This document shows positions 1-64,000 of a DNA stretch of 64,000 nucleotides, piece by piece. Within the stretch, counting starts at the first letter, position 1, and the number at the start of each line of letters is the position of its first letter. The notes below the pieces were generated by a model. It saw only the letters and a list, made by a program, of their open reading frames with translations, searched no databases and was not told the DNA's origin. The translations under genes were made by a program, and so were the position numbers. Source of the DNA: Chthoniobacterales bacterium (GTDB lineage Bacteria; Verrucomicrobiota; Verrucomicrobiia; Chthoniobacterales; JACTMZ01); contig VEQL01000009.1 of the NCBI GenBank assembly GCA_018883245.1, positions 1-64,000 on the forward strand. The letters are read 5' to 3'.

Positions 1-35
1 ATCTCGGTGTTCGCGTCACACACTTCTCCTGCCTT

Positions 36-1088
36 ATGAGCCTTCGCCGCAGACTTAAAAGCCGTGCTGGGGAAAAGCATTGCAACGCTTCCAGCAAAAC
101 GCACGCGGCGCATGTATATGCACGCAAACAGAGCCGCTACACGGCGTGGATACCTGCTTCAATTCCTTCGATCGCTGATGAGGCTGCTGCGGAGTTTGGT
201 CTGGATTATGAGTCGTTGGGCTTGCCTCGGGGGGAATGTTTTTGGGAGGTGGATGGTTCTCTGCGACTGCTTTCGGGCGAAGACTTCGAGCGACAACTCG
301 CCTCAGCACGGGATGAGTTCGGTTGGTTTTGGCAGTCCCGAAAACTCAAAAGTGGGCGCGATTCCCGCACACGTCGAAAGCGCCCGCACCCTGTCCAAGA
401 GGTGACGGTTTCTCTCAGCCCCGCGCAATCGCTTTTCCTCCGAGACATGAATGCGGCTGATATTGCCAGCAAGCTTTATGGACTGCTTCCGAGGCTTGCT
501 GAAGACCTTACCGACCAGACGGGGTGGAAGTTGCTTGGCGCGTCGATTCACTACGACTCCTCGCGTCCACATTTCAACTTTTACATCACGCGGGTGGGGG
601 ATGACCACTACCTCCACGGAAGACAACGGCTTGGAACGCTCGGACCATGGGCGGTCGGCGAGTGGAGGCTTGCGAAACTGGGCGCAGGCACTTACGCGGG
701 CAATAGGATTCTGCAGGAAAATCTTGCGAACTTCGCGCTGCGGCATGGCCCATCCGCTGAGCCTTTGGACCTGCGACTACATCGATTGCTCGATGATTCC
801 TTCAAGCGCGACCTCAACAAGAATGAGATGGGGCGCTTTGAAAAGTGCGAGGCAAAACACGCCAAATGGAAAAAGGCGCAGATCGCAAAAATCCTGCGCG
901 AGTGGATTGGACGTGAAAGAGTCGCCTGGCAACTGCTCTCACTTTGTGGTCCCCATCTGCGTCCATATGCCCGAGCGGCGATCCAAGGAGTCGAAGTCAT
1001 GGCCAAAGTGATGGACATTTTAAAGAACCTCCCTGCGGAAGAATCTTCCAATAGCTGTCCGAAGCAGAACCAGCCTCAATTGAAATGA
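36..1088 (+). CDS. Relaxase-like mobilisation protein, 350 aa
   Basis: The middle of the protein (residues about 167-186) reads GASIHYDSSRPHF followed by NFYITR. This resembles motif III of HUH relaxases (HxDxxxPHxH), with H172, D174, P178 and H179 present but the final histidine replaced by asparagine. The N-terminal 120 residues are strongly basic with several Arg/Lys clusters, which would suit DNA binding. If it is a relaxase it would nick the element at an origin of transfer, but no catalytic tyrosine motif is obvious. Its stop overlaps the next start by 4 bases (ATGA), so the two genes are probably co-translated. The start lies only 36 bases into the window. The family assignment is an inference from one motif. 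Confidence 0.4.
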   Translation: MSLRRRLKSRAGEKHCNASSKTHAAHVYARKQSRYTAWIPASIPSIADEAAAEFGLDYESLGLPRGECFWEVDGSLRLLSGEDFERQLASARDEFGWFWQSRKLKSGRDSRTRRKRPHPVQEVTVSLSPAQSLFLRDMNAADIASKLYGLLPRLAEDLTDQTGWKLLGASIHYDSSRPHFNFYITRVGDDHYLHGRQRLGTLGPWAVGEWRLAKLGAGTYAGNRILQENLANFALRHGPSAEPLDLRLHRLLDDSFKRDLNKNEMGRFEKCEAKHAKWKKAQIAKILREWIGRERVAWQLLSLCGPHLRPYARAAIQGVEVMAKVMDILKNLPAEESSNSCPKQNQPQLK

Positions 1089-1936
1089 ATATCTACGACA
1101 GAAACATTCCGACAGACCCGCCTCGCAAGCAGTATGATTACCTTCGGGAGTTGAAGGAGATCCAGCAGGCATCTGCTGCGATTAGTCCGCAGAACCTCAT
1201 CCAGCAGGAAGCCGCCTCGGGCGCCGATGTGGAAAAGTTGAAAGCCAAACTTGAGGCCGCCGGATATTCATGCGAAACGACCCAAACGGATTGGGTGCGG
1301 TTGGGAAATGCGATCATCGCTCGCAGCGGTTTGAGCACCGGCCGGTGTGGACTCTTGGACGGTCGGCCGGTGTTCGCAGCAATATACCGCTCCCCCGGCC
1401 AGAAATCGGCCAGCACGCTGGTTTGCCGTGTGCCTGATGATCCAAGACTCGAACTCATGGATTTGGCGACGGGGGTCTATTGGGGGTTGTTGACTCGAAT
1501 TTCGGGGGCTTCCGTTGAAGTGCACCCAGGTCTCCAAATGTTTCGCAATGTGAAGAATGTTCCGGTCGAAATGTTCGATGACGGCCATTTGAAAGCCGCG
1601 CTCCGCATCGTGATTGCGGAGCACGATCAAGAAACGCGCAATCTCTGCAGCTGCCTCAAGAGTGCGACTTACGAACGAGATGAAGCAACAAGCCGCGTGG
1701 CGGAACTCTCGCAGGCAGTCGCTGACTTGGAGCAGTTCAATGAACATCTCTGCGCGTCACGAAAAGTCTGGCGCATCGCCTTTGTAATCCTGCTCGTTGT
1801 GGCTGTTGGCTGGATCGCTTACACCGTCCTCCGCGAAAGCGGAGGACGGGAGGCGCGGCGGTTGCCATCTTCAGGGGCGGAACCAGTGAAGACGCTGAAG
1901 GTGGCAACGGCCGCGGTGCATAGAGGGGGCGAGTAG
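1085..1936 (+). CDS. Membrane-anchored coiled-coil protein of unknown function, 283 aa
   Basis: The start overlaps the stop of the relaxase-like gene (ATGA), which points to translational coupling and joint function. Residues about 185-222 are rich in Glu, Gln, Leu and Ala and could form a short coiled coil. They are followed by one strong membrane segment at about 229-250 and a short basic tail. There is no signal peptide, so the N-terminal 225 residues should face the cytoplasm. I recognise no family. The coupling suggests a partner in mobilisation, for example anchoring a nucleoprotein complex to the membrane, but that is speculation. Confidence 0.55.
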   Translation: MNIYDRNIPTDPPRKQYDYLRELKEIQQASAAISPQNLIQQEAASGADVEKLKAKLEAAGYSCETTQTDWVRLGNAIIARSGLSTGRCGLLDGRPVFAAIYRSPGQKSASTLVCRVPDDPRLELMDLATGVYWGLLTRISGASVEVHPGLQMFRNVKNVPVEMFDDGHLKAALRIVIAEHDQETRNLCSCLKSATYERDEATSRVAELSQAVADLEQFNEHLCASRKVWRIAFVILLVVAVGWIAYTVLRESGGREARRLPSSGAEPVKTLKVATAAVHRGGE

Positions 1937-2024
1937 AGTCTTCGAGTATCTCGTTGCGAGAGCGCAGAAGTCTCTGCCGCGTGGGGGGGGCATTGTGCCC
2001 ACCAAGTTAGGCTGAGTTATGCCG

Positions 2025-2561
2025 CTAAAATTGCTGATTGGCCTCCGGCAAACTGCCATATTGCTCAACGTGCATCTGCAGCAGGAGCGCCTCGACGGCG
2101 GCAGGTGCAATGCGATCGTTTGCAGCAACTGGGAAACAGAAAATCTCAAGTGAGTGAAAATCTATATTGTCGACGTATCCCTTACTTAGTTGGCAGCGCT
2201 TGTTTTCGGCTCCTCTGCCCTTGGGGCCATAGCGGAATTGTCTGTGCTCATTGTCGAAACAATAGGGCGTCCATCGTTGGGACCTGTGTCTGAAATTGCC
2301 AGAAGAAGGCTTCTTGCCCTTAGCCCTGATGTGTCCGACTGCACCGACGTATACTGACCGACGGCGCCCCTTCCTTCGAATCACGTAAACGCCAGCGCTC
2401 TTCGGCCAAGTGAAGCAACCACGCCTATTCAGGGGGATCGCCCGCAGCTGTCGTTCGCCATTGAATGCTGCTGATAAGACAAGTAACAACTTATCGAAAG
2501 GTTTTGATCCGCACCCCGTGAGTGCGCGTTTAAGGATAGCGGAAAGCTTTGGAGCGGGCAT
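2025..2561 (-). CDS. GIY-YIG-fold protein, 178 aa
   Basis: Residues 57-61 (GVYVI) and 70-73 (VYVG) match the two halves of the GIY-YIG core. They are followed by an Arg/His cluster at 91-93, a glutamate at 158 (AVEALLLQ) and an asparagine at 176 (LPEANQQF). These correspond to the usual Tyr, Tyr, Arg, Glu and Asn of the nuclease fold, so the active site may be intact. GIY-YIG domains occur in homing endonucleases, restriction enzymes and UvrC. The N-terminal 50 residues are basic. It is the last gene of the minus-strand cargo run; its ATG follows the upstream stop directly (TGAATG). The substrate is unknown. Confidence 0.6.
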   Translation of the reverse strand: MPAPKLSAILKRALTGCGSKPFDKLLLVLSAAFNGERQLRAIPLNRRGCFTWPKSAGVYVIRRKGRRRSVYVGAVGHIRAKGKKPSSGNFRHRSQRWTPYCFDNEHRQFRYGPKGRGAENKRCQLSKGYVDNIDFHSLEIFCFPVAANDRIAPAAVEALLLQMHVEQYGSLPEANQQF

Positions 2562-2795
2562 TCAGAAAGTGACTGCCGAAGCAAATGTTCGAAGATACGC
2601 TTTGACTCCGGGCAAGTCGGAAAACTTGCGGCCGCCAAGGTAGCCGGAGCCCCCGCGAGGGGTCGAGTCGGGGTTATTCACGTAAGGTGAGAAGGACGAG
2701 CGGTCTCCCGCCGAATACAAGATAGCCCCCAAAGCACCTGGTTCCTTCGTAACCCACAGCCAGAACTCGCCGTCGCGTTTGCGCTCGATGATCAA
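2562..2795 (-). CDS. Small hypothetical protein, 77 aa, TTG start
   Basis: The only usable start is a TTG that overlaps the preceding stop (TTGA), and the stop abuts the ATG of the GIY-YIG gene downstream. This packing is the main evidence that it is a gene. The product has an acidic-basic N-terminus, a Trp-rich strand (EFWLWV) and a Gly-rich middle. There is no membrane segment or recognisable motif. Translation probably depends on coupling from the 50-aa gene upstream. Confidence 0.4.
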   Translation of the reverse strand: MIIERKRDGEFWLWVTKEPGALGAILYSAGDRSSFSPYVNNPDSTPRGGSGYLGGRKFSDLPGVKAYLRTFASAVTF

Positions 2796-2944
2796 GCCGA
2801 GGTTGTTTCGTGTGTTGCAATCTTCAGCGACGCGTCATCGCCGTAATTCTCGCCGCGACGGACTCCGAGTGGACTAGGCTCCTTCAGCAAATATGAGCGG
2901 ATCTTTTCGTGCCGTTTGGACTGCTTGTCGCTGATTAGAAACAT
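2792..2944 (-). CDS. Small hypothetical protein, 50 aa
   Basis: A longer frame runs further upstream but overlaps the neighbouring 254-aa gene. I choose the ATG at 2944 because it has a purine-rich site (AAGGGAG) about 7 bases before it and begins after the neighbour ends. The peptide begins MFLISDKQSKRHEKIRSYLL and is hydrophilic and basic. No family is recognised. Its stop overlaps the next start (TTGA), so it is probably a member of the cargo operon. Confidence 0.4.
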   Translation of the reverse strand: MFLISDKQSKRHEKIRSYLLKEPSPLGVRRGENYGDDASLKIATHETTSA

Positions 2945-2985
2945 ACGCTTGCTCCCTTGGGTGTTGGGAAGATGGGGAAGGGAGA

Positions 2986-3750
2986 TTACGCGGGTGGTGT
3001 CTGGCGCGATCCGGCGCCGAGCGCGAAGATGCTCACGACTGGAGCGACAAGCCAGAACAGCAGGGTCACAAAGCCGTTGTTTGGAATCAGCGAGACGCCA
3101 ACGATAAAAAGCACCAACATGACCAGAGCACGTTTCCAAGAAACGTAGAGCAGTCCAAACGGCCCAAATAGGACGGCGAGCACAATGGCTAGGGGCATCG
3201 ATGTGACGTGCGACGGCTTTATTTTTGGAGGCTCGGCAGTCAGGTCTGTTTTAGCTTCATTCCGTGCAGGCAATGCTTCGCCGTTGGATTCTGTCTGATC
3301 TTCGTCTTGAGGAAGCTTTTGCCATTCAAAGTCTGTCTTAAAGCTCTTGTCATCAGCAGCGTATTTAAGCAGTGCTTGCTCCAATTCCTCACGAGAAACT
3401 AACCGGGGCACAGAAAAGTGCTCATTACCAGTGCCCTCGCGGTATTGTAGATCAAACCCCTCGGGTGGCACTGCGCCTTCCGGCATGGCTGCTGCCTGCA
3501 TAAATTCAGCATGCTCCTCTGGAGCAGCCGTCAATCCACGACAATCATTGCTTTCCAAGACTATGTATTTTAGCTCGCCTTGGGTTGCGTCTGTGCGAAC
3601 CCACTTCGAAATAACGTCGGGGTTCGCTGGTTGGCCATTGGAGTCCGTCTCCGTGACCATCTTGATGTTGGTTTTGGGTGAAACCGGCCGTGCTCCGTGA
3701 GAAATGCCCGCGGAGCCCATCATCTGTTTCTTAATTTCTTCGGGTGTCAT
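2986..3750 (-). CDS. Two-TM protein with long soluble N-terminus, 254 aa
   Basis: Residues 1-180 are hydrophilic and acidic, with no signal peptide. The C-terminal 75 residues carry a hydrophobic stretch of about 20 residues (from about 184), a short basic loop, and then further hydrophobic segments. This is typical of a cytosolic domain on a C-terminal membrane hairpin. No enzyme motif is visible. It starts 6 bases after the stop of the SAM-FGE gene, so the two are likely co-expressed. In cargo or defence operons such proteins often act as membrane effectors, but nothing in the sequence proves that here. Confidence 0.6.
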   Translation of the reverse strand: MTPEEIKKQMMGSAGISHGARPVSPKTNIKMVTETDSNGQPANPDVISKWVRTDATQGELKYIVLESNDCRGLTAAPEEHAEFMQAAAMPEGAVPPEGFDLQYREGTGNEHFSVPRLVSREELEQALLKYAADDKSFKTDFEWQKLPQDEDQTESNGEALPARNEAKTDLTAEPPKIKPSHVTSMPLAIVLAVLFGPFGLLYVSWKRALVMLVLFIVGVSLIPNNGFVTLLFWLVAPVVSIFALGAGSRQTPPA

Positions 3751-3756
3751 TTGTTT

Positions 3757-5013
3757 TTAAACTGTTTGGAGTACAAGTCTGGTTCCGGAAATTGGAAAGT
3801 TGCTGAAACCGCCTTGAATTAGCATTGAGACTGTGGGTGCAGCAGTCTTTTCACCCCAAGCTCGGAAAGCCGAGCGATACACGTCCTGGTTAGGCATCGG
3901 GAGTGTAACCTCGAATGGCATGAGGCGTTCGATTTTGTGGTGAACCTTCGCTGCATTGCGCCAGATTCCATAGCTAGCACCTCTGAGAACTGCAAAGCGG
4001 TCGCTAGCTTCCGACTCCATACACCATTCCCACACATTTCCTCCCAAATCGTAAATCCCAGCTTCGTTTGGGGAGAAAGATGTTACTGCTGAAGTGAACT
4101 CGAATTCATCGACGGCCCGCCACCCACGACGCCATTCTGCATACAGCGAATTGAGCAGTTGACTTTTTTCCTTGAGCTCTTGCTTGTCCTCCTCGAGAAG
4201 CCTCCTGCCAACCTCTTGTTCTAGGTCAAGGTTCTCGGCAAGATAGCTTTCCTGCTGGTGGCTAAATTCAAGAAACTCTGATTTTAGATGGTCGAGGCCC
4301 CACTGGTCGCTACGATCATGCTCATAGTTTCCCGCACTTTGCGGCGGCGGCCAACGAAGCCCCCATGGATAACCAGGAGCTTTCAAATGTCGCTGCGCGG
4401 GTGTTGCTTCTGGTTCGTGTGGAAGTCCAACTGCAGCACTCCATTCCAAGTCGGTGGGCAAGCGGTAAACGGTCTTGTCGTTAATCTTGCCCTCAGCACG
4501 TTCTTTGCCGGTGAGCCAAACGCAAAACTCAATGGCATCGTTCCACGAGACGCCAACAATCGGATGATCTGATTCTTGGGCAAAGGGAATCTCGGGAAAC
4601 TTCGCGCCGCTGGCCATGCAATAGGTCTCGTAGTCTTGCACGCGCACGGGCCAGATGCAGAAACGTGTCTCGAAGCGTGGGATGGGCACAAAGGGCATGC
4701 CGAGGGTGTTGACCCAAGGCAAATGCTTCGTTGCTTCCGCAGGCGTTGCGGCAGTTTTCGATGATGCAGCCCTTGAACCGCCTTGCGGTGCAGATTCTTC
4801 AACGACGGAGACTGCGGCCGCACTGGCACAACCGGATTTGCTAAAGGCAGCGAGCAAACGCTTTCGCTCTCCGAGTTTATCGATGCCAAGCTCTTTGAGG
4901 TCGGAGTCGGTCAAGTCGCTCAGGATCGAATCGGTTACACCTTGTTCGTTGAACTTTCCGAGCAGGGCTGAAAGTCCTTCCGCTTCGAGGATGGATTGAA
5001 GTTTTTCGGTCAT
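3757..5013 (-). CDS. SAM domain fused to FGE/sulfatase-modifying fold domain, 418 aa
   Basis: Residues 1-58 look like a SAM protein-interaction domain (DLTDSDLKELGIDKLGERKR). Residues about 98-415 match the formylglycine-generating-enzyme fold: VGVSWNDAIEFC near 153-164, YRLPTDLEWSAA near 183-194, GIYDLGGNVWEW at 319-330, LRGASYG at 343-349 and a closing GTRLVL. The catalytic cysteines that follow LRGGS in true FGE are absent, so this is probably a binding or scaffold version. A charged, coiled-coil-like insertion of about 55 residues sits at roughly 242-297. A Ser/Ala/Thr-rich linker joins the domains. Its ATG overlaps the upstream GIY-YIG stop (ATGA). Confidence 0.8.
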   Translation of the reverse strand: MTEKLQSILEAEGLSALLGKFNEQGVTDSILSDLTDSDLKELGIDKLGERKRLLAAFSKSGCASAAAVSVVEESAPQGGSRAASSKTAATPAEATKHLPWVNTLGMPFVPIPRFETRFCIWPVRVQDYETYCMASGAKFPEIPFAQESDHPIVGVSWNDAIEFCVWLTGKERAEGKINDKTVYRLPTDLEWSAAVGLPHEPEATPAQRHLKAPGYPWGLRWPPPQSAGNYEHDRSDQWGLDHLKSEFLEFSHQQESYLAENLDLEQEVGRRLLEEDKQELKEKSQLLNSLYAEWRRGWRAVDEFEFTSAVTSFSPNEAGIYDLGGNVWEWCMESEASDRFAVLRGASYGIWRNAAKVHHKIERLMPFEVTLPMPNQDVYRSAFRAWGEKTAAPTVSMLIQGGFSNFPISGTRLVLQTV

Positions 5014-5498
5014 GGCTTTTCGTTGAGTTCTTCTTCGTTGATGGTTGTTTCGGTAAGCAGATGTTTATTGCTGCCGTTCCATGGCGGCTTGAACGCCTTG
5101 ACGAGTGCATCCTCAAGCCCGGCGGCGAGGTTGATCTCGAATCCGCCCCACGAAAGGTGCGAGTGGGACGGGAGGACAAAGATGCGGACATTTTTGCCCC
5201 CTTGGAGCAGGGCGCGGATTTTCTGGTGGCATTTCCAGTTCGTCGCTCGTCCGTTGCCGGGATCGCAGTAGCCCGCGAAGCGTTTGGCGAGGGTTTTGGT
5301 CGTTTTACCGATGTAAAGGACGTCGTCTCCGCAGCAGAAGGCGTAGAGGCAATTCGGGATCGCGGTGAGGCGTCGCCAGTTCGCGCTCTTGTCACCTACG
5401 TGCTTGAGCTTCTTGCCATCGATCTGCCAACGCGCAGCGTCCTCCAAGCCGATGGCGAGGAGGTCGGATTTTCCTGATTTGCGCTGCGTGGAGGGCAT
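5010..5498 (-). CDS. GIY-YIG-fold protein, 162 aa
   Basis: Residues 51-54 (LYAF) and 62-64 (YIG) form the GIY-YIG core. They are followed by R73 in AKRF, E129 in GLEDALVKAF and N141 in PPWN, matching the catalytic Tyr-Tyr-Arg-Glu-Asn set. The product is a single small domain without a visible extra DNA-binding module. It is translationally coupled (ATGA) to the SAM-FGE gene. It differs clearly in sequence from the other GIY-YIG protein at 2025-2561, so the two are not a recent duplication. Nuclease activity is plausible; the target is unknown. Confidence 0.7.
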   Translation of the reverse strand: MPSTQRKSGKSDLLAIGLEDAARWQIDGKKLKHVGDKSANWRRLTAIPNCLYAFCCGDDVLYIGKTTKTLAKRFAGYCDPGNGRATNWKCHQKIRALLQGGKNVRIFVLPSHSHLSWGGFEINLAAGLEDALVKAFKPPWNGSNKHLLTETTINEEELNEKP

Positions 5499-5513
5499 GG
5501 ATCGGTCGGTTTA

Positions 5514-5693
5514 TTAGCCGCAGAGGATGCGTTTGCCGTCTGAGGGGTTGATGCGCCACATGCCTGCAGCGAGGCGATAGCCGGGATAGAGGCGCAGGGC
5601 TTGAGCTTTGGCTTCGTTGGCGTCGCGGGCCATGACTTCGACTTCCATGGGGATGCCGCCTTTTTCGATTTTTACGATGAATTTGAATGGCAT
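5514..5693 (-). CDS. Small hypothetical protein, 59 aa
   Basis: The frame starts with MPFKFIVKIEKGGIPMEVEV and ends with WRINPSDGKRILCG, giving a compact strand-helix-strand-like pattern. The longer open frame upstream overlaps the zinc-finger gene in another frame, so I take the ATG at 5693. It lies 32 bases after the zinc-finger stop and 15 bases before the next ATG, consistent with operon membership. No family is recognised with certainty; short proteins of this pattern occur in mobile elements. Confidence 0.45.
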   Translation of the reverse strand: MPFKFIVKIEKGGIPMEVEVMARDANEAKAQALRLYPGYRLAAGMWRINPSDGKRILCG

Positions 5694-5725
5694 TGTTGTT
5701 TGATGGTTAGTGTGTTGATTGGGAA

Positions 5726-6055
5726 TCACGTTGGCCCGAAAGGGTCGTGAATCCCGAGAGGGTTGAGGGCGCAACCTTTGCCCCTGCTGGTCGAGCCGCA
5801 GTAAACGCAAACCTTCCCGCCGACGCCACGAATGTGCAGGGTGGTTGGGGGATTGAACTTGCAGCCCTTGCCTCGGCTGGTCGAGCCGCAGTAGCGGCAG
5901 GTGTTCGGGTCGTTGGGATGGTAATGCAGCCCAGTGGGGCTGATCCGGCAGCCGTAGCCGTAGCTGGTGGCATTGCAATAGACACAGCGATTCTCCGGCC
6001 TCGGCTTGAAAAAACTGATTCTCTGGGGAGCGGGTATGCTCATAAGCGCCGCCAT
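5726..6055 (-). CDS. Triple CCCH zinc-finger protein, 109 aa
   Basis: The protein contains three copies of the pattern C-x2-C-x8-C-x7or8-H. They fall at C24/C27/C36/H44, C53/C56/C65/H74 and C83/C86/C95/H103. The second and third copies share CGSTSRGKGC exactly. Each copy is about 30 residues long and should bind one zinc ion. There is no other domain, membrane segment or signal peptide. It is the first gene of the minus-strand cargo run and could be a nucleic-acid or protein-binding regulator. An alternative start is Met5. The function is unknown. Confidence 0.65.
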   Translation of the reverse strand: MAALMSIPAPQRISFFKPRPENRCVYCNATSYGYGCRISPTGLHYHPNDPNTCRYCGSTSRGKGCKFNPPTTLHIRGVGGKVCVYCGSTSRGKGCALNPLGIHDPFGPT

Positions 6056-6077
6056 CTACAGAGTAGCTAGCAGATTG

Positions 6078-6099
6078 TTTAGGCAAAAACGAGCCTAAA
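6078..6099. promoter_or_regulatory. Inverted repeat between integrase and cargo operon
   Basis: TTTAGGC at 6078-6084 and GCCTAAA at 6093-6099 form a perfect 7-bp inverted repeat with an 8-nt A-rich spacer. It lies 23 bases upstream of the zinc-finger ATG and after the integrase stop. It could be an operator for the cargo operon or a weak terminator of the integrase transcript. There is no long T tract after it on the minus strand, which favours an operator. Confidence 0.35.
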
Positions 6100-6147
6100 A
6101 TGACAACGATCTGAAAAAATCAAAGAACCCGACAGCTACCGAATCGA

Positions 6148-7446
6148 TCAAGCTGCTTGGTTCTTGAATTTTTCCCGGATGACTTTTCCGTTCTCCGGAT
6201 CCGATGGTTTGAGTGCCCAGAAGCTTTCGATGTCCGCCTTGTGCTTTATGACCTCGCGGTAATGCTGGTAAAGCATCTGCGAGTTGCGGTGACCCATAAA
6301 TTCAGCTGTCTGTCCCGGGGATGCCCATTTGGCGAGGTGATACGAGCCGAAGCAATGACGTAAGACGTCCTTGGGCCACCCTTTATGCGACAGCGCAGAG
6401 GCCTTTTTCGAGTTCGACGCACGATAGCCCGCTCTTTCTGTCATAGCCCAAAAACGCCGTCGGAAATTTGGCGGAACGATGGGGCCGCTCTCCTGTCGGA
6501 AGGGATCTATCCATTTTTCGATCTCGCCGAGGAAGGGGACTATTCTGCGGGTGCGCCCTTTGGCTTTTATCGCGGGGAGATCAATGTGGCGTGCATCGAA
6601 GTCAATATCCTCCCATGCCAACCGCTTCGCCTCTTCGGGCCGAAGGCCCGCGAAGAGACCTACGGCGACCCATGGCGTGAGTTCTTCCGCCGTGTTGAGC
6701 AGCGCCAGAGCTTGCTCTGGACGCATGATGACTGGCGGCTTGCGGTGCACGTGTGGTCTTTCCACGCCACGAACGGGATTTTCGGGGGTGTAGCCCTTTT
6801 TCACCGCCCAGCCGAAGAGAACCGAAATATGACGGGCCTCGATGATTTGTCCCGCGGGCGATTGGTCCAGCGAGGCGAGGTAGTTCTCAACCGAATCCGT
6901 AGTGATCTCGTTGAGGGTCGTCTTAGCGGGGAAATATCGAGCGAAGCGCTTGAGCTTGGCCTCCAATTTTTCGAGATACGTCGGGCGCTTGTCCTTGGAC
7001 TTCTTGAACTCGATCAACTTTGGGATGGCATCAGTGATGGTAATCTTCCCCGCTTTGGGCTTGTTGAATTTGATCGCGAAGTCGATAGCGCTCGAGAGTT
7101 CTATGCCTGCCTCCTTACATCGACGGAGGGCGTCGAGCGCTTCCGCGAGTTGTTTATGTGGCAGAGAGAATGCCTGCGTCCCTGACTGTTCCTTGAGGGT
7201 TTTAATATCGATCTTGGGCACTGCGAGTTGGGGGGCGTCCTCCGAAAGCCACTCCCGCGCCGCAGCCAAGGTTTCAAAATTACGGGTGATGACCTTCCCG
7301 CCTGTGAACTTCTTACCGAGGCGAACTTTCCAATAGTCCTTTGTGCCATTGCTGTTCCGCCCGACGCCCACCCCCACTGGTAAATCTGCGATTTTTGCCT
7401 TCTTTGCCTTCTTCTTCACAATGAAAAGTGACCACGAATTAGCCAC
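6148..7446 (-). CDS. Tyrosine recombinase / integrase, 432 aa
   Basis: The protein has a basic AP2-like arm-binding N-terminus (residues 1-70, with KKKAKKAK), a SAM-like core-binding region (about 130-225) and a catalytic domain (about 235-400). Catalytic residues are R269 in GLRPEEAKRL, a lysine in KAKGRTR (294-300), R363 and H364 in VLRHCFGSYH, H386 and R387 in MGHRN, and Tyr396 in QHYREV. The usual first histidine of the HxLRH box is aspartate here. The start lies 24 bases from the tRNA-like fragment, the normal place for an element integrase. It should catalyse integration and excision at that site. Confidence 0.9.
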   Translation of the reverse strand: MANSWSLFIVKKKAKKAKIADLPVGVGVGRNSNGTKDYWKVRLGKKFTGGKVITRNFETLAAAREWLSEDAPQLAVPKIDIKTLKEQSGTQAFSLPHKQLAEALDALRRCKEAGIELSSAIDFAIKFNKPKAGKITITDAIPKLIEFKKSKDKRPTYLEKLEAKLKRFARYFPAKTTLNEITTDSVENYLASLDQSPAGQIIEARHISVLFGWAVKKGYTPENPVRGVERPHVHRKPPVIMRPEQALALLNTAEELTPWVAVGLFAGLRPEEAKRLAWEDIDFDARHIDLPAIKAKGRTRRIVPFLGEIEKWIDPFRQESGPIVPPNFRRRFWAMTERAGYRASNSKKASALSHKGWPKDVLRHCFGSYHLAKWASPGQTAEFMGHRNSQMLYQHYREVIKHKADIESFWALKPSDPENGKVIREKFKNQAA

Positions 7447-7470
7447 AATTCCAATTCAAATCTTTAATCA

Positions 7471-7519
7471 TGGTGGACTGAAAATCCTCATGTCGGGGGT
7501 TCGATTCCCTCCCTAGCCA
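7471..7519 (+). other. tRNA-like 3' fragment, probable attachment site
   Basis: The 49 bases contain an anticodon-arm-like segment (GGA, loop CTGAAAA, TCC), a variable region, a T arm with the TTCGATT loop closed by GGGGG and CCCTC, and a 3' acceptor strand CCTAGCC plus A. The loop would give anticodon GAA (Phe). The matching 5' half (a GGCTAGG-like acceptor strand and D arm) is not present upstream. This is therefore a displaced 3' end rather than a functional tRNA. It lies beside the integrase start, as expected for an att site in a tRNA gene. Confidence 0.6.
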
Positions 7520-7615
7520 TTTCCTCTTTACGAGCCCAGTGGGGGTCTACATCAAAGTTTGGGGACTGAATGGGGGTAGGATGTTGGTATTGATGGTGTT
7601 GGTGTGGGTTGTTGG

Positions 7616-8488
7616 TTAGCCGCACTGGGCGATAACGCGGAGGCGGTAGTTTTGGAAGTTTCTGAAGCCGTAGGCGCGGCGCTGGATGAGCTTCATTTTT
7701 CTGTGGAAGCCCTCGGTGATGCCGTTGTTTTTGGAGAAGCGCCACATGGCGGCCAAGGGTTCGCGCCAAGAGTGGAGGGTTCTGGCCAAAGAGACCAGAG
7801 GTTGGAAGCCGCTATGGCGCAGTTCTTCGATGGCGCCGAGGAGTTTTGCCGCCAGCGGTCTGCACTGGGCCTTGGTGCGGTTTTTGGTGTTAAGCAGCCG
7901 CCGAATATCATGCATTTTTTCGTGCAGAGGGCGCAGAGCCGGGCGGCACCCGAAGAGGGCGCTCAGGCGCTGGCATTGGGCGGGAGTGAGGTTTTCAGGG
8001 CGCTTGCGCCAGAGTGCCAAGAGGCCGCGGTGGTTCTTTGTCTCCGGGGCGATCTGGCGGACGAGTTCCAGGAAGTGCGCGATGACGGCGCGCACGGCGT
8101 GGAAGCGGTCGGCAACGATCTTGGCCTTGGGGAAGCAGCGGGCGACGAGGTGGCGGTAGGGGCTGGAAAGGTCGATACAGACGACGCGGACCTTGTCCCG
8201 GCCGCGGAGGCGGTCGAGGTAGGCGCGCAACTCGGCCAAGCTGCGGCCGGCGACGACGTCGAAGACACGGTGGTTTTTGAGGTCGGTGAAAGTGGTGGCA
8301 AAGCGCAGGCCGCGGTGGAGCGTGTGCTCGTCGATGCCGAGCACGGCCGGGCAGTGCAGGCTCAAGCGCTCGGCGGCTTTGCGCCGGGTGAACTCGGCGT
8401 AGATGCGCGAGACGGTTGCCGCGCCGAGCTTGCGCATTCTGGCCATCGACGAGGCCGTAAGAGCGTGATTGCTGCCAGACGGCCTTTA
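7616..8488 (-). pseudogene. 5'-truncated ISL3-type transposase
   Basis: The open frame from the first ATG (8446) encodes 276 aa. It covers the DDE domain of ISL3 transposases: LGIDEHTLHRG near the start, CIDLSSPYRHL and IVADRFHAVR in the middle, and NNGITEGFHRKMKLIQRRAYGFRN near the end. The N-terminal zinc finger and the helix-turn-helix part are missing. The frame continues for 14 codons before the ATG and then meets a TAA at 8489-8491. No matching terminal repeat was found on the 5' side. A possible terminal repeat lies near 7541-7565. I regard it as a decayed IS remnant. Confidence 0.8.
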
Positions 8489-8592
8489 CGCGCGGCGCAG
8501 AGAACAACGGCCGATCGCCTTGGCGATTTGTGCTGTCGTGTGGAGCGATGGCGCTGGCGGTGCGATCGTAAAACGTTTATGCGGATTGTGTC

Positions 8593-9225
8593 ATGCATGG
8601 CGGCGCACCATTGAGGAGCAGCGAACATTGGCGGTTGGCGGCCGTGATGTTCGCGGTTCAGTTGCTCGATGTTGCTGTCACGACGAAGCTCTGTCGCAGC
8701 GGCGAACTCAACGAGGCCGGTGTCGCAGTGGTGCAGACGTTTCATTACGGTAGCAACTTCCTGCTGCTTTTCTTGGTCATGCTCATCGTGATCGGTATCT
8801 TGCGTCCCTGTTCGAAGATCATTCTTCCGGGGTTATCCGCCTACTTGGGGTTCGCTCTGTTGCATCTCGTGGTCGATGTCGGCGCATTGCTTTTCAGCGC
8901 GACTTCCAAGGCGACGGGTTTGGCAAGTCTTTGGGACGTAGGAGCCATCGGGGCCATGAGCGTGCTCACGTTTGCCGCGTGCTATTGGATTCTCGACCGC
9001 GCGACGCCGGGCGGCGCTTTCCTCATTCCCGGACGTGACGGTCGGATGACCAGGCCGCGCCTGTCGGACTATATTTATCTTTCGTTCGACACATCGACGA
9101 CCTTCGGTCCGACGATCGAGACACCAGTGTGCCGCAGGGCGAAGTATTTGATGATGCTGCAGGTGGCGCTTTCTATTGTTGTTCTCACGGTGTTGCTCTC
9201 GCGCGCGGTGAATGCGATTTCATGA
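8593..9225 (+). CDS. Two-pore-helix-type ion channel-like membrane protein, 210 aa
   Basis: The protein has four hydrophobic segments. The last part (YIYLSFDTSTTFGPTIETP followed by a final membrane helix) has the layout of a K-channel-like pore loop and inner helix, but without the GYG selectivity filter. It resembles DUF1345-type membrane proteins in that respect. The first 18 residues are polar, so the start may be the Met at codon 19 (8647) instead. It lies directly upstream of the aquaporin gene on the same strand, so the two may be co-expressed. The transported ion cannot be predicted. Confidence 0.6.
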   Translation: MHGGAPLRSSEHWRLAAVMFAVQLLDVAVTTKLCRSGELNEAGVAVVQTFHYGSNFLLLFLVMLIVIGILRPCSKIILPGLSAYLGFALLHLVVDVGALLFSATSKATGLASLWDVGAIGAMSVLTFAACYWILDRATPGGAFLIPGRDGRMTRPRLSDYIYLSFDTSTTFGPTIETPVCRRAKYLMMLQVALSIVVLTVLLSRAVNAIS

Positions 9226-9297
9226 ACAGGAAGTAACTAACGTCTGGCATAAAAGGCTTTGCATCTACGTTGGGCGTCCAATAGCACTCGTCTTGTT

Positions 9298-9924
9298 ATG
9301 AAAAACTATATTGTCGAATTCATCGGGACGTTCTTCCTGTTCCTTGTCATCAGCCTCTCCACACGGGTGGTTGCCGCGCCGTTGCTGGCACCGTTGGCCA
9401 TAGGAGCGACTCTCATGGTGATGGTCTATGCCGGGGGACGGATTTCCGGCGGTCACTACAACCCGGCCGTCTCCCTTGCCGTGGCGATCCGCGGCGCGTT
9501 GCCCTACGCGCAACTGCTGCCTTATTGGGTTGCTCAACTCGCCGGCGCGGTGGTGGCTGCCTTTACAGCCTTCATCCTCGTGGGGCCCGACGGCATCACG
9601 GTGCTACAAGCCGAGCCGCTCAAGGTCTTTGTGGCTGAAATTCTGTTCACAACAGCTCTGGCTTACGTCGTTCTGCAGACCGCAACCGCCAAAAAAGCGG
9701 AGGGCAACTCCTACTTCGGGTTGGCCATTGGTGCGACGGTGATGGTCGGGGCGCTCAGCGTCGGTCCGATCTCCGGGGGCGCCTTCAATCCGGCCGTGGC
9801 CGTTGGTGCCTGCGTGGCAGGACTTTTCGCCTGGTCGCAGCTTTGGATCTACCTCGCGGGATGTTTTGCTGGCGGTATCGTGGCCGCAATCCTCTTCAAG
9901 CTGACTACGACGGACGGCGAATAA
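9298..9924 (+). CDS. Aquaporin / MIP-family channel, 208 aa
   Basis: Six hydrophobic segments and two half-helix motifs, NPA at 55-57 (GGHYNPAVSLA) and NPA at 164-166 (GGAFNPAVAVG), identify the major intrinsic protein fold for water or small neutral solutes. The arginine that normally follows the second NPA (NPAR) and lines the selectivity filter is replaced by valine, so selectivity may differ from AqpZ or GlpF. The ATG at 9298 is preferred over an in-frame TTG at 9259 because the protein then begins MKNYIVEFIGTFFL, the typical MIP N-terminus. No strong ribosome site is visible. Confidence 0.88.
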   Translation: MKNYIVEFIGTFFLFLVISLSTRVVAAPLLAPLAIGATLMVMVYAGGRISGGHYNPAVSLAVAIRGALPYAQLLPYWVAQLAGAVVAAFTAFILVGPDGITVLQAEPLKVFVAEILFTTALAYVVLQTATAKKAEGNSYFGLAIGATVMVGALSVGPISGGAFNPAVAVGACVAGLFAWSQLWIYLAGCFAGGIVAAILFKLTTTDGE

Positions 9925-9952
9925 ACGCTCTCGCTTGTCCGGCGGCGCGCGG

Positions 9953-10312
9953 TCAATCAAGGTCGCGCGCTGCCAAATCTTCCTCGTCGAGTCCGAGGTA
10001 GTGTCCTAGCTCGTGCAGGTAGGTGCGGCGCACCTCGTCCGCGAAAGTGGTTCCCTCGCAGCGGCATTCCTCGAGAATATTTTCCATGTAGAGGATGATC
10101 TGCGGCGGTGCACCAGGTTCGTTGTCGGCTTCGTGCCGTGGGGCGCCGACAAAGAGCCCCAAGATGTCGGGATCGAGGCCATCGTCCAAGAGGTCCTGCC
10201 CGGGTCGTTCCTCGATGCAGACGGGCACCTGCTGCGCCGCAGCGCGCAATTCCTCGGGTATCTCGCGCAAGGTTTCGGCGATGATTTGATGTGCAGCTTC
10301 TTTGCGTTTCAT
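9953..10312 (-). CDS. Small zincin-like metallopeptidase family protein, 119 aa
   Basis: Near the C-terminus it carries YLHELGHYLGLDEEDL, the extended HExxHxxGxxE zinc motif of minizincins (the metallopeptidase family of the Acel_2062/DUF1025 type). Length and position of the motif are usual for that family. No signal peptide is seen, so it is probably cytoplasmic. It is coupled by ATGA to the glycosyltransferase gene upstream. Its substrate is unknown. Confidence 0.8.
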   Translation of the reverse strand: MKRKEAAHQIIAETLREIPEELRAAAQQVPVCIEERPGQDLLDDGLDPDILGLFVGAPRHEADNEPGAPPQIILYMENILEECRCEGTTFADEVRRTYLHELGHYLGLDEEDLAARDLD

Positions 10313-11280
10313 TCAGGGCGGTCTTTTTGCAGGCGTCGCTCCACGCGCTTGCGCAAATGTTCTCCGGACGGCGTTCCGGCCGGCTGCCCGCGCAGAGCTC
10401 CATTGAGAAAGGTTTTCCACGCGTCGAGCAACGTCGCCGGTGCACAGCCTTCGGTGAGGGCGTAACGTTTGAAATTGCCTGCGAGGTAGGTTTTCAAGTG
10501 CGCGCTGTGCGGAGACCGGAAGGCCAAAAAGGAGAGATTTTGAAGCAGCGCGAGGAATTTAAGGCGGTGTCGCAGGCGCGATGACGCGGGATCGGACGGG
10601 GGAGACAGGTGCTGCACGGACGCTGCGGCAGTAAATACACCACCCAACGCGTATGCGACCCGCATCGAGAATTCGAGATCCTCGCCCAACATCCAAAAAT
10701 CTTCGCGAAAAAACCCGCACCGATCGAAAGCGACTCTCGCGTAGAGCATGCACGCGCCCGTGGCCCAGCAGAACGCATGCGGTTCGTTTCCCATGGCCGC
10801 GCGACATTGGGCTGGAGAATTGATGCGGCGAATGACGCGCCGCAGTTCAACGTCCCGCGGTTCGGGAAACCCCCAGAGCAACCCGCTCTCGTCGAAAAGC
10901 AGGGGTGCAGCGGCCGCAGCGCCGGATGCCTTCAATGCGGCGTGCAAAATCGCGAGAGTGTCAGTCGCAGGCACAACGTCGTCGTCGAGGACGAGCACAT
11001 GGGTGACGTCAGGATTTGCGAGGGCTTTTGCAATCGCCTCATTCCACGCCGGGCCTGGTCCCTTGTTGGCAGGTTGGGGAAGCCAGATGCATGGGACTCG
11101 AGCTTGGGCGCACACGTCCCGGGTCTCCGGCGATGAAGCGTTGTCGGCGACGAAGACGCGGCCCTGCACTGCGACGTTGCTGTCTGCAACGCAATCGAGG
11201 AGCCGTCGCAGCTCCTGATCGCGCCTGTAGGTGGCAACAGCCGCGGCTATGCATGTGGGTCGGCTCTCGGATGAACTCAT
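10309..11280 (-). CDS. GT2-family glycosyltransferase, 323 aa
   Basis: The N-terminal Rossmann-like half has VATYRRDQELRRLL, VFVADNASS and VLVLDDDVVP, the nucleotide-sugar and metal-binding DDD motif. WMLGEDLEFSMRV further on supplies the catalytic-base region. This layout resembles GlfT/rhamnosyl-type GT2 enzymes that build cell-surface glycans. No membrane helix is visible. The start diverges from the secreted-protein gene at 11333 with 52 bases between. The acceptor is unknown. Confidence 0.85.
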   Translation of the reverse strand: MSSSESRPTCIAAAVATYRRDQELRRLLDCVADSNVAVQGRVFVADNASSPETRDVCAQARVPCIWLPQPANKGPGPAWNEAIAKALANPDVTHVLVLDDDVVPATDTLAILHAALKASGAAAAAPLLFDESGLLWGFPEPRDVELRRVIRRINSPAQCRAAMGNEPHAFCWATGACMLYARVAFDRCGFFREDFWMLGEDLEFSMRVAYALGGVFTAAASVQHLSPPSDPASSRLRHRLKFLALLQNLSFLAFRSPHSAHLKTYLAGNFKRYALTEGCAPATLLDAWKTFLNGALRGQPAGTPSGEHLRKRVERRLQKDRPE

Positions 11281-11332
11281 GTCTCGCGGCAGGGGAGTTG
11301 CAGCACGCGCTTGTGTCGGCTATGCAGGAGGA

Positions 11333-11848
11333 ATGCTACGCCGTGCACTTATCCTGGCAATGCTCTTTGCCTCGGCGGCCTTGGCTCAGCAGCAGGACCA
11401 GAGCTTGATGGAGCGCATCATGAATCCGCAACGCGACAAGGCCAACCCGATGGGATCGAAAAAATTTGAAGCGCAACCTTTCGAAGGACGCGAATTCGCG
11501 GGGGCGCGCGACTTTGGCGGGACCAAGGCGGCTCCCACGAGGGAGTTTGGGACGCGCAAATTTCTTGGGATCCGCAACCCGTGGTTCGGTCCAAAAGAAT
11601 ACGCCACTGATGCGGCGCGCGGGCTGCGCAAATACGCGCTGTCCGACCGCATCTATGGCTCGCGGGCCGTCGATACGCCCGAGGCCTACGATGCCGAGCG
11701 CGGTATGGCCGTGCGTTCGCCCGGCATGGACACAACCAAGCAATTCCTCGGGCGCGGCAAGTCGCAGGATGCGATCGATGCCGCCTCGCCTGCGGGCAAG
11801 CCGCTCTCGATCGACGAGGTCCGCGAATTGCTCAATCGCAACCGCTGA
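11333..11848 (+). CDS. Secreted protein of unknown function, 171 aa
   Basis: The start at 11333 follows an AGGAGG stretch closely and gives a clear signal peptide (MLRRALILAMLFASAALAQ) with cleavage expected after Ala-Gln. The mature part is rich in Arg, Lys, Phe and Gly, with repeats of the form K/R-x-F-x-G/A (KKFEAQPF, REFAGARDF, REFGTRKF). No known domain is recognised. The stop lies 4 bases before tyrS, so the two are probably in one transcript. Confidence 0.65.
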   Translation: MLRRALILAMLFASAALAQQQDQSLMERIMNPQRDKANPMGSKKFEAQPFEGREFAGARDFGGTKAAPTREFGTRKFLGIRNPWFGPKEYATDAARGLRKYALSDRIYGSRAVDTPEAYDAERGMAVRSPGMDTTKQFLGRGKSQDAIDAASPAGKPLSIDEVRELLNRNR

Positions 11849-11852
11849 TCGT

Positions 11853-13025
11853 ATGAGTCCCGGCGAAGCCTTGGAAACACTCTGTCGCGGATGCGCGGAG
11901 GTCATCAGTCGCGACGAGCTGAAAAAGAAACTTTCCGCCGGCCGCCGTCTCCGTGTGAAGCTCGGTGTTGACCCGACCGCGCCGGATATCCATTTCGGGC
12001 ACACGGTAGGTTTGCAAAAGTTGCGCCAGTTTCAGGATCTCGGCCACGAGGGTATCCTCATCATCGGAGATTTCACCGCGATGATCGGCGATCCGAGCGG
12101 GCGATCGGCGACGCGTCCGCAGCTGACGCACGACCAAGTGCTGGCCAACGCGAAGACTTATCAGGAGCAGGCTTTCAAGGTGCTCGATAGATCCAAGACG
12201 AAGGTCGTTTTCAACGGCGAGTGGTTCAAGAAGATGACCTTCACCGACGTGATCAAGCTCAACAGCCGCGTGACTCTCCAGCAGATGCTGCAACGCGAGG
12301 ACTTCCGCGAGCGCATGGACAAGGCCCAACCGATCCGTGCCCACGAGGTTCAATACCCGATCATGCAGGGCTGGGATTCGGTCATGATCCAAGCCGATGT
12401 CGAGCTCGGCGGCACCGACCAGCTTTTCAATATCATGGTCGGACGCGACCTGCAGAAAGAGGAGGGCCAGGAGCCGCAGGTGGCCATGATGCTTCCCATC
12501 CTCGAAGGACTCGATGGCGCGCAGAAGATGAGCAAGAGCCTCGGCAATGCCGTCGGCGTGAATGAAGCGCCGGGCAGCATGTTCGGCAAAGTCATGAGCA
12601 TCTCCGACGACCTCATGGCGCGATGGTATGTCCTGTTGCTCGGGCGCGAGCTTTCAAAGGGCGAACATCCCATGTCCGCGAAGAAAGAATTGGGCCGAGC
12701 ACTGGTCGCCAGGTTCCACTCCGATGACGACGCCGCCCATGCCTTGGAGGAGTTCGAAAAGCGCTTCAGCGGACGCGACTTGGAAAACGCCGAATTGCCG
12801 GTGTTCCGACCTGCGGTGCCGCTTATCGATGTCATTACCGCCGGCGTCGAGGCTTACGCTCAGTGCTTCAAGCAGATCAAATCGCGCAGCGACGTGCGGC
12901 GCCTCGTTATCCAAGGCAGCGTGCAGTGGTGCGGAGAAAAAGTCACCGACCCCAAAGCCATGCTCGACCTCTCGCAAACTGGGATTTTGCGTTTGGACAA
13001 GACGCGCGCGGTGAGGGTCGGGTAG
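11853..13025 (+). CDS. tyrS: Tyrosine--tRNA ligase, 390 aa
   Basis: This class I synthetase charges tRNA-Tyr. The signature HFGH at 47-50 corresponds to HIGH, and KMSKS at 225-229 is intact. The tyrosine-site context GGTDQLFN is at 186-193. The C-terminal part (DVRRLVIQGSVQWCGEKV) is an S4-like RNA-binding domain. Length fits the TyrS form with an intact KMSKS rather than the KFGKT form. The ATG at 11853 is chosen since the longer open frame upstream overlaps the secreted-protein gene in another frame. Confidence 0.95.
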   Translation: MSPGEALETLCRGCAEVISRDELKKKLSAGRRLRVKLGVDPTAPDIHFGHTVGLQKLRQFQDLGHEGILIIGDFTAMIGDPSGRSATRPQLTHDQVLANAKTYQEQAFKVLDRSKTKVVFNGEWFKKMTFTDVIKLNSRVTLQQMLQREDFRERMDKAQPIRAHEVQYPIMQGWDSVMIQADVELGGTDQLFNIMVGRDLQKEEGQEPQVAMMLPILEGLDGAQKMSKSLGNAVGVNEAPGSMFGKVMSISDDLMARWYVLLLGRELSKGEHPMSAKKELGRALVARFHSDDDAAHALEEFEKRFSGRDLENAELPVFRPAVPLIDVITAGVEAYAQCFKQIKSRSDVRRLVIQGSVQWCGEKVTDPKAMLDLSQTGILRLDKTRAVRVG

Positions 13026-13062
13026 GGCTGGTTGCGAGTCTTCGAATTTTGCTCGGTCGCGG

Positions 13063-13506
13063 CTAAAGAACCGAAGAGATGGCGCCTGGCAATGCGCGCG
13101 GGCCGTCACCGCCGAGCTGTTCGTCGATTGTTTCGAGGCGACGGATGAGGTCGATCACATCGCGGCGAGCGTAGGGTCCGCCGGCCGCGGCGCAGAAATG
13201 GGTGCGGCATCCGAAGGGGCGGTTTTCGTAGATGAGACAGCGCGACGTTTGGGCGTCGAGCAGGGGACAGGCGCCGTCGTTGCGCGAGGGAAGCGACTTG
13301 CGCCCGGTGGTCCTCAGTGCATGCGCGGCGAGAAGCGCTTCACCGCGGGTGAGGTAAGGTGTTTTGCCGGTGAGCTTGAAATGGCAGCACTCGGTGCGCA
13401 GTTCGCATCGACGCTCGAGAGGACGTTCCGCGAGATCGCAGTAAATGGCGCGGACTTCGGCGAGCGCGGCGGCTGTTGACAGCCGCCCTCCAAGGCGACG
13501 GGGCAT
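13063..13506 (-). CDS. YkgJ-type cysteine-cluster protein, 147 aa
   Basis: Cysteines at positions 34, 40, 41, 80, 90, 100 and 105 follow the CxxxxxCC, C and CLIYENRPFGC pattern of the YkgJ/UPF0153 family. Members are thought to bind Zn or an FeS cluster; their function is not established. The start at 13506 lies one base past the SlyD stop, which implies translational coupling with that metal-binding chaperone. The longer frame upstream overlaps the SlyD tail and is not used. Confidence 0.75.
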   Translation of the reverse strand: MPRRLGGRLSTAAALAEVRAIYCDLAERPLERRCELRTECCHFKLTGKTPYLTRGEALLAAHALRTTGRKSLPSRNDGACPLLDAQTSRCLIYENRPFGCRTHFCAAAGGPYARRDVIDLIRRLETIDEQLGGDGPRALPGAISSVL

Positions 13507-13507
13507 T

Positions 13508-14083
13508 TCAGTGGCAGCCGCAACCGCCGCCATCACCATGGCCGTGGCCACCGCAGCATCCGCCGTCGTCGTGTTTATGGCCATCTCCCCCGCAGCAACC
13601 GTCATGCTCGTGGGAATGCGCATGATGCACATGCCCGTGCGAAATTTCCTCGGGCGTTGCGGGTCGCACATCGCGGATGGTGACTTGGAAAGTCAGGGTC
13701 TCGCCAGCAAGCGGATGGTTTGCGTCCACGGTGATGGTGTCGCCATCGACGCCGACCACGACAACATTGTCTGTGCCGTGTTCGCTCGTGGCCCGGAAGC
13801 GCATGCCGGGCTTGATCTCGGCGCCCGCCGGAAAAATCGAGCGGTCAACCTGTCCCATGCGCCGCTCGTCGCGCAGGCCGTAGGCTTCGACAGGCGGCAC
13901 GGTGACGTTGAGTTCGCTGCCGGCCGTTTTGCCTTCGAGAGCTTTTTCCAATCCGGGAATGATGCTGGCATATCCGTGCACATAAGCCATGGGCCCGCCT
14001 TGGGCGGAGCTGTCGAGGACTTCGGAACGGCTGTTACGGACTTCATAGTCGAAGAAAACGGCGTGGTCTTTGGTGATTTTCAT
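13508..14083 (-). CDS. slyD: SlyD-type FKBP peptidyl-prolyl isomerase, 191 aa
   Basis: Residues 1-70 and 125-145 form the FKBP domain (VFFDYEVRN, LEKALEGKTAG, VPPVEAYG, HPLAGETLTFQV). The insert-in-flap domain sits between them (about 70-125). The last 45 residues are a His/Cys/Gly-rich tail with HGHVHHAHSHEH and repeated CCGG and HGHG units, which would bind Ni, Co or Zn. It acts as a folding chaperone and metal store in the cytoplasm. The YkgJ-type gene follows after one base. Confidence 0.93.
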   Translation of the reverse strand: MKITKDHAVFFDYEVRNSRSEVLDSSAQGGPMAYVHGYASIIPGLEKALEGKTAGSELNVTVPPVEAYGLRDERRMGQVDRSIFPAGAEIKPGMRFRATSEHGTDNVVVVGVDGDTITVDANHPLAGETLTFQVTIRDVRPATPEEISHGHVHHAHSHEHDGCCGGDGHKHDDGGCCGGHGHGDGGGCGCH

Positions 14084-14212
14084 GAAGGAAGTATTGAGTG
14101 ATTCAGTGTTTGGTATTCGGTGAGTTTCAGAATGGGTGAAGTAAACGCGGTTGGGGCTTTACTGAAAACTGTAAACTGAGCGCTGAAAACTCCGCGTTGC
14201 GTGGTGTCGCGG

Positions 14213-14431
14213 TCATTTTCTCAGCGGCGCGAAGGCGTGGTCCGCGCCTTGGCGTTTGGCTTCGAGGACAATTTGCAGGAGGCGCCCGAGATCGCCAGCC
14301 GGCCAACCTTTTTGCTCGAACCAGCAGAGGTATTCGGCAGGAAGGTCGTAAAGTTTGCGGCCCGCGAATTTTCCGAATGGCATGGTCCATGTGCGGAGCT
14401 TTTCCCAGTCGGCGGCGGCTTGCGCGTCCAT
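14213..14431 (-). CDS. DUF3820-type small protein, 72 aa
   Basis: The sequence MPFGKFAGRKLYDLPAEYLCWF (written here in parts: MPFGKFAGRKLYDLPAEY then LCWF) is the core motif of the DUF3820 family. The remainder is a short helix ending in a basic tail. I choose the ATG at 14431, which gives the usual length of about 70 aa; a longer frame upstream overlaps the vapB region. It diverges from vapBC. No biochemical function is established for the family. Confidence 0.7.
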   Translation of the reverse strand: MDAQAAADWEKLRTWTMPFGKFAGRKLYDLPAEYLCWFEQKGWPAGDLGRLLQIVLEAKRQGADHAFAPLRK

Positions 14432-14524
14432 CGGGGGGATGATGGCGCAGGCCGCCGCGCGATGCCAAGAATCACCGGAATTCGCAGGGATTTTTCGGAA
14501 GAAAATCTTGCAGGGAACGGCGAA

Positions 14525-14545
14525 ATGCCATACCAAGTATGGCAT
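14525..14545. promoter_or_regulatory. Palindromic operator at the vapB start
   Basis: ATGCCATAC (14525-14533) and GTATGGCAT (14537-14545) form a perfect 9-bp inverted repeat around CAA. The vapB start codon (14544) overlaps the right arm. Type II antitoxins with their toxin bind such palindromes and repress their own operon. The overlap with the start codon implies that bound VapBC would block transcription start or early elongation directly, or that the transcript has almost no leader. Confidence 0.6.
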
Positions 14546-14819
14546 GAAGATGACCATGCACATTGACGAGGAGCTTTTGGAGAGGGTTATGGCGGCACAC
14601 GGTTGCGAGAGCAAAACGGAAGCCGTGGATATGGCCTTGCGGGAGATGGCGCGGAAAGCCGGATTCCGGGCCATCGTCTCCAAGCCGAGTCCGTTTACTC
14701 CGGCCGAGCTGAGGGCTGCGGTCGAGCCGTCTTACGACGTGGCAGCACTGCGTGCCGCGGAACCGGGAGCGACATACAAGGCGCCGAGAATCCATGGAAA
14801 GCGGAAGCGTTCTCGTTGA
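14544..14819 (+). CDS. vapB: VapB-type antitoxin, 91 aa
   Basis: The N-terminus (MKMTMHIDEELLERVMAAHG then CESKTEAVDMALREMARK) is a ribbon-helix-helix DNA-binding domain of the DUF2191/VapB type. The basic C-terminal tail (PRIHGKRKRSR) would wrap the toxin. It overlaps vapC by 26 bases. Antitoxin and toxin are expected to be co-translated and to bind the palindrome at the start. Confidence 0.85.
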   Translation: MKMTMHIDEELLERVMAAHGCESKTEAVDMALREMARKAGFRAIVSKPSPFTPAELRAAVEPSYDVAALRAAEPGATYKAPRIHGKRKRSR

Positions 14820-15204
14820 CAGCAATGTCTATATCGGGCTGCTGCGAAGAGGGCTCGATCCGGTCGAGGTGCTCGGGGATTGGGCCGGCCCGGCAGATCT
14901 TGCCACGTGCGGAATGGTGCGTCTCGAGGTCGAACGGGGGCTTCGTGTCGAGCGTGTGCGGAGGCATATGAGCGCGTTTTTCGACGTGCTCATCATGATC
15001 CCGACCGGAAATCCGGCATGGGCGCGGGCGACCGAGTTGGCGTGGTCTCTCGACCGTCGCGGGATTACTTTGCCTGCGCAGGATTGCCTCATTGCCGCCT
15101 GTGCCCAGGCAGCGGGTGCCGCGGTGCTCACCGACGACCGGCACTTCGACTACATCGCACGGCTGGAAGTGCTCCGTCCGTCCGACGAACTGGACCGCTG
15201 GTAA
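14794..15204 (+). CDS. vapC: VapC-type PIN ribonuclease toxin, 136 aa
   Basis: The PIN fold is seen in VLVDSNVYIG (D9), RLEVERGL with its acidic residue near 45, PAQDCLIAACA (D at about 93) and VLTDDRHF (D near 111), giving the four-acidic-residue Mg site. Members cleave tRNA or rRNA when the antitoxin is degraded. The start at 14794 lies inside the end of vapB. A longer frame upstream is basic and not PIN-like, so it is not used. Confidence 0.88.
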   Translation: MESGSVLVDSNVYIGLLRRGLDPVEVLGDWAGPADLATCGMVRLEVERGLRVERVRRHMSAFFDVLIMIPTGNPAWARATELAWSLDRRGITLPAQDCLIAACAQAAGAAVLTDDRHFDYIARLEVLRPSDELDRW

Positions 15205-15256
15205 ATTAGCGGACAGATTCGCTTTTTGCGGTGCGGGGTGCTTTATTTCGGGGGCC

Positions 15257-16129
15257 ATGCCCGATTTTGCCGACGACCCCTCCAATAGTCCTCATGACGA
15301 CCTGCACTACCGGGAATATAAAATCCTGCTGCGGCCGGAACGATTTGCTTCGCCGCAGGGCTTCAAGGATTTCTGGCAGGTGGTGAAGCGCGTGGCCAAG
15401 GAGCTTGACGTGCGTTTGGAGGAGTCCGAACACGCTTTTGCCAACCAAGTGCGGGAGGTGCTGTTTTTCGACACGCCGGAGTTCGATCTCTACAACAACC
15501 ATTTCATCGTGAGGCTGCGCACGCTCTACAAGGAAGGCTGGCCGGCGGGCACGCCGGAGCTGACCGTGAAATTCCGGCATCCGGAATTCGAAAAGGCGGC
15601 GGAGGTCGATGTGCGTCCCGCTTTGGCAGGCGAGACGCGGATCAAGTTCAAAGAGGAGCTTTTGCCCCGTCCCGACCGGTTGGGCGATATACGTTCCATC
15701 TACTCGCACAATTCGGTGCTGGCGCTTCCGCGAGAGGCCATGAATTTCGCGCTCAAGAATATCACGCATGCGTTCCCGGCGTTCCGTTCGATCGAGCAAA
15801 AAGGCGATGAGCCGATAGAGTTGGTCAACGACATGGCCGTCGAGGAGGTGCAGGTGAATGCCGGTGTTTCACATTTCGGGCACCACTACAACGGCAAGAC
15901 CACGATCGCCGTCTGGCGGAGCCGCAAGCTCGAGCAGCCGGTCTGCGGCGAATTTGCATTCCAGTGCAAGTTCAACCGGTCGGATGATGTCCATGCCATG
16001 ACGCTCGAGAAAGCGGAGACATTCCACCGCGAGTTGCAGAAGACCGCAGCCGACTGGGTGATGCTGGGCACGACAAAAACTGCGCTGGTCTACGGTCTGG
16101 GCAACAAGCCGGTGGTCAACCATGAGTGA
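15257..16129 (+). CDS. CYTH-like (triphosphate-tunnel-type) protein, 290 aa
   Basis: The N-terminal half has EYKILLRPERF, FFDTPEFDLYNNHFIVRLR and ELTVKFRHPEF, the alternating charged strand pattern of CYTH/TTM proteins that bind polyphosphate chains. The C-terminal half (residues 150-285) continues with strands such as EVQVNAG, TTIAVWR and FQCKFNR. The exact substrate is not predictable. Its end overlaps the first CHR gene by 8 bases, so it is transcribed with the transporter pair. The family call is by pattern only. Confidence 0.5.
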   Translation: MPDFADDPSNSPHDDLHYREYKILLRPERFASPQGFKDFWQVVKRVAKELDVRLEESEHAFANQVREVLFFDTPEFDLYNNHFIVRLRTLYKEGWPAGTPELTVKFRHPEFEKAAEVDVRPALAGETRIKFKEELLPRPDRLGDIRSIYSHNSVLALPREAMNFALKNITHAFPAFRSIEQKGDEPIELVNDMAVEEVQVNAGVSHFGHHYNGKTTIAVWRSRKLEQPVCGEFAFQCKFNRSDDVHAMTLEKAETFHRELQKTAADWVMLGTTKTALVYGLGNKPVVNHE

Positions 16130-16691
16130 CCAAACTCCGGTTGTTCAGCGGGTTTCGCTTGCGCGCATCTTCGGGGTGTTCGCGCTCATCGGCGTGACGA
16201 GCTTCGGCGGTGGCATTGTTGCCTATCTTCGCCGTGCGCTGGTGGAAAAGGAAGGCTGGCTCGATGCGGAGGAATTCATGGCTGCTCTGGAAATCGCGCA
16301 GACTTTGCCGGGGCTTAATTCGACAAATATGAGTGTCATTGTCGGCCGGAAACTGCGCGGTGCGATCGGTGCCGTGGTGGCCGTGTTGGGCATGGTTTTG
16401 CCAGGGGCGCTGATTGTCACCATTCTCGGCTTTGCCTACGTCGCTTTGCGCAAGGAACCGGGGATCAGTCTCGTCCTGACCGGCGTTGCTGCCGCGGCCA
16501 CCGGCCTTCTTTTGCAGGTGACGCTGAAGATCGGCTGGAAGCAATTGATCCGCGCGAAGGATCTCGTGTTTGTCATCATCGTTTTTGTATTGGCGGGCGT
16601 TTTTCATGTCTCTCTGCTCGTCACGCTTGTCACTTTGGCCCCGTTGGCGATCTGGATGAACCGGCCCGGAACGGAAAAGGAGGGGGCATGA
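16122..16691 (+). CDS. CHR-family (chromate-type) transporter, first half, 189 aa
   Basis: This short CHR protein has about five membrane segments. It carries the family motif region GVTSFGGGIVAYLRRAL near residues 24-40 and the motif ALEIAQTLPGLNSTNM at about 55-70. Short CHR proteins work as pairs of opposite topology. It overlaps the CYTH-like gene upstream by 8 bases and the partner downstream by 4 (ATGA). Family members export chromate, though other anions are possible when the context lacks chromate genes, as here. Confidence 0.85.
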   Translation: MSDQTPVVQRVSLARIFGVFALIGVTSFGGGIVAYLRRALVEKEGWLDAEEFMAALEIAQTLPGLNSTNMSVIVGRKLRGAIGAVVAVLGMVLPGALIVTILGFAYVALRKEPGISLVLTGVAAAATGLLLQVTLKIGWKQLIRAKDLVFVIIVFVLAGVFHVSLLVTLVTLAPLAIWMNRPGTEKEGA

Positions 16692-17233
16692 CAAAGGTAG
16701 TCAGCTTGATCAACGTTTTTGCCCTGCTTTCGCTTCTTGCAGTGGGCGGGGGAACGGCCGTGCTCCCGGAAATGAAGCATGACACGGTGGTGTCGCATCA
16801 TTGGGTGACGGCGCAGCAGTTCGCGGAGATTTACAGTCTCGGGCAGTTGGCGCCCGGCCCCAACATGACGTGCGTCATCCTCGTCGGCTACGAGGTTGCC
16901 GGCTTCGCGGGTCTTCTCGCGGTGCTCTTTGCCTTCTTCTTTCCTGCATGCCTGCTCTGCTATTTTGTCAGCCAGATGTGGGACGCTGCGGCGGGCTCTC
17001 CCTGGCGTGATGCCGTGCAGCGGGGGATGGCGCCGATCGTCATTGGTCTGATGCTGGCGGGATGCTACGCGCTCGGAAAAACAGCGAGTTTCAATCCCGC
17101 GCGAGGATGGGAATTCAACTTGATAACTGTCGGGATCGGCACGGCGGTAGCAGTGATCTTGAGCGTCACGCGCATCAATCCGGCGCTGACGATCCTCGGT
17201 GGCGGGTTGGCCGGGTATCTCTTGCTTGGGTAG
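16688..17233 (+). CDS. CHR-family (chromate-type) transporter, second half, 181 aa
   Basis: It has the CHR motif AVGGGTAVLPEMKHDTV near the N-terminus and SLGQLAPGPNMTCVILVGYE in the first third, plus about five membrane segments. Coupled by ATGA to the first half, it would complete the two-protein transporter. It converges on lolC, with 11 bases between the stop codons. Confidence 0.85.
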   Translation: MTKVVSLINVFALLSLLAVGGGTAVLPEMKHDTVVSHHWVTAQQFAEIYSLGQLAPGPNMTCVILVGYEVAGFAGLLAVLFAFFFPACLLCYFVSQMWDAAAGSPWRDAVQRGMAPIVIGLMLAGCYALGKTASFNPARGWEFNLITVGIGTAVAVILSVTRINPALTILGGGLAGYLLLG

Positions 17234-17244
17234 AGAGCGGCGCC

Positions 17245-18531
17245 CTACTCGTAACGCAGGGCGCTGACAGGATCCATCCGTGCGGCGAACCATGCGGGGA
17301 TAATCGCGGCGACGGTGCAGATGAGGAATGCGCTGGCGCAGATGATCGCGATGTCGGACGGCACGATTTCCGCGGGGATCTCGGAAAACTGGTAGATGGA
17401 CTTCGGGAAGATCTCGATGCCGAGCACGCCGGAAAGCCAGTTGCTCACTTGGTTGCGGTATTGCACGAGCCAGATGCCGGTGCCGAGTCCGATAAGTGTT
17501 CCAAAAATGCCGACGACGATGCCTTGGCCTACAAAGATGCCGATGATCTGACCGGTGCGCGCGCCAAGCGCCTTGAGGATTCCGATTTCGCGCGTCTTTT
17601 GGACTGTGACCGTTATGAGGGTGTTCATGATGCCGAAAGCCGCGACGATGACAATGAACAGCAGGATAAAAAACATCACATTGCGCTCCATGTGGATGGC
17701 TTCGAAGAGGTCGCGGTTCATGTCCATCCAGGTCGAGATGTTCGGGGAGGGATCGACCGCGGCATAGATGGCTTCGCGCACCGCAGCGGCCTGATAGGGG
17801 TGAACGGTTTTGATGGTGAGGCCGTGCACGCCGTCACCGAGGCCGTAGAGTTCTTGGCCGATGTGCAGGGGAACCAAGAGAAATTCGGAGTCATAAAGGT
17901 AGCGGCCGGACTCGAAAATTCCTGTCACCGTGAGTTCCAGCGGCAGCACCATTTCGCGGAGTTGCGAGGCGTCCTTCGTCTCGGCTTTGCCCGACTCGAG
18001 TTTGTTGATCTCGTTGACTATCTCCGTCAAGTTGCCGGGCGAATAAACGGTGATTTTGTCACCGATGCCGACGCCCAGTATTCCGGCAAGCGCGGACCCG
18101 ACCACGGTCTCGTCTCCGTCGAGCTTCAACTCGCCGGCGACCATGAATTCCTGCAGGTTGGTGACGGCCTTCTCCGATTCGGCGTCGATCGCGCGCACCT
18201 TGGGTGCCATGCGGCGTCCCTCGAATTCGGCGAGCACCGGGCCTTGGACAAACGGCGCCACGCCGGTGACCCCCGGAACCGCGCGTATCTGCGCCGCTTG
18301 CGTTGGCCAGTCCGCAAGGATGGTCTCGCCCCCAGCGACGAGATGCGCGTCGAAGCCCAGGACCTTCCGCCGCAACTCCTGCTCGAAACCGGTCATCACC
18401 GAAATCACCAGGATCAGGACCATGATTCCCAATGTCACCCCGAGTATGGAGATAACCGTGATGAGGCTGAGAAAGGTGCGCTTCGGTTTGAGATAGCGCA
18501 GCGCGAGGAAAAAGCTGAACGGCTTGGTCAT
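17245..18531 (-). CDS. lolC: LolC/LolE-type lipoprotein-releasing permease, 428 aa
   Basis: One membrane helix at about 24-46 precedes a large periplasmic domain (about 50-270), and three helices follow at 280-420, the MacB/FtsX arrangement. The N-terminus (FSFFLALRYLKPKRTFLSLI) and FtsX motifs (TVQKTREIGILKALGA, YEXMDPVSALRYE-like end) support LolC/E. It works with the LolD ATPase to release outer-membrane lipoproteins from the inner membrane. LolD is not in the window. LolC and LolE cannot be separated by sequence alone. Confidence 0.85.
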   Translation of the reverse strand: MTKPFSFFLALRYLKPKRTFLSLITVISILGVTLGIMVLILVISVMTGFEQELRRKVLGFDAHLVAGGETILADWPTQAAQIRAVPGVTGVAPFVQGPVLAEFEGRRMAPKVRAIDAESEKAVTNLQEFMVAGELKLDGDETVVGSALAGILGVGIGDKITVYSPGNLTEIVNEINKLESGKAETKDASQLREMVLPLELTVTGIFESGRYLYDSEFLLVPLHIGQELYGLGDGVHGLTIKTVHPYQAAAVREAIYAAVDPSPNISTWMDMNRDLFEAIHMERNVMFFILLFIVIVAAFGIMNTLITVTVQKTREIGILKALGARTGQIIGIFVGQGIVVGIFGTLIGLGTGIWLVQYRNQVSNWLSGVLGIEIFPKSIYQFSEIPAEIVPSDIAIICASAFLICTVAAIIPAWFAARMDPVSALRYE

Positions 18532-18544
18532 ACAAGAATCTTCA

Positions 18545-18566
18545 CTGCTCAGGGTTTGCTGAGCAG
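18545..18566. promoter_or_regulatory. Hairpin in the lolC-fabG divergent region
   Basis: CTGCTCAG (18545-18552) and CTGAGCAG (18559-18566) form a perfect 8-bp inverted repeat with a 6-nt spacer. It lies 14 bases upstream of the lolC start and about 120 upstream of fabG. Position between two divergent starts favours a protein-binding site over a terminator. The rest of 18532-18685 shows only GC-rich sequence without a clear promoter. Confidence 0.3.
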
Positions 18567-18685
18567 CCGAAGTGAGGCCTGAGTCTTCCGCAGGCGGCCG
18601 GCGGAGGCAATGGATTTGCTGAGGACGCCCTGTCGGCGTGGTTGGGGTTTACGCGCAGGGGCGCGGCTGCTAATTAAGGCGCTTT

Positions 18686-19435
18686 ATGAGCAAGCAATTT
18701 GAAGGACAGGTGGCGATTGTGACGGGGGCCGGTCGTGGTATCGGTGAGGCTATTGCGCGGCGCTTGGCCGACGAGGGAGCAAAAATCGCCGTGGTCAGCC
18801 GCACCGAGACAAATGCGGCGAAGACCGCGGATGCAATCAATGCGGCGCGCGCCGATGCGGCCAAGGCCTACGCCGTCGATGTTGCCGACTTCGATGCGGT
18901 TCAGGAGCTGGCGGATGCCATCATCCGCGACTTCGGCAAGGTGGACATCCTCGTCAACAATGCCGGACTGACGCGCGACGGCCTTAGCATGCGGATGAGC
19001 AGCGAGGACTGGGATGTTGTGGTCGACACGAATTTGAAGGGCGCGTTCAACTTTATCCGCGCGGTGCAGCGGCCGATGGCCAAGCAGCGCAGCGGCCGTA
19101 TCATCAACATCAGCTCGGTGAGCGGCATCATGGGCAATGCGGGGCAAGCAAACTACGCTGCGAGCAAGGCGGGGTTGATCGGCCTGACCAAAACAATCGC
19201 CCGCGAGCTTTCCAGCCGCGGTGTCACTGTCAATGCCGTCGCTCCCGGATTCATCGAGACGGATATGACCAACGTGCTGCCCGAGAGTATCCGCACCGCG
19301 GTCGTGGAGCGTGTTCCTTTGGGGCGGTTTGGAAAGCCCGAAGATATCGCGTCTGCAGTGGCCTTTCTCGCCGGGGCCGAAGCCGGTTACATCACGGGGC
19401 AGGCCCTCGTGGTCGATGGCGGCATGGTGATGTAG
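18686..19435 (+). CDS. fabG: 3-oxoacyl-ACP reductase, 249 aa
   Basis: This short-chain dehydrogenase reduces 3-oxoacyl-ACP with NADPH in fatty acid synthesis. The cofactor motif TGAGRGIG is at 13-20, NNAG at 91-94, N116, S144, Y157 and K161 form the catalytic set (ISSVSG and YAASK), and the length is standard for FabG. No acpP or fabF is adjacent; sixA follows 17 bases later. Another SDR role is possible but FabG fits best. Confidence 0.88.
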   Translation: MSKQFEGQVAIVTGAGRGIGEAIARRLADEGAKIAVVSRTETNAAKTADAINAARADAAKAYAVDVADFDAVQELADAIIRDFGKVDILVNNAGLTRDGLSMRMSSEDWDVVVDTNLKGAFNFIRAVQRPMAKQRSGRIINISSVSGIMGNAGQANYAASKAGLIGLTKTIARELSSRGVTVNAVAPGFIETDMTNVLPESIRTAVVERVPLGRFGKPEDIASAVAFLAGAEAGYITGQALVVDGGMVM

Positions 19436-19452
19436 GCGCCACGCGGGATTCC

Positions 19453-19926
19453 ATGCTTCTTTATCTCCTCAGGCATGCCGAGGCGGAGGTCCTCGCGTCG
19501 CGCGATTACGAGCGACGCCTAACGGACAAGGGGCGGGTGCAAGCAGGACGCGTCGGCAAGTTCTGCCGCCAACACAAGATCAGGCCCGATGTTCTTCTCT
19601 CCAGTCCCGTGGTGAGGGCTGCGGAAACGGCCGGACTCGTCGCGAGCGAGCTGGGGAAAATCGAGCCGGTTGAAGTTCCGTGGGCCGCCTGTGGCATGGA
19701 CCCGTGGCGTGCAATGGAAGAACTGCAAGCCTACGGAAAATTTGCGTCAGTGATGCTCGTGGGGCACCAGCCGGATTTGGGCGGACTGGCGGCGGCGCTG
19801 CTCGGCATGGGTGATGTCGGCAAGTTGCATGTCCGCAAGGCGCTGCTCATCGCGATCGACGTCCACGGCAGGCCGGCCCCGGACGCCGGCGCTCTGGAAT
19901 TCTTTCTGCCGGTCAAGTTGATGTAG
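19453..19926 (+). CDS. sixA: SixA-type phosphohistidine phosphatase, 157 aa
   Basis: The N-terminus MLLYLLRHAEAE has the phosphatase RHG-type motif with R7 and catalytic H8. A second histidine lies in VMLVGHQPDLGGLAA. Size fits SixA, which removes phosphate from histidine in phosphorelay or PTS proteins. It sits between fabG and ogg on the same strand. Confidence 0.85.
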   Translation: MLLYLLRHAEAEVLASRDYERRLTDKGRVQAGRVGKFCRQHKIRPDVLLSSPVVRAAETAGLVASELGKIEPVEVPWAACGMDPWRAMEELQAYGKFASVMLVGHQPDLGGLAAALLGMGDVGKLHVRKALLIAIDVHGRPAPDAGALEFFLPVKLM

Positions 19927-19988
19927 CCGGACGGCTTGACGGTGTTTCAGTTTCCCGGTTGCGACCAAAGAGCGAACAGCCTGCAGCA

Positions 19989-20804
19989 ATGATCAATCTG
20001 CGAGCTACCTTGGAATGCGGTCAAGTGTTTCATTGGGACGAACGCGAGGACGGAACGTGGGAGGGATTGATCGGGAGCATGCATGCCGTAGTCCGCGAAG
20101 ATGACGGCGCGCTGACCATTCTCAAAGGGCGGGAGCCATCGGTCCGGAACTACTTCGCGATGGACCACGATTTGAGTTCGATTTACGCGAGTTTTCCCGG
20201 CGACCAGACCATGGGTGCGGCCTTGGAGTTTTGCCGGGGGCTGCGAATAATCCGGCAACCGACGTGGGAGTGCCTGGCCACGTTTATCACTTCCTCGATG
20301 AAACAAGTCGCACATATCCGCCAAATGTCTTTCGCGTTGCGCGCGCGTTTCGGCGGCCGCGTGCAGGGAACAAGCCTTCGTTGCTATCCCGGGGCGGCTG
20401 CTTTGGCAGATGCCGATGAAGATGACTTGCGGGCCTGCGGGCTCGGGTTTCGCGCCAAGACCCTGCATGCCACGGCGCGGCGCGTGGCGTCGGGCGAGGC
20501 CGATCTCGAAAAGTGGAAGGCTCTCGATGATCCAACCCTGTGCGATGCGCTCTGCACTCTGCCGGGAGTCGGCCGGAAGGTGGCCAACTGCGTGATTCTT
20601 TTTGCCTACGGACGGCTTTCGGCCTTTCCAGTGGATGTCTGGATCGCACGCATCTTGCAGCGGCATTACTGGCGTGGACGCGGGAAGGTTTCGCCTGCGG
20701 TTTTGGAAAAGCGGATGGCACGGCGGTTCGGTCCGCACGCGGGCTACGCACAACAGTATTTGTTTCATCATGCGCGTATCACGGAGGGAAGGAGGGGAAG
20801 ATGA
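19989..20804 (+). CDS. OGG1-type 8-oxoguanine DNA glycosylase, 271 aa
   Basis: The enzyme removes 8-oxoguanine from DNA and has AP-lyase activity. The N-terminus (TLECGQVFHWDER) matches the OGG1 N-terminal domain. The helix-hairpin-helix and GPD region LCTLPGVGRKVANCVILF carries the catalytic Lys197, and FPVDVWIARIL carries Asp216. The start at 19989 removes 10 residues that do not fit the family. Its stop overlaps the tonB start (ATGA). Confidence 0.9.
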   Translation: MINLRATLECGQVFHWDEREDGTWEGLIGSMHAVVREDDGALTILKGREPSVRNYFAMDHDLSSIYASFPGDQTMGAALEFCRGLRIIRQPTWECLATFITSSMKQVAHIRQMSFALRARFGGRVQGTSLRCYPGAAALADADEDDLRACGLGFRAKTLHATARRVASGEADLEKWKALDDPTLCDALCTLPGVGRKVANCVILFAYGRLSAFPVDVWIARILQRHYWRGRGKVSPAVLEKRMARRFGPHAGYAQQYLFHHARITEGRRGR

Positions 20805-21769
20805 CCACGGTGCGCACTGCAGGGCGTCAGACTGACCGGCGCAAAGCGACGCGGGCGCTGCTGCTATCCGTGCTCATTCACGTGGCTCTCATCCTGACCA
20901 TCGCATGGTTTTATGCGAGCGGGGCATTCGAGCCATCGGCTCCGGTGGACGAGGTCTCGATCACGCTGATCCAGCCGCCCGCCGAGCCGGAGAAAAATTC
21001 GCGATTCATCGACACGTCGGCACCCGAATCGCAGCCGGATGAAAATGCACGTTTCGAATCCGACCGCGACACGGCGGCTGCATCGCCCGATGCGGCCAAG
21101 GGAGGGGAGGCATTGCCCTCGCAAGATGGGAGTGATCAGAAGTTTCTCGAACTCGAGCAGCAGGCGCTCGCGCTGGCAAAGCCCGACACGGCGCCACCTG
21201 CGCCGGAGGTCCCACCTGCGCCGCCGAAACCGCCCGAACCCGTGGAACCGCAACCCACGCCCGCGGAAAGGACAGAAAGCCAACTTCCGCAGCCGGAGGA
21301 GTCGATCGCAGTGTCAGCTCCGACACCCAAGCCGAAGCCGAAGGAACCGCGAGAAACGCAGCCGCCGCAACCCTCGGCGAAACCCTCATTCCAGCGCTAC
21401 GCGCGTCCGACCCGGATCAGCGGAAGCGTCAGCAATCGCGGTCGCGCGGCCGTGGCATCCATGGCAACACCTCTAGGGCGCTATCGCAAGGCAATCAGCG
21501 ACGCGATCGGCTCGAGTTGGTATCATTTCATCGGACCAAGGATGGATCTTTTCAGCTACGGCACGGTATCCGTGGTTTTCACCGTGGACCGGACCGGCAA
21601 AGTCCGGCAACCGCGCGTCATCTCGAACAGCTCCAACGAAAGTTTTGAAATCGTCACGCTCGAGTCTATCCTCGCCGCCGAGATACCTCCGATTCCACCG
21701 GACATTTTGCCGACGCTGGAAGGCGGGCAGATCGAAATAGACTACACCTTCAGTATCATCACGAATTGA
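20801..21769 (+). CDS. TonB-type energy transducer, 322 aa
   Basis: A basic N-terminus and a single membrane anchor (about 19-40) are followed by a long Pro/Glu/Lys spacer (PPAPEVPPAPPKPPEPVEPQ, about 130-205). A C-terminal TonB-like domain (GTVSVVFTVDRTGKVRQPRV onward) ends the protein. It would couple the proton motive force to outer-membrane transport. It overlaps ogg by ATGA, and exbB begins one base after its stop. Confidence 0.85.
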   Translation: MTTVRTAGRQTDRRKATRALLLSVLIHVALILTIAWFYASGAFEPSAPVDEVSITLIQPPAEPEKNSRFIDTSAPESQPDENARFESDRDTAAASPDAAKGGEALPSQDGSDQKFLELEQQALALAKPDTAPPAPEVPPAPPKPPEPVEPQPTPAERTESQLPQPEESIAVSAPTPKPKPKEPRETQPPQPSAKPSFQRYARPTRISGSVSNRGRAAVASMATPLGRYRKAISDAIGSSWYHFIGPRMDLFSYGTVSVVFTVDRTGKVRQPRVISNSSNESFEIVTLESILAAEIPPIPPDILPTLEGGQIEIDYTFSIITN

Positions 21770-21770
21770 C

Positions 21771-22394
21771 ATGACACAGGCCCTGCATGCAGCGTTCGAA
21801 TTTTTTGCCCGCGGAGGATTATTCATGGCCCTCCTGCTCGTGTTGTCCATCGCCGCGCTTGCGGTGATTTTGTTCCGCGCGGCGGCGCTGCGGGTGAATT
21901 TGATATTTCCCCGCGATCTTGAGACAGCGGTCGAGGCGTTGCAGCCTGGCGAGTCTCTCGAGAACCTCGTTTTCCTGGCCAAGTCGAGTCCCACGCCACT
22001 TGGAAGGATTCTGTCCGTGTGCCTGGAGCACCTGCGCTGGCCGCGTCAGGAGAACGTCGAGGCCGTCCAAATGCGTGCCCGCCACGAGATCGTGCGGATG
22101 GAAAGCGGCCTCGTCCTGCTCGAGGTTGCCACGGGCATAGCACCGTTGCTAGGCCTGCTTGGAACGTTGTCGGGGTTGGTCGGAATTTTCTCGAATATCG
22201 GCGAGGGCGGTGATCCCGCGGCCGTGGCGCGTGGAATTTCCGAGGCTTTGAATACGACCATCGTGGGTCTTGCCGTGGCCGTGGTCTGTCTCGTGGCCTA
22301 CAATTATTTCCAGCGCAAGGTCGAGACCATGGCGGTCTCGCTCGAGGGTGCGGCGGCCGACCTCATGGCCAAGTGCTACGGCGCGGAGGGGTGA
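21771..22394 (+). CDS. exbB: ExbB/TolQ-type proton channel subunit, 207 aa
   Basis: The protein has one N-terminal membrane helix (about 18-37) and two more at about 120-150 and 165-190. Between these are the cytoplasmic stretches typical of the MotA/TolQ/ExbB family. GIAPLLGLLGTLSGLVGIF is the family signature. Its position between tonB and exbD supports ExbB. Confidence 0.88.
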   Translation: MTQALHAAFEFFARGGLFMALLLVLSIAALAVILFRAAALRVNLIFPRDLETAVEALQPGESLENLVFLAKSSPTPLGRILSVCLEHLRWPRQENVEAVQMRARHEIVRMESGLVLLEVATGIAPLLGLLGTLSGLVGIFSNIGEGGDPAAVARGISEALNTTIVGLAVAVVCLVAYNYFQRKVETMAVSLEGAAADLMAKCYGAEG

Positions 22395-22401
22395 CCGCGC
22401 G

Positions 22402-22824
22402 ATGAAGTTCTACACGCGCAAGCGGCGGGCGCCGAATGTCATCATCGTCTCGCTGATCGACATCCTTGTCATTCTGCTGATTTTTTTCATCGTCACGACG
22501 TCATTCAAAAAGGGTCTGCCGCAGTTGAAGATCGCTTTGCCCGAGTCGAAGTCGGCCGTCAAGGGCGAGTCCGCCGAGTCGCCGGTTATTCTCGAAGTAA
22601 AAGACGAGCAGTCTTTGCAATTGGACGGCAAGCCGATTGCCTTGGATGGATTGGCCGAGGAATTACGACGCGCCAACGAGGCGGACCCCAAGCGAGGCAT
22701 CGCGCTGCAAGCGGACGAGGGTGTTCCCTTTCGTGTGATAGTGCGCATCATCGACGCCCTGCGGGAGGCCGGGATCCGGAATCTGCCGGCCTTCGCTCGT
22801 CCTCCCGGCGAGGCCCAGCCCTGA
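22402..22824 (+). CDS. exbD: ExbD/TolR-type subunit, 140 aa
   Basis: One membrane helix carries the essential aspartate D20 in SLIDILVILLIFF. A periplasmic domain (residues 40-135) follows with LQLDGKPIALDGL and a conserved helix ending (RVIVRIIDALREAGI). The start ATG at 22402 gives the normal ExbD length. Together with ExbB it powers TonB. def follows four bases later. Confidence 0.88.
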   Translation: MKFYTRKRRAPNVIIVSLIDILVILLIFFIVTTSFKKGLPQLKIALPESKSAVKGESAESPVILEVKDEQSLQLDGKPIALDGLAEELRRANEADPKRGIALQADEGVPFRVIVRIIDALREAGIRNLPAFARPPGEAQP

Positions 22825-22828
22825 TCCC

Positions 22829-23380
22829 ATGCTTGCCATCACAAAACTCGGTCATCCCGTTCTTCGCGCCAAGGCCGAGCCCGTTGCGCAGGTGGACGAC
22901 GCATTGCGCCGGCTTGCCGCCGATATGCTCGAAGCGATGTATTCGCACGACGGTTGCGGACTTGCGGCAAATCAAGTCGGTGTCGCCCGACGCATCATCG
23001 TGATCGACACGCGTGAGGCGAAAAAGCGTCCCAGCGTGTTGCGCATCGGCGGCAAATCGCGGCCGGTGCACAAACACATGCCGATGGTGCTGGTGAACCC
23101 GGAGATCGAGCTTTGTGCGGAACGCGAGATAGGGAGCGAGGCATGCCTGAGCATTCCCGGCGTGCACGGCGACGTGGAGCGTTCAGCGATGGTTCGTGTC
23201 CGGGGCACGGATCTCGATGGCGCGCCGGTCGAGTTCGAGGCGGAGGGCTTGCTTTCCCGAGCCCTTCAGCACGAGGTTGATCACCTGGACGGCATCTTGT
23301 TCATCGACCGGCTGACTCCGGCCGATCGCAAGCGGGTGGCTGACGAGCTTCACCAGCTCGCGGGCGGAATGGTCGGGTAG
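22829..23380 (+). CDS. def: Peptide deformylase, 183 aa
   Basis: It removes the formyl group from new polypeptides. All three motifs are present: GCGLAANQVG (42-51), EACLS (104-108, metal-binding C106) and HEVDH (148-152). A 10-20-residue insertion at 63-85 is common in some phyla. The gene is probably in the tonB-exbBD transcript. Confidence 0.95.
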   Translation: MLAITKLGHPVLRAKAEPVAQVDDALRRLAADMLEAMYSHDGCGLAANQVGVARRIIVIDTREAKKRPSVLRIGGKSRPVHKHMPMVLVNPEIELCAEREIGSEACLSIPGVHGDVERSAMVRVRGTDLDGAPVEFEAEGLLSRALQHEVDHLDGILFIDRLTPADRKRVADELHQLAGGMVG

Positions 23381-23439
23381 CAAAGTGCGTCGCGCTTGTC
23401 TCCGGCCCGCCGAATGTGTTTGCTGAGCTTTTGACCTAT

Positions 23440-26286
23440 ATGGCCCGAACCAACGAACCCGAGGACGCGGACTTGCGCGAGAATCTTTTCCAACGCATCG
23501 ACTGGTGGACCGCCTTGTCAGCGACGTTGGTCAGCGGTGCGGTCTATTTCTACACGGCGCAGCCGAATGTCGGTTTGCTGGATTCCGGAGAGTTTATCGC
23601 GGCGGCCCAGCACTTCGGTGTTCCGCATCCGACGGGCTATCCGTTGTGGACGCTGCTCGCGTGGCTTTTTCAACTCCTGCCAATCGGCAATGCGGCGTGG
23701 GAGGTCAATCTGTTCAGCGGGCTCTGCGGCGCGCTTGCGGTCGGGGCGACCACGCTCCTCGCCTCGAGCATGTTGCGGTGGATGATGCCGTGGTGGGGTG
23801 GAGACGGGCGCACATCCACTTTGCCCCAAATGATGATCGCGCTCATCGCTGGAAGTTGCGGGCTGCTGTTCGCTTTCAGCTTCTCGTTTTGGACGCAGGC
23901 GGTGATTGCAGAGGTTTACACGCTGCACGGGCTTCTCGTGGGGTTGTTCCTCATCTCGCTTTACTGTTGGGTCCGGCGGCCGCTGCTCGACCTTCCGATT
24001 CTTGCGACGTTTTTCACTTTTGCTTTGTGCATGAGCAACCACCACTTGACGCTGGCGCTGGCTCCTCTGCCGCTCCTGGTTCCCTTGCTCGTCCGCCGCA
24101 GCGTCTTTTGGGATGTGCTTGTCGCCTCGCTGGTGAGTGCCGCGCTGGTTTACCTCGGGTTCGCCTGGCTTTCGAACGACGCGACAACTTGGTCCACCGC
24201 GGTGCGCTTTTTCTACTTCGCGATGCTCGGCCTCATCATCCTGCTCGTGCTCAAGTGGCGTCGCGCTGACCTCAAGATCGTTTTGCTCGTCCCGGTGGCG
24301 GTTATTGCCGGTCTTTTGCCCTACGCCTACATGCCGTTGGCGTCTTCGACGAATCCTCCGATGAACTGGGGTTACACCAGCACGCCGGAAGGGTTCTTTT
24401 ACTCGATCAACCGCACGCAATACGCCGGCAGTCTCTCCGACCTGATCGTGCGCACGCTTGGAAAGGGCATGGGCACCGCTCCGGAGAAGCCGCCGGAGCC
24501 GCAGGATCCGGAGCGCGTCTCGACTTTGGAGATCGGGCGCGAGTTCGTTGCTTTTTACACCGGCAAGCTCATCGAGAACTTCACGCCGTGGTGCATCGTG
24601 GCTTTTTTTGCTTCGGTGCTGGCCGTTTTCCGTCTGCCCCTGCGTCAAAGAACTTTTCTTTACGTGCTGCTCATCGGCTTTTTGCTCGCTGCATTCTTGC
24701 AGCCCGTGATGGAGCGCACGGAAACAACCATCGATTCATGGTCGCTGCAGTTTCCGTATCACGGCTATGCCTATCTTCTTTTCGCCCTGATCTGCGCCGT
24801 CGGAACGGGTTACGTGTTGGCGCGGGCTGTGTCGGCGAGGCCCGCAATTCGCTACGCGGCATTTCTTCTGCCTCTGTTGCCCTTGTGGACTGGTATCCGC
24901 AACGCTCCGCTCTGCAGCCAACGCGATCACTGGTTCGGCTGGGACTACGGTCACGACATGTTGAAAGACCTGCCTAAGAACGCGTTTGTTTTCGGCGGAA
25001 CCGATCCCGGCCGCTTTGTGCCGACCTACATGATTCTCGGCGAAAGTTTCGTCGATCCGAAATATCGGCGCGATCCCGGCTTCGACCGCCGCGATCTCGT
25101 GATCGTCACCCAGAACGCGCTGGCCGACGCGTTTTACCAGAGATATATCCACGACCATTACGCGCCGGGGCGTCCCAAAGCCAAGGGCTGGTTCGAAAAA
25201 TGGCTGGGTCGCGACAAGCAGTATCCGCCGGATGACACAATCATGCCGAGTGAGCGTGAGCTGATGGAGATAGTCACCAAGGTGACCACCAGTCTTCCGC
25301 CCGGTGCGAATCCGCAGGATCCCAACGTCGGAATTCTATACCACGCCGCCATCGCGCAGTGGATTTTCGAAAAGAACAAGGACAAGCGCGACTTTTTCAT
25401 CGAGGAAAGCTTCCCGATGGAGTGGACTTACGCTTACGCAATTCCCAACGGGCTGAGTTACCGACTGAACAAGGAGCCTCTGCAAACACTGCCGCCCGAA
25501 GTTGTGGAGGAGGATTTCCGCTATTGGAACGCCTATGTGGACCGGTTGCTCGGCGACAAGAACTACCACGAGGATTTCGACGCCAAGCGCTCTTTTTCCA
25601 AATTGCGCAATTCCACCGGAAACATTTACCGCGCGCGCGGAATGTGGCCCGAGGCGGAGCGCGCCTACCGCCAAGCCTTGCAGCTCCACCCGAACAACAT
25701 GGAGTCCCTCGTGGCGCTCAGCGATATCCTCCGTGCGCAAAAGCGATGGGATGAAATGGCTGCGATTTGGGACAAAGCCATCGAGGGCGATCCGCGCAAC
25801 CGTGCGGTGCGCAAAGCCCGCCAACGGGTGGTGCGCCTGCGCGAAGCGGACCGTGAAATCGAGGTGCTGCGGGCAGACTTGGCCGCAAACCCGAACAATC
25901 CGGAAGCAGTCTTCAACTTGCTGCGTCTTTACATGGAGACCGGCCAAACCAACCTCGTGGATCAGCAGATCACGCAATCCATGCGCGACTTCGGCGAGAG
26001 TCCGGACTTTCTCAAGTTCGCTGTCGATTTCTGCAACAACAACGGGCAATGGAAGGCGGGCCTTGGTCCTGCACGCAAGCTGACCGCCGTGCAAACGAAC
26101 GATCCCGGTGTCTGGTTGGCTTTGGCTCGCTTCGAGTTCGCCAATCGCGAGATGAATCCTTTCCTCGAATCTGCGCGAAAGGCCGTTCAGTTAGGGGGCG
26201 TTCAGGCACGTGCCGCCCTGGCCAACGATCCGATGTATGCGATGATCCGCGGCACACCGGAGTTCCGGCAACTGATCGGCCAATAG
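23440..26286 (+). CDS. DUF2723 membrane glycosyltransferase-like protein with TPR tail, 948 aa
   Basis: Residues about 20-470 hold 10-12 hydrophobic helices with the GLLDSGEFIAAA and GVPHPTGYPLW motifs of DUF2723 (TMEM260-like protein O-mannosyltransferase family). The C-terminal third, from about residue 730, contains TPR-like helix pairs (IYRARGMWPEAERAYRQAL, ALSDILRAQKRWDEMAAIW and others). The family is thought to transfer sugars to periplasmic or extracellular proteins; the substrate here is unknown. The start is uncertain: a GTG at 23416 would add 8 residues, while ATG at 23440 fits well. It converges on the methyltransferase, with 6 bases between stops. Confidence 0.8.
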   Translation: MARTNEPEDADLRENLFQRIDWWTALSATLVSGAVYFYTAQPNVGLLDSGEFIAAAQHFGVPHPTGYPLWTLLAWLFQLLPIGNAAWEVNLFSGLCGALAVGATTLLASSMLRWMMPWWGGDGRTSTLPQMMIALIAGSCGLLFAFSFSFWTQAVIAEVYTLHGLLVGLFLISLYCWVRRPLLDLPILATFFTFALCMSNHHLTLALAPLPLLVPLLVRRSVFWDVLVASLVSAALVYLGFAWLSNDATTWSTAVRFFYFAMLGLIILLVLKWRRADLKIVLLVPVAVIAGLLPYAYMPLASSTNPPMNWGYTSTPEGFFYSINRTQYAGSLSDLIVRTLGKGMGTAPEKPPEPQDPERVSTLEIGREFVAFYTGKLIENFTPWCIVAFFASVLAVFRLPLRQRTFLYVLLIGFLLAAFLQPVMERTETTIDSWSLQFPYHGYAYLLFALICAVGTGYVLARAVSARPAIRYAAFLLPLLPLWTGIRNAPLCSQRDHWFGWDYGHDMLKDLPKNAFVFGGTDPGRFVPTYMILGESFVDPKYRRDPGFDRRDLVIVTQNALADAFYQRYIHDHYAPGRPKAKGWFEKWLGRDKQYPPDDTIMPSERELMEIVTKVTTSLPPGANPQDPNVGILYHAAIAQWIFEKNKDKRDFFIEESFPMEWTYAYAIPNGLSYRLNKEPLQTLPPEVVEEDFRYWNAYVDRLLGDKNYHEDFDAKRSFSKLRNSTGNIYRARGMWPEAERAYRQALQLHPNNMESLVALSDILRAQKRWDEMAAIWDKAIEGDPRNRAVRKARQRVVRLREADREIEVLRADLAANPNNPEAVFNLLRLYMETGQTNLVDQQITQSMRDFGESPDFLKFAVDFCNNNGQWKAGLGPARKLTAVQTNDPGVWLALARFEFANREMNPFLESARKAVQLGGVQARAALANDPMYAMIRGTPEFRQLIGQ

Positions 26287-26292
26287 GACCTT

Positions 26293-26979
26293 TCAGGCGG
26301 AGAACCGGAACAGGCTGTAGAAACCCTTCGGAGCGGTGAACAGCACCGACGCGTCCCGAAAACCGCCCGCCCGGGCCATGGCGCCGTATTCCTCCGGCCT
26401 TTCCGGAAAATCGGAGGTGCTCACATGCCTCCAAAGCTGTTCGCGTTGCACCTCGGAGAAATTGGCGTAGTCGGTGTCCATGCTTTGATGCCAACGCGCG
26501 AGGTAATCTTCCCGCGTTTCTCCGCCGCGTAGCACCGGTTCGAAAAGGTAAAGACTGCCGCCGGGATTCGTGGCCCGGTAGAGATGTTTCATCACATCGC
26601 CTTTCGTGTGGTGCTCAAAGTGATGCAGGGACAGCCCGAGGTAAATGATGTCATGGCCATGATGTCCGGTCCGCAGAAAACCCGTGAAGTCGGTCTCACG
26701 GAATGAGGACACGCAATCAAGCGCGGCCATATTGTTGCGCGCAAGCGCGAGGGCAGGGGCCGAGAAGTCCACTCCTGTGTAGGCTTCGACCCGCGTGCCG
26801 GCGAGGAGTCGCGAGGTCAATTGGGCGTCACCGCAGGCGAGATCGAGAAAAGTAAACGGTTTTGTCACGGCAAGCAGTTCACCGCGCAGAATTTCGCCGA
26901 CCTCGCGATGATGCAGGGTGTTCCGCTCGATGCAGAGCCGGTAGGTCTCCCAATGCGAAAAAAACGCGAGGACGTCCAT
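26293..26979 (-). CDS. SAM-dependent methyltransferase, 228 aa
   Basis: FLDLACGDAQLT (44-55) is the glycine-rich SAM-binding motif I, and a ternary acidic motif follows in the Rossmann fold. The domain is a class I methyltransferase and LLYRATNPGGSLYLFEP-type motif III is present. The substrate is unknown. The ATG follows the pyrE stop directly (TGAATG), so the two are coupled. Confidence 0.8.
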   Translation of the reverse strand: MDVLAFFSHWETYRLCIERNTLHHREVGEILRGELLAVTKPFTFLDLACGDAQLTSRLLAGTRVEAYTGVDFSAPALALARNNMAALDCVSSFRETDFTGFLRTGHHGHDIIYLGLSLHHFEHHTKGDVMKHLYRATNPGGSLYLFEPVLRGGETREDYLARWHQSMDTDYANFSEVQREQLWRHVSTSDFPERPEEYGAMARAGGFRDASVLFTAPKGFYSLFRFSA

Positions 26980-27552
26980 TCACTTGCTGCCCGGCTTTAT
27001 TGCTGGGGTGCCGGCCAAGTCCGGCGGCAGGGCATCGGGAGGAAATGTTTCAGGATTCATTTCGACAAGACCGGTGAAGGGGAAATTCATCGCGGGGAGT
27101 TGTCCGCCCGAGCGGTTCACCAGGCAGGCGGCCGCCACGACGGTGCCGCCGTGCTGTTTCACAATATCGACCGTTTCCATCAGGCGTCCGCCTCGTGTGA
27201 CGACGTCCTCGATCACAAGGAAGCGCTCGCCGGGTGCGATGGCGAATCCGCGCCGCAGCACGAGAGCGCCGTTGTCGTCCTTCTCGGCAAAAATGTGCGG
27301 CTTGCCGAGTTGGCGGGCTACTTCCTGTCCGACCAAGATGCCGCCGAGGGCGGGGGAAATCACCGTATCGAAGTCGGTCTCGCGCAGGCGGCCGGCCAGC
27401 TCGCCGCAGACTTGGTCCGCCACTTGCGAATCCCGGAGAAGCAGGGCGCATTGGAAAAATTCACGGCTGTGCAGCCCGGAGCGGAGGACGAAATGGCCGT
27501 GAAGCAGGGCTTTGGTTTTGCGGAAAAGATCGAGGATGTCGTTTTGGTTCAT
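26980..27552 (-). CDS. pyrE: Orotate phosphoribosyltransferase, 190 aa
   Basis: This enzyme makes OMP in pyrimidine synthesis. The PRPP loop FLVIEDVVTRGG is at 111-122, and the orotate-side motif SGLHSREFF is at 25-33. Length is a little short but complete. It overlaps the parA gene upstream by ATGA and is followed at once by the methyltransferase. Confidence 0.92.
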   Translation of the reverse strand: MNQNDILDLFRKTKALLHGHFVLRSGLHSREFFQCALLLRDSQVADQVCGELAGRLRETDFDTVISPALGGILVGQEVARQLGKPHIFAEKDDNGALVLRRGFAIAPGERFLVIEDVVTRGGRLMETVDIVKQHGGTVVAAACLVNRSGGQLPAMNFPFTGLVEMNPETFPPDALPPDLAGTPAIKPGSK

Positions 27553-28349
27553 GATGCGGGTGCGTTGACGAATGAAAGATCTGCTTCGTGGCGTTTGATG
27601 AATTCCGCGGCGAGTTCACCGTAGGCTTTGGCGCCGGTGCCGTGGGGGTCGTGCTCGAAAATGGTCCGTCCGAAACTCGGCGCCTCGCTCAAGCGCACAG
27701 AGCGGGGAATGACAGTTTCATAAAGCACCTCTTGGAAATGGTCGCGGACATCCTTGACCACCGCCTCGGACAAGTTGGTCCGTCGGTCGAACATGGTCAT
27801 GAGCAGACCGGAGAGCGTCAGCCCGGGGTTGGCGCCGGACTCGCGAATTTGGCCCATGACAAACATCAGTTTTCCGAGCCCCTCGAGTGCGTAGTATTCG
27901 CATTGCACGGGGACAAGGAGCTGGTCGGCGGCGACGAGAGCATTGGTCATCAGGATGCCCAGCGAAGGCGGGCAATCAAGGATGGCAAAGTCGAAGGCGC
28001 CCTCGTCGCGCAGCGGTTGCAACGCACGCCGCAATTGCTGCAGATGGTCCTCCATCCGCGCCACTTCAATTTCGAGTCCTGCAAGGTCGATGTTTGCCGC
28101 GACCAGCGAAAGGCCGGCAATGCGCGTGGGGGTAAGGCAGGAGCGGATGTCGGCGGCTCCGGTGAGGGGACCGTAAAGCGTGGGCGGATTCTGTGCTTCT
28201 GCGCCCACGGCGCTGGTGGCGTTGCCCTGCGGGTCAAGGTCGATGAGCAGGACGCGTTTGTTGCGTCTGGCAAGTCCGGCCGCGAGGTTGACCGACGTGG
28301 TGGTCTTGCCGACGCCGCCTTTCTGGTTGGCCACCGCGAGGATTTTCAT
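27549..28349 (-). CDS. ParA/Soj-type partition ATPase, 266 aa
   Basis: The deviant Walker A motif KGGVGKTTT is at 10-18 (signature lysine K10), Walker A' is near DLDPQGNA, and the ATPase fold ends in the usual C-terminal helices. No parB neighbour is present, so it may act alone or with a distant partner. The start at 28349 is used because earlier in-frame codons encode no ParA sequence. It is coupled by ATGA to pyrE and lies downstream of the amidase gene. Confidence 0.85.
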   Translation of the reverse strand: MKILAVANQKGGVGKTTTSVNLAAGLARRNKRVLLIDLDPQGNATSAVGAEAQNPPTLYGPLTGAADIRSCLTPTRIAGLSLVAANIDLAGLEIEVARMEDHLQQLRRALQPLRDEGAFDFAILDCPPSLGILMTNALVAADQLLVPVQCEYYALEGLGKLMFVMGQIRESGANPGLTLSGLLMTMFDRRTNLSEAVVKDVRDHFQEVLYETVIPRSVRLSEAPSFGRTIFEHDPHGTGAKAYGELAAEFIKRHEADLSFVNAPAS

Positions 28350-28427
28350 GACCGGAGTTTTTAAACCACGGACGGCACAAATGGCACGGATGGAATTTTT
28401 GGTCGGGTCGATCCGCGCCATTCCCGG

Positions 28428-29612
28428 TCAATTGTTTCCGTAGTGGGCCTCCAGCCCTTCGGCCACAGATCGTGCGTATTCGCGGAAGATGCTTTCGCGA
28501 GGCGTGCCCGCGACGATGCGAGCCCCGCGGTAATCGCCCAACTGGATGCGGTCGTGGACCTCGCGATTGTTCATCACATACGGCTCAAGGTAAATGACCG
28601 GGCACTCGAATAGGCGATTTGCGAGCAGGTTGCGCGCCCAGATGTAGGGCGAACCGCCAACGTTGATGGCGGAGTTCGAGAGGTAAGTGTATGGCGGTAG
28701 TCCTGTCGCTTGTGCCATGGAGCGTGCCACGCTGCGTGACAGGGCGACCTCTTCGTCGTAGGAACGGTTGAGCAGTTTGACCATGAGGTCATAACGCTGA
28801 TCCTCGTAGGCGAGTTCGTCCGGGCTGTAGCATCCGCTCACGAGTAGGTGCAGGTGGTTTTCGCCGACGAGCGTGGGGTTTGCGGGATCACCCCAGCCCT
28901 CGGCGTTGAAGTGCAGGGCCAGGACCAGATCGGGTTTGATGTGCTCGTTGACCTTCTTCGCTCGGGCGCGGATTTCGCCGGTGCGGTAGAAAAGACGTTC
29001 GGCCTCCGATTTGAGCGAAGCCGGTGTGATGCTCCGACCTTGGTCCCGCAGGGAGGCGGACGCCTCGCCGCGAAGTTGTTCCGGACGAAGTTTCGTTGCC
29101 GGCTTCGATCCTTCACGCGTGAGGTGCACTTTGGCGCCGCGGCTCTCGAGTTCCTGCTTGAGGAGGCGCGCCACCTGCAGCGTCATGTCCCCCTCGGTGA
29201 CCGGTTTGTTTGCGCCGATCTGGAACCATCGCTCTTCCATGCGTGCCCACGGGCCGCCGAGGTGACCCGGATCCAAAGCGATGACCATTCCGTCGAGACT
29301 CAGCCGCCTTTCCCAATACCGGGGCACGGGCTTGGCGCTATCTGCGCCGGGCGCAAACTCGAGACGGAATGGCGGCTTGCCGGCAGCTATCGAAACACAG
29401 ACTCCGGCGTTGTCGATTTTGAAATACTCGCTCCATCCCCCGCGCGGCGCGTAAACCTGCGTGAGCAGGCGGGTGAATTCGTCTTTTGTGATTGTGTGCT
29501 GGAATTTTCCGAGAGCCAGCCAGTCTGGTTGAGGGGCGAGCGGCGTGAGTTTCTGCGCGCAGGCGCAGGCGGCGAGCAGGAGGAAAGCAAAAGCGGTGCG
29601 GACGAATTGCAT
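28428..29612 (-). CDS. N-acetylmuramoyl-L-alanine amidase (Amidase_3), 394 aa
   Basis: A signal peptide ends in LLLAACACAQ, where LAAC could also be a lipobox. The Amidase_3 domain has the zinc ligands H117 in ALDPGHLGG, Glu140 in VTEGDMTLQVA, a histidine in LVLALHFNAEG, and a catalytic Glu in IYLEPYVMNN. It cleaves peptidoglycan in the periplasm. It lies upstream of parA on the same strand, with ymdB divergent. Confidence 0.88.
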   Translation of the reverse strand: MQFVRTAFAFLLLAACACAQKLTPLAPQPDWLALGKFQHTITKDEFTRLLTQVYAPRGGWSEYFKIDNAGVCVSIAAGKPPFRLEFAPGADSAKPVPRYWERRLSLDGMVIALDPGHLGGPWARMEERWFQIGANKPVTEGDMTLQVARLLKQELESRGAKVHLTREGSKPATKLRPEQLRGEASASLRDQGRSITPASLKSEAERLFYRTGEIRARAKKVNEHIKPDLVLALHFNAEGWGDPANPTLVGENHLHLLVSGCYSPDELAYEDQRYDLMVKLLNRSYDEEVALSRSVARSMAQATGLPPYTYLSNSAINVGGSPYIWARNLLANRLFECPVIYLEPYVMNNREVHDRIQLGDYRGARIVAGTPRESIFREYARSVAEGLEAHYGNN

Positions 29613-29656
29613 GGCGGCGAAAGCGGGGAATCTCTATGCCTTTCGGCTCGAAATCA

Positions 29657-30445
29657 ATGATCCGGATACTTTTTTTGGGAGACGTGGTCGGTGAACCCGG
29701 TCGCAAGGCTCTGACCAAGCGGCTGCGCGGCTTGCAGGAGGAGCTGTGCGCCGATTTTACGGTCGTGAACGGCGAGAACGCTGCCGGAGGACGCGGTATC
29801 AGCGGCAAGCAGTGCATCGAGCTGCTCAAGGCCGGCGCAACGGTGATTACCACCGGCGATCATGTGTGGGATCAAAAAGATTTGCCCGCCTACATTGAAA
29901 CCGAGCCGCGGCTGCTGCGGCCGTGCAATTATCCGGAAGGAACGCCGGGTTCAGGCTCGGTGGTGCTTGAGACGCCGAAAGGTCCGGTCGGCGTGATCAA
30001 TGTGCGCGGACTGACATATCTCAACCCGCCGTTGGACAACCCGTTCCACTCTGCGATGGCCGTGGTGGAAAAAATGCGCCAGTCAACAAAGGTCATCTTT
30101 GTCGATTTTCATGCGGAGACAACGAGCGAGAAAATCGCGCTTGGCCGTTACTTGGACGGCAACGTTTCCGCCGTTGTCGGCACGCACACGCATGTGCAGA
30201 CGGCGGACGAGCAGATTTTTCCCGGCGGGACTGCGTTTCTCTGCGATGCCGGAATGTGCGGAGCGGCAGACTCCATTCTCGGAAGGACCAAGGAATCCAT
30301 CCTCCGCCGTTTCCTTACCGGAATGCCGACCACGTTGCCCGTGGCGGGTGGCGCGGTCCAGATTTGCGGGGTGCAGGTCGATGTAGATGAGGCGAGCGGC
30401 CGCGCTACAGCGATAAGCCGAGTGCAGGAGACAGTGTTGGTCTGA
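29657..30445 (+). CDS. ymdB: YmdB-type metallophosphoesterase, 262 aa
   Basis: FLGDVVGEPGR (D8), NGENAAGGRG, GDHVWDQKD, VDFHAETTSEK and GTHTHVQTAD match the metallophosphoesterase family TIGR00282/YmdB, cyclic-nucleotide-related phosphodiesterases. The start at 29657 gives MIRILFLGD, the usual N-terminus; an ATG at 29636 would add seven residues. It is the last gene before a 400-base gap. Confidence 0.88.
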   Translation: MIRILFLGDVVGEPGRKALTKRLRGLQEELCADFTVVNGENAAGGRGISGKQCIELLKAGATVITTGDHVWDQKDLPAYIETEPRLLRPCNYPEGTPGSGSVVLETPKGPVGVINVRGLTYLNPPLDNPFHSAMAVVEKMRQSTKVIFVDFHAETTSEKIALGRYLDGNVSAVVGTHTHVQTADEQIFPGGTAFLCDAGMCGAADSILGRTKESILRRFLTGMPTTLPVAGGAVQICGVQVDVDEASGRATAISRVQETVLV

Positions 30446-30853
30446 ATTGGTGACACGCGCCTCAGGTGCCGGGACGGATCTTGCCGCGATAGATCGTGGT
30501 TGAGATATAGCCGAGCCATCAAACTCCGCCTCCACGCGCTTTTTCTGCTCGCATCTTTCGTATTGCCTCCCGCCTGTCAGAGCGACGAGCAGGCTCCGGC
30601 CAAGTTTTTGTCCCGCTGATCTTCCTCCGCTTTCTCAACAGACTCTTGGTGACCGGAAGTGTCGGATCTGTGAAAAACTCCTTTGACACAGGACAGCTTC
30701 AGAGGCATAAAGGTCGGACGCTGCGAAATAGTCGCGCAGTCCGCAAGCCGTGAATTCGCAAATCGGGCGGGTTGACGGTCGCGGGCTGCTTCGCCTTTTT
30801 TGACGCCGCGAAAATACACCGAAACCATCAACCTTAAATATTTTGCGGAATTT
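30446..30853. other. Gap of 408 bases without a secure gene
   Basis: The gap lies between ymdB and tRNA-Thr. It contains one possible tiny lipoprotein frame (30500-30619, listed separately). The last 60 bases are AT-rich (TTAAATATTTT) and likely hold the promoter of the tRNA-Thr-tuf transcript. A TTGACG is at about 30774, and a second TTGACG at about 30798 is too far from any clear -10. No hairpin with a T tract is seen. Confidence 0.5.
30500..30619 (+). CDS. Possible 39-aa lipoprotein-like peptide, TTG start
   Basis: Reading from a TTG at 30500, the peptide runs as MRYSRAIKLRLHALFLLASF, then VLPPACQSDEQAPAK. This is a basic N-terminus, a hydrophobic core and a lipobox-like LPPAC. Entericidin-type lipoproteins have this size. 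No ATG or strong ribosome site is seen and the frame ends at a TGA (30617-30619). It is a weak candidate that rests only on the signal-peptide look. Confidence 0.2.
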   Translation: MRYSRAIKLRLHALFLLASFVLPPACQSDEQAPAKFLSR

Positions 30854-30929
<76 letters not shown>

Positions 30930-30980
30930 GCCGCGCGCGGCGCAAAATTCGCAACACCAAACCAAAACAAACCAAGCACT

Positions 30981-32165
<1,185 letters not shown>

Positions 32166-32182
32166 TATCGGAGGACACGCAC

Positions 32183-32255
32183 AGGCCAGTAGCTCAATTG
32201 GTAGAGTAGCGGTCTCCAAAACCGTCGGTTGGGGGTTCGAGTCCCTCCTGGCCTG
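32183..32255 (+). tRNA. tRNA-Trp (CCA)
   Basis: Acceptor strands AGGCCAG and CTGGCCT pair fully. The anticodon arm GCGGT, loop CTCCAAA, ACCGT gives anticodon CCA. The T arm has loop TTCGAGT, and the discriminator base is G. CCA is not encoded. It lies between tuf and secE. Confidence 0.96.
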
Positions 32256-32291
32256 CTCTCCCGACCGCTCCGGCCCTCGCGTCTCCAGCAA

Positions 32292-32510
32292 ATGTTCCGC
32301 AAAGCCAAAACTTTCATCGCCGAAGTCCGCACCGAGCTGGGCAAATGCACCTGGCCGTGGGATCCGAAAGAAAAAGGATTCCGCCGGTTCAAGGAATTGT
32401 CCGACTCCACTGTCGTTGTCATCGTCGCAATGCTGATTTTGGGCGGATACATCGCGTTCTTCGACCTCATGCTCGTCAACGTTGTCGGTTGGCTGACCCG
32501 CCCGGCATAA
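32292..32510 (+). CDS. secE: Protein translocase subunit SecE, 72 aa
   Basis: The protein has one membrane helix (about 37-62) preceded by the amphipathic sequence FIAEVRTELGKCTWP, the SecE signature. It stabilises SecYG at the inner membrane. The start at 32292 is chosen so that it does not run into the tRNA. nusG follows nine bases later. Confidence 0.93.
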   Translation: MFRKAKTFIAEVRTELGKCTWPWDPKEKGFRRFKELSDSTVVVIVAMLILGGYIAFFDLMLVNVVGWLTRPA

Positions 32511-32519
32511 TCACGCCCC

Positions 32520-33104
32520 ATGTCCACCACCGCCCTTCGCATTCCTGCTCCGCGCGACCAATGGTTCGTCGTGCAAGTCCTCTCCGGCCAGGAGAAGAAA
32601 GTTTACGACAGCATCATCAAGCGGCTCAAAACCGAAGAGATGGGTGACTTGGTTTACAACGTGCTCATCCCGACCGAGCGCGTGCAGGAGATCAAGCAGG
32701 GCAAGAAGAGCGAAACCACGCGGAAGTTCTTTCCCGGCTACATCATCGTGAACATGCACCTTCTCGCCGAGGAGGGCGGCGTGGTGGATCGCACCTGGTA
32801 TTTTATCAAGGACACGCCGGGTGTCATCGGATTCGCGGGAACGAAGGACCGCCCCATGCCGATGCGGCCACGCGAGGTGGAAAGCATGCTGGCGCAGATC
32901 CAGGAGCGCGTGGATACGGTCAAACCCAAGGTTTCATTCCAAGTCGGCGAAAAAGTCAAAGTTGCCGACGGGCCGTTCCAGAACCAGACGGGTGTGGTGG
33001 AGGAAGTCGATCCCGACAAGGGCAAGTTGCGCGTGTCGGTCACGATCTTCGGACGCGAGACGCCGGTCGATTTGGAATATTGGCAAGTCGATCGGGAGGA
33101 ATAG
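32520..33104 (+). CDS. nusG: Transcription antitermination factor NusG, 194 aa
   Basis: The NGN domain begins [18 protein letters not shown], and a KOW domain ([20 protein letters not shown]) ends the protein. It binds RNA polymerase and Rho and links transcription to the ribosome. It sits in the secE-nusG-rplK order seen across bacteria. Confidence 0.96.
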
Positions 33105-33114
33105 GGGAATATTT

Positions 33115-33540
33115 ATGGCAAAAGAAGTTATCGGAACCATCAAACTGCAGATCGCCGCGGGCCAAGCAAATCCCGCGCCTCCGGTCGGCCCGGCTTTGGG
33201 CCAGAAGGGCGTGAACATCATGGCGTTTTGCAAGGAGTTCAACGCCGCCACGCAAAAGCAGGCCGGGGACATCCTCCCGGTGGTCATCACGGTTTACAAA
33301 GACAAGTCTTTCACGTTCATCACCAAATCGCCCCCGGCGTCGGTGTTGATCAAGAAAGCCGCCGGCATTGCAGCCGGGTCGAAGGAACCCAACAAGACGA
33401 AGGTCGGCAAGCTGAACAAAAAACAGCTGCTTGAGATCGCCAAGACCAAGATGAAGGATCTCAATGCCCGCGACGACGAGGCCGCGATGAAGATCATTGC
33501 CGGCACCGCACGCCAGATGGGCGTGGAGATCGAGGCATAG
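33115..33540 (+). CDS. rplK: 50S ribosomal protein L11, 141 aa
   Basis: The start [20 protein letters not shown], the [17 protein letters not shown] motif and the C-terminal rRNA-binding region (KMKDLNA and [17 protein letters not shown]) are all typical. It forms the GTPase-associated centre with 23S rRNA. rplA follows after a 78-base gap. Confidence 0.97.
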
Positions 33541-33618
33541 AAAAACTACAACGCATCGCGCGCGAGCGCGGTGCAAACCGCAGGAGAGCCCGACGGCTCG
33601 CACGCACTGCAAAACAAC

Positions 33619-34320
33619 ATGGCAAAAAACAGAAGCAAACGTTACGAGGCGGCAAAAAAAGCCGTCGATCCCGCGCGGAAGTATCCGCTGGCCGAGGCCG
33701 TCAAGGTGCTCAAGGGCATGCCTCCGGCCAAATACGACATGACTGTTACCCTCTCGATGCACTTGGGGGTGGATCCCAAACAGTCCGACCAGATGGTTCG
33801 CGGCACCACTCCGCTCCCGCACGGCAGCGGCAAGAACGTGCGCGTTCTCGTCTTCGCCACCGGCGCGGCGGCCGAGGCAGCAAGAGCGGCGGGCGCCGAG
33901 CATGTCGGCTTCGAGGATATGATCAAGAAGTGCAACGAGGGCTTCGCTGATTTCGACGTGGCCATTGCCACGCCTGCCGCCATGGCGGAGGTGCGCAAGC
34001 TTGGCAAAGTGCTCGGGCCGCGCGGTCTCATGCCGAATCCCAAGACCGGCACGGTTACCGACGACACGGCCAAGGCCGTGGGCGAAGTGAAGGCCGGCCG
34101 CGTGGAGTTCAAACTCGACAAGAACGGCAACATCGCCGTTCCGATCGGAAAATTTTCCTTCAGTGAGGACGCCCTTGTTGCCAATGGCGATGTGGTCCTC
34201 GACGCCGTGGCCAAGTCGCGCCCGCCGACCGCCAAGGGCGTTTTCATCGAAAGCGTGACCCTCGCGGCCACCGTGACTCCCGGTGTCCCGCTGGATATTT
34301 CCAACCTCAGCAAAAATTGA
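33619..34320 (+). CDS. rplA: 50S ribosomal protein L1, 233 aa
   Basis: L1 binds 23S rRNA at the exit-tRNA stalk and often represses its own transcript. The signature LGPRGLMPNPKTGTV and the start KRYEAAKKAVDPARKYPL are present. The ATG at 33619 gives the normal length. Confidence 0.97.
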   Translation: MAKNRSKRYEAAKKAVDPARKYPLAEAVKVLKGMPPAKYDMTVTLSMHLGVDPKQSDQMVRGTTPLPHGSGKNVRVLVFATGAAAEAARAAGAEHVGFEDMIKKCNEGFADFDVAIATPAAMAEVRKLGKVLGPRGLMPNPKTGTVTDDTAKAVGEVKAGRVEFKLDKNGNIAVPIGKFSFSEDALVANGDVVLDAVAKSRPPTAKGVFIESVTLAATVTPGVPLDISNLSKN

Positions 34321-34325
34321 CCGCC

Positions 34326-34847
34326 ATGCGCCCCGAAAAAGCCAATATTGTCAAGGATCTCAAGGACCAGCTGAACGCTTCGCCGTTCCTGCTGGTCGCC
34401 GACTACACCGGGCTCAAGGTGGATGAGTTTGCCGAGTTGCGCACGCGCCTCGTTGCCGTCGGTGCCGAGTGCCACGTGGTGAAAAACACCATGCTGAAGA
34501 TCGCGGTGACCGAACTCGGCCTGCCTGACCTGTCGGCTGCTCTCTCCGGTCAGACGGCAATTGTCACCGGCGAGCAGGACATCTGCGCGACGGCCAAAGT
34601 AATCAAGACTTTCGCCGCCGAGTTCAAGAAGCCGAGCGTCAAGGTCGGCATCCTGGACAGCGCGCTCCTATCCGCCGAGCAGGTTAAAGCCATGGCTGAT
34701 CTTCCGCCTCTGCCCGTTCTGCAGGCGCAGCTGCTCGGACTGCTCAATTCGCCGGCCGGCAAGCTGGTGCGCACGCTCAACGAGCCGGGAGCGAGCCTCG
34801 CGCGCGCGCTCAAGGCCAAAGTGGATGCCGCGGGAGGGGCGGCCTGA
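34326..34847 (+). CDS. rplJ: 50S ribosomal protein L10, 173 aa
   Basis: The N-terminal rRNA-binding region has FLLVADYTGLKVDEFAELR and a conserved VVKNTMLKIA. The C-terminal helix binds L7/L12 dimers. The ATG at 34326 is preferred over an in-frame TTG at 34317 that lies in the end of rplA. Confidence 0.95.
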   Translation: MRPEKANIVKDLKDQLNASPFLLVADYTGLKVDEFAELRTRLVAVGAECHVVKNTMLKIAVTELGLPDLSAALSGQTAIVTGEQDICATAKVIKTFAAEFKKPSVKVGILDSALLSAEQVKAMADLPPLPVLQAQLLGLLNSPAGKLVRTLNEPGASLARALKAKVDAAGGAA

Positions 34848-34852
34848 AAATT

Positions 34853-34885
34853 TTGCCGCGTGGCCGGTGTTTGGCGGCGCGGCAA
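34853..34885. promoter_or_regulatory. Hairpin in the rplJ-rplL gap
   Basis: TTGCCGCG (34853-34860) and CGCGGCAA (34878-34885) form a perfect 8-bp inverted repeat right after the rplJ stop, with a 17-base GC-rich loop. No T tract follows, so it is not a classical terminator. It may be a processing or attenuation structure that helps set the L10 to L7/L12 ratio. The rest of the 171-base gap is GC-rich with no gene. Confidence 0.35.
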
Positions 34886-35018
34886 GAACGAAACATGAAC
34901 GGTTCCTTGTCGGTCGGACGGCTGTCCGGCTCAAATCCGCCGGAGCCCCGGCGGGCGACAATACCACAACCAAGGAAGCGGGCCGCGCGGGCCGAACTCG
35001 TGCGGCAGCTGTTATAGT

Positions 35019-35402
35019 ATGGCAAACATCGAAACTATCGTGGACCAACTGAGCGGGCTCACCGTTCTGGAAGTGTCCGAACTCGTCAAAGCCCTCGAGG
35101 AAAAATGGGGAGTCAGCGCCGCCGCACCGGTGGCTGCTGTCGCCGCGCCGGCCGCCGGAGGCGGAGGAGCAGCTCCTGCGGAGGAGAAAACCTCCTTCGA
35201 CGTCATCCTCGCCGATGCGGGCGGAAACAAAATCGCCGTGATCAAAGAAGTTCGCGCCGCCGTGCCCGGTCTGGGCTTGGCCGACGCCAAAGCTCTGGTC
35301 GAAGGCGCTCCCAAGCCCCTCAAGGAAGGGGTGACCAAGGAAGAAGCCGAAGAGATCAAGAAAAAGGTCGAAGCGGCAGGAGCCAAGGTCGAAATCAAAT
35401 AA
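35019..35402 (+). CDS. rplL: 50S ribosomal protein L7/L12, 127 aa
   Basis: An N-terminal dimerisation helix (residues 1-35), an Ala/Gly-rich hinge (about 36-52) and the globular C-terminal domain ([20 protein letters not shown] then [20 protein letters not shown]) are all present. It forms the ribosome stalk. No strong ribosome site is visible before its ATG. Confidence 0.97.
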
Positions 35403-35409
35403 TCTGCTG

Positions 35410-35453
35410 CCCGGGCGGGGAGGGGTGATTTTTCTCCTTGACCCCCGCCCGGG
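35410..35453. terminator. Strong GC hairpin after rplL
   Basis: CCCGGGCGGGG (35410-35420) and CCCCGCCCGGG (35443-35453) form an 11-bp perfect inverted repeat with a 22-base loop. It lies 8 bases after the rplL stop. No run of T follows directly (GATCCCTTC). In many bacteria an attenuator or RNase III site in this place lowers rpoBC expression relative to rplJL. The remaining sequence to rpoB (35454-35645) shows a TTGACA at 35510 but no good -10. Confidence 0.5.
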
Positions 35454-35645
35454 ATCCCTTCATATTTTACGGTCTTTCCCGGGAATCCCGTCGAACCATT
35501 GTCCGAAGCTTGACACCCTGCTCTGAGTCGGCAACGCGCACGAGCGCGAGCCCGACCGGTGTAGGGATGTTTTGTCTCGCGCACTTTTTCGCCGCAGTCG
35601 GGGGAAAACACACCAGCGCTCCGCGCAATAACAACCTTCGCATCA

Positions 35646-39440
<3,795 letters not shown>

Positions 39441-39466
39441 AATTCAACGGGATCAAAGAAACTATC

Positions 39467-43579
<4,113 letters not shown>

Positions 43580-43600
43580 ACCGAAAGCAAAGACAAGAAC

Positions 43601-44329
43601 ATGGCATCCATCGAACTGATCAACGAACTCCTTGAGTCGGGCGTCCACTACGGCCACCAGACCAAGCGCTGGAACCCCAAGATGCGGGAGTTCATCTTGG
43701 AAGAAAAAAACGACATCTACATCATCGATGTCAGCCGGACGGTCGAGCAACTGGAGGCCGCGACCAAATTCCTTTCCACCGTCGTCTCCGGGGGCGGAAA
43801 GATCCTCTTTGTCGGCTGCAAAAAGCAAGCGCAGGAGGCCATCAAGGAATCAGCGGAATCGTGCGGCCAGTTCTACGTCCACAACCGCTGGCTGGGTGGG
43901 ACGTTGACCAATCTCACCACCATCCGCAAAAGCGTGGCTCGTCTCAATGAGATCGAGAAGAAGCTCAAAAGCCCCGGGGTCGTCAAAATCGGCAAGAAGG
44001 AGCAGGCCTCGCTCCGCCGCGAGCACGCGCGCCTGATGAAGAATCTCGAGGGTGTGCGCGAAATGGACAAGCTTCCCAGTGCGGTGGTTGTCATTGACAC
44101 CACACGGGAAGATATTGCCGTCCGTGAGGCCAATCGTCTTGGCATTCCCGTGGTGGCGATCGTTGACACGAATTGCAACCCCGAGCTGGTCGATTACCCG
44201 ATCGCCGGTAACGACGATGCCATCCGTTCGATTCGCGTCGTCCTTGGCAAACTTGTGGACGCCATCAAAGGTGCTGCTGGAGTGCGCCAGAAGAAGGCGG
44301 ATCCCGAGCTTGCAGGCGTCGCCGAGTAG
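43601..44329 (+). CDS. rpsB: 30S ribosomal protein S2, 242 aa
   Basis: The start [19 protein letters not shown], the [20 protein letters not shown] block and the PSAVVVIDT region identify S2. A coiled-coil-like insertion is present at about 110-150. It binds the 30S late in assembly. It lies directly after rpoC, and tsf follows. Confidence 0.97.
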
Positions 44330-44395
44330 CGGCTGCCGTCGTTACGCGCCGGTCGCGCTCAAAACTCACAAAACTGAATCTTAAAAGCCTGTAGT

Positions 44396-45010
44396 ATGTC
44401 CGATATCTCACCCCAACTCGTCCGTGAACTCCGTGAAAAAACCAACGCGGGTATGATGGATTGCAAACGCGCTCTGGCAGAAGCCGGCGGCGATTTGGCC
44501 AAGGCCGAGGATCTCCTCCGGGCCAAGGGCATCGCTTCCGCGGGGAAGAAGGCATCGCGCAGCGCCAAGGAGGGCATCGTCGCCTCCTACATCCACTTGC
44601 AGGGCAAGGTCGGCGTGTTGGTCGAAGTCAATTGCGAGACTGACTTCGTCGCCAAGAACGAAAACTTCCGCGAATTCGTCAAGGACATCACGCTTCACAT
44701 CGCCGCCGCCAATCCGACCTGCGTCTCCCGCGAGCAAGTCGATGCGGTCGAGATCGAGCGCGAGCGCGCTATCTACCGCCAGCAGGTGGAGGGAAAGCCG
44801 GCAAACATCGTCGATAAGATTGTCGAGGGCAAAGTGGAAAAATTCTACGGCAGTATTTGCCTGATGGAGCAGCCTTTCATCAAGAACCCCGACATCACCA
44901 TCGCCGACCTCGTGAAGTCGAAGATCTCGGAGCTGGGTGAAAACATCGTGATCCGTCGCTTCACCCGTTACATGGTGGGTGAAGGCTTGCAGGAGGAAGC
45001 GGGAGCTTGA
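44396..45010 (+). CDS. tsf: Elongation factor Ts, 204 aa, short form
   Basis: An N-terminal UBA-like domain (LVRELREKTNAGMMDCKRAL) and the LVEVNCETDFVAKNENF motif identify EF-Ts, which recharges EF-Tu. The protein is about 204 residues, short relative to the 280-residue form but complete; such short forms are known. The C-terminus MEQPFIKNPDITIADLV is normal. Confidence 0.95.
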   Translation: MSDISPQLVRELREKTNAGMMDCKRALAEAGGDLAKAEDLLRAKGIASAGKKASRSAKEGIVASYIHLQGKVGVLVEVNCETDFVAKNENFREFVKDITLHIAAANPTCVSREQVDAVEIERERAIYRQQVEGKPANIVDKIVEGKVEKFYGSICLMEQPFIKNPDITIADLVKSKISELGENIVIRRFTRYMVGEGLQEEAGA

Positions 45011-45030
45011 ATCGCCCGATCGGAGATTTG

Positions 45031-46263
45031 TTAGAGACTCTTCCTGAGGACTTCATTCAACTGCGGGTAGGTTAAGAACCCGCGCACTGAATCCGTGCGC
45101 GGCCCAGAAGCGAAGACAAGCGAGTCGCCGGCGACAGGCGCGGGGCGTTCAGTTGGCGATGCCACCACTTCTGCCGTTGTTGAACCCTCCTTTGTTTGGG
45201 TCCGGCTCGGTCCGGTTGCCCATGACAAAGCGGGAATGCCAGCAGCGCTCGTTCCAAGCACCGCAATCCCCCTGTCCGGGGCGAAAGAGAAACCGTTGAG
45301 CTGAAGTCCCCCGGAATTGGCCAAGCCGGCAACCATAACCAACGCATCTTCACCGGCGTATTGAAGCGCGGCCGCCACCGCCTCATCGAGTGCTCCAATC
45401 TCCCGGAGCAGGGTCTCGCCACGCCCCAAATCCGCGGCTCTGCCGGACAAACCGGCATTGACCACCAGGAAGTAGCCCTTGCGGTTGTATTGCAGGAGTC
45501 CGATGGCCCGTGAAACAAGGTCGGCCAAGCGCGGTTGGCTGGCGTAGCGAGGCTGGTCTTCGACGAAGGCGAGATCACCGTCGGAGAACACACCGAAGAC
45601 TTGGGGACTGCGCCACCCGGGAGTGTTTTCCAGCTCGGCCCGGGTTCGGACGATATCGAATCCGCGCTGCCGCATGTCGAGCAGAAGATCGCGACCATCC
45701 TTTCGCGTTCCGCCTTGTTCGGCCGGGGCCAGTTGCGAAGCGCCTCCGCCCAACATCACATCCATCGGCGCCTCGTCCACCAATTGCACTGCCAAAGCCG
45801 TTGTATCGCTTGTGTCCGTCGCGTGTGCGTAGAAAGCGGCCGGAGCAGGATCGGTGAGCGGCGTGTTAGAGACCAGGCCGGTGGCCCGCCCTTGCCGCCG
45901 GGCAAGCGAGAGAAGCGACTCTAGGGATTGGCCCTCGGGACTAAGTCCCAAGGCACCGCGGTTGACCTCCTGCCCTGTGGCGAGCGCGGTCGCCGCCGCG
46001 GCGCTGTCCGCCACCGCATAATCGCGTGAGCGCGGGGTCACGAGAGCGACGTGCGGCATCGATTCCAATCCGTAGCGGAAACCGGACCCGCCGGTGAAGA
46101 TGCGTCCCGCGGCCAACTGCGACGGCGAGAGATTGTCGGCGACAAAAAGAACCACGGCGAACGGCCTTTGCACGACCCACTCGCGGTAAATCAGCACGCC
46201 GAGACCGAGGAAAGCGAAGATACAGGTCAGAAAAATGATTTTGTTCCGGATTTTGGTCGTCAT
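45031..46263 (-). CDS. Alkaline-phosphatase-like protein lacking most metal ligands, 410 aa
   Basis: A membrane anchor (about 8-26) precedes an alkaline phosphatase fold: VLFVADN (D43), VADSAAAATALATG with nucleophile S87, and APMDVMLGGGASQLAP. At the zinc-binding positions, however, the usual VEGxxIDxxxH block reads VVNAGLSGRAA (267-277). The TADHE block reads VAGLANSGG (311-319), and no HTG block follows. So the ligands equal to E. coli E322, D327, H331, D369, H370 and H412 are missing. It is probably catalytically inactive or altered. The start at 46263 is favoured over an earlier ATG. Confidence 0.75.
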   Translation of the reverse strand: MTTKIRNKIIFLTCIFAFLGLGVLIYREWVVQRPFAVVLFVADNLSPSQLAAGRIFTGGSGFRYGLESMPHVALVTPRSRDYAVADSAAAATALATGQEVNRGALGLSPEGQSLESLLSLARRQGRATGLVSNTPLTDPAPAAFYAHATDTSDTTALAVQLVDEAPMDVMLGGGASQLAPAEQGGTRKDGRDLLLDMRQRGFDIVRTRAELENTPGWRSPQVFGVFSDGDLAFVEDQPRYASQPRLADLVSRAIGLLQYNRKGYFLVVNAGLSGRAADLGRGETLLREIGALDEAVAAALQYAGEDALVMVAGLANSGGLQLNGFSFAPDRGIAVLGTSAAGIPALSWATGPSRTQTKEGSTTAEVVASPTERPAPVAGDSLVFASGPRTDSVRGFLTYPQLNEVLRKSL

Positions 46264-46352
46264 AAATCGAGCAAACCCGAAAGGTCGGAGACACGGAAGC
46301 CGAAAAGGGAACATCCTTGGAGTGAGGCGGTAAAAGCCGGTAGCTTCTACTT

Positions 46353-47894
46353 ATGGGACGGACCATTTGGATGCTCTGGGATCAGCTCGGGCCGGACAAT
46401 GCGGCCTTTCTCGGTGCGCGGCGGGCGGATGACGTTGTTTTATTCATCGAGAGTGCTCCGGCTCTCCGCAGGTTGAAGTATCACAAGCAAAGGCTCGTCC
46501 TTCTGCTCGCCGCGCAGCGACATCGGGCGGAAGAGTTGCAAAAGGATGGATGGAAAGTGGACTACCATGAGCTGACCGCAGCAACGGATTGGAAGTCGGC
46601 GCTCGCGGACCACATGCGGAAACATCGGCCTCGCGAAATTATGCTCGCAGAGCCGAACAATTTCGACGAGCAGCAGGCCGCAACCTCGCTGTGCAAGAAA
46701 TTTCCGATCCGGATCCTTCCCACCAAGCAGTTTCTTGTGCCGCGCGAAGATTTTGCAAACTGGGCACGCGGCAAGAAGTCCCTGCTCATGGAGTCGCACT
46801 ACCGGCGCGTGCGGTCGGAGTTCGGGTTTCTGATGCAACCTGACGGAAAGCCGGTTGGAGGGCAGTGGAATTTCGACGAGGAGAATAGAAAAACTTTCCG
46901 CGATTGGGTGAAGGGGGGACGTCCAGTGGCGCAGCTGCAGGAGATCGAACCGGACAAATTGACCCGCAATGTGATGGCGCTTGTGGAAAAGGCATTTCCC
47001 GACCATCCCGGGACAACAGCCGGGTTTTGGCTTCCAGTGGATCGGCACTCTTCCTTGCGCTGGTTGGATTCGTTCATCGACGCCCGTCTTGCGGGTTTCG
47101 GTCCTTGGGAGGACCTCATGGTCGAAGGGCAGTCGCAATTGTTCCATTCGGTGATCTCGCCCATGATAAATCTCGGCCTGCTCACCCCACGCGAATGCAT
47201 AGAAAAGGCCGTTTCGGCCTTTGACGCCGGAAGAGCGCCGCTCAGTAGCGTGGAGGGTTTCGTTCGGCAGATCGCCGGCTGGCGTGAATTCGTGAACGGT
47301 GTGTATTGGCTTAAGATGCCCGGCTATACGGAGGTCAACGGGCTGTCTGCGGAAAGGGCGTTGCCGGACTTTTTCTACACGGGGGAAACTGAACTCAACT
47401 GCCTGCGCCAATGCCTCCGTCAGGTTATCGACAGCGGCTTCAATCACCACATCCAAAGACTGATGGTGTTGGGCAACTTTCTGCTGATTGCAGGAGTCCG
47501 TCCGCAGGAGGCACTGCGCTGGTTTCTTGAAATGTATGTTGATGCGCACGACTGGGTCATGGCAGCGAATGTCTTGGGCATGGTGCTGCATGCCGACGGT
47601 GGCTTCATGGCCACCAAGCCCTATGCAGCGGGTTCCGGCTATATTTCCCGCATGAGCAATTACTGCGCTGGATGCCGGTTCAAGCCCGCGGAGAAGACCG
47701 GGCCGGACGCGTGCCCTTTCAACTATCTCTACTGGGATTTCTTCGCGCGGCACCGCGCCGTCTTGTCGCGCAACCCGCGGGTTGCCATGGCCATCAGGAC
47801 CCTCGACAAAAAGAGCGCTCGCGAGCGGGCGGCCATATCGGAGTCGGCCGTGCGGTTTCTGGAAAAGCGTGCCCCGCTGCATCGCGCAGTTTAA
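46353..47894 (+). CDS. FeS-type bacterial photolyase/cryptochrome, 513 aa
   Basis: The N-terminal photolyase-related domain starts TIWMLWDQLGPDN. The FAD-binding domain follows (MVLGNFLLIAGVRPQEALRW, MVLHADGGFMATKPYAAGSG). Cysteines in LNCLRQC and in NYCAGCRF ... DACPFNYLYWDFF fit the four ligands of the 4Fe-4S cluster in the FeS-BCP family. Members repair (6-4) photoproducts or act as light sensors. The gene diverges from the phosphatase-like gene with 89 bases between. Confidence 0.9.
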   Translation: MGRTIWMLWDQLGPDNAAFLGARRADDVVLFIESAPALRRLKYHKQRLVLLLAAQRHRAEELQKDGWKVDYHELTAATDWKSALADHMRKHRPREIMLAEPNNFDEQQAATSLCKKFPIRILPTKQFLVPREDFANWARGKKSLLMESHYRRVRSEFGFLMQPDGKPVGGQWNFDEENRKTFRDWVKGGRPVAQLQEIEPDKLTRNVMALVEKAFPDHPGTTAGFWLPVDRHSSLRWLDSFIDARLAGFGPWEDLMVEGQSQLFHSVISPMINLGLLTPRECIEKAVSAFDAGRAPLSSVEGFVRQIAGWREFVNGVYWLKMPGYTEVNGLSAERALPDFFYTGETELNCLRQCLRQVIDSGFNHHIQRLMVLGNFLLIAGVRPQEALRWFLEMYVDAHDWVMAANVLGMVLHADGGFMATKPYAAGSGYISRMSNYCAGCRFKPAEKTGPDACPFNYLYWDFFARHRAVLSRNPRVAMAIRTLDKKSARERAAISESAVRFLEKRAPLHRAV

Positions 47895-47904
47895 ATAAAG
47901 CGGT

Positions 47905-48645
47905 ATGAGCAAAGTGTGGACACCGGACCTCTCTTGGGGCCTTTCGGCGTTTATTGTGCTCTTGGCATGCGGCTGGGGGGCGGCCTGGGTCCTGCGTCGC
48001 TTCTGCCGCTCCCGATCCGGACATCCGCAAGGTGGGCTGCGTTGGAAAGTTCTCGACTCACTTGTCCCGATCGTGCGCTGGGGATTTTTCATCACCGGTG
48101 TTGCTGCGGGTGTGCACCTTCTCGATTTGCCGCCCGCCGCGGATCGTTGGGCCGATCGCCTGCTTCAGGCGTCATTCGTTTTGCTCGTGGCCTTTGTCGC
48201 GTCGGCTGCCGTCCGGCTCGTGCTTGGCCAGTGGGCCCTCCGCGCCAAGGACCCCGGCGAAGAGCGCACGCGCCGCACCCTTGCCCCCGTGCTCTCACGC
48301 AGTTGTCAGGTGTTTCTCGTGACGGTGGCTGCTCTGCTTGCTCTGCAAAATGCGGGATACAATGTTGCAGGTTTGCTCGCAGGCCTCGGCATTGGCGGAT
48401 TGGCCGTGGCACTCGCGGCCAAAGAGACGCTGGCGAACCTCTTTGGATCGCTGGCTGTCCTTCTGGATCGAACTTTCCAGGTCGGAGACAACATTCGGAC
48501 CAGCGACATCACCGGCACGGTGGTGAGGATCGGATTGCGCAGCACGCGCGTGAGAACTGCGGAAGGCTATATCGTATCGATCCCGAACCAGATCATCACC
48601 AACGCGCCCGTCACGAACATGGGGCCACATGCGCCAAGTGCATGA
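47905..48645 (+). CDS. MscS-type mechanosensitive channel, C-terminally truncated, 246 aa
   Basis: Three to four membrane helices, a pore-helix region GLLAGLGIGGLAVALAAKE and the start of the beta domain (FQVGDNIRTSDITGTVVRIGLRSTRVR, written in parts) identify MscS. The frame ends after PNQIITNAPVTNMGPHAPSA with a TGA, whereas full MscS proteins continue for 60 or more residues. None of the three frames recovers the rest before the next gene. The gene appears to be cut at about 48620. It follows photolyase by 10 bases. Confidence 0.75.
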   Translation: MSKVWTPDLSWGLSAFIVLLACGWGAAWVLRRFCRSRSGHPQGGLRWKVLDSLVPIVRWGFFITGVAAGVHLLDLPPAADRWADRLLQASFVLLVAFVASAAVRLVLGQWALRAKDPGEERTRRTLAPVLSRSCQVFLVTVAALLALQNAGYNVAGLLAGLGIGGLAVALAAKETLANLFGSLAVLLDRTFQVGDNIRTSDITGTVVRIGLRSTRVRTAEGYIVSIPNQIITNAPVTNMGPHAPSA

Positions 48646-48657
48646 TGTGTTGTTTTA

Positions 48658-49416
48658 TCACGGCATCGCGAAGAAAATAACAACCGCAAGTATGGCGGCT
48701 AGACCCAGGAGCAGGGCGCCCGTTCTGGAATAACGACGGCGTATCAACGTGACTCCCATGACAGCGGATACCACCGCAACGGACGGAACGTGCAACATGA
48801 AGAGGGCAACGAGGACGGCAAGCTCTTTCGGTATGCCGTGATGGATGCTGGATTCGACCAGCAGGTCAGAACCTTGTAAAATGTGTTTCGTTCTTTTGAC
48901 GACTTCTGTGGCTAAGGCGACCGGCTTGCTAACAGACGAATTGGCTGGTGAGGGAGATGAGCCGCTTTGTTGTCGAGGAAACCACGTAGAGATGGCATTT
49001 CGTGCATACGGTGTCTGCCTGCCCCCGGAGTCGCCTGTGGTATAAGAGACTTCTACGGATTGGTTCTCCTGCTCTGCGCCGGTTTGCTCGGCAAACAACT
49101 GATCACGTCTAACTTTCTCCACGGCCAACTCGATTCGTGTATCCACGTAGTGTTGGAGCTTTGCCCGATGCTGGCGCTTGAAAAGATTCATTTCGCGGGC
49201 GTGATCGGCTTTAACTCCTCTTTCAGCCACGGCTTGATCTTTTTGCATCGTCTCAAGGGGCGAGGAGTGAAACAAAGTCTCAAACTTGCGTTCTTTAACC
49301 TCTAACCAAGGCCATCGAAAACCACTGAACGGAGAAGTATTTTGGTTGGTGGCTGCCCTGCTTTGGCAAGCTGCGAGACACGTCAACGCCAGAGCCAATT
49401 CCAGCCACCGCTTCAT
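48658..49416 (-). CDS. Lipoprotein-like protein with C-terminal membrane segments, 252 aa
   Basis: The N-terminus (MKRWLELALALTCLAACQS) is a signal peptide with lipobox LAAC at Cys17. The middle is charged with helical stretches (QKDQAVAERGVKADHAREMN). The C-terminal 60 residues contain two hydrophobic segments. No family is recognised. Base composition is clearly lower in GC than that of the neighbours, and the gene sits exactly where mscS is truncated, so it may have been inserted by transfer. Confidence 0.55.
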   Translation of the reverse strand: MKRWLELALALTCLAACQSRAATNQNTSPFSGFRWPWLEVKERKFETLFHSSPLETMQKDQAVAERGVKADHAREMNLFKRQHRAKLQHYVDTRIELAVEKVRRDQLFAEQTGAEQENQSVEVSYTTGDSGGRQTPYARNAISTWFPRQQSGSSPSPANSSVSKPVALATEVVKRTKHILQGSDLLVESSIHHGIPKELAVLVALFMLHVPSVAVVSAVMGVTLIRRRYSRTGALLLGLAAILAVVIFFAMP

Positions 49417-49478
49417 GATTGCTGTATTGTATTATCCTTTGCCTAGAACAAGAACAAATGCGCGCCTAGCATCAGAAA

Positions 49479-50042
49479 TTAAAGATTGAGAAAATTTTTC
49501 AGCAGCTGCTTTCCTTCCGTGGTGAGGATGGACTCGGGGTGGAACTGGACACCGTGGACGGGGTGCTTGTTGTGCCGCAGTCCCATGATTTCGCCCTCGG
49601 CCGTCTCGGCTGTGATCTCGAGGACGTTTGGAAGAGTCTCGCGTTTTACGATGAGCGAGTGGTAACGGGTTGCTTCGAAAGGAGAGGGAAGGCCTGCAAA
49701 CACGCCTTGGCCGCCATGGGTGATCGGGGAGGTTTTGCCGTGCATCAGGCGGTCGGCCCGGACGACTTCGCCTCCGTAAACTTCGCCAATGCACTGGTGT
49801 CCGAGGCAGACGCCGAGCACGGGCAATCGCGCTCCGAAAGTTTTGATCACCTCGCTGCTCACTCCGGCCTCGGAGGGTGTGCATGGGCCGGGGGAGATCA
49901 CGATGCGCTCAGGTGCGAGCGTTTCGATTTCCGCGACAGTGATCTGGTCGTTGCGCACCACGCGTAGGTCCGCACCCAACTCGCCGAAATACTGGACGAG
50001 GTTGTAAGTGAAGCTGTCGTAGTTATCGATGACGAGGATCAT
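49479..50042 (-). CDS. trpG: Anthranilate/aminodeoxychorismate synthase glutaminase, 187 aa
   Basis: This type I glutamine amidotransferase has the Cys nucleophile in [11 protein letters not shown] and the His-Glu pair in [11 protein letters not shown]. It supplies ammonia to TrpE. The start at 50042 overlaps the trpE stop by ATGA, and a longer frame upstream is not GAT-like. It could also serve PabB. Confidence 0.92.
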
Positions 50043-51529
50043 GATTGCTCCACGGTGCGGGCCCGCTCGATGGCGCGGATCACGCCCATGGCCTTGTTGA
50101 TGGTTTCTTGATACTCGCCTTGCGGGGTGCTGTCGGCAACCACCCCGGCGCCGGCTTGCACATAAGCAGTGCCGTCCTTGAGCAGAACTGTGCGCAGGGC
50201 GATGCAGGAGTTGAGATTGCCGTCGTAGCCGAAGTAGCCCACGGCGCCCGCATAGCTGCAACGCTTGCTTTTCTCGAGTGCGTTGATGATTTGCATGGCC
50301 CGAACCTTCGGGGCGCCGGAGACTGTCCCGGCCGGGAATGTGGCACGCATGACGTCGTAGGTGGAGTGACCGGGAGACAACGAGCCGACGACATTCGACA
50401 CGATGTGCATGACGTGGCTGTAGCGCTCGATGGTCATGAAATCGGTGACGCGGACGGATTTGTATTCGGCGATGCGCCCGACGTCATTGCGAGCAAGGTC
50501 CACCAGCATGAGGTGCTCGGCGCGTTCTTTGGGGTCGGCGAGAAGTTTTTGCGCATTGGCATTGTCTTCCTCGGATGTCGATCCCCGGCGGATGGTGCCG
50601 GCAATGGGGCGGATCTGCACTTGCCCTTCATCGACGCGAACGTGCACTTCGGGCGAACTGCCGACGAGGTGAAATCCGGGGCAGCGGATGAGGAACATGT
50701 AGGGTGAGGGATTGATGAAGCGCAGCGCTCGGTAAAGCTCGAGTGGCGATCCGGTGTAAGGCGTGGCGAAGCGCTGGGAGAGGACAATCTGAAACACGTC
50801 GCCTGCGCGTATGTATTCTTTCGCTCGTTCGACGCTTGCAAGAAAATCGGCTTCGCCGGTATTCGACGATACGGGGGCGGGGGTCGGCGGGATAGAAGGC
50901 GACGAAGGCTTGAGCGAGGTGGGACGATCGAGTTGGGAGAGCAGGTCGCTGAGCTTGGCACACGCGGCCGCGTAAGCGGCCTGCGGGTCAGTGCCGGGGT
51001 AAGCGTTGACGATCACCTTGAGCCGGCGCGTGACGTGATCGAAAACCAGAACGCGGTCGGTGGTGAAAAAGTAGAGATCGGGCAGCCCAAGCGCGTCTTC
51101 CTGATGCGGAGGGACGGTGGGTTCGAAGTAGCGGACAGCGTCGTAAGACATGTAACCCACGCACCCCCCGGGAAAATGAAGAGTGCCTTCGGGGGCGCGC
51201 AGGCCGGACATCTCGCGCTCGAGTTCAGCCAGCGGATCCGCTACCCGGCCCGAGCGGACGACTTTCCCTTGCCGGCGGACTTCGAATTCGTTGCCGCGTG
51301 CGATGAATTCGCGCTCCGCGCCGGCGCCCAGTATGGAGTAGCGCCCGCTTCTCTCGTCCTGTTCGGCGGACTCGAAAAGGAAAGCCGGCTCCTCGCCTGA
51401 AATTTTGGCGAAGGCCGTCACCGGCGTCTCTGCATCCGAGACCAACTCCGTCCAGACGGGGACAACACGATGGTTCGCGGCAAGTGCAGCGAACTCTTCG
51501 CGGGATGGATGGATGTCAGGCACGGACAT
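50039..51529 (-). CDS. trpE: Anthranilate synthase component I, 496 aa
   Basis: The enzyme converts chorismate to anthranilate. The N-terminal region has [19 protein letters not shown], which carries the LLES-like Trp-feedback element. The C-terminal chorismate-binding half has [20 protein letters not shown] and [20 protein letters not shown]. The start at 51529 is a choice; an ATG at 51541 would add four residues. It is followed by trpG in the same transcript. Confidence 0.92.
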
Positions 51530-51576
51530 GAGTGGCGGCATATTTAACGTGTTCCGCGTGGCGAACAACGGCAATT

Positions 51577-52035
51577 CTAGCCCCGGCGGTTGAAGGCGGC
51601 GGCAGTGCGGGCAGCTTCGCGCTCGGCTACACGTTGCTTCAAGTCTTGGCGTTTGTCGGGCGCCTTTTTGCCCTTGGCGATGCCGATCTGGACTTTGACG
51701 TGCCGGTTTTTCCAGTAAAGGCGGATCGCCGGGAGTGCGCAGCCTTGTTGTTCCACCATTTCACGGAGTTTGTGCAATTCCGCACGGTGGACAAGCAGCC
51801 GCTTCGGACGCTTGGCCTCGTGCTGCTCGTGACTGGCTCGTTCGTAAGGCTGGATGTCGAGTCCGTGCAGGAAGAGCTCGCCTTTGTCCAGCCGCGCGAA
51901 TGCATTCGTCATGTTGGCCAGGCCTGCACGGATGGATTTAACCTCTGTGCCCTTAAGGGACAGCCCCGCTTCGAAGCATTCGAGGATGTTGAAGCTGTGG
52001 CGCGCCTTGCGGTTGGTGACAATGTCGGTGCCCAT
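51577..52035 (-). CDS. smpB: SsrA-binding protein SmpB, 152 aa
   Basis: The SmpB fold is recognised by the N-terminal RKARHSFNILECFEAGLSLK and GTEVKSIRAG, and the basic C-terminal tail. It delivers tmRNA to stalled ribosomes. The ssrA gene is not in the window. It is transcribed with rpoZ upstream. Confidence 0.95.
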   Translation of the reverse strand: MGTDIVTNRKARHSFNILECFEAGLSLKGTEVKSIRAGLANMTNAFARLDKGELFLHGLDIQPYERASHEQHEAKRPKRLLVHRAELHKLREMVEQQGCALPAIRLYWKNRHVKVQIGIAKGKKAPDKRQDLKQRVAEREAARTAAAFNRRG

Positions 52036-52070
52036 GGCGGGCCTCCCTTGGCGCCGATCGGCGGGTGGCG

Positions 52071-52289
52071 TCAGGCCGCCGCGGCGCTGTCGGCCGCGCG
52101 ACCGCGGGCGGACAGCTTGCCTTCGCCGATTTCCTTCAGTGCAATATCGATGAAGCCCATGCCTGGCTCGACCTCGACGAGAGGGCGGCTCGTGGCGTTG
52201 AGTTGCCTGACGCGGCGCGAGACGAGATTAACCAGAATTTTGTCGTTGCCGACAGTTTCGCGGGCTTTTTCGAGGAGCATTGGATTCAT
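52071..52289 (-). CDS. rpoZ: RNA polymerase omega subunit, 72 aa
   Basis: The omega signature is in KILVNLVSRRVRQLNATSRP, with a C-terminal Ala-rich tail. It helps assemble RpoC. It lies at the head of rpoZ-smpB-trpE-trpG, unusual company for a polymerase subunit. Confidence 0.88.
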   Translation of the reverse strand: MNPMLLEKARETVGNDKILVNLVSRRVRQLNATSRPLVEVEPGMGFIDIALKEIGEGKLSARGRAADSAAAA

Positions 52290-52381
52290 GAAAGTGTTTT
52301 TGCGTGGATTGTGTGGTCCGCGCCTGTGACCCTTAAGAATAGGAAAGCCAAAGACACAACGTCAACCGTAAATTCGCGGGT

Positions 52382-52411
52382 TTGACATCGGGCAGTGCCC
52401 TGCCAAACAAT
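52382..52411 (+). promoter_or_regulatory. Likely sigma-70 promoter of tRNA-Cys
   Basis: TTGACA at 52382-52387 is a perfect -35 box. An 18-base spacer leads to AACAAT (52406-52411), a fair -10. The expected start at about 52419 lies 10 bases before the tRNA. The spacer contains the palindrome GGGCA-G-TGCCC. Confidence 0.5.
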
Positions 52412-52428
52412 GTCGTGTTGCAAGATTT

Positions 52429-52500
52429 GGCGGGGTAGCCAAGTGGTAAGGCCGGGCTCTGCAAAAGCCCTATGCGTCGGTTCGATTCCGACCCTCGCCT
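52429..52500 (+). tRNA. tRNA-Cys (GCA)
   Basis: Acceptor strands GGCGGGG and CCTCGCC pair (one G-T). The anticodon arm GGGCT, loop CTGCAAA, AGCCC gives anticodon GCA. The T arm is GTCGG, loop TTCGATT, CCGAC. CCA is not encoded. Confidence 0.95.
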
Positions 52501-52505
52501 CTCTT

Positions 52506-53042
52506 TCATTGCACAAGTTCAAGTCGCATCACATCCACCTCTTGCGTGGAAAGCGCGCGGTTCGCTGCAGCAGCGATTTCGGCACTGCTGCCACGGTTGA
52601 AGGTGAGTGTGAGGGTGCCTTGGTGAAACTCCGCCCGCGGCGCGGCGGGTGTTCCGGCGAGTGCGGCGCGCACCTTTGCCAGAACGATCGCTTGGCGGAA
52701 GAGTGGCACCTGCTGCGGCGAATCAGGCGTTCCTGCCTTTTTGACCACGAGGGAACGTGCGGGTGCGACCCAGGTGCAGTCGCCTCGGATGGAAGATGTC
52801 AGTTCTTCTGTTGCAGGCTTCGGCTTTGGCTGGGGCTTTGCCAGTGACGTTCGCAGCGGGGGGCGAGATTTGCCTTCAAGAGATTTTGTCGTCACAGCGG
52901 GTTTGGGCGAAGGCAAAGAGGCTCCCACGGCCACAGGGGGCGGAGGGGGGACAGATTGGTGCGTGCCGGCGCATCCTGCAATGAGCAGGCTCGCGGTCCC
53001 TGCCATCGTGACGAGAGCCTTGCCTGACATGCCGCGGAACAT
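52506..53042 (-). CDS. Lipoprotein of unknown function, 178 aa
   Basis: The signal peptide ends in LLIAGC, a good lipobox at Cys24. A Pro-rich stretch (PPPPPVAVGASLPSPKP) and a Pro/Lys-rich linker follow, then a compact C-terminal domain (residues about 88-178, beta strands such as AEFHQGTLTLTFNRGS). No family is recognised. The stop is 5 bases beyond tRNA-Cys on the opposite strand. It diverges from the LysM gene with starts three bases apart; Met5 is an alternative start. Confidence 0.6.
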   Translation of the reverse strand: MFRGMSGKALVTMAGTASLLIAGCAGTHQSVPPPPPVAVGASLPSPKPAVTTKSLEGKSRPPLRTSLAKPQPKPKPATEELTSSIRGDCTWVAPARSLVVKKAGTPDSPQQVPLFRQAIVLAKVRAALAGTPAAPRAEFHQGTLTLTFNRGSSAEIAAAANRALSTQEVDVMRLELVQ

Positions 53043-53045
53043 ATC

Positions 53046-53939
53046 ATGCGCATCATGATGAAACCAGCGACAAGGAAACGGGTGGTCACGAGAGTAGTCC
53101 TTTTGTCCTTATTGCCGATTTTTTTGGCGGGATGCGACCTGCTGACCGTTTCGCAGACTGGTAGGAATATTCGCGAGGGTAATGAGGCGTTGCAGCGCGG
53201 CGAAGTGCAAAGGGCGGTGCAATACTACGAGACAGCGCTCGACGGCACCATGCTTTCAGCCGAAGCGCATTATCGTCTGGGTTTGCTTTACGAGGATCAG
53301 CTGAAAAACGAGGTGGGGGCGCTTCATCACTTCGAGCGTTACCTTGAGTTGGCGCCACAGGGGCAATTTTCGACCGACGTAAAAAGCTATGTGGAGCGGT
53401 TGAGGCTGACGATTGTTTCGCGGCTGTCGGAAGGTTCGATGATGCCGGCGCGCGAGGCCTCCCGCCTGAAGAACGAGAATCTCGAGCTTCAGCGGCAAGT
53501 GGCAGAATTGCGCAAAGGCGGGGGTCTCAGGCCTGCGGCGGATTCACATCGCGCCGTTGCGTCTCTGCCGGCGGCAACGCCGGAACCTTCGACGAGGCCG
53601 GCCATGGTCGTAGCCGCGACGCCTCCGCCCGCTCCCGCGCCGGCAGCAACGCCTGAGCCTGAGGTCCGCCGCGCTCTTCCGGTCGGCGCTGGTGCGTCCG
53701 CTTCATCTGCGGCTGCGGTGGCGCCCGTTTCGGCTCCCGCAGGAGCACCGCAGGCAACGCCGGCGCAAGCATCGGCTGCCGGACGAACTCACACCGTCCA
53801 GAAGGGCGAGACCTTGGCTGCGATTGCCCGAAAGTATTACGGCAGCACCGGCCAGTGGCCGAAGATTGCGGAGGCGAACAAGGATGTGTTTCCTGATCCG
53901 ACCAAGCTCAAGCCGGGAATGGTGCTGCGCATTCCTTGA
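53046..53939 (+). CDS. LysM- and TPR-containing lipoprotein, 297 aa
   Basis: The signal peptide has a lipobox (LPIFLAGC). A tetratricopeptide-like part follows (NEALQRGEVQRAVQYYETAL and GALHHFERYLELAP, residues about 45-110), then a Pro/Ala-rich linker. The C-terminal LysM domain (HTVQKGETLAAIARKYYGST ... KLKPGMVLRIP, residues 250-297) binds peptidoglycan. It is probably an outer-membrane protein attached to the cell wall. Confidence 0.82.
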   Translation: MRIMMKPATRKRVVTRVVLLSLLPIFLAGCDLLTVSQTGRNIREGNEALQRGEVQRAVQYYETALDGTMLSAEAHYRLGLLYEDQLKNEVGALHHFERYLELAPQGQFSTDVKSYVERLRLTIVSRLSEGSMMPAREASRLKNENLELQRQVAELRKGGGLRPAADSHRAVASLPAATPEPSTRPAMVVAATPPPAPAPAATPEPEVRRALPVGAGASASSAAAVAPVSAPAGAPQATPAQASAAGRTHTVQKGETLAAIARKYYGSTGQWPKIAEANKDVFPDPTKLKPGMVLRIP

Positions 53940-53960
53940 GCTGCGCAAAGGCGGGGCTGA

Positions 53961-54566
53961 TCAGTTCGCGTATTTGACTGAGCAACCGTAGGCCGTGGTC
54001 CGAGGCTCCGAAACTTTCTTTCCGGCGAGCGTTTCGTCCAAAGCTTGTTTGACGAAGTTTTTTGCGCCGGTGACATCTGCGGGATCCGTCGATTTTTTGT
54101 CATCGATCGCGCCCGCGTAAACGACGATGCCGCTGCCGTCGATGACGAAGAGTTCCGGCGTGACCTTCGCATCGTAGAGTCTGCCCACCGTGCCTTCCTC
54201 GTCGATTAGGATGGCCGTAGGTGCGGCGCTTTTTTCCTGTTTGGTTTTGTTGGTCTCCTCGCGGCTCATGTGTCCCTGCTTGCCGGGGGCGGATGACACG
54301 ATCGACAGCCAGACGACGTCTTTGCCTGTGTATTCCTTCTGAAGCTTCTGCATGTTGCCGCTGTCATAGTGCTTTTTGACGAACGGGCATCCGTGATTGA
54401 GCCATTCCAAGACCACGACCTTGCCTTTGAAATCGGACAGTTTGTGGCTCTTGCCATCGGAGTCCGTGAGCGTGAAGTCAGGCGCTTGCTCACCGGGCGC
54501 GGGCGCGGCATGGCACGCGGCGGCGAATAATGCGAACGCAACGAAGGATAGGATTTGTGTTTTCAT
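53961..54566 (-). CDS. Thioredoxin-fold peroxiredoxin-like protein, 201 aa, periplasmic
   Basis: A signal peptide (MKTQILSFVAFALFAAACHA) precedes a redoxin-type fold: PDFTLTDSDGKSHKLSDFKG, VVVLEWLNHGCPFVKKHYDS and TPELFVIDGSGIVVYAG. A single active-site Cys sits in HGCPF; no CxxC pair is present. The gene is coupled by ATGA to the dsbD-type gene upstream, so its partner may be DsbD. LAAACHA could also be read as a lipobox. Confidence 0.75.
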   Translation of the reverse strand: MKTQILSFVAFALFAAACHAAPAPGEQAPDFTLTDSDGKSHKLSDFKGKVVVLEWLNHGCPFVKKHYDSGNMQKLQKEYTGKDVVWLSIVSSAPGKQGHMSREETNKTKQEKSAAPTAILIDEEGTVGRLYDAKVTPELFVIDGSGIVVYAGAIDDKKSTDPADVTGAKNFVKQALDETLAGKKVSEPRTTAYGCSVKYAN

Positions 54567-56644
54567 GGTCTATGCGTGTTGTCAGTTATCCCGACCGATC
54601 GCAGGACGATCTGTTCGGTGAGAATTTCGGGAAGGATCACGGGGTCATTCGCGCGACCCGCAGGATAAAACAAGTAAAAAGGAACCCCGACTCGGCCGAA
54701 TCGGGCAAGCTTGCGAGTGATCTCGGGGTTGCTGTTTGTCCAGTCCGCAAGCATGGGGACGATGCCTTGTCTGGCGAAGCCCTCGCGGACCGCCGCCGTA
54801 TCGATCGCGGTGCGCATGTTGAATTTGCATGTGATGCACCAATCGGCGGTGAAATCCAGGAAGACGGGTTTGCCCTCGGCCAGGAGTCGTTGCAGCTTGG
54901 CTTCGGAATAAGGAATCCATGAAATGCCTCCGGCCTGAGCAGGTGAGGATTTTTCGGCGGCCGCGATCGTTGTGCGGGCGAAAAGGTTGCCTGCGAAGTA
55001 ACCCAGCCCGACGAAAAGCGAGAGCGCGATGCCCAGTGCGGCGAACGTCTTGGCGCGCGTGGATGACAGCGGTCCTAGGAACGCCCCGTAGAGCCACGCC
55101 GCCAAGGCGAGGCAAAGATAGGATGCGGAGGCCCATATGACGGCCTCGGTGCCGCGCTGTTGTCCGATGACGTAAAGAAGCCAGAGGAGGGTGGCTGCGA
55201 GGGGAAAGCCCATGAACTGCTTGAGCCTTTCCATCCACGCACCGGGTTTCGGCAGAAATTTCATCCATCCGGGTTTCGCCGCCAGCAGCAGGTAAGGAAA
55301 TGCCATGCCGCCTGCGATGGCACCGAACATGGCGAAAATGACGGCAGGCGTCTGGGCGAAGGCGAAGCCGAGTGCCGTCCCGAGGAACGGCGCGGTGCAA
55401 GGTGTGGCCAGTAGCGTTGCGAGGATTCCCTGGGTAAAGGATCCGGCCAGGCCCCCGTGGCTGCCTGCCTCCGCGATGCCTTGGGCGGCGCGCCCGGGCA
55501 GAACGATTTCAAAAACGCCGAAAAGGTTGAGGGCGAAGAGAAAAACAATGGCGCCTATGACAAAGTTGAACCATGGACTCTGGAACTGGAAGGCCCACGT
55601 GACCTCGCTCCCGGCCGACTTGAGTGCGATGACGACGGCGGCCAAGCCAAGGAACCAGAAAAAAATTCCTCCGACAAAGGCGAGACCGTGTTTGAGGATG
55701 GCTGAGCGCGAGTCGCCGGCTTGGCGCATGAAGCCGAAAACCTTGAGGGAGATGACCGGCAGGACGCAGGGCATGAGATTGAGGATGAATCCGCCGAGGG
55801 CGCCGAACAGCAGGTAAGTCCAGAATCCCGTGGTGCCCCCCGGAGTTTGGGTGGCCGGGGAGCTTATCGTTGTCTTGCTCTCGACAACCCAGCCGCGACG
55901 TTCGCCGTTATCAACAGCCAGCACGCCGCGAACCGGAGCGGAGTCGGCAACCGGTATGGCAAGTGTTGCCGAGCCATCCGATATCTGGCTTGGCGCTGTG
56001 TGGCCGACAGGATGTTCATTGTCCGCGAAGGGATAGAAATCGGCACGCTTTGCGCCCTCGGCATCCCGGATGGAGAGGTTCCATCCCGTGGAAGTGCGCG
56101 ACCACTCGAGCGCGAAAGGAGGCGCTTGTCCGGACGGGACGAGAGCGGTGAACTTGGTGAAAAGTTCCGCGTTGGCCGGCTCCGCATCAGGGGCAACGGG
56201 AAGGGCGAGGTTCAGTTCGGCTTTGCCTGGGATGCAGATGGCTTCGCAAACCAGCCAAGTCGATTTCGCGCGAAACTCGACTTCTCTCGCCTCGGTAACG
56301 GGCGCAGTCACGGTTCGGACGAGCAGAACTTCGTCGCGATAGGCATAAACTTGGATGTCACCCGGTTCGACGAGGCGCTGCGGCAAAGGCCAGGAGACTG
56401 GTCCAGCCTCGAAGCCGGCGGGCAGTTCGAGGTCGAAGGTGGTGGCGAGTCCGGAGTCGCCCGGGTTTTCCCAGTAGGTGTGCCAGCCGGGCGCCATGCG
56501 CAGATGGAGGCCGAGGCGGAACGGTCTTCCCGGGACGATCGCCGTGGTGTCCGCAACCAGCGAAGCCTCGACCAGTTTCTTTCCCTGGTAAGTCTGTGCC
56601 GCCAACGGCGAAACAAGCAGTGCCAGAAAAAGCAGTGCGCGCAT
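54563..56644 (-). CDS. dsbD: DsbD/ScsB-type thiol-disulfide interchange protein, 693 aa
   Basis: A signal peptide (MRALLFLALLVSPLAAQ) precedes an N-terminal periplasmic domain (to about 280). A membrane domain of about eight helices (about 295-585) has a conserved Cys and Pro context in GIFATLLATPCTAPFLG-type motif. A C-terminal thioredoxin domain carries WCITC (602-606). It moves electrons from the cytoplasm to periplasmic proteins. thiG lies just upstream (6 bases). Confidence 0.85.
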   Translation of the reverse strand: MRALLFLALLVSPLAAQTYQGKKLVEASLVADTTAIVPGRPFRLGLHLRMAPGWHTYWENPGDSGLATTFDLELPAGFEAGPVSWPLPQRLVEPGDIQVYAYRDEVLLVRTVTAPVTEAREVEFRAKSTWLVCEAICIPGKAELNLALPVAPDAEPANAELFTKFTALVPSGQAPPFALEWSRTSTGWNLSIRDAEGAKRADFYPFADNEHPVGHTAPSQISDGSATLAIPVADSAPVRGVLAVDNGERRGWVVESKTTISSPATQTPGGTTGFWTYLLFGALGGFILNLMPCVLPVISLKVFGFMRQAGDSRSAILKHGLAFVGGIFFWFLGLAAVVIALKSAGSEVTWAFQFQSPWFNFVIGAIVFLFALNLFGVFEIVLPGRAAQGIAEAGSHGGLAGSFTQGILATLLATPCTAPFLGTALGFAFAQTPAVIFAMFGAIAGGMAFPYLLLAAKPGWMKFLPKPGAWMERLKQFMGFPLAATLLWLLYVIGQQRGTEAVIWASASYLCLALAAWLYGAFLGPLSSTRAKTFAALGIALSLFVGLGYFAGNLFARTTIAAAEKSSPAQAGGISWIPYSEAKLQRLLAEGKPVFLDFTADWCITCKFNMRTAIDTAAVREGFARQGIVPMLADWTNSNPEITRKLARFGRVGVPFYLFYPAGRANDPVILPEILTEQIVLRSVGITDNTHRP

Positions 56645-56650
56645 GATGTG

Positions 56651-57436
56651 TCAGGTAGTTTGCAAAAATGCGGTGAGGGGACTGGTCGGTGCCGCAGTTT
56701 CCCCTTGAGCGGGCAGACCGGCTTCACGCGCATCGCGCCCCGCCTCGACCGCCATACGGAAGGCCCGCGCCATGGCAACGGGATTTTCCGCCACGGCGAT
56801 GGCCGTGTTGATCAGCACCGCGTCGGCGCCCATTTCCATTGCCTCGGCCGCGTGGCTGGGTGCACCGAGACCGGCGTCCACAATAACCGGCACGCGGGCT
56901 TGCTCGATGATGATGGCAATCTGCGCGCGCGTTTCGATCCCGCGGTTGCTTCCGATGGGAGAGCCGAGCGGCATCACGGTCGCTGCCCCCGCATCCTCCA
57001 GCCGTTTGGCCAGGACCGGGTCGGCATTGATGTAAGGAAGCACAGTGAACCCCTCGGCTGCCAGGATCTCGGTGGCTCGCAGCGTCTCGATCGGATCGGG
57101 GAGCAGGTATTGCGGGTCGGGATGAATCTCCAGCTTCACCCATTTGGGAAGTCCCGCGGTGGCGGCCAGCCGCGCGAGGCGCACAGCTTCCTCCGCGTTC
57201 ATGGCTCCGCTGGTGTTCGGAAGCAGGAGAAATTTTTCGGGATCGATGAAATCGAGGATGTTGGCGAACGGGTCTTTGGTTCCGCTGAGATCCGCGCGTC
57301 GAAGCGCGACGGTCACAATCTCCGACCCGCTCGCCGCCAGCGCGTCGCGCATGAGTTCGTGCGAGGCGAACTTTCCCGTGCCGAGAAGAAGCCGCGAGCG
57401 GAAGGTGCGGCCTGCGATGACCAGTGGCTTGCTCAC
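56651..57436 (-). CDS. thiG: Thiazole synthase ThiG, 261 aa
   Basis: ThiG makes the thiazole ring of thiamine from DXP, dehydroglycine and ThiS-thiocarboxylate. The TIM-barrel start [13 protein letters not shown] and the Schiff-base lysine K101 in [10 protein letters not shown] are present, and the phosphate-binding GGxGxP-like turn reads [20 protein letters not shown]. It is coupled by ATGA to the chagasin gene. No thiS or thiF is adjacent, and no TPP riboswitch was seen. Confidence 0.95.
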
Positions 57437-58104
57437 GGAGCGGAAGAGGGGGCGGGCGATTTTTCTGGTCCCGTGACTTCGAGGCGGAAGGCAAAGGCGG
57501 CCGCGACTTGTTCAGGCGGTTCCCATGGGCGGCGGTAAACGAGTTTGATATCCTGCGTCCCGGGCTTGACGGCCTGCAGGGTGATCACCGTGTCGCCCGG
57601 GGCTCCGAAAAGCACGTTCCCGCCCTGGCGTGCCACCAATTCGCTGCCGTGATAGATTGCTACTCCGTCTTCGAAATCGCGCAATTCCCAATTGTAGCCT
57701 GTGCTGGGATTCGACTCGAGGCTGATGCGAACGAGATTGCCGGTGCTGGCACGGACAATTTTGCCGTGGTTTTTGGCGGACACTTCGACCGTCCCGCTCA
57801 CGGGGATGCTTGCGGGCACCTCTTGGTCTCCGGGCAGCGGGCCGATCAATTCGCCGGTCGATTCCGGATTGGGCGAATCCTTCGGCGGTTCGATCTCGAA
57901 ATTTTCCGTCTTCGGTGTCGCCGAAAGATCGATCTTTTGCTCGAGCTTGGGAGAGTTTGCATCGGGTGTGGCGGCGGGTGCGGGCGTCTCATCGGCGGAG
58001 ATTTCCAACTCGGGGATGACCACGCTGTTGGAAGCAACGGGGTCTTCCGCGCGGAGGCCCGGCTGGATGGCGAAAGTCGCCAGGAGCAAGACGAAGCGTT
58101 TCAT
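57433..58104 (-). CDS. Chagasin-family (I42) protease-inhibitor-like protein, 223 aa
   Basis: A signal peptide ([19 protein letters not shown]) precedes a Pro/Glu-rich linker (20-100). The C-terminal chagasin domain has NPSTGYNW (132-139), GAPGD (167-171) and RRPWEP (191-196). These match the three loops that enter the active site of papain-like cysteine proteases. It would act in the periplasm or outside the cell. It is coupled by ATGA to thiG, with start 58104 the best fit. Confidence 0.82.
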
Positions 58105-58136
58105 CCTCGACAGTATGGCTGCAGGCTGCGCGTTTC

Positions 58137-58619
58137 TCAACTCCTCCGGTCGGTGGCGAGCGTGATCACCTTCCAGAGGGGTTCGCATCCTTCTTCCAGC
58201 GTCAGCCATGCGTAGGAAGCCGGCGCCCCGTGATTGGCCTTCCCCACCGATCCGGGATTCAAATAGCGCACCCCGCCGCAGGTCTCGTCGCGCGGCACAT
58301 GCGTATGCCCGTGGAGTGCGAACGCTGCGCCGTCCGGCACGAGGCCCGGGGGTTCATGCACGAGGTAAAATGTGCGTGCGCCGCGCCGGAGCTTGAGAGT
58401 GTCCGGTGCGAGACGGTGCGGGTCGCAATTTCCCCGGACGGCACTCACCGGCGGCCCCAATGACTGCAGCAACGCGAGCGTCTCAGTGTTGCAGACGTCG
58501 CCGAGATGCCAGATTTCGTCGGCGCCGGCGATCGCGTCCGCAACCTCGTCGGGAAGTCGGTTGTGGGTGTCGGCGATCACCGCGATGCGCATCCGTCTCT
58601 TGCCGTCGGTTTGTTTCAT
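58137..58619 (-). CDS. YfcE-type metallophosphoesterase, 160 aa
   Basis: The calcineurin-like motifs IADTHNR, WHLGDVCN, GNCD and ALHGHTHVP are all present, giving the two-metal site of YfcE/MJ0936-type phosphodiesterases. ATG at 58619 overlaps the dgt stop (ATGA), which supports this start; an internal ATG (58592) gives the more usual N-terminus MRIAVIADTH. Confidence 0.85.
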   Translation of the reverse strand: MKQTDGKRRMRIAVIADTHNRLPDEVADAIAGADEIWHLGDVCNTETLALLQSLGPPVSAVRGNCDPHRLAPDTLKLRRGARTFYLVHEPPGLVPDGAAFALHGHTHVPRDETCGGVRYLNPGSVGKANHGAPASYAWLTLEEGCEPLWKVITLATDRRS

Positions 58620-59758
58620 GGCTTCCCGAGCAGGCGCTCGTGCTCGAGGAGCAGGTAGCGGTCGGTCATTCCTGCAATGTAGTCTCCGGCGGCTCGGTAA
58701 AGCCCGCAGTTTGGCACGCGCCGCGTAGCCTCGCGCCCGATCTGGCTCGGGTCGCGGATGTAAGCGGCAAAAACAGCCGCCATCATTTCACAGGCTCGTT
58801 GGTTGGCGCCGTTGACTTCGGGATGGAAGTAGAGATTCGCGTAGAGAAAACGGCGTAGCGTCTTGGCTTCCGCCGCGGTGCGCTCGCTATAGCCGATGAG
58901 AAGATCCGGATGCCGACGGACATCGTCCGCGTTTCTGACACCCGCGATCGCGATGCGCGCGGAACTCGCCTCAAGGACGTCTTCGATCAGGTGATTCGAA
59001 AGCAGACGCGCGAGACTTAGGCGTGCAGTTTTGGCGTCGGCACCGGCCAGGTCCAAGCCGCTCTCCCGTGAAATGTCGGCGCACAGCGCGACATCGGAGA
59101 GTTGCGCGGGATGAATGAGGCCCGCTTCGAGTCCGTCCTGCACATCGTGCGCGTAATAGGCGATTTCGTCGGCGAGATCCGCGATCTGGCCCTCGAGGCA
59201 TGCGCAGGAGTGCGAACCGAGGCCAGGTGTGCTGCGGGCAGAGGCGTGCTTTTGCAGACCCTCGAGCACCTCGCGGGTGAGGTTGAGACCCTCGAAATCC
59301 TCGTAAGGACTTTCCAAAAGCGTGACGACGCGCAGGCTCTGGTCGTTGTGGTCGAATCCGCCATGATCCACGAGCAGGCGGTCGAGCGTCTCTTCGCCCG
59401 AGTGACCGAAAGGGGAGTGTCCGAGGTCATGGGCCAAGGCCACCGCTTCGGCCAGGTCCTCGTTCAGTCCCAAGGCGCGGGCCAGGGTGCGGCTGATCGA
59501 GGCGACTTCCATCGTGTGTGTGAGGCGCGTCCGGTAATGGTCGCCTGTTCCGTTGAGGAAAACCTGCGTTTTGTATTCCAGGCGGCGAAAGGCCGCGGAA
59601 TGGATGATGCGCGCGACGTCCCGCTGGTATTCGGTGCGCCAACGATGAGGCGCCTGACTGTGGATCCGTCCCCGGCTGCAGGCGGACATTTGAGCGAAAG
59701 GCGCGAGAGTGCGCTCCTCGATCTGCTCCGACTCCTCCCGTTTGCGCAGGATGCTCAT
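58616..59758 (-). CDS. dgt: dGTP triphosphohydrolase (HD domain), 380 aa
   Basis: The HD-domain motifs are RRLEYKTQVFLNGTGDHYRT and LTHTMEV, with AHDLGHSPFGHSGE supplying the HD pair, plus DEIAYYAHDV further on. It hydrolyses dGTP and other dNTPs and can lower nucleotide pools or limit phages. It sits between the ABC ATPase and the phosphoesterase; stop and start overlap the latter. Confidence 0.92.
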   Translation of the reverse strand: MSILRKREESEQIEERTLAPFAQMSACSRGRIHSQAPHRWRTEYQRDVARIIHSAAFRRLEYKTQVFLNGTGDHYRTRLTHTMEVASISRTLARALGLNEDLAEAVALAHDLGHSPFGHSGEETLDRLLVDHGGFDHNDQSLRVVTLLESPYEDFEGLNLTREVLEGLQKHASARSTPGLGSHSCACLEGQIADLADEIAYYAHDVQDGLEAGLIHPAQLSDVALCADISRESGLDLAGADAKTARLSLARLLSNHLIEDVLEASSARIAIAGVRNADDVRRHPDLLIGYSERTAAEAKTLRRFLYANLYFHPEVNGANQRACEMMAAVFAAYIRDPSQIGREATRRVPNCGLYRAAGDYIAGMTDRYLLLEHERLLGKP

Positions 59759-59761
59759 CGC

Positions 59762-60883
59762 TCAACCGATGCGTTCGTGCGTGGACGGATGAAAGAAAAC
59801 GAGTTTGTCGGTATCGACCCGGAAAAGGAGGCGGTGTCCCGTCTCGCGCGGATCGACGGGGTGGCGACTGCGGCAGACGATCGAGTTGGCTCCCGTCTGC
59901 AAATAGCAGATGGATTCCGCGCCTGTCGGTTCGATGATGTCGAGTGTCGCGGGGAAAACAGACGCGTCGGGCTTGTCCTGCGCGGGTATGGGCTGCAAAT
60001 CCTCCGGTCGCAAGCCAAGCAGCACTTCGCGCTCCGCCAATCCCGCCAAAAGCCCGGGCCTCTCGAATTCCAACTCGAGCGAGCCGTTTTCCGCCTCGGA
60101 GAAAGTCACGCGTGAGGAAGTGCGCGCGCGCAATGTGCCGCGCACGAAGTTCATCGGCGGTCCGCCAAGGAACCCGGCAACGAAGGTGTTGCGCGGCTGC
60201 CGGTAAACTTCGAGCGGTGCCCCGCACTGCTGCAGAGTCCCCTCCCGGAGCACCGCGATGCGCGTTCCCATGGTCATCGCCTCCGACTGGTCGTGGGTGA
60301 CGTAAATGATCGTGGACTGAAGCCGCTGATGCAGGCGGATGAGTTCCGTGCGCATTTGGGCGCGCATCCGCATGTCGAGATTCGAGAGCGGTTCGTCGAA
60401 AAGAAAAACCCGCGGGCGCCGCACGATCGCGCGACCGACGGCCACGCGTTGCTGCTGTCCTCCCGAGAGATTGCGCGGGTGACGATCGAGCAAATCCTCG
60501 ATGCCGAGAATGGCGGCGGCCTCGCGCACGCGGCGCGCGATTTCGTCCGCGGGGAAGCGCCGGATTTTCAGGCCGAAGGCCAGATTTTCCGCGACCGTGA
60601 GATGCGGGTAGAGGGCGTAGTTTTGGAAAACCATCGTGACATCGCGGTCGCCGGGCGGCACTCGGTTGACCTCTTCGCCGTCGATCAGAATCTTTCCCGA
60701 TGTGAGCGGTTCGAGGCCTGCCGCCATGCGAAGGGCACTCGTTTTGCCGCAGCCCGAGGGACCGAGCAGAACCACAAAAGACTTGTCGGGCACTTCCAGC
60801 GAGAGGTCGAGCACGGCGGGTATGTCTTCACCGTGGCGGCCGCGGTAGATCTTGGTGACGTTTTCGAACGTGACGCTGGCCAT
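59762..60883 (-). CDS. UgpC/MalK-type ABC ATPase, 373 aa
   Basis: Walker A GPSGCGKTS (41-49), signature LSGGQQQRV (139-147), and Walker B VFLFDE (159-164) are intact. The C-terminal half (from about 240) is a TOBE/OB regulatory domain as in MalK. It energises a sugar or phosphodiester importer whose permeases are not in the window; MsmK-like shared ATPases are known. Three bases separate it from dgt. Confidence 0.88.
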   Translation of the reverse strand: MASVTFENVTKIYRGRHGEDIPAVLDLSLEVPDKSFVVLLGPSGCGKTSALRMAAGLEPLTSGKILIDGEEVNRVPPGDRDVTMVFQNYALYPHLTVAENLAFGLKIRRFPADEIARRVREAAAILGIEDLLDRHPRNLSGGQQQRVAVGRAIVRRPRVFLFDEPLSNLDMRMRAQMRTELIRLHQRLQSTIIYVTHDQSEAMTMGTRIAVLREGTLQQCGAPLEVYRQPRNTFVAGFLGGPPMNFVRGTLRARTSSRVTFSEAENGSLELEFERPGLLAGLAEREVLLGLRPEDLQPIPAQDKPDASVFPATLDIIEPTGAESICYLQTGANSIVCRSRHPVDPRETGHRLLFRVDTDKLVFFHPSTHERIG

Positions 60884-60978
60884 GTGGTATCACGGATCCG
60901 ACCGGACGACGGTCTTGACCGTGAGCGCCTGCATCATGCGCCGGACACGCCATCCGATGCCAGCCGAAAGCCCCGCAG

Positions 60979-63420
60979 TCAGGGTACCCGCACCGGCTTC
61001 AGTTTCCAGATCTCCTTGGCGTATTCCTTGATCGTGCGGTCGCTCGAGAACTTGCCGACCCTCGCGGTGTTAAGCACGGCCATCTTGCCCCAGCGGGCCC
61101 TGTCTTTGAAGGCCTCAGAAACTTCTTCCTGGGTTTTGCAGTAGGATGCGAAGTCCGCCAGGCAAAGGAACGGGTCTCGGTAGAGCAGGTTGTCGCGCAA
61201 CGGCGCGAGGATGTCGCGCGGTTCCCCCTCGGTGAAGTAGTCGGTTCCGAGCCAGTCGATCACTGCGGCGAGTTCGGGGTCCTTCTCGTAATAAGTCTGC
61301 GGATTGTAGCCCTTGGCCTGGAGCTTGTGGACATCCTCCACCGTGTTGCCGAAGATGAAGATGTTGTCCTTGCCAACCTCGTCTCGGATTTCGACATTCG
61401 CGCCGTCGAGCGTGCCGATGGTCACGGCGCCGTTGAGCGCGAGTTTCATGTTGCCCGTGCCTGAGGCTTCCTTGCCCGCAGTGGAGATTTGCTCCGAGAG
61501 ATCCGCTGCCGGGACGATGCGCTGGGCGAGGGAAACGCGGTAATTGGGCATGAAGGCCACCTTGATCTTTCCGCCGATGCGCGTGTCCGCGTTGATTTTC
61601 GAGCCCACGGCGTTGATAGCTTTGATGATAAGCTTGGCCGTGTCGTAGCCCGGCGCGGCTTTGGCGGCGAAGATGAAAACGCGCGGCGGAATGTCGAGCT
61701 TGGGATCTTGGAGCAGCCGGCGGTAAAGCCAGAGGATGTGCAGCAGGTTCAGATGCTGGCGCTTGTATTCGTGCAGGCGCTTGATCTGAACATCGAACAT
61801 CGCAGAGGGGTCCACCTCGATGTTGCACTCCTGCAGGATGCGCTTGGCCAACCTGACCTTGTTCGCGTGTTTCACCGCCATGAACTCCTCTCGGAATCCG
61901 GCCTCATCCGCATGCGGTTCCAATTCGCGCAGTTTGTCGAGGTCGCGCTCCCATCCGTGGCCTATGGTGCGCGTGATGAGGTCGGCCAGGCGCGGGTTGC
62001 AGGAAAGCAACCAGCGGCGCGGGGTGATGCCGTTGGTCTTGTTGTTGATTTTTTTCGGCCAGAGCGAGTGGAACTCCGGGAATAGATCGCTCTTGATCAA
62101 CGCGGTGTGGATGGCGGCCACGCCGTTGACCGAGTGGCTGCCGACGACGCAGAGGTGCCCCATGCGGACCATCTGCTCGTGGCCTTCCTCGATCAACGAC
62201 AGGTTGCGCTTCTTGTCCACGTCCCCGGGCCACTTTTTCTCCACGTCCTCGAGGAACTGCTTGTTGATCTCGAGGATGATCTGCAGATGGCGGGGAAGGA
62301 CTTTGCGAAAAAGGCCCACGCTCCAACGCTCGAGCGCCTCGGGCATCAGCGTGTGGTTGGTGTAGGCGAACACGCGTGTGACGATGGACCATGCCTTGTC
62401 CCACGGGACACCGTAATCATCGGTGAGCAGTCGTTGCAGTTCGGGGATGGCGATTGCCGGGTGGGTGTCGTTGAGCTGGATTGCCACCTTCTCGGGAAAA
62501 GTCTCCCAATCCGAGTTGTCCTTCTGGAAGCGGCGGATGATGTCGCGCAGCGAGCAGGCGACGAAAAAATACTGCTGCAAGAGCCTGAGTTCCTTGCCCG
62601 CTTCGGTGTGGTCGTTCGGGTAAAGGACCTTGCTGATGGTCTCGGCCATGTTTTTCTGTCGCACGGCTTCCTCGTAGCCGCCGCGGTTGAAGGCATCGAA
62701 ATCAAATTCCTCCGGGGCCCGCGATTCCCAGAGTCGCAGGAAGTTCACGGTCTCGGTGCCGTATCCCGGAATCGGAATGTCATAAGGGACCCCGATGAGC
62801 TTTCGGAAGCCGACCCACACTGAGGACGTCTTGCCGTTCTCGTCGGTGACCACCTCGACGTGGCCGTAAACGGGGATTTCCTGCTGGTGCTGCGGGCGGA
62901 CGATTTCCCACGGCGAGCCGTATTGCACCCAGGCATCCGGAAGTTCCACCTGGTAACCGTTGCGGAACTCCTGCTTGAAGAGCCCGTATTCGTAGTGGAT
63001 GCCGTAACCGATGGCGGGCAGGTCCAGCGTCGCGAGGGAATCCAGGAAACAGGCCGCAAGCCGCCCGAGCCCGCCGTTCCCCAGGGCCATGTCGTATTCC
63101 TCGTCGCGGGTCTCCTCAAGCGGATGCCCGAGGTTGGCGAGTGCTTCGCTGACCTCCTCCAAAACGCCGGCGGCGATCATGTTGTTCACGAACAGCCGGC
63201 CCATGAGGAACTCCATGGAAAAATAATAAAGGCGCCGCACATTGCCCTCGTTATGAACGGCGAGGGTCTTCATCATCCGCGCAATGATGATCCGCTGGAT
63301 GGCCATGGAGGTGGCGATCCACCATTCACGTCTCGACGCGGTGACCGAGTCGCGGGCAAGCGAATACTTCAACTCATCGATGATTTCTTTCTCGAACGCG
63401 ATTGGTGCAGGCTTCTTCAT
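60979..63420 (-). CDS. glgP: Glycogen phosphorylase, 813 aa
   Basis: It releases glucose-1-phosphate from glycogen. The PLP lysine lies in [44 protein letters not shown] and [15 protein letters not shown] are classic phosphorylase motifs. Length is standard. The gene diverges from the FAD enzyme to its right; 80 bases separate the starts. Confidence 0.96.
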
Positions 63421-63500
63421 GACGAAAAAACGAAATTATTGTGGCGCGGCTCGTGTGCGAGAAGAATTTGTTGCAACGTCGCTGTGAAAGTATTGACAAC

Positions 63501-64000
63501 ATGATGACGGTCGTTGTTGGCGCCGGTCTTGCGGGGCTCACTTGCGCGAAAGTTCTTACCCGGGCCGGGTGTCCTTGCCTTGTGTTCGAGGCTGCCGGTG
63601 TCCCGGGCGGCCGCGTCGTGTCCGGGCGCACACCGGATGGCTACATTCTCGACCGTGGATTTCAGGTGCTGCTCTCGTCTTATCCTTCCGCACGCAAGCA
63701 TCTCGACCTGGTCTCCCTCGGCGGCGGTGCTTTCCGTTCCGGCGCACTTTTTGTCGGCGATGGCGCGCCACGCACCTTGGAAAATCCCTTGCGCAACCCG
63801 CTTTCGGCACTCGCGGCGTTCGGCGGAGTGCTTCCTGCCGTCGATATGGTCCGGCTGGCGTTTTTGACGCTTGCGGCAGTCCGGGGCGGGGGGGCGGACA
63901 TCAAAGCGGAGGACTTTCTGCGCGGGCGCGGATTCAGCGAAAAATTTTTCGCCCGCTTCGCGATTCCGTTTTTCGGCGGCGTTCTTTTGGACCCCGCACT
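63501..64000 (+). CDS. FAD-dependent amine-oxidase-type enzyme, partial (N-terminal 166 aa)
   Basis: The dinucleotide-binding motif VVGAGLAGLTCAKVLTRAG lies at residues 5-23, followed by GVPGGRVVSGRTPDGYILDR. These belong to the flavin amine oxidase/phytoene desaturase/protoporphyrinogen oxidase superfamily. The gene runs off the window. The substrate cannot be told from this part. A TTGACA just before the ATG is too close to serve as its own promoter with a 17-base spacer. Confidence 0.8.
   Translation, partial: MMTVVVGAGLAGLTCAKVLTRAGCPCLVFEAAGVPGGRVVSGRTPDGYILDRGFQVLLSSYPSARKHLDLVSLGGGAFRSGALFVGDGAPRTLENPLRNPLSALAAFGGVLPAVDMVRLAFLTLAAVRGGGADIKAEDFLRGRGFSEKFFARFAIPFFGGVLLDPA

Follow-up and report, generated by a model that had tools for sequence, protein, structure and literature searches.

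Positions 45031-46263 of the window (the whole 64,000-nt stretch of DNA that was analysed) carry, on the minus strand, a gene for a 410-aa protein that we designate P0001 and annotate as a pseudo-alkaline-phosphatase, on the basis of its open reading frame and a match to the alkaline phosphatase family PF00245 (E = 4.1e-51). The first-pass annotation had placed the gene correctly, as its ATG at position 46263 is in register with the start codons of its relatives in the alignment. The gene is convergent with rpsB and tsf, both on the plus strand, and divergent from a gene for a deoxyribodipyrimidine photolyase-related protein (DPRP; PF04244, 3.8e-60) at 46353-47894 on the plus strand, the start of which lies 89 bases away. 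Given these orientations, the P0001 gene probably has its own transcript; a scan of 44900-46500 for promoters and terminators found nothing. The tsf gene (44396-45010, plus strand) encodes an EF-Ts of 204 aa, short for a bacterial EF-Ts, and a gap of 20 bases separates its end from that of the P0001 gene.

Predicted fold and active site

Searching P0001 against Pfam-A returned a single family, PF00245, with a score of 174.7 bits that lies above the Pfam cut-off of 24.4 bits, and in searches of NCBIfam and Pfam P0001 and its relatives in the family were matched by alkaline phosphatase models only. The 56 distinct sequences of solved structures that match P0001 are likewise all phosphatases (alkaline phosphatases, with one row labelled phosphatase). 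An AlphaFold2 model built on a 33-sequence alignment (pLDDT 82, pTM 0.82) places a helix at residues 3-30 and a folded domain from residue 35 to 410 (codons 45034..46161, minus strand), and the predicted fold is that of an alkaline phosphatase: it aligns with human ALPL over 346 residues (VIA-align Z 46.4, rmsd 1.9 Å), can be superposed on some 340 residues of E. coli PhoA and matches solved structures in Foldseek with an E value of 1.7e-26. A model of L103, a 391-aa protein from a distant branch of the family, has a helix at residues 6-32 and a similar order of elements (Z 44.7, 348 residues, 2.5 Å).

Active-site positions were mapped by aligning P0001 and its relatives to PhoA. As zinc ligands we used D51, D327, H331, D369, H370 and H412, of which D327, H331 and H412 bind one zinc and D51, D369 and H370 the other. 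Only one of the six is left in P0001, the equivalent of D51 (D43; 46135..46137, minus strand; all codons below are on the same strand). Between N269 and D278 (45430..45459), the equivalents of E322, D327, K328 and H331 read N269, G274, R275 and D278; the D369-H370 pair has become L314-A315 (45319..45324) and H412 has become P376 (45136..45138). D101 and the nucleophile S102 are retained as D86 and S87 (46003..46008), and D153 as D138. The phosphate-binding R166 is replaced by T151 and T155 by A140, and the Mg site formed by D51, T155 and E322 thus reads D43, A140 and N269. An alkaline phosphatase fold without its zinc site, with the Ser nucleophile and the first Asp in place, is what had been proposed from the sequence alone; the PF00245 match, the replacement of five of six zinc ligands in the PhoA alignment, and the presence of S87 and D43 all agree with that proposal. 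The description of the replacements as small and neutral holds only in part, for the ligands are indeed replaced but H331 has become Asp and D369 Leu, and the losses of R166 and T155 are additional to those described.

A family of deficient proteins

We sorted 186 proteins of at least 300 aa by the ligand columns 327, 331, 369, 370 and 412 and by their score to the family profile; they came from 191 ORFs, with the pieces of L024 (see below) and ORFs under 300 aa left out. The result was 30 proteins with a complete site, 144 deficient proteins from Verrucomicrobiota including P0001, and 12 of a second type represented by the paralogue L002. A protein counted as deficient if its site was incomplete and its score to the family profile exceeded 190 bits; all 12 rows that fell short of this score are of the L002 type. 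The ordinary enzymes are from Verrucomicrobiota and are mostly the best-scoring matches to the family profile rather than a random sample, and 30/30 retain D51, D101, S102, T155, R166, E322 and the full set of zinc ligands. None of the 144 deficient members has more than two of the six zinc ligands (four of the rows are gapped in at least one ligand column): D327 is kept in two, H331 in three, D369 in 43, H370 in 16 and H412 in one. Relatives with the same loss, which the first-pass annotation had suggested looking for, thus exist in number. Alignment with PhoA does not recover the missing ligands, and since the flanking motifs do align, the predicted fold superposes on PhoA and 144 members share the loss, the absence of ligands in P0001 is due neither to chance nor to misalignment. 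The Ser nucleophile, by contrast, fails as a cue for the family, being Ser in only 25/144 members and in two of the eight read in the window's genus.

The family is widespread. P0001 was matched in 45 of 57 close genomes (its own included), with only weaker matches at 26-33% identity in G021, G049 and G054. Across the order, a family match at 1e-80 or better was found in 169/213 genomes, 96/112 good assemblies and 34/45 genera; two 0.9-Mb genomes of the order had no family match. Within the class, 108/384 genomes have a match at 1e-57, some of which are ordinary enzymes (e.g. L094 and L095). A contig scan with the single P0001 sequence, which reaches close relatives only, returned five loci, all from Verrucomicrobia, Candidatus Udaeobacter or Spartobacteria. 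In another genome of the window's genus (G010, contig C33), the gene at L024 is broken into several frames with in-frame stops, which may mean that the gene was lost recently or that the assembly is faulty, and two members of the genus with assemblies that are 88% and 65% complete had no match to P0001.

The helix predicted at the N-terminus of P0001 is a candidate signal anchor (codons of residues 3-30, 46174..46257, minus strand), as indicated by the model, by a hydropathy peak of 2.28 at residue 8 and by conservation, R6, F18 and V30 being conserved across the clade. With start codons chosen by script, an N-terminal 19-residue window with hydropathy of at least 1.6 is present in 144/144 deficient members against 14/30 ordinary enzymes, and a cleavage-like motif, as defined by a crude pattern, follows the hydrophobic stretch in 28/144 against 19/30. 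In the model the fold begins about five residues past the helix, which would hold the domain near the membrane surface; the basic N-terminal tail and the ancestry of the protein lead us to infer that it lies outside, on the periplasmic side. A second feature typical of the family is found in residues 323-370 (45154..45297, minus strand), a stretch of low model confidence (pLDDT < 50) between the equivalents of D369 and H412: it contains a WxxGP motif (W348-P352) that is shared by 137/144 members and by 8/30 ordinary enzymes.

Phylogeny, selection and conservation

In a first tree of 111 rows, from which the L024 fragments and the contig-end copy L010 were left out, 79 of 80 deficient rows fell on one side of a branch with an SH-aLRT support of 99, the eightieth being L002. 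The separation does not depend on the site itself: with 14 site columns dropped, 144/144 deficient proteins fell on one side (FastTree SH-like support 99), and in a subset tree with the same columns dropped (43 of the 144 deficient proteins and 22 of 31 ordinary ones) the branch had a bootstrap of 100 and an SH-aLRT of 97, the deficient split being recovered in 100% of 200 bootstrap trees. Because the deficient proteins form one clade without the ligand columns, a single early loss of the zinc site, in some ancestor inside the class, is probable and is the simplest reading of trees that are unrooted.

The genes have been maintained since. In 16 close pairs dN/dS was 0.03-0.28, with dS above 1 in several pairs, and two pairs of ordinary enzymes gave 0.06 and 0.08; the pseudo-copy gene is under purifying selection. 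A decaying pseudogene, or an artefact of annotation or assembly, is a very improbable explanation of the locus, suggested by the broken L024 copy and by the two incomplete genus assemblies without a match but opposed by full-length open frames across the order and in parts of the class, by the single clade and by the conserved anchor; for the family as a whole it is refuted by the dN/dS values.

What selection has preserved appears to be chiefly the scaffold. Ranked by variability within the deficient clade, S102 and R166 lie at the 83rd percentile, H331 at the 86th and H370 at the 94th, with K328 within the range of the 83rd to the 94th and D327, D153, H412 and D369 at the 67th-79th. In the ordinary enzymes entropy is zero at S102, R166 and all metal-ligand columns. 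Residues that are conserved and typical of the clade include R6, F18, R126, Y264, G304, G351 and P352, the first two in or beside the membrane helix.

These figures bear on the suggestion, made in the first-pass annotation, that the protein might be an enzyme with a new chemistry, namely a metal-free or Mg-only hydrolase or transferase using D86 and a rebuilt pocket. Several columns would suit such an enzyme: the D101 equivalent is present in 141/144 members and lies at the 4th percentile of variability, an acid occupies position 322 in 125/144 and position 51 in 119/144, and both acids occur together with T155, as a Mg-type triad, in 78/144, with the D51, T155 and E322 columns at the 33rd-43rd percentile. 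A residual single Mg-type site may therefore exist in relatives that carry the triad, and the near-invariant D101 equivalent could have a role beyond structure. However, P0001 is not among the 78, having neither E322 nor T155, and one would expect the residues of a catalytic site to be invariant, like those shared by 16/16 complete sequences of the L002 type, whereas here S102, R166, H331, H370 and H412 lie at the 78th-94th percentile. Since most positions that once served catalysis now belong to the more variable part of the alignment, we disfavour new chemistry at the old site and regard it as unlikely.

Positions 51 and 369, which share one zinc in PhoA, are D-D in 30/30 ordinary enzymes and in none of the 144 deficient proteins, where the pairs are instead E-D (42), D-K (37), D-R (16), P-P (13), N-N (8), E-L (6), E-N (5), D-S (4), D-L (3) and six rarer types. 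By APC-corrected mutual information this pair ranks second of 63,190, and other pairs near the site rank high (327-367 at 8, 50-326 at 13), as do pairs elsewhere in the alignment. A tree-corrected sign test of 51-369 was non-significant, with too few independent pairs and none opposite (e.g. 2 same, 0 opposite and 5 undecided, or 3 same and 0 opposite). The covariation likely reflects lineage-specific repacking of the empty zinc site.

The second paralogue and other phosphatases

The window's genome encodes two PF00245 proteins, P0001 and L002, both with an incomplete site; it also has one PhoD-type match, and a search of it for PhoX gave no match. L002 lies outside the window, on contig C26 of the same genome (1396-2718, plus strand). 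It has Asn, Ser and Asp in place of the three His ligands but keeps D51, S102, R166, E322, D327 and D369, and the set D51, S102, E153, R166, E322, D327, N331, D369, S370 and D412 is identical in all 16 complete sequences of this type, whose sources are the window's order and two further family codes within the phylum. Matches to L002 at 1e-60 were found in 7/288 genomes of the phylum, and some copies have a lipobox-like N-terminus. From its residues L002 looks like an active enzyme with a changed, all-oxygen metal site. Both L002 and P0001 are PF00245 proteins that lack the His ligands, but the altered set of L002 is invariant, in contrast to the drifting site of the P0001 family; at the signature positions E322, D327, N331, D369, S370, D412 and R166, P0001 itself reads N, G, D, L, A, P and T.

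PhoA-type enzymes are dimers, and a protein of the same fold could conceivably serve as a regulatory or structural subunit paired with an active alkaline phosphatase of its own family. Pseudo- and complete-site copies do coexist in G012 (L031 and L114) and in G037 (L022 and L120), and a third genome, G483, has a complete-site copy (L119) together with a family match. Against this, 25 of the 42 genomes with a pseudo-copy (of 57 searched, the window's own included) carry it as their sole PF00245 protein, 12 have besides it just one that is of the L002 type by its place, and five have a further PF00245 protein; this count includes a fragment with an unscored site (the G001 copy), a truncated copy (G004) and two pseudo-copies represented by matches only (G046 and G052). 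We consider such a subunit quite improbable in general, and for P0001 a partnership with an active PhoA of the same genome was dropped, as that genome has no complete-site copy.

Gene neighbourhood

No neighbour recurs through the whole class. In a set of 79 loci, gpmI adjoins the pseudo-copy divergently in 19 of the 56 from the order, and of the 23 deep-branch loci 18 have ksgA/rsmA (identified by a motif in its sequence) directly downstream in the same orientation (L043, L096, L099-L104, L106-L109, L111, L112, L115, L118, L121 and L122), with a gap of no more than about 50 nt in 17; the counts are minimum values, as many loci have 1.5 kb of flank or less. The gap is often a few bases, which suggests that the pseudo-copy and ksgA are co-transcribed in the deep branch. 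At a nineteenth deep-branch locus, L044, ksgA is on the other strand. Neither gpmI nor ksgA is found beside the window's copy. Conversely, a tblastn search of all 144 loci found tsf and rpsB beside no copy other than that of the window, a piece of the DPRP gene near the genus copies L005 and L009, and an MscS-like gene near another genus copy, L004, and with at least 1 kb on both sides in only 80/144 loci such absences are weak.

The neighbours identified are housekeeping genes and do not constitute a phosphate-starvation setting, which weighs against a role in sensing phosphate or a phospho-metabolite, whereby the emptied pocket would bind a phosphorylated ligand. The alkaline phosphatase scaffold of active relatives does offer a phosphate-binding pocket, a point in favour of sensing, but R166 is Arg in just 3/144 deficient members and the pocket residues vary, and we rate this role as doubtful. 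Gene neighbours across the class pointed to no binding partner or ligand.

Discussion

Here we describe an old family of proteins that is homologous to an enzyme family, has lost essential residues across relatives and is kept by selection, which are the features of a pseudoenzyme. P0001 probably has no phosphatase activity, and we consider it quite probable that it is an old, metal-independent, membrane-anchored pseudophosphatase with a binding or scaffold role on the outside of the inner membrane. Among the first suggestions for this gene had been a pseudoenzyme, or a binding protein, that is tethered to the membrane, and the loss of ligands in 144 members, their single clade, the purifying selection and the hydrophobic N-terminus in 144/144 all speak for it.

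We propose that a PhoA-type alkaline phosphatase in an ancestor within the class would have lost its zinc ligands, most simply once; in the present proteins a membrane anchor stands where a cleavable signal is found in many ordinary relatives. Purifying selection has kept the anchored protein, its alkaline phosphatase domain most likely non-catalytic on the periplasmic face, where the preserved scaffold and the conserved membrane helix may bind a partner or ligand and so contribute to the structure or assembly of the envelope. More tentatively, the family could be a core envelope component of the class derived from an emptied two-zinc enzyme, the metal having been removed once, the side chains repacked by lineage (E-D, D-K or D-R, N-N, P-P, D-S) and the product serving as a membrane scaffold for a complex specific to Verrucomicrobiota; we would put this fuller reading forward as a possibility on the less likely side.

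On a practical level, users should be aware that counting PF00245 proteins as a measure of phosphate-mining capacity would wrongly include pseudo-copies, because Pfam and NCBIfam match the family only with alkaline phosphatase models, and in the 25 genomes noted above the pseudo-copy is the sole PF00245 protein. This matters in a phylum that one report describes as abundant in soil yet understudied (PMC12714770), and for which the family marks a conserved membrane protein. More broadly, the family is a natural record of a bimetal site being dismantled while its fold stays under selection. A literature search, with most subscription journals and bioRxiv preprints outside its reach, found no recognisable paper on an alkaline phosphatase-fold pseudoenzyme or on this family, which is weak evidence of absence. 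The interest of the family lies in its depth, as an old, widely inherited and selected, probably dead alkaline phosphatase that profiles still name as an enzyme.

Comparison with known systems defines how far the family has departed from its relatives. E. coli PhoA shares with P0001 its sequence family, predicted fold and order of motifs, but P0001 has lost five of six zinc ligands together with R166, T155 and E322, and its Ser is unconserved in the clade; the P0001 family also differs in having an anchor mostly without a clear cleavage motif and a poorly ordered WxxGP stretch between the equivalents of D369 and H412. The magnesium ligands of alkaline phosphatase are D51, T155 and E322, and the SPAP enzyme of Sphingomonas uses a Thr nucleophile and has no third metal (PMC3145672). 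SPAP resembles P0001 in retaining the fold without the Mg site or the active-site Arg, yet it keeps its bimetal zinc core and is an active enzyme, whereas the zinc core of P0001 is gone (PMC3145672). Engineered active-site mutants of PhoA keep all zinc ligands, which the P0001 family does not; removal of E322 alone, with zinc still bound, is reported to cost about 10^5-fold in activity, and combinations much more (PMC4438272). Because that single removal is so costly, the natural losses in P0001 predict no useful activity of the PhoA kind. A functional parallel may be offered by pseudoenzymes such as the iRhoms which, although from an unrelated family and unrelated organisms, are reported to have kept a catalytic fold for binding and regulation after the loss of catalytic residues, as P0001 may have done.
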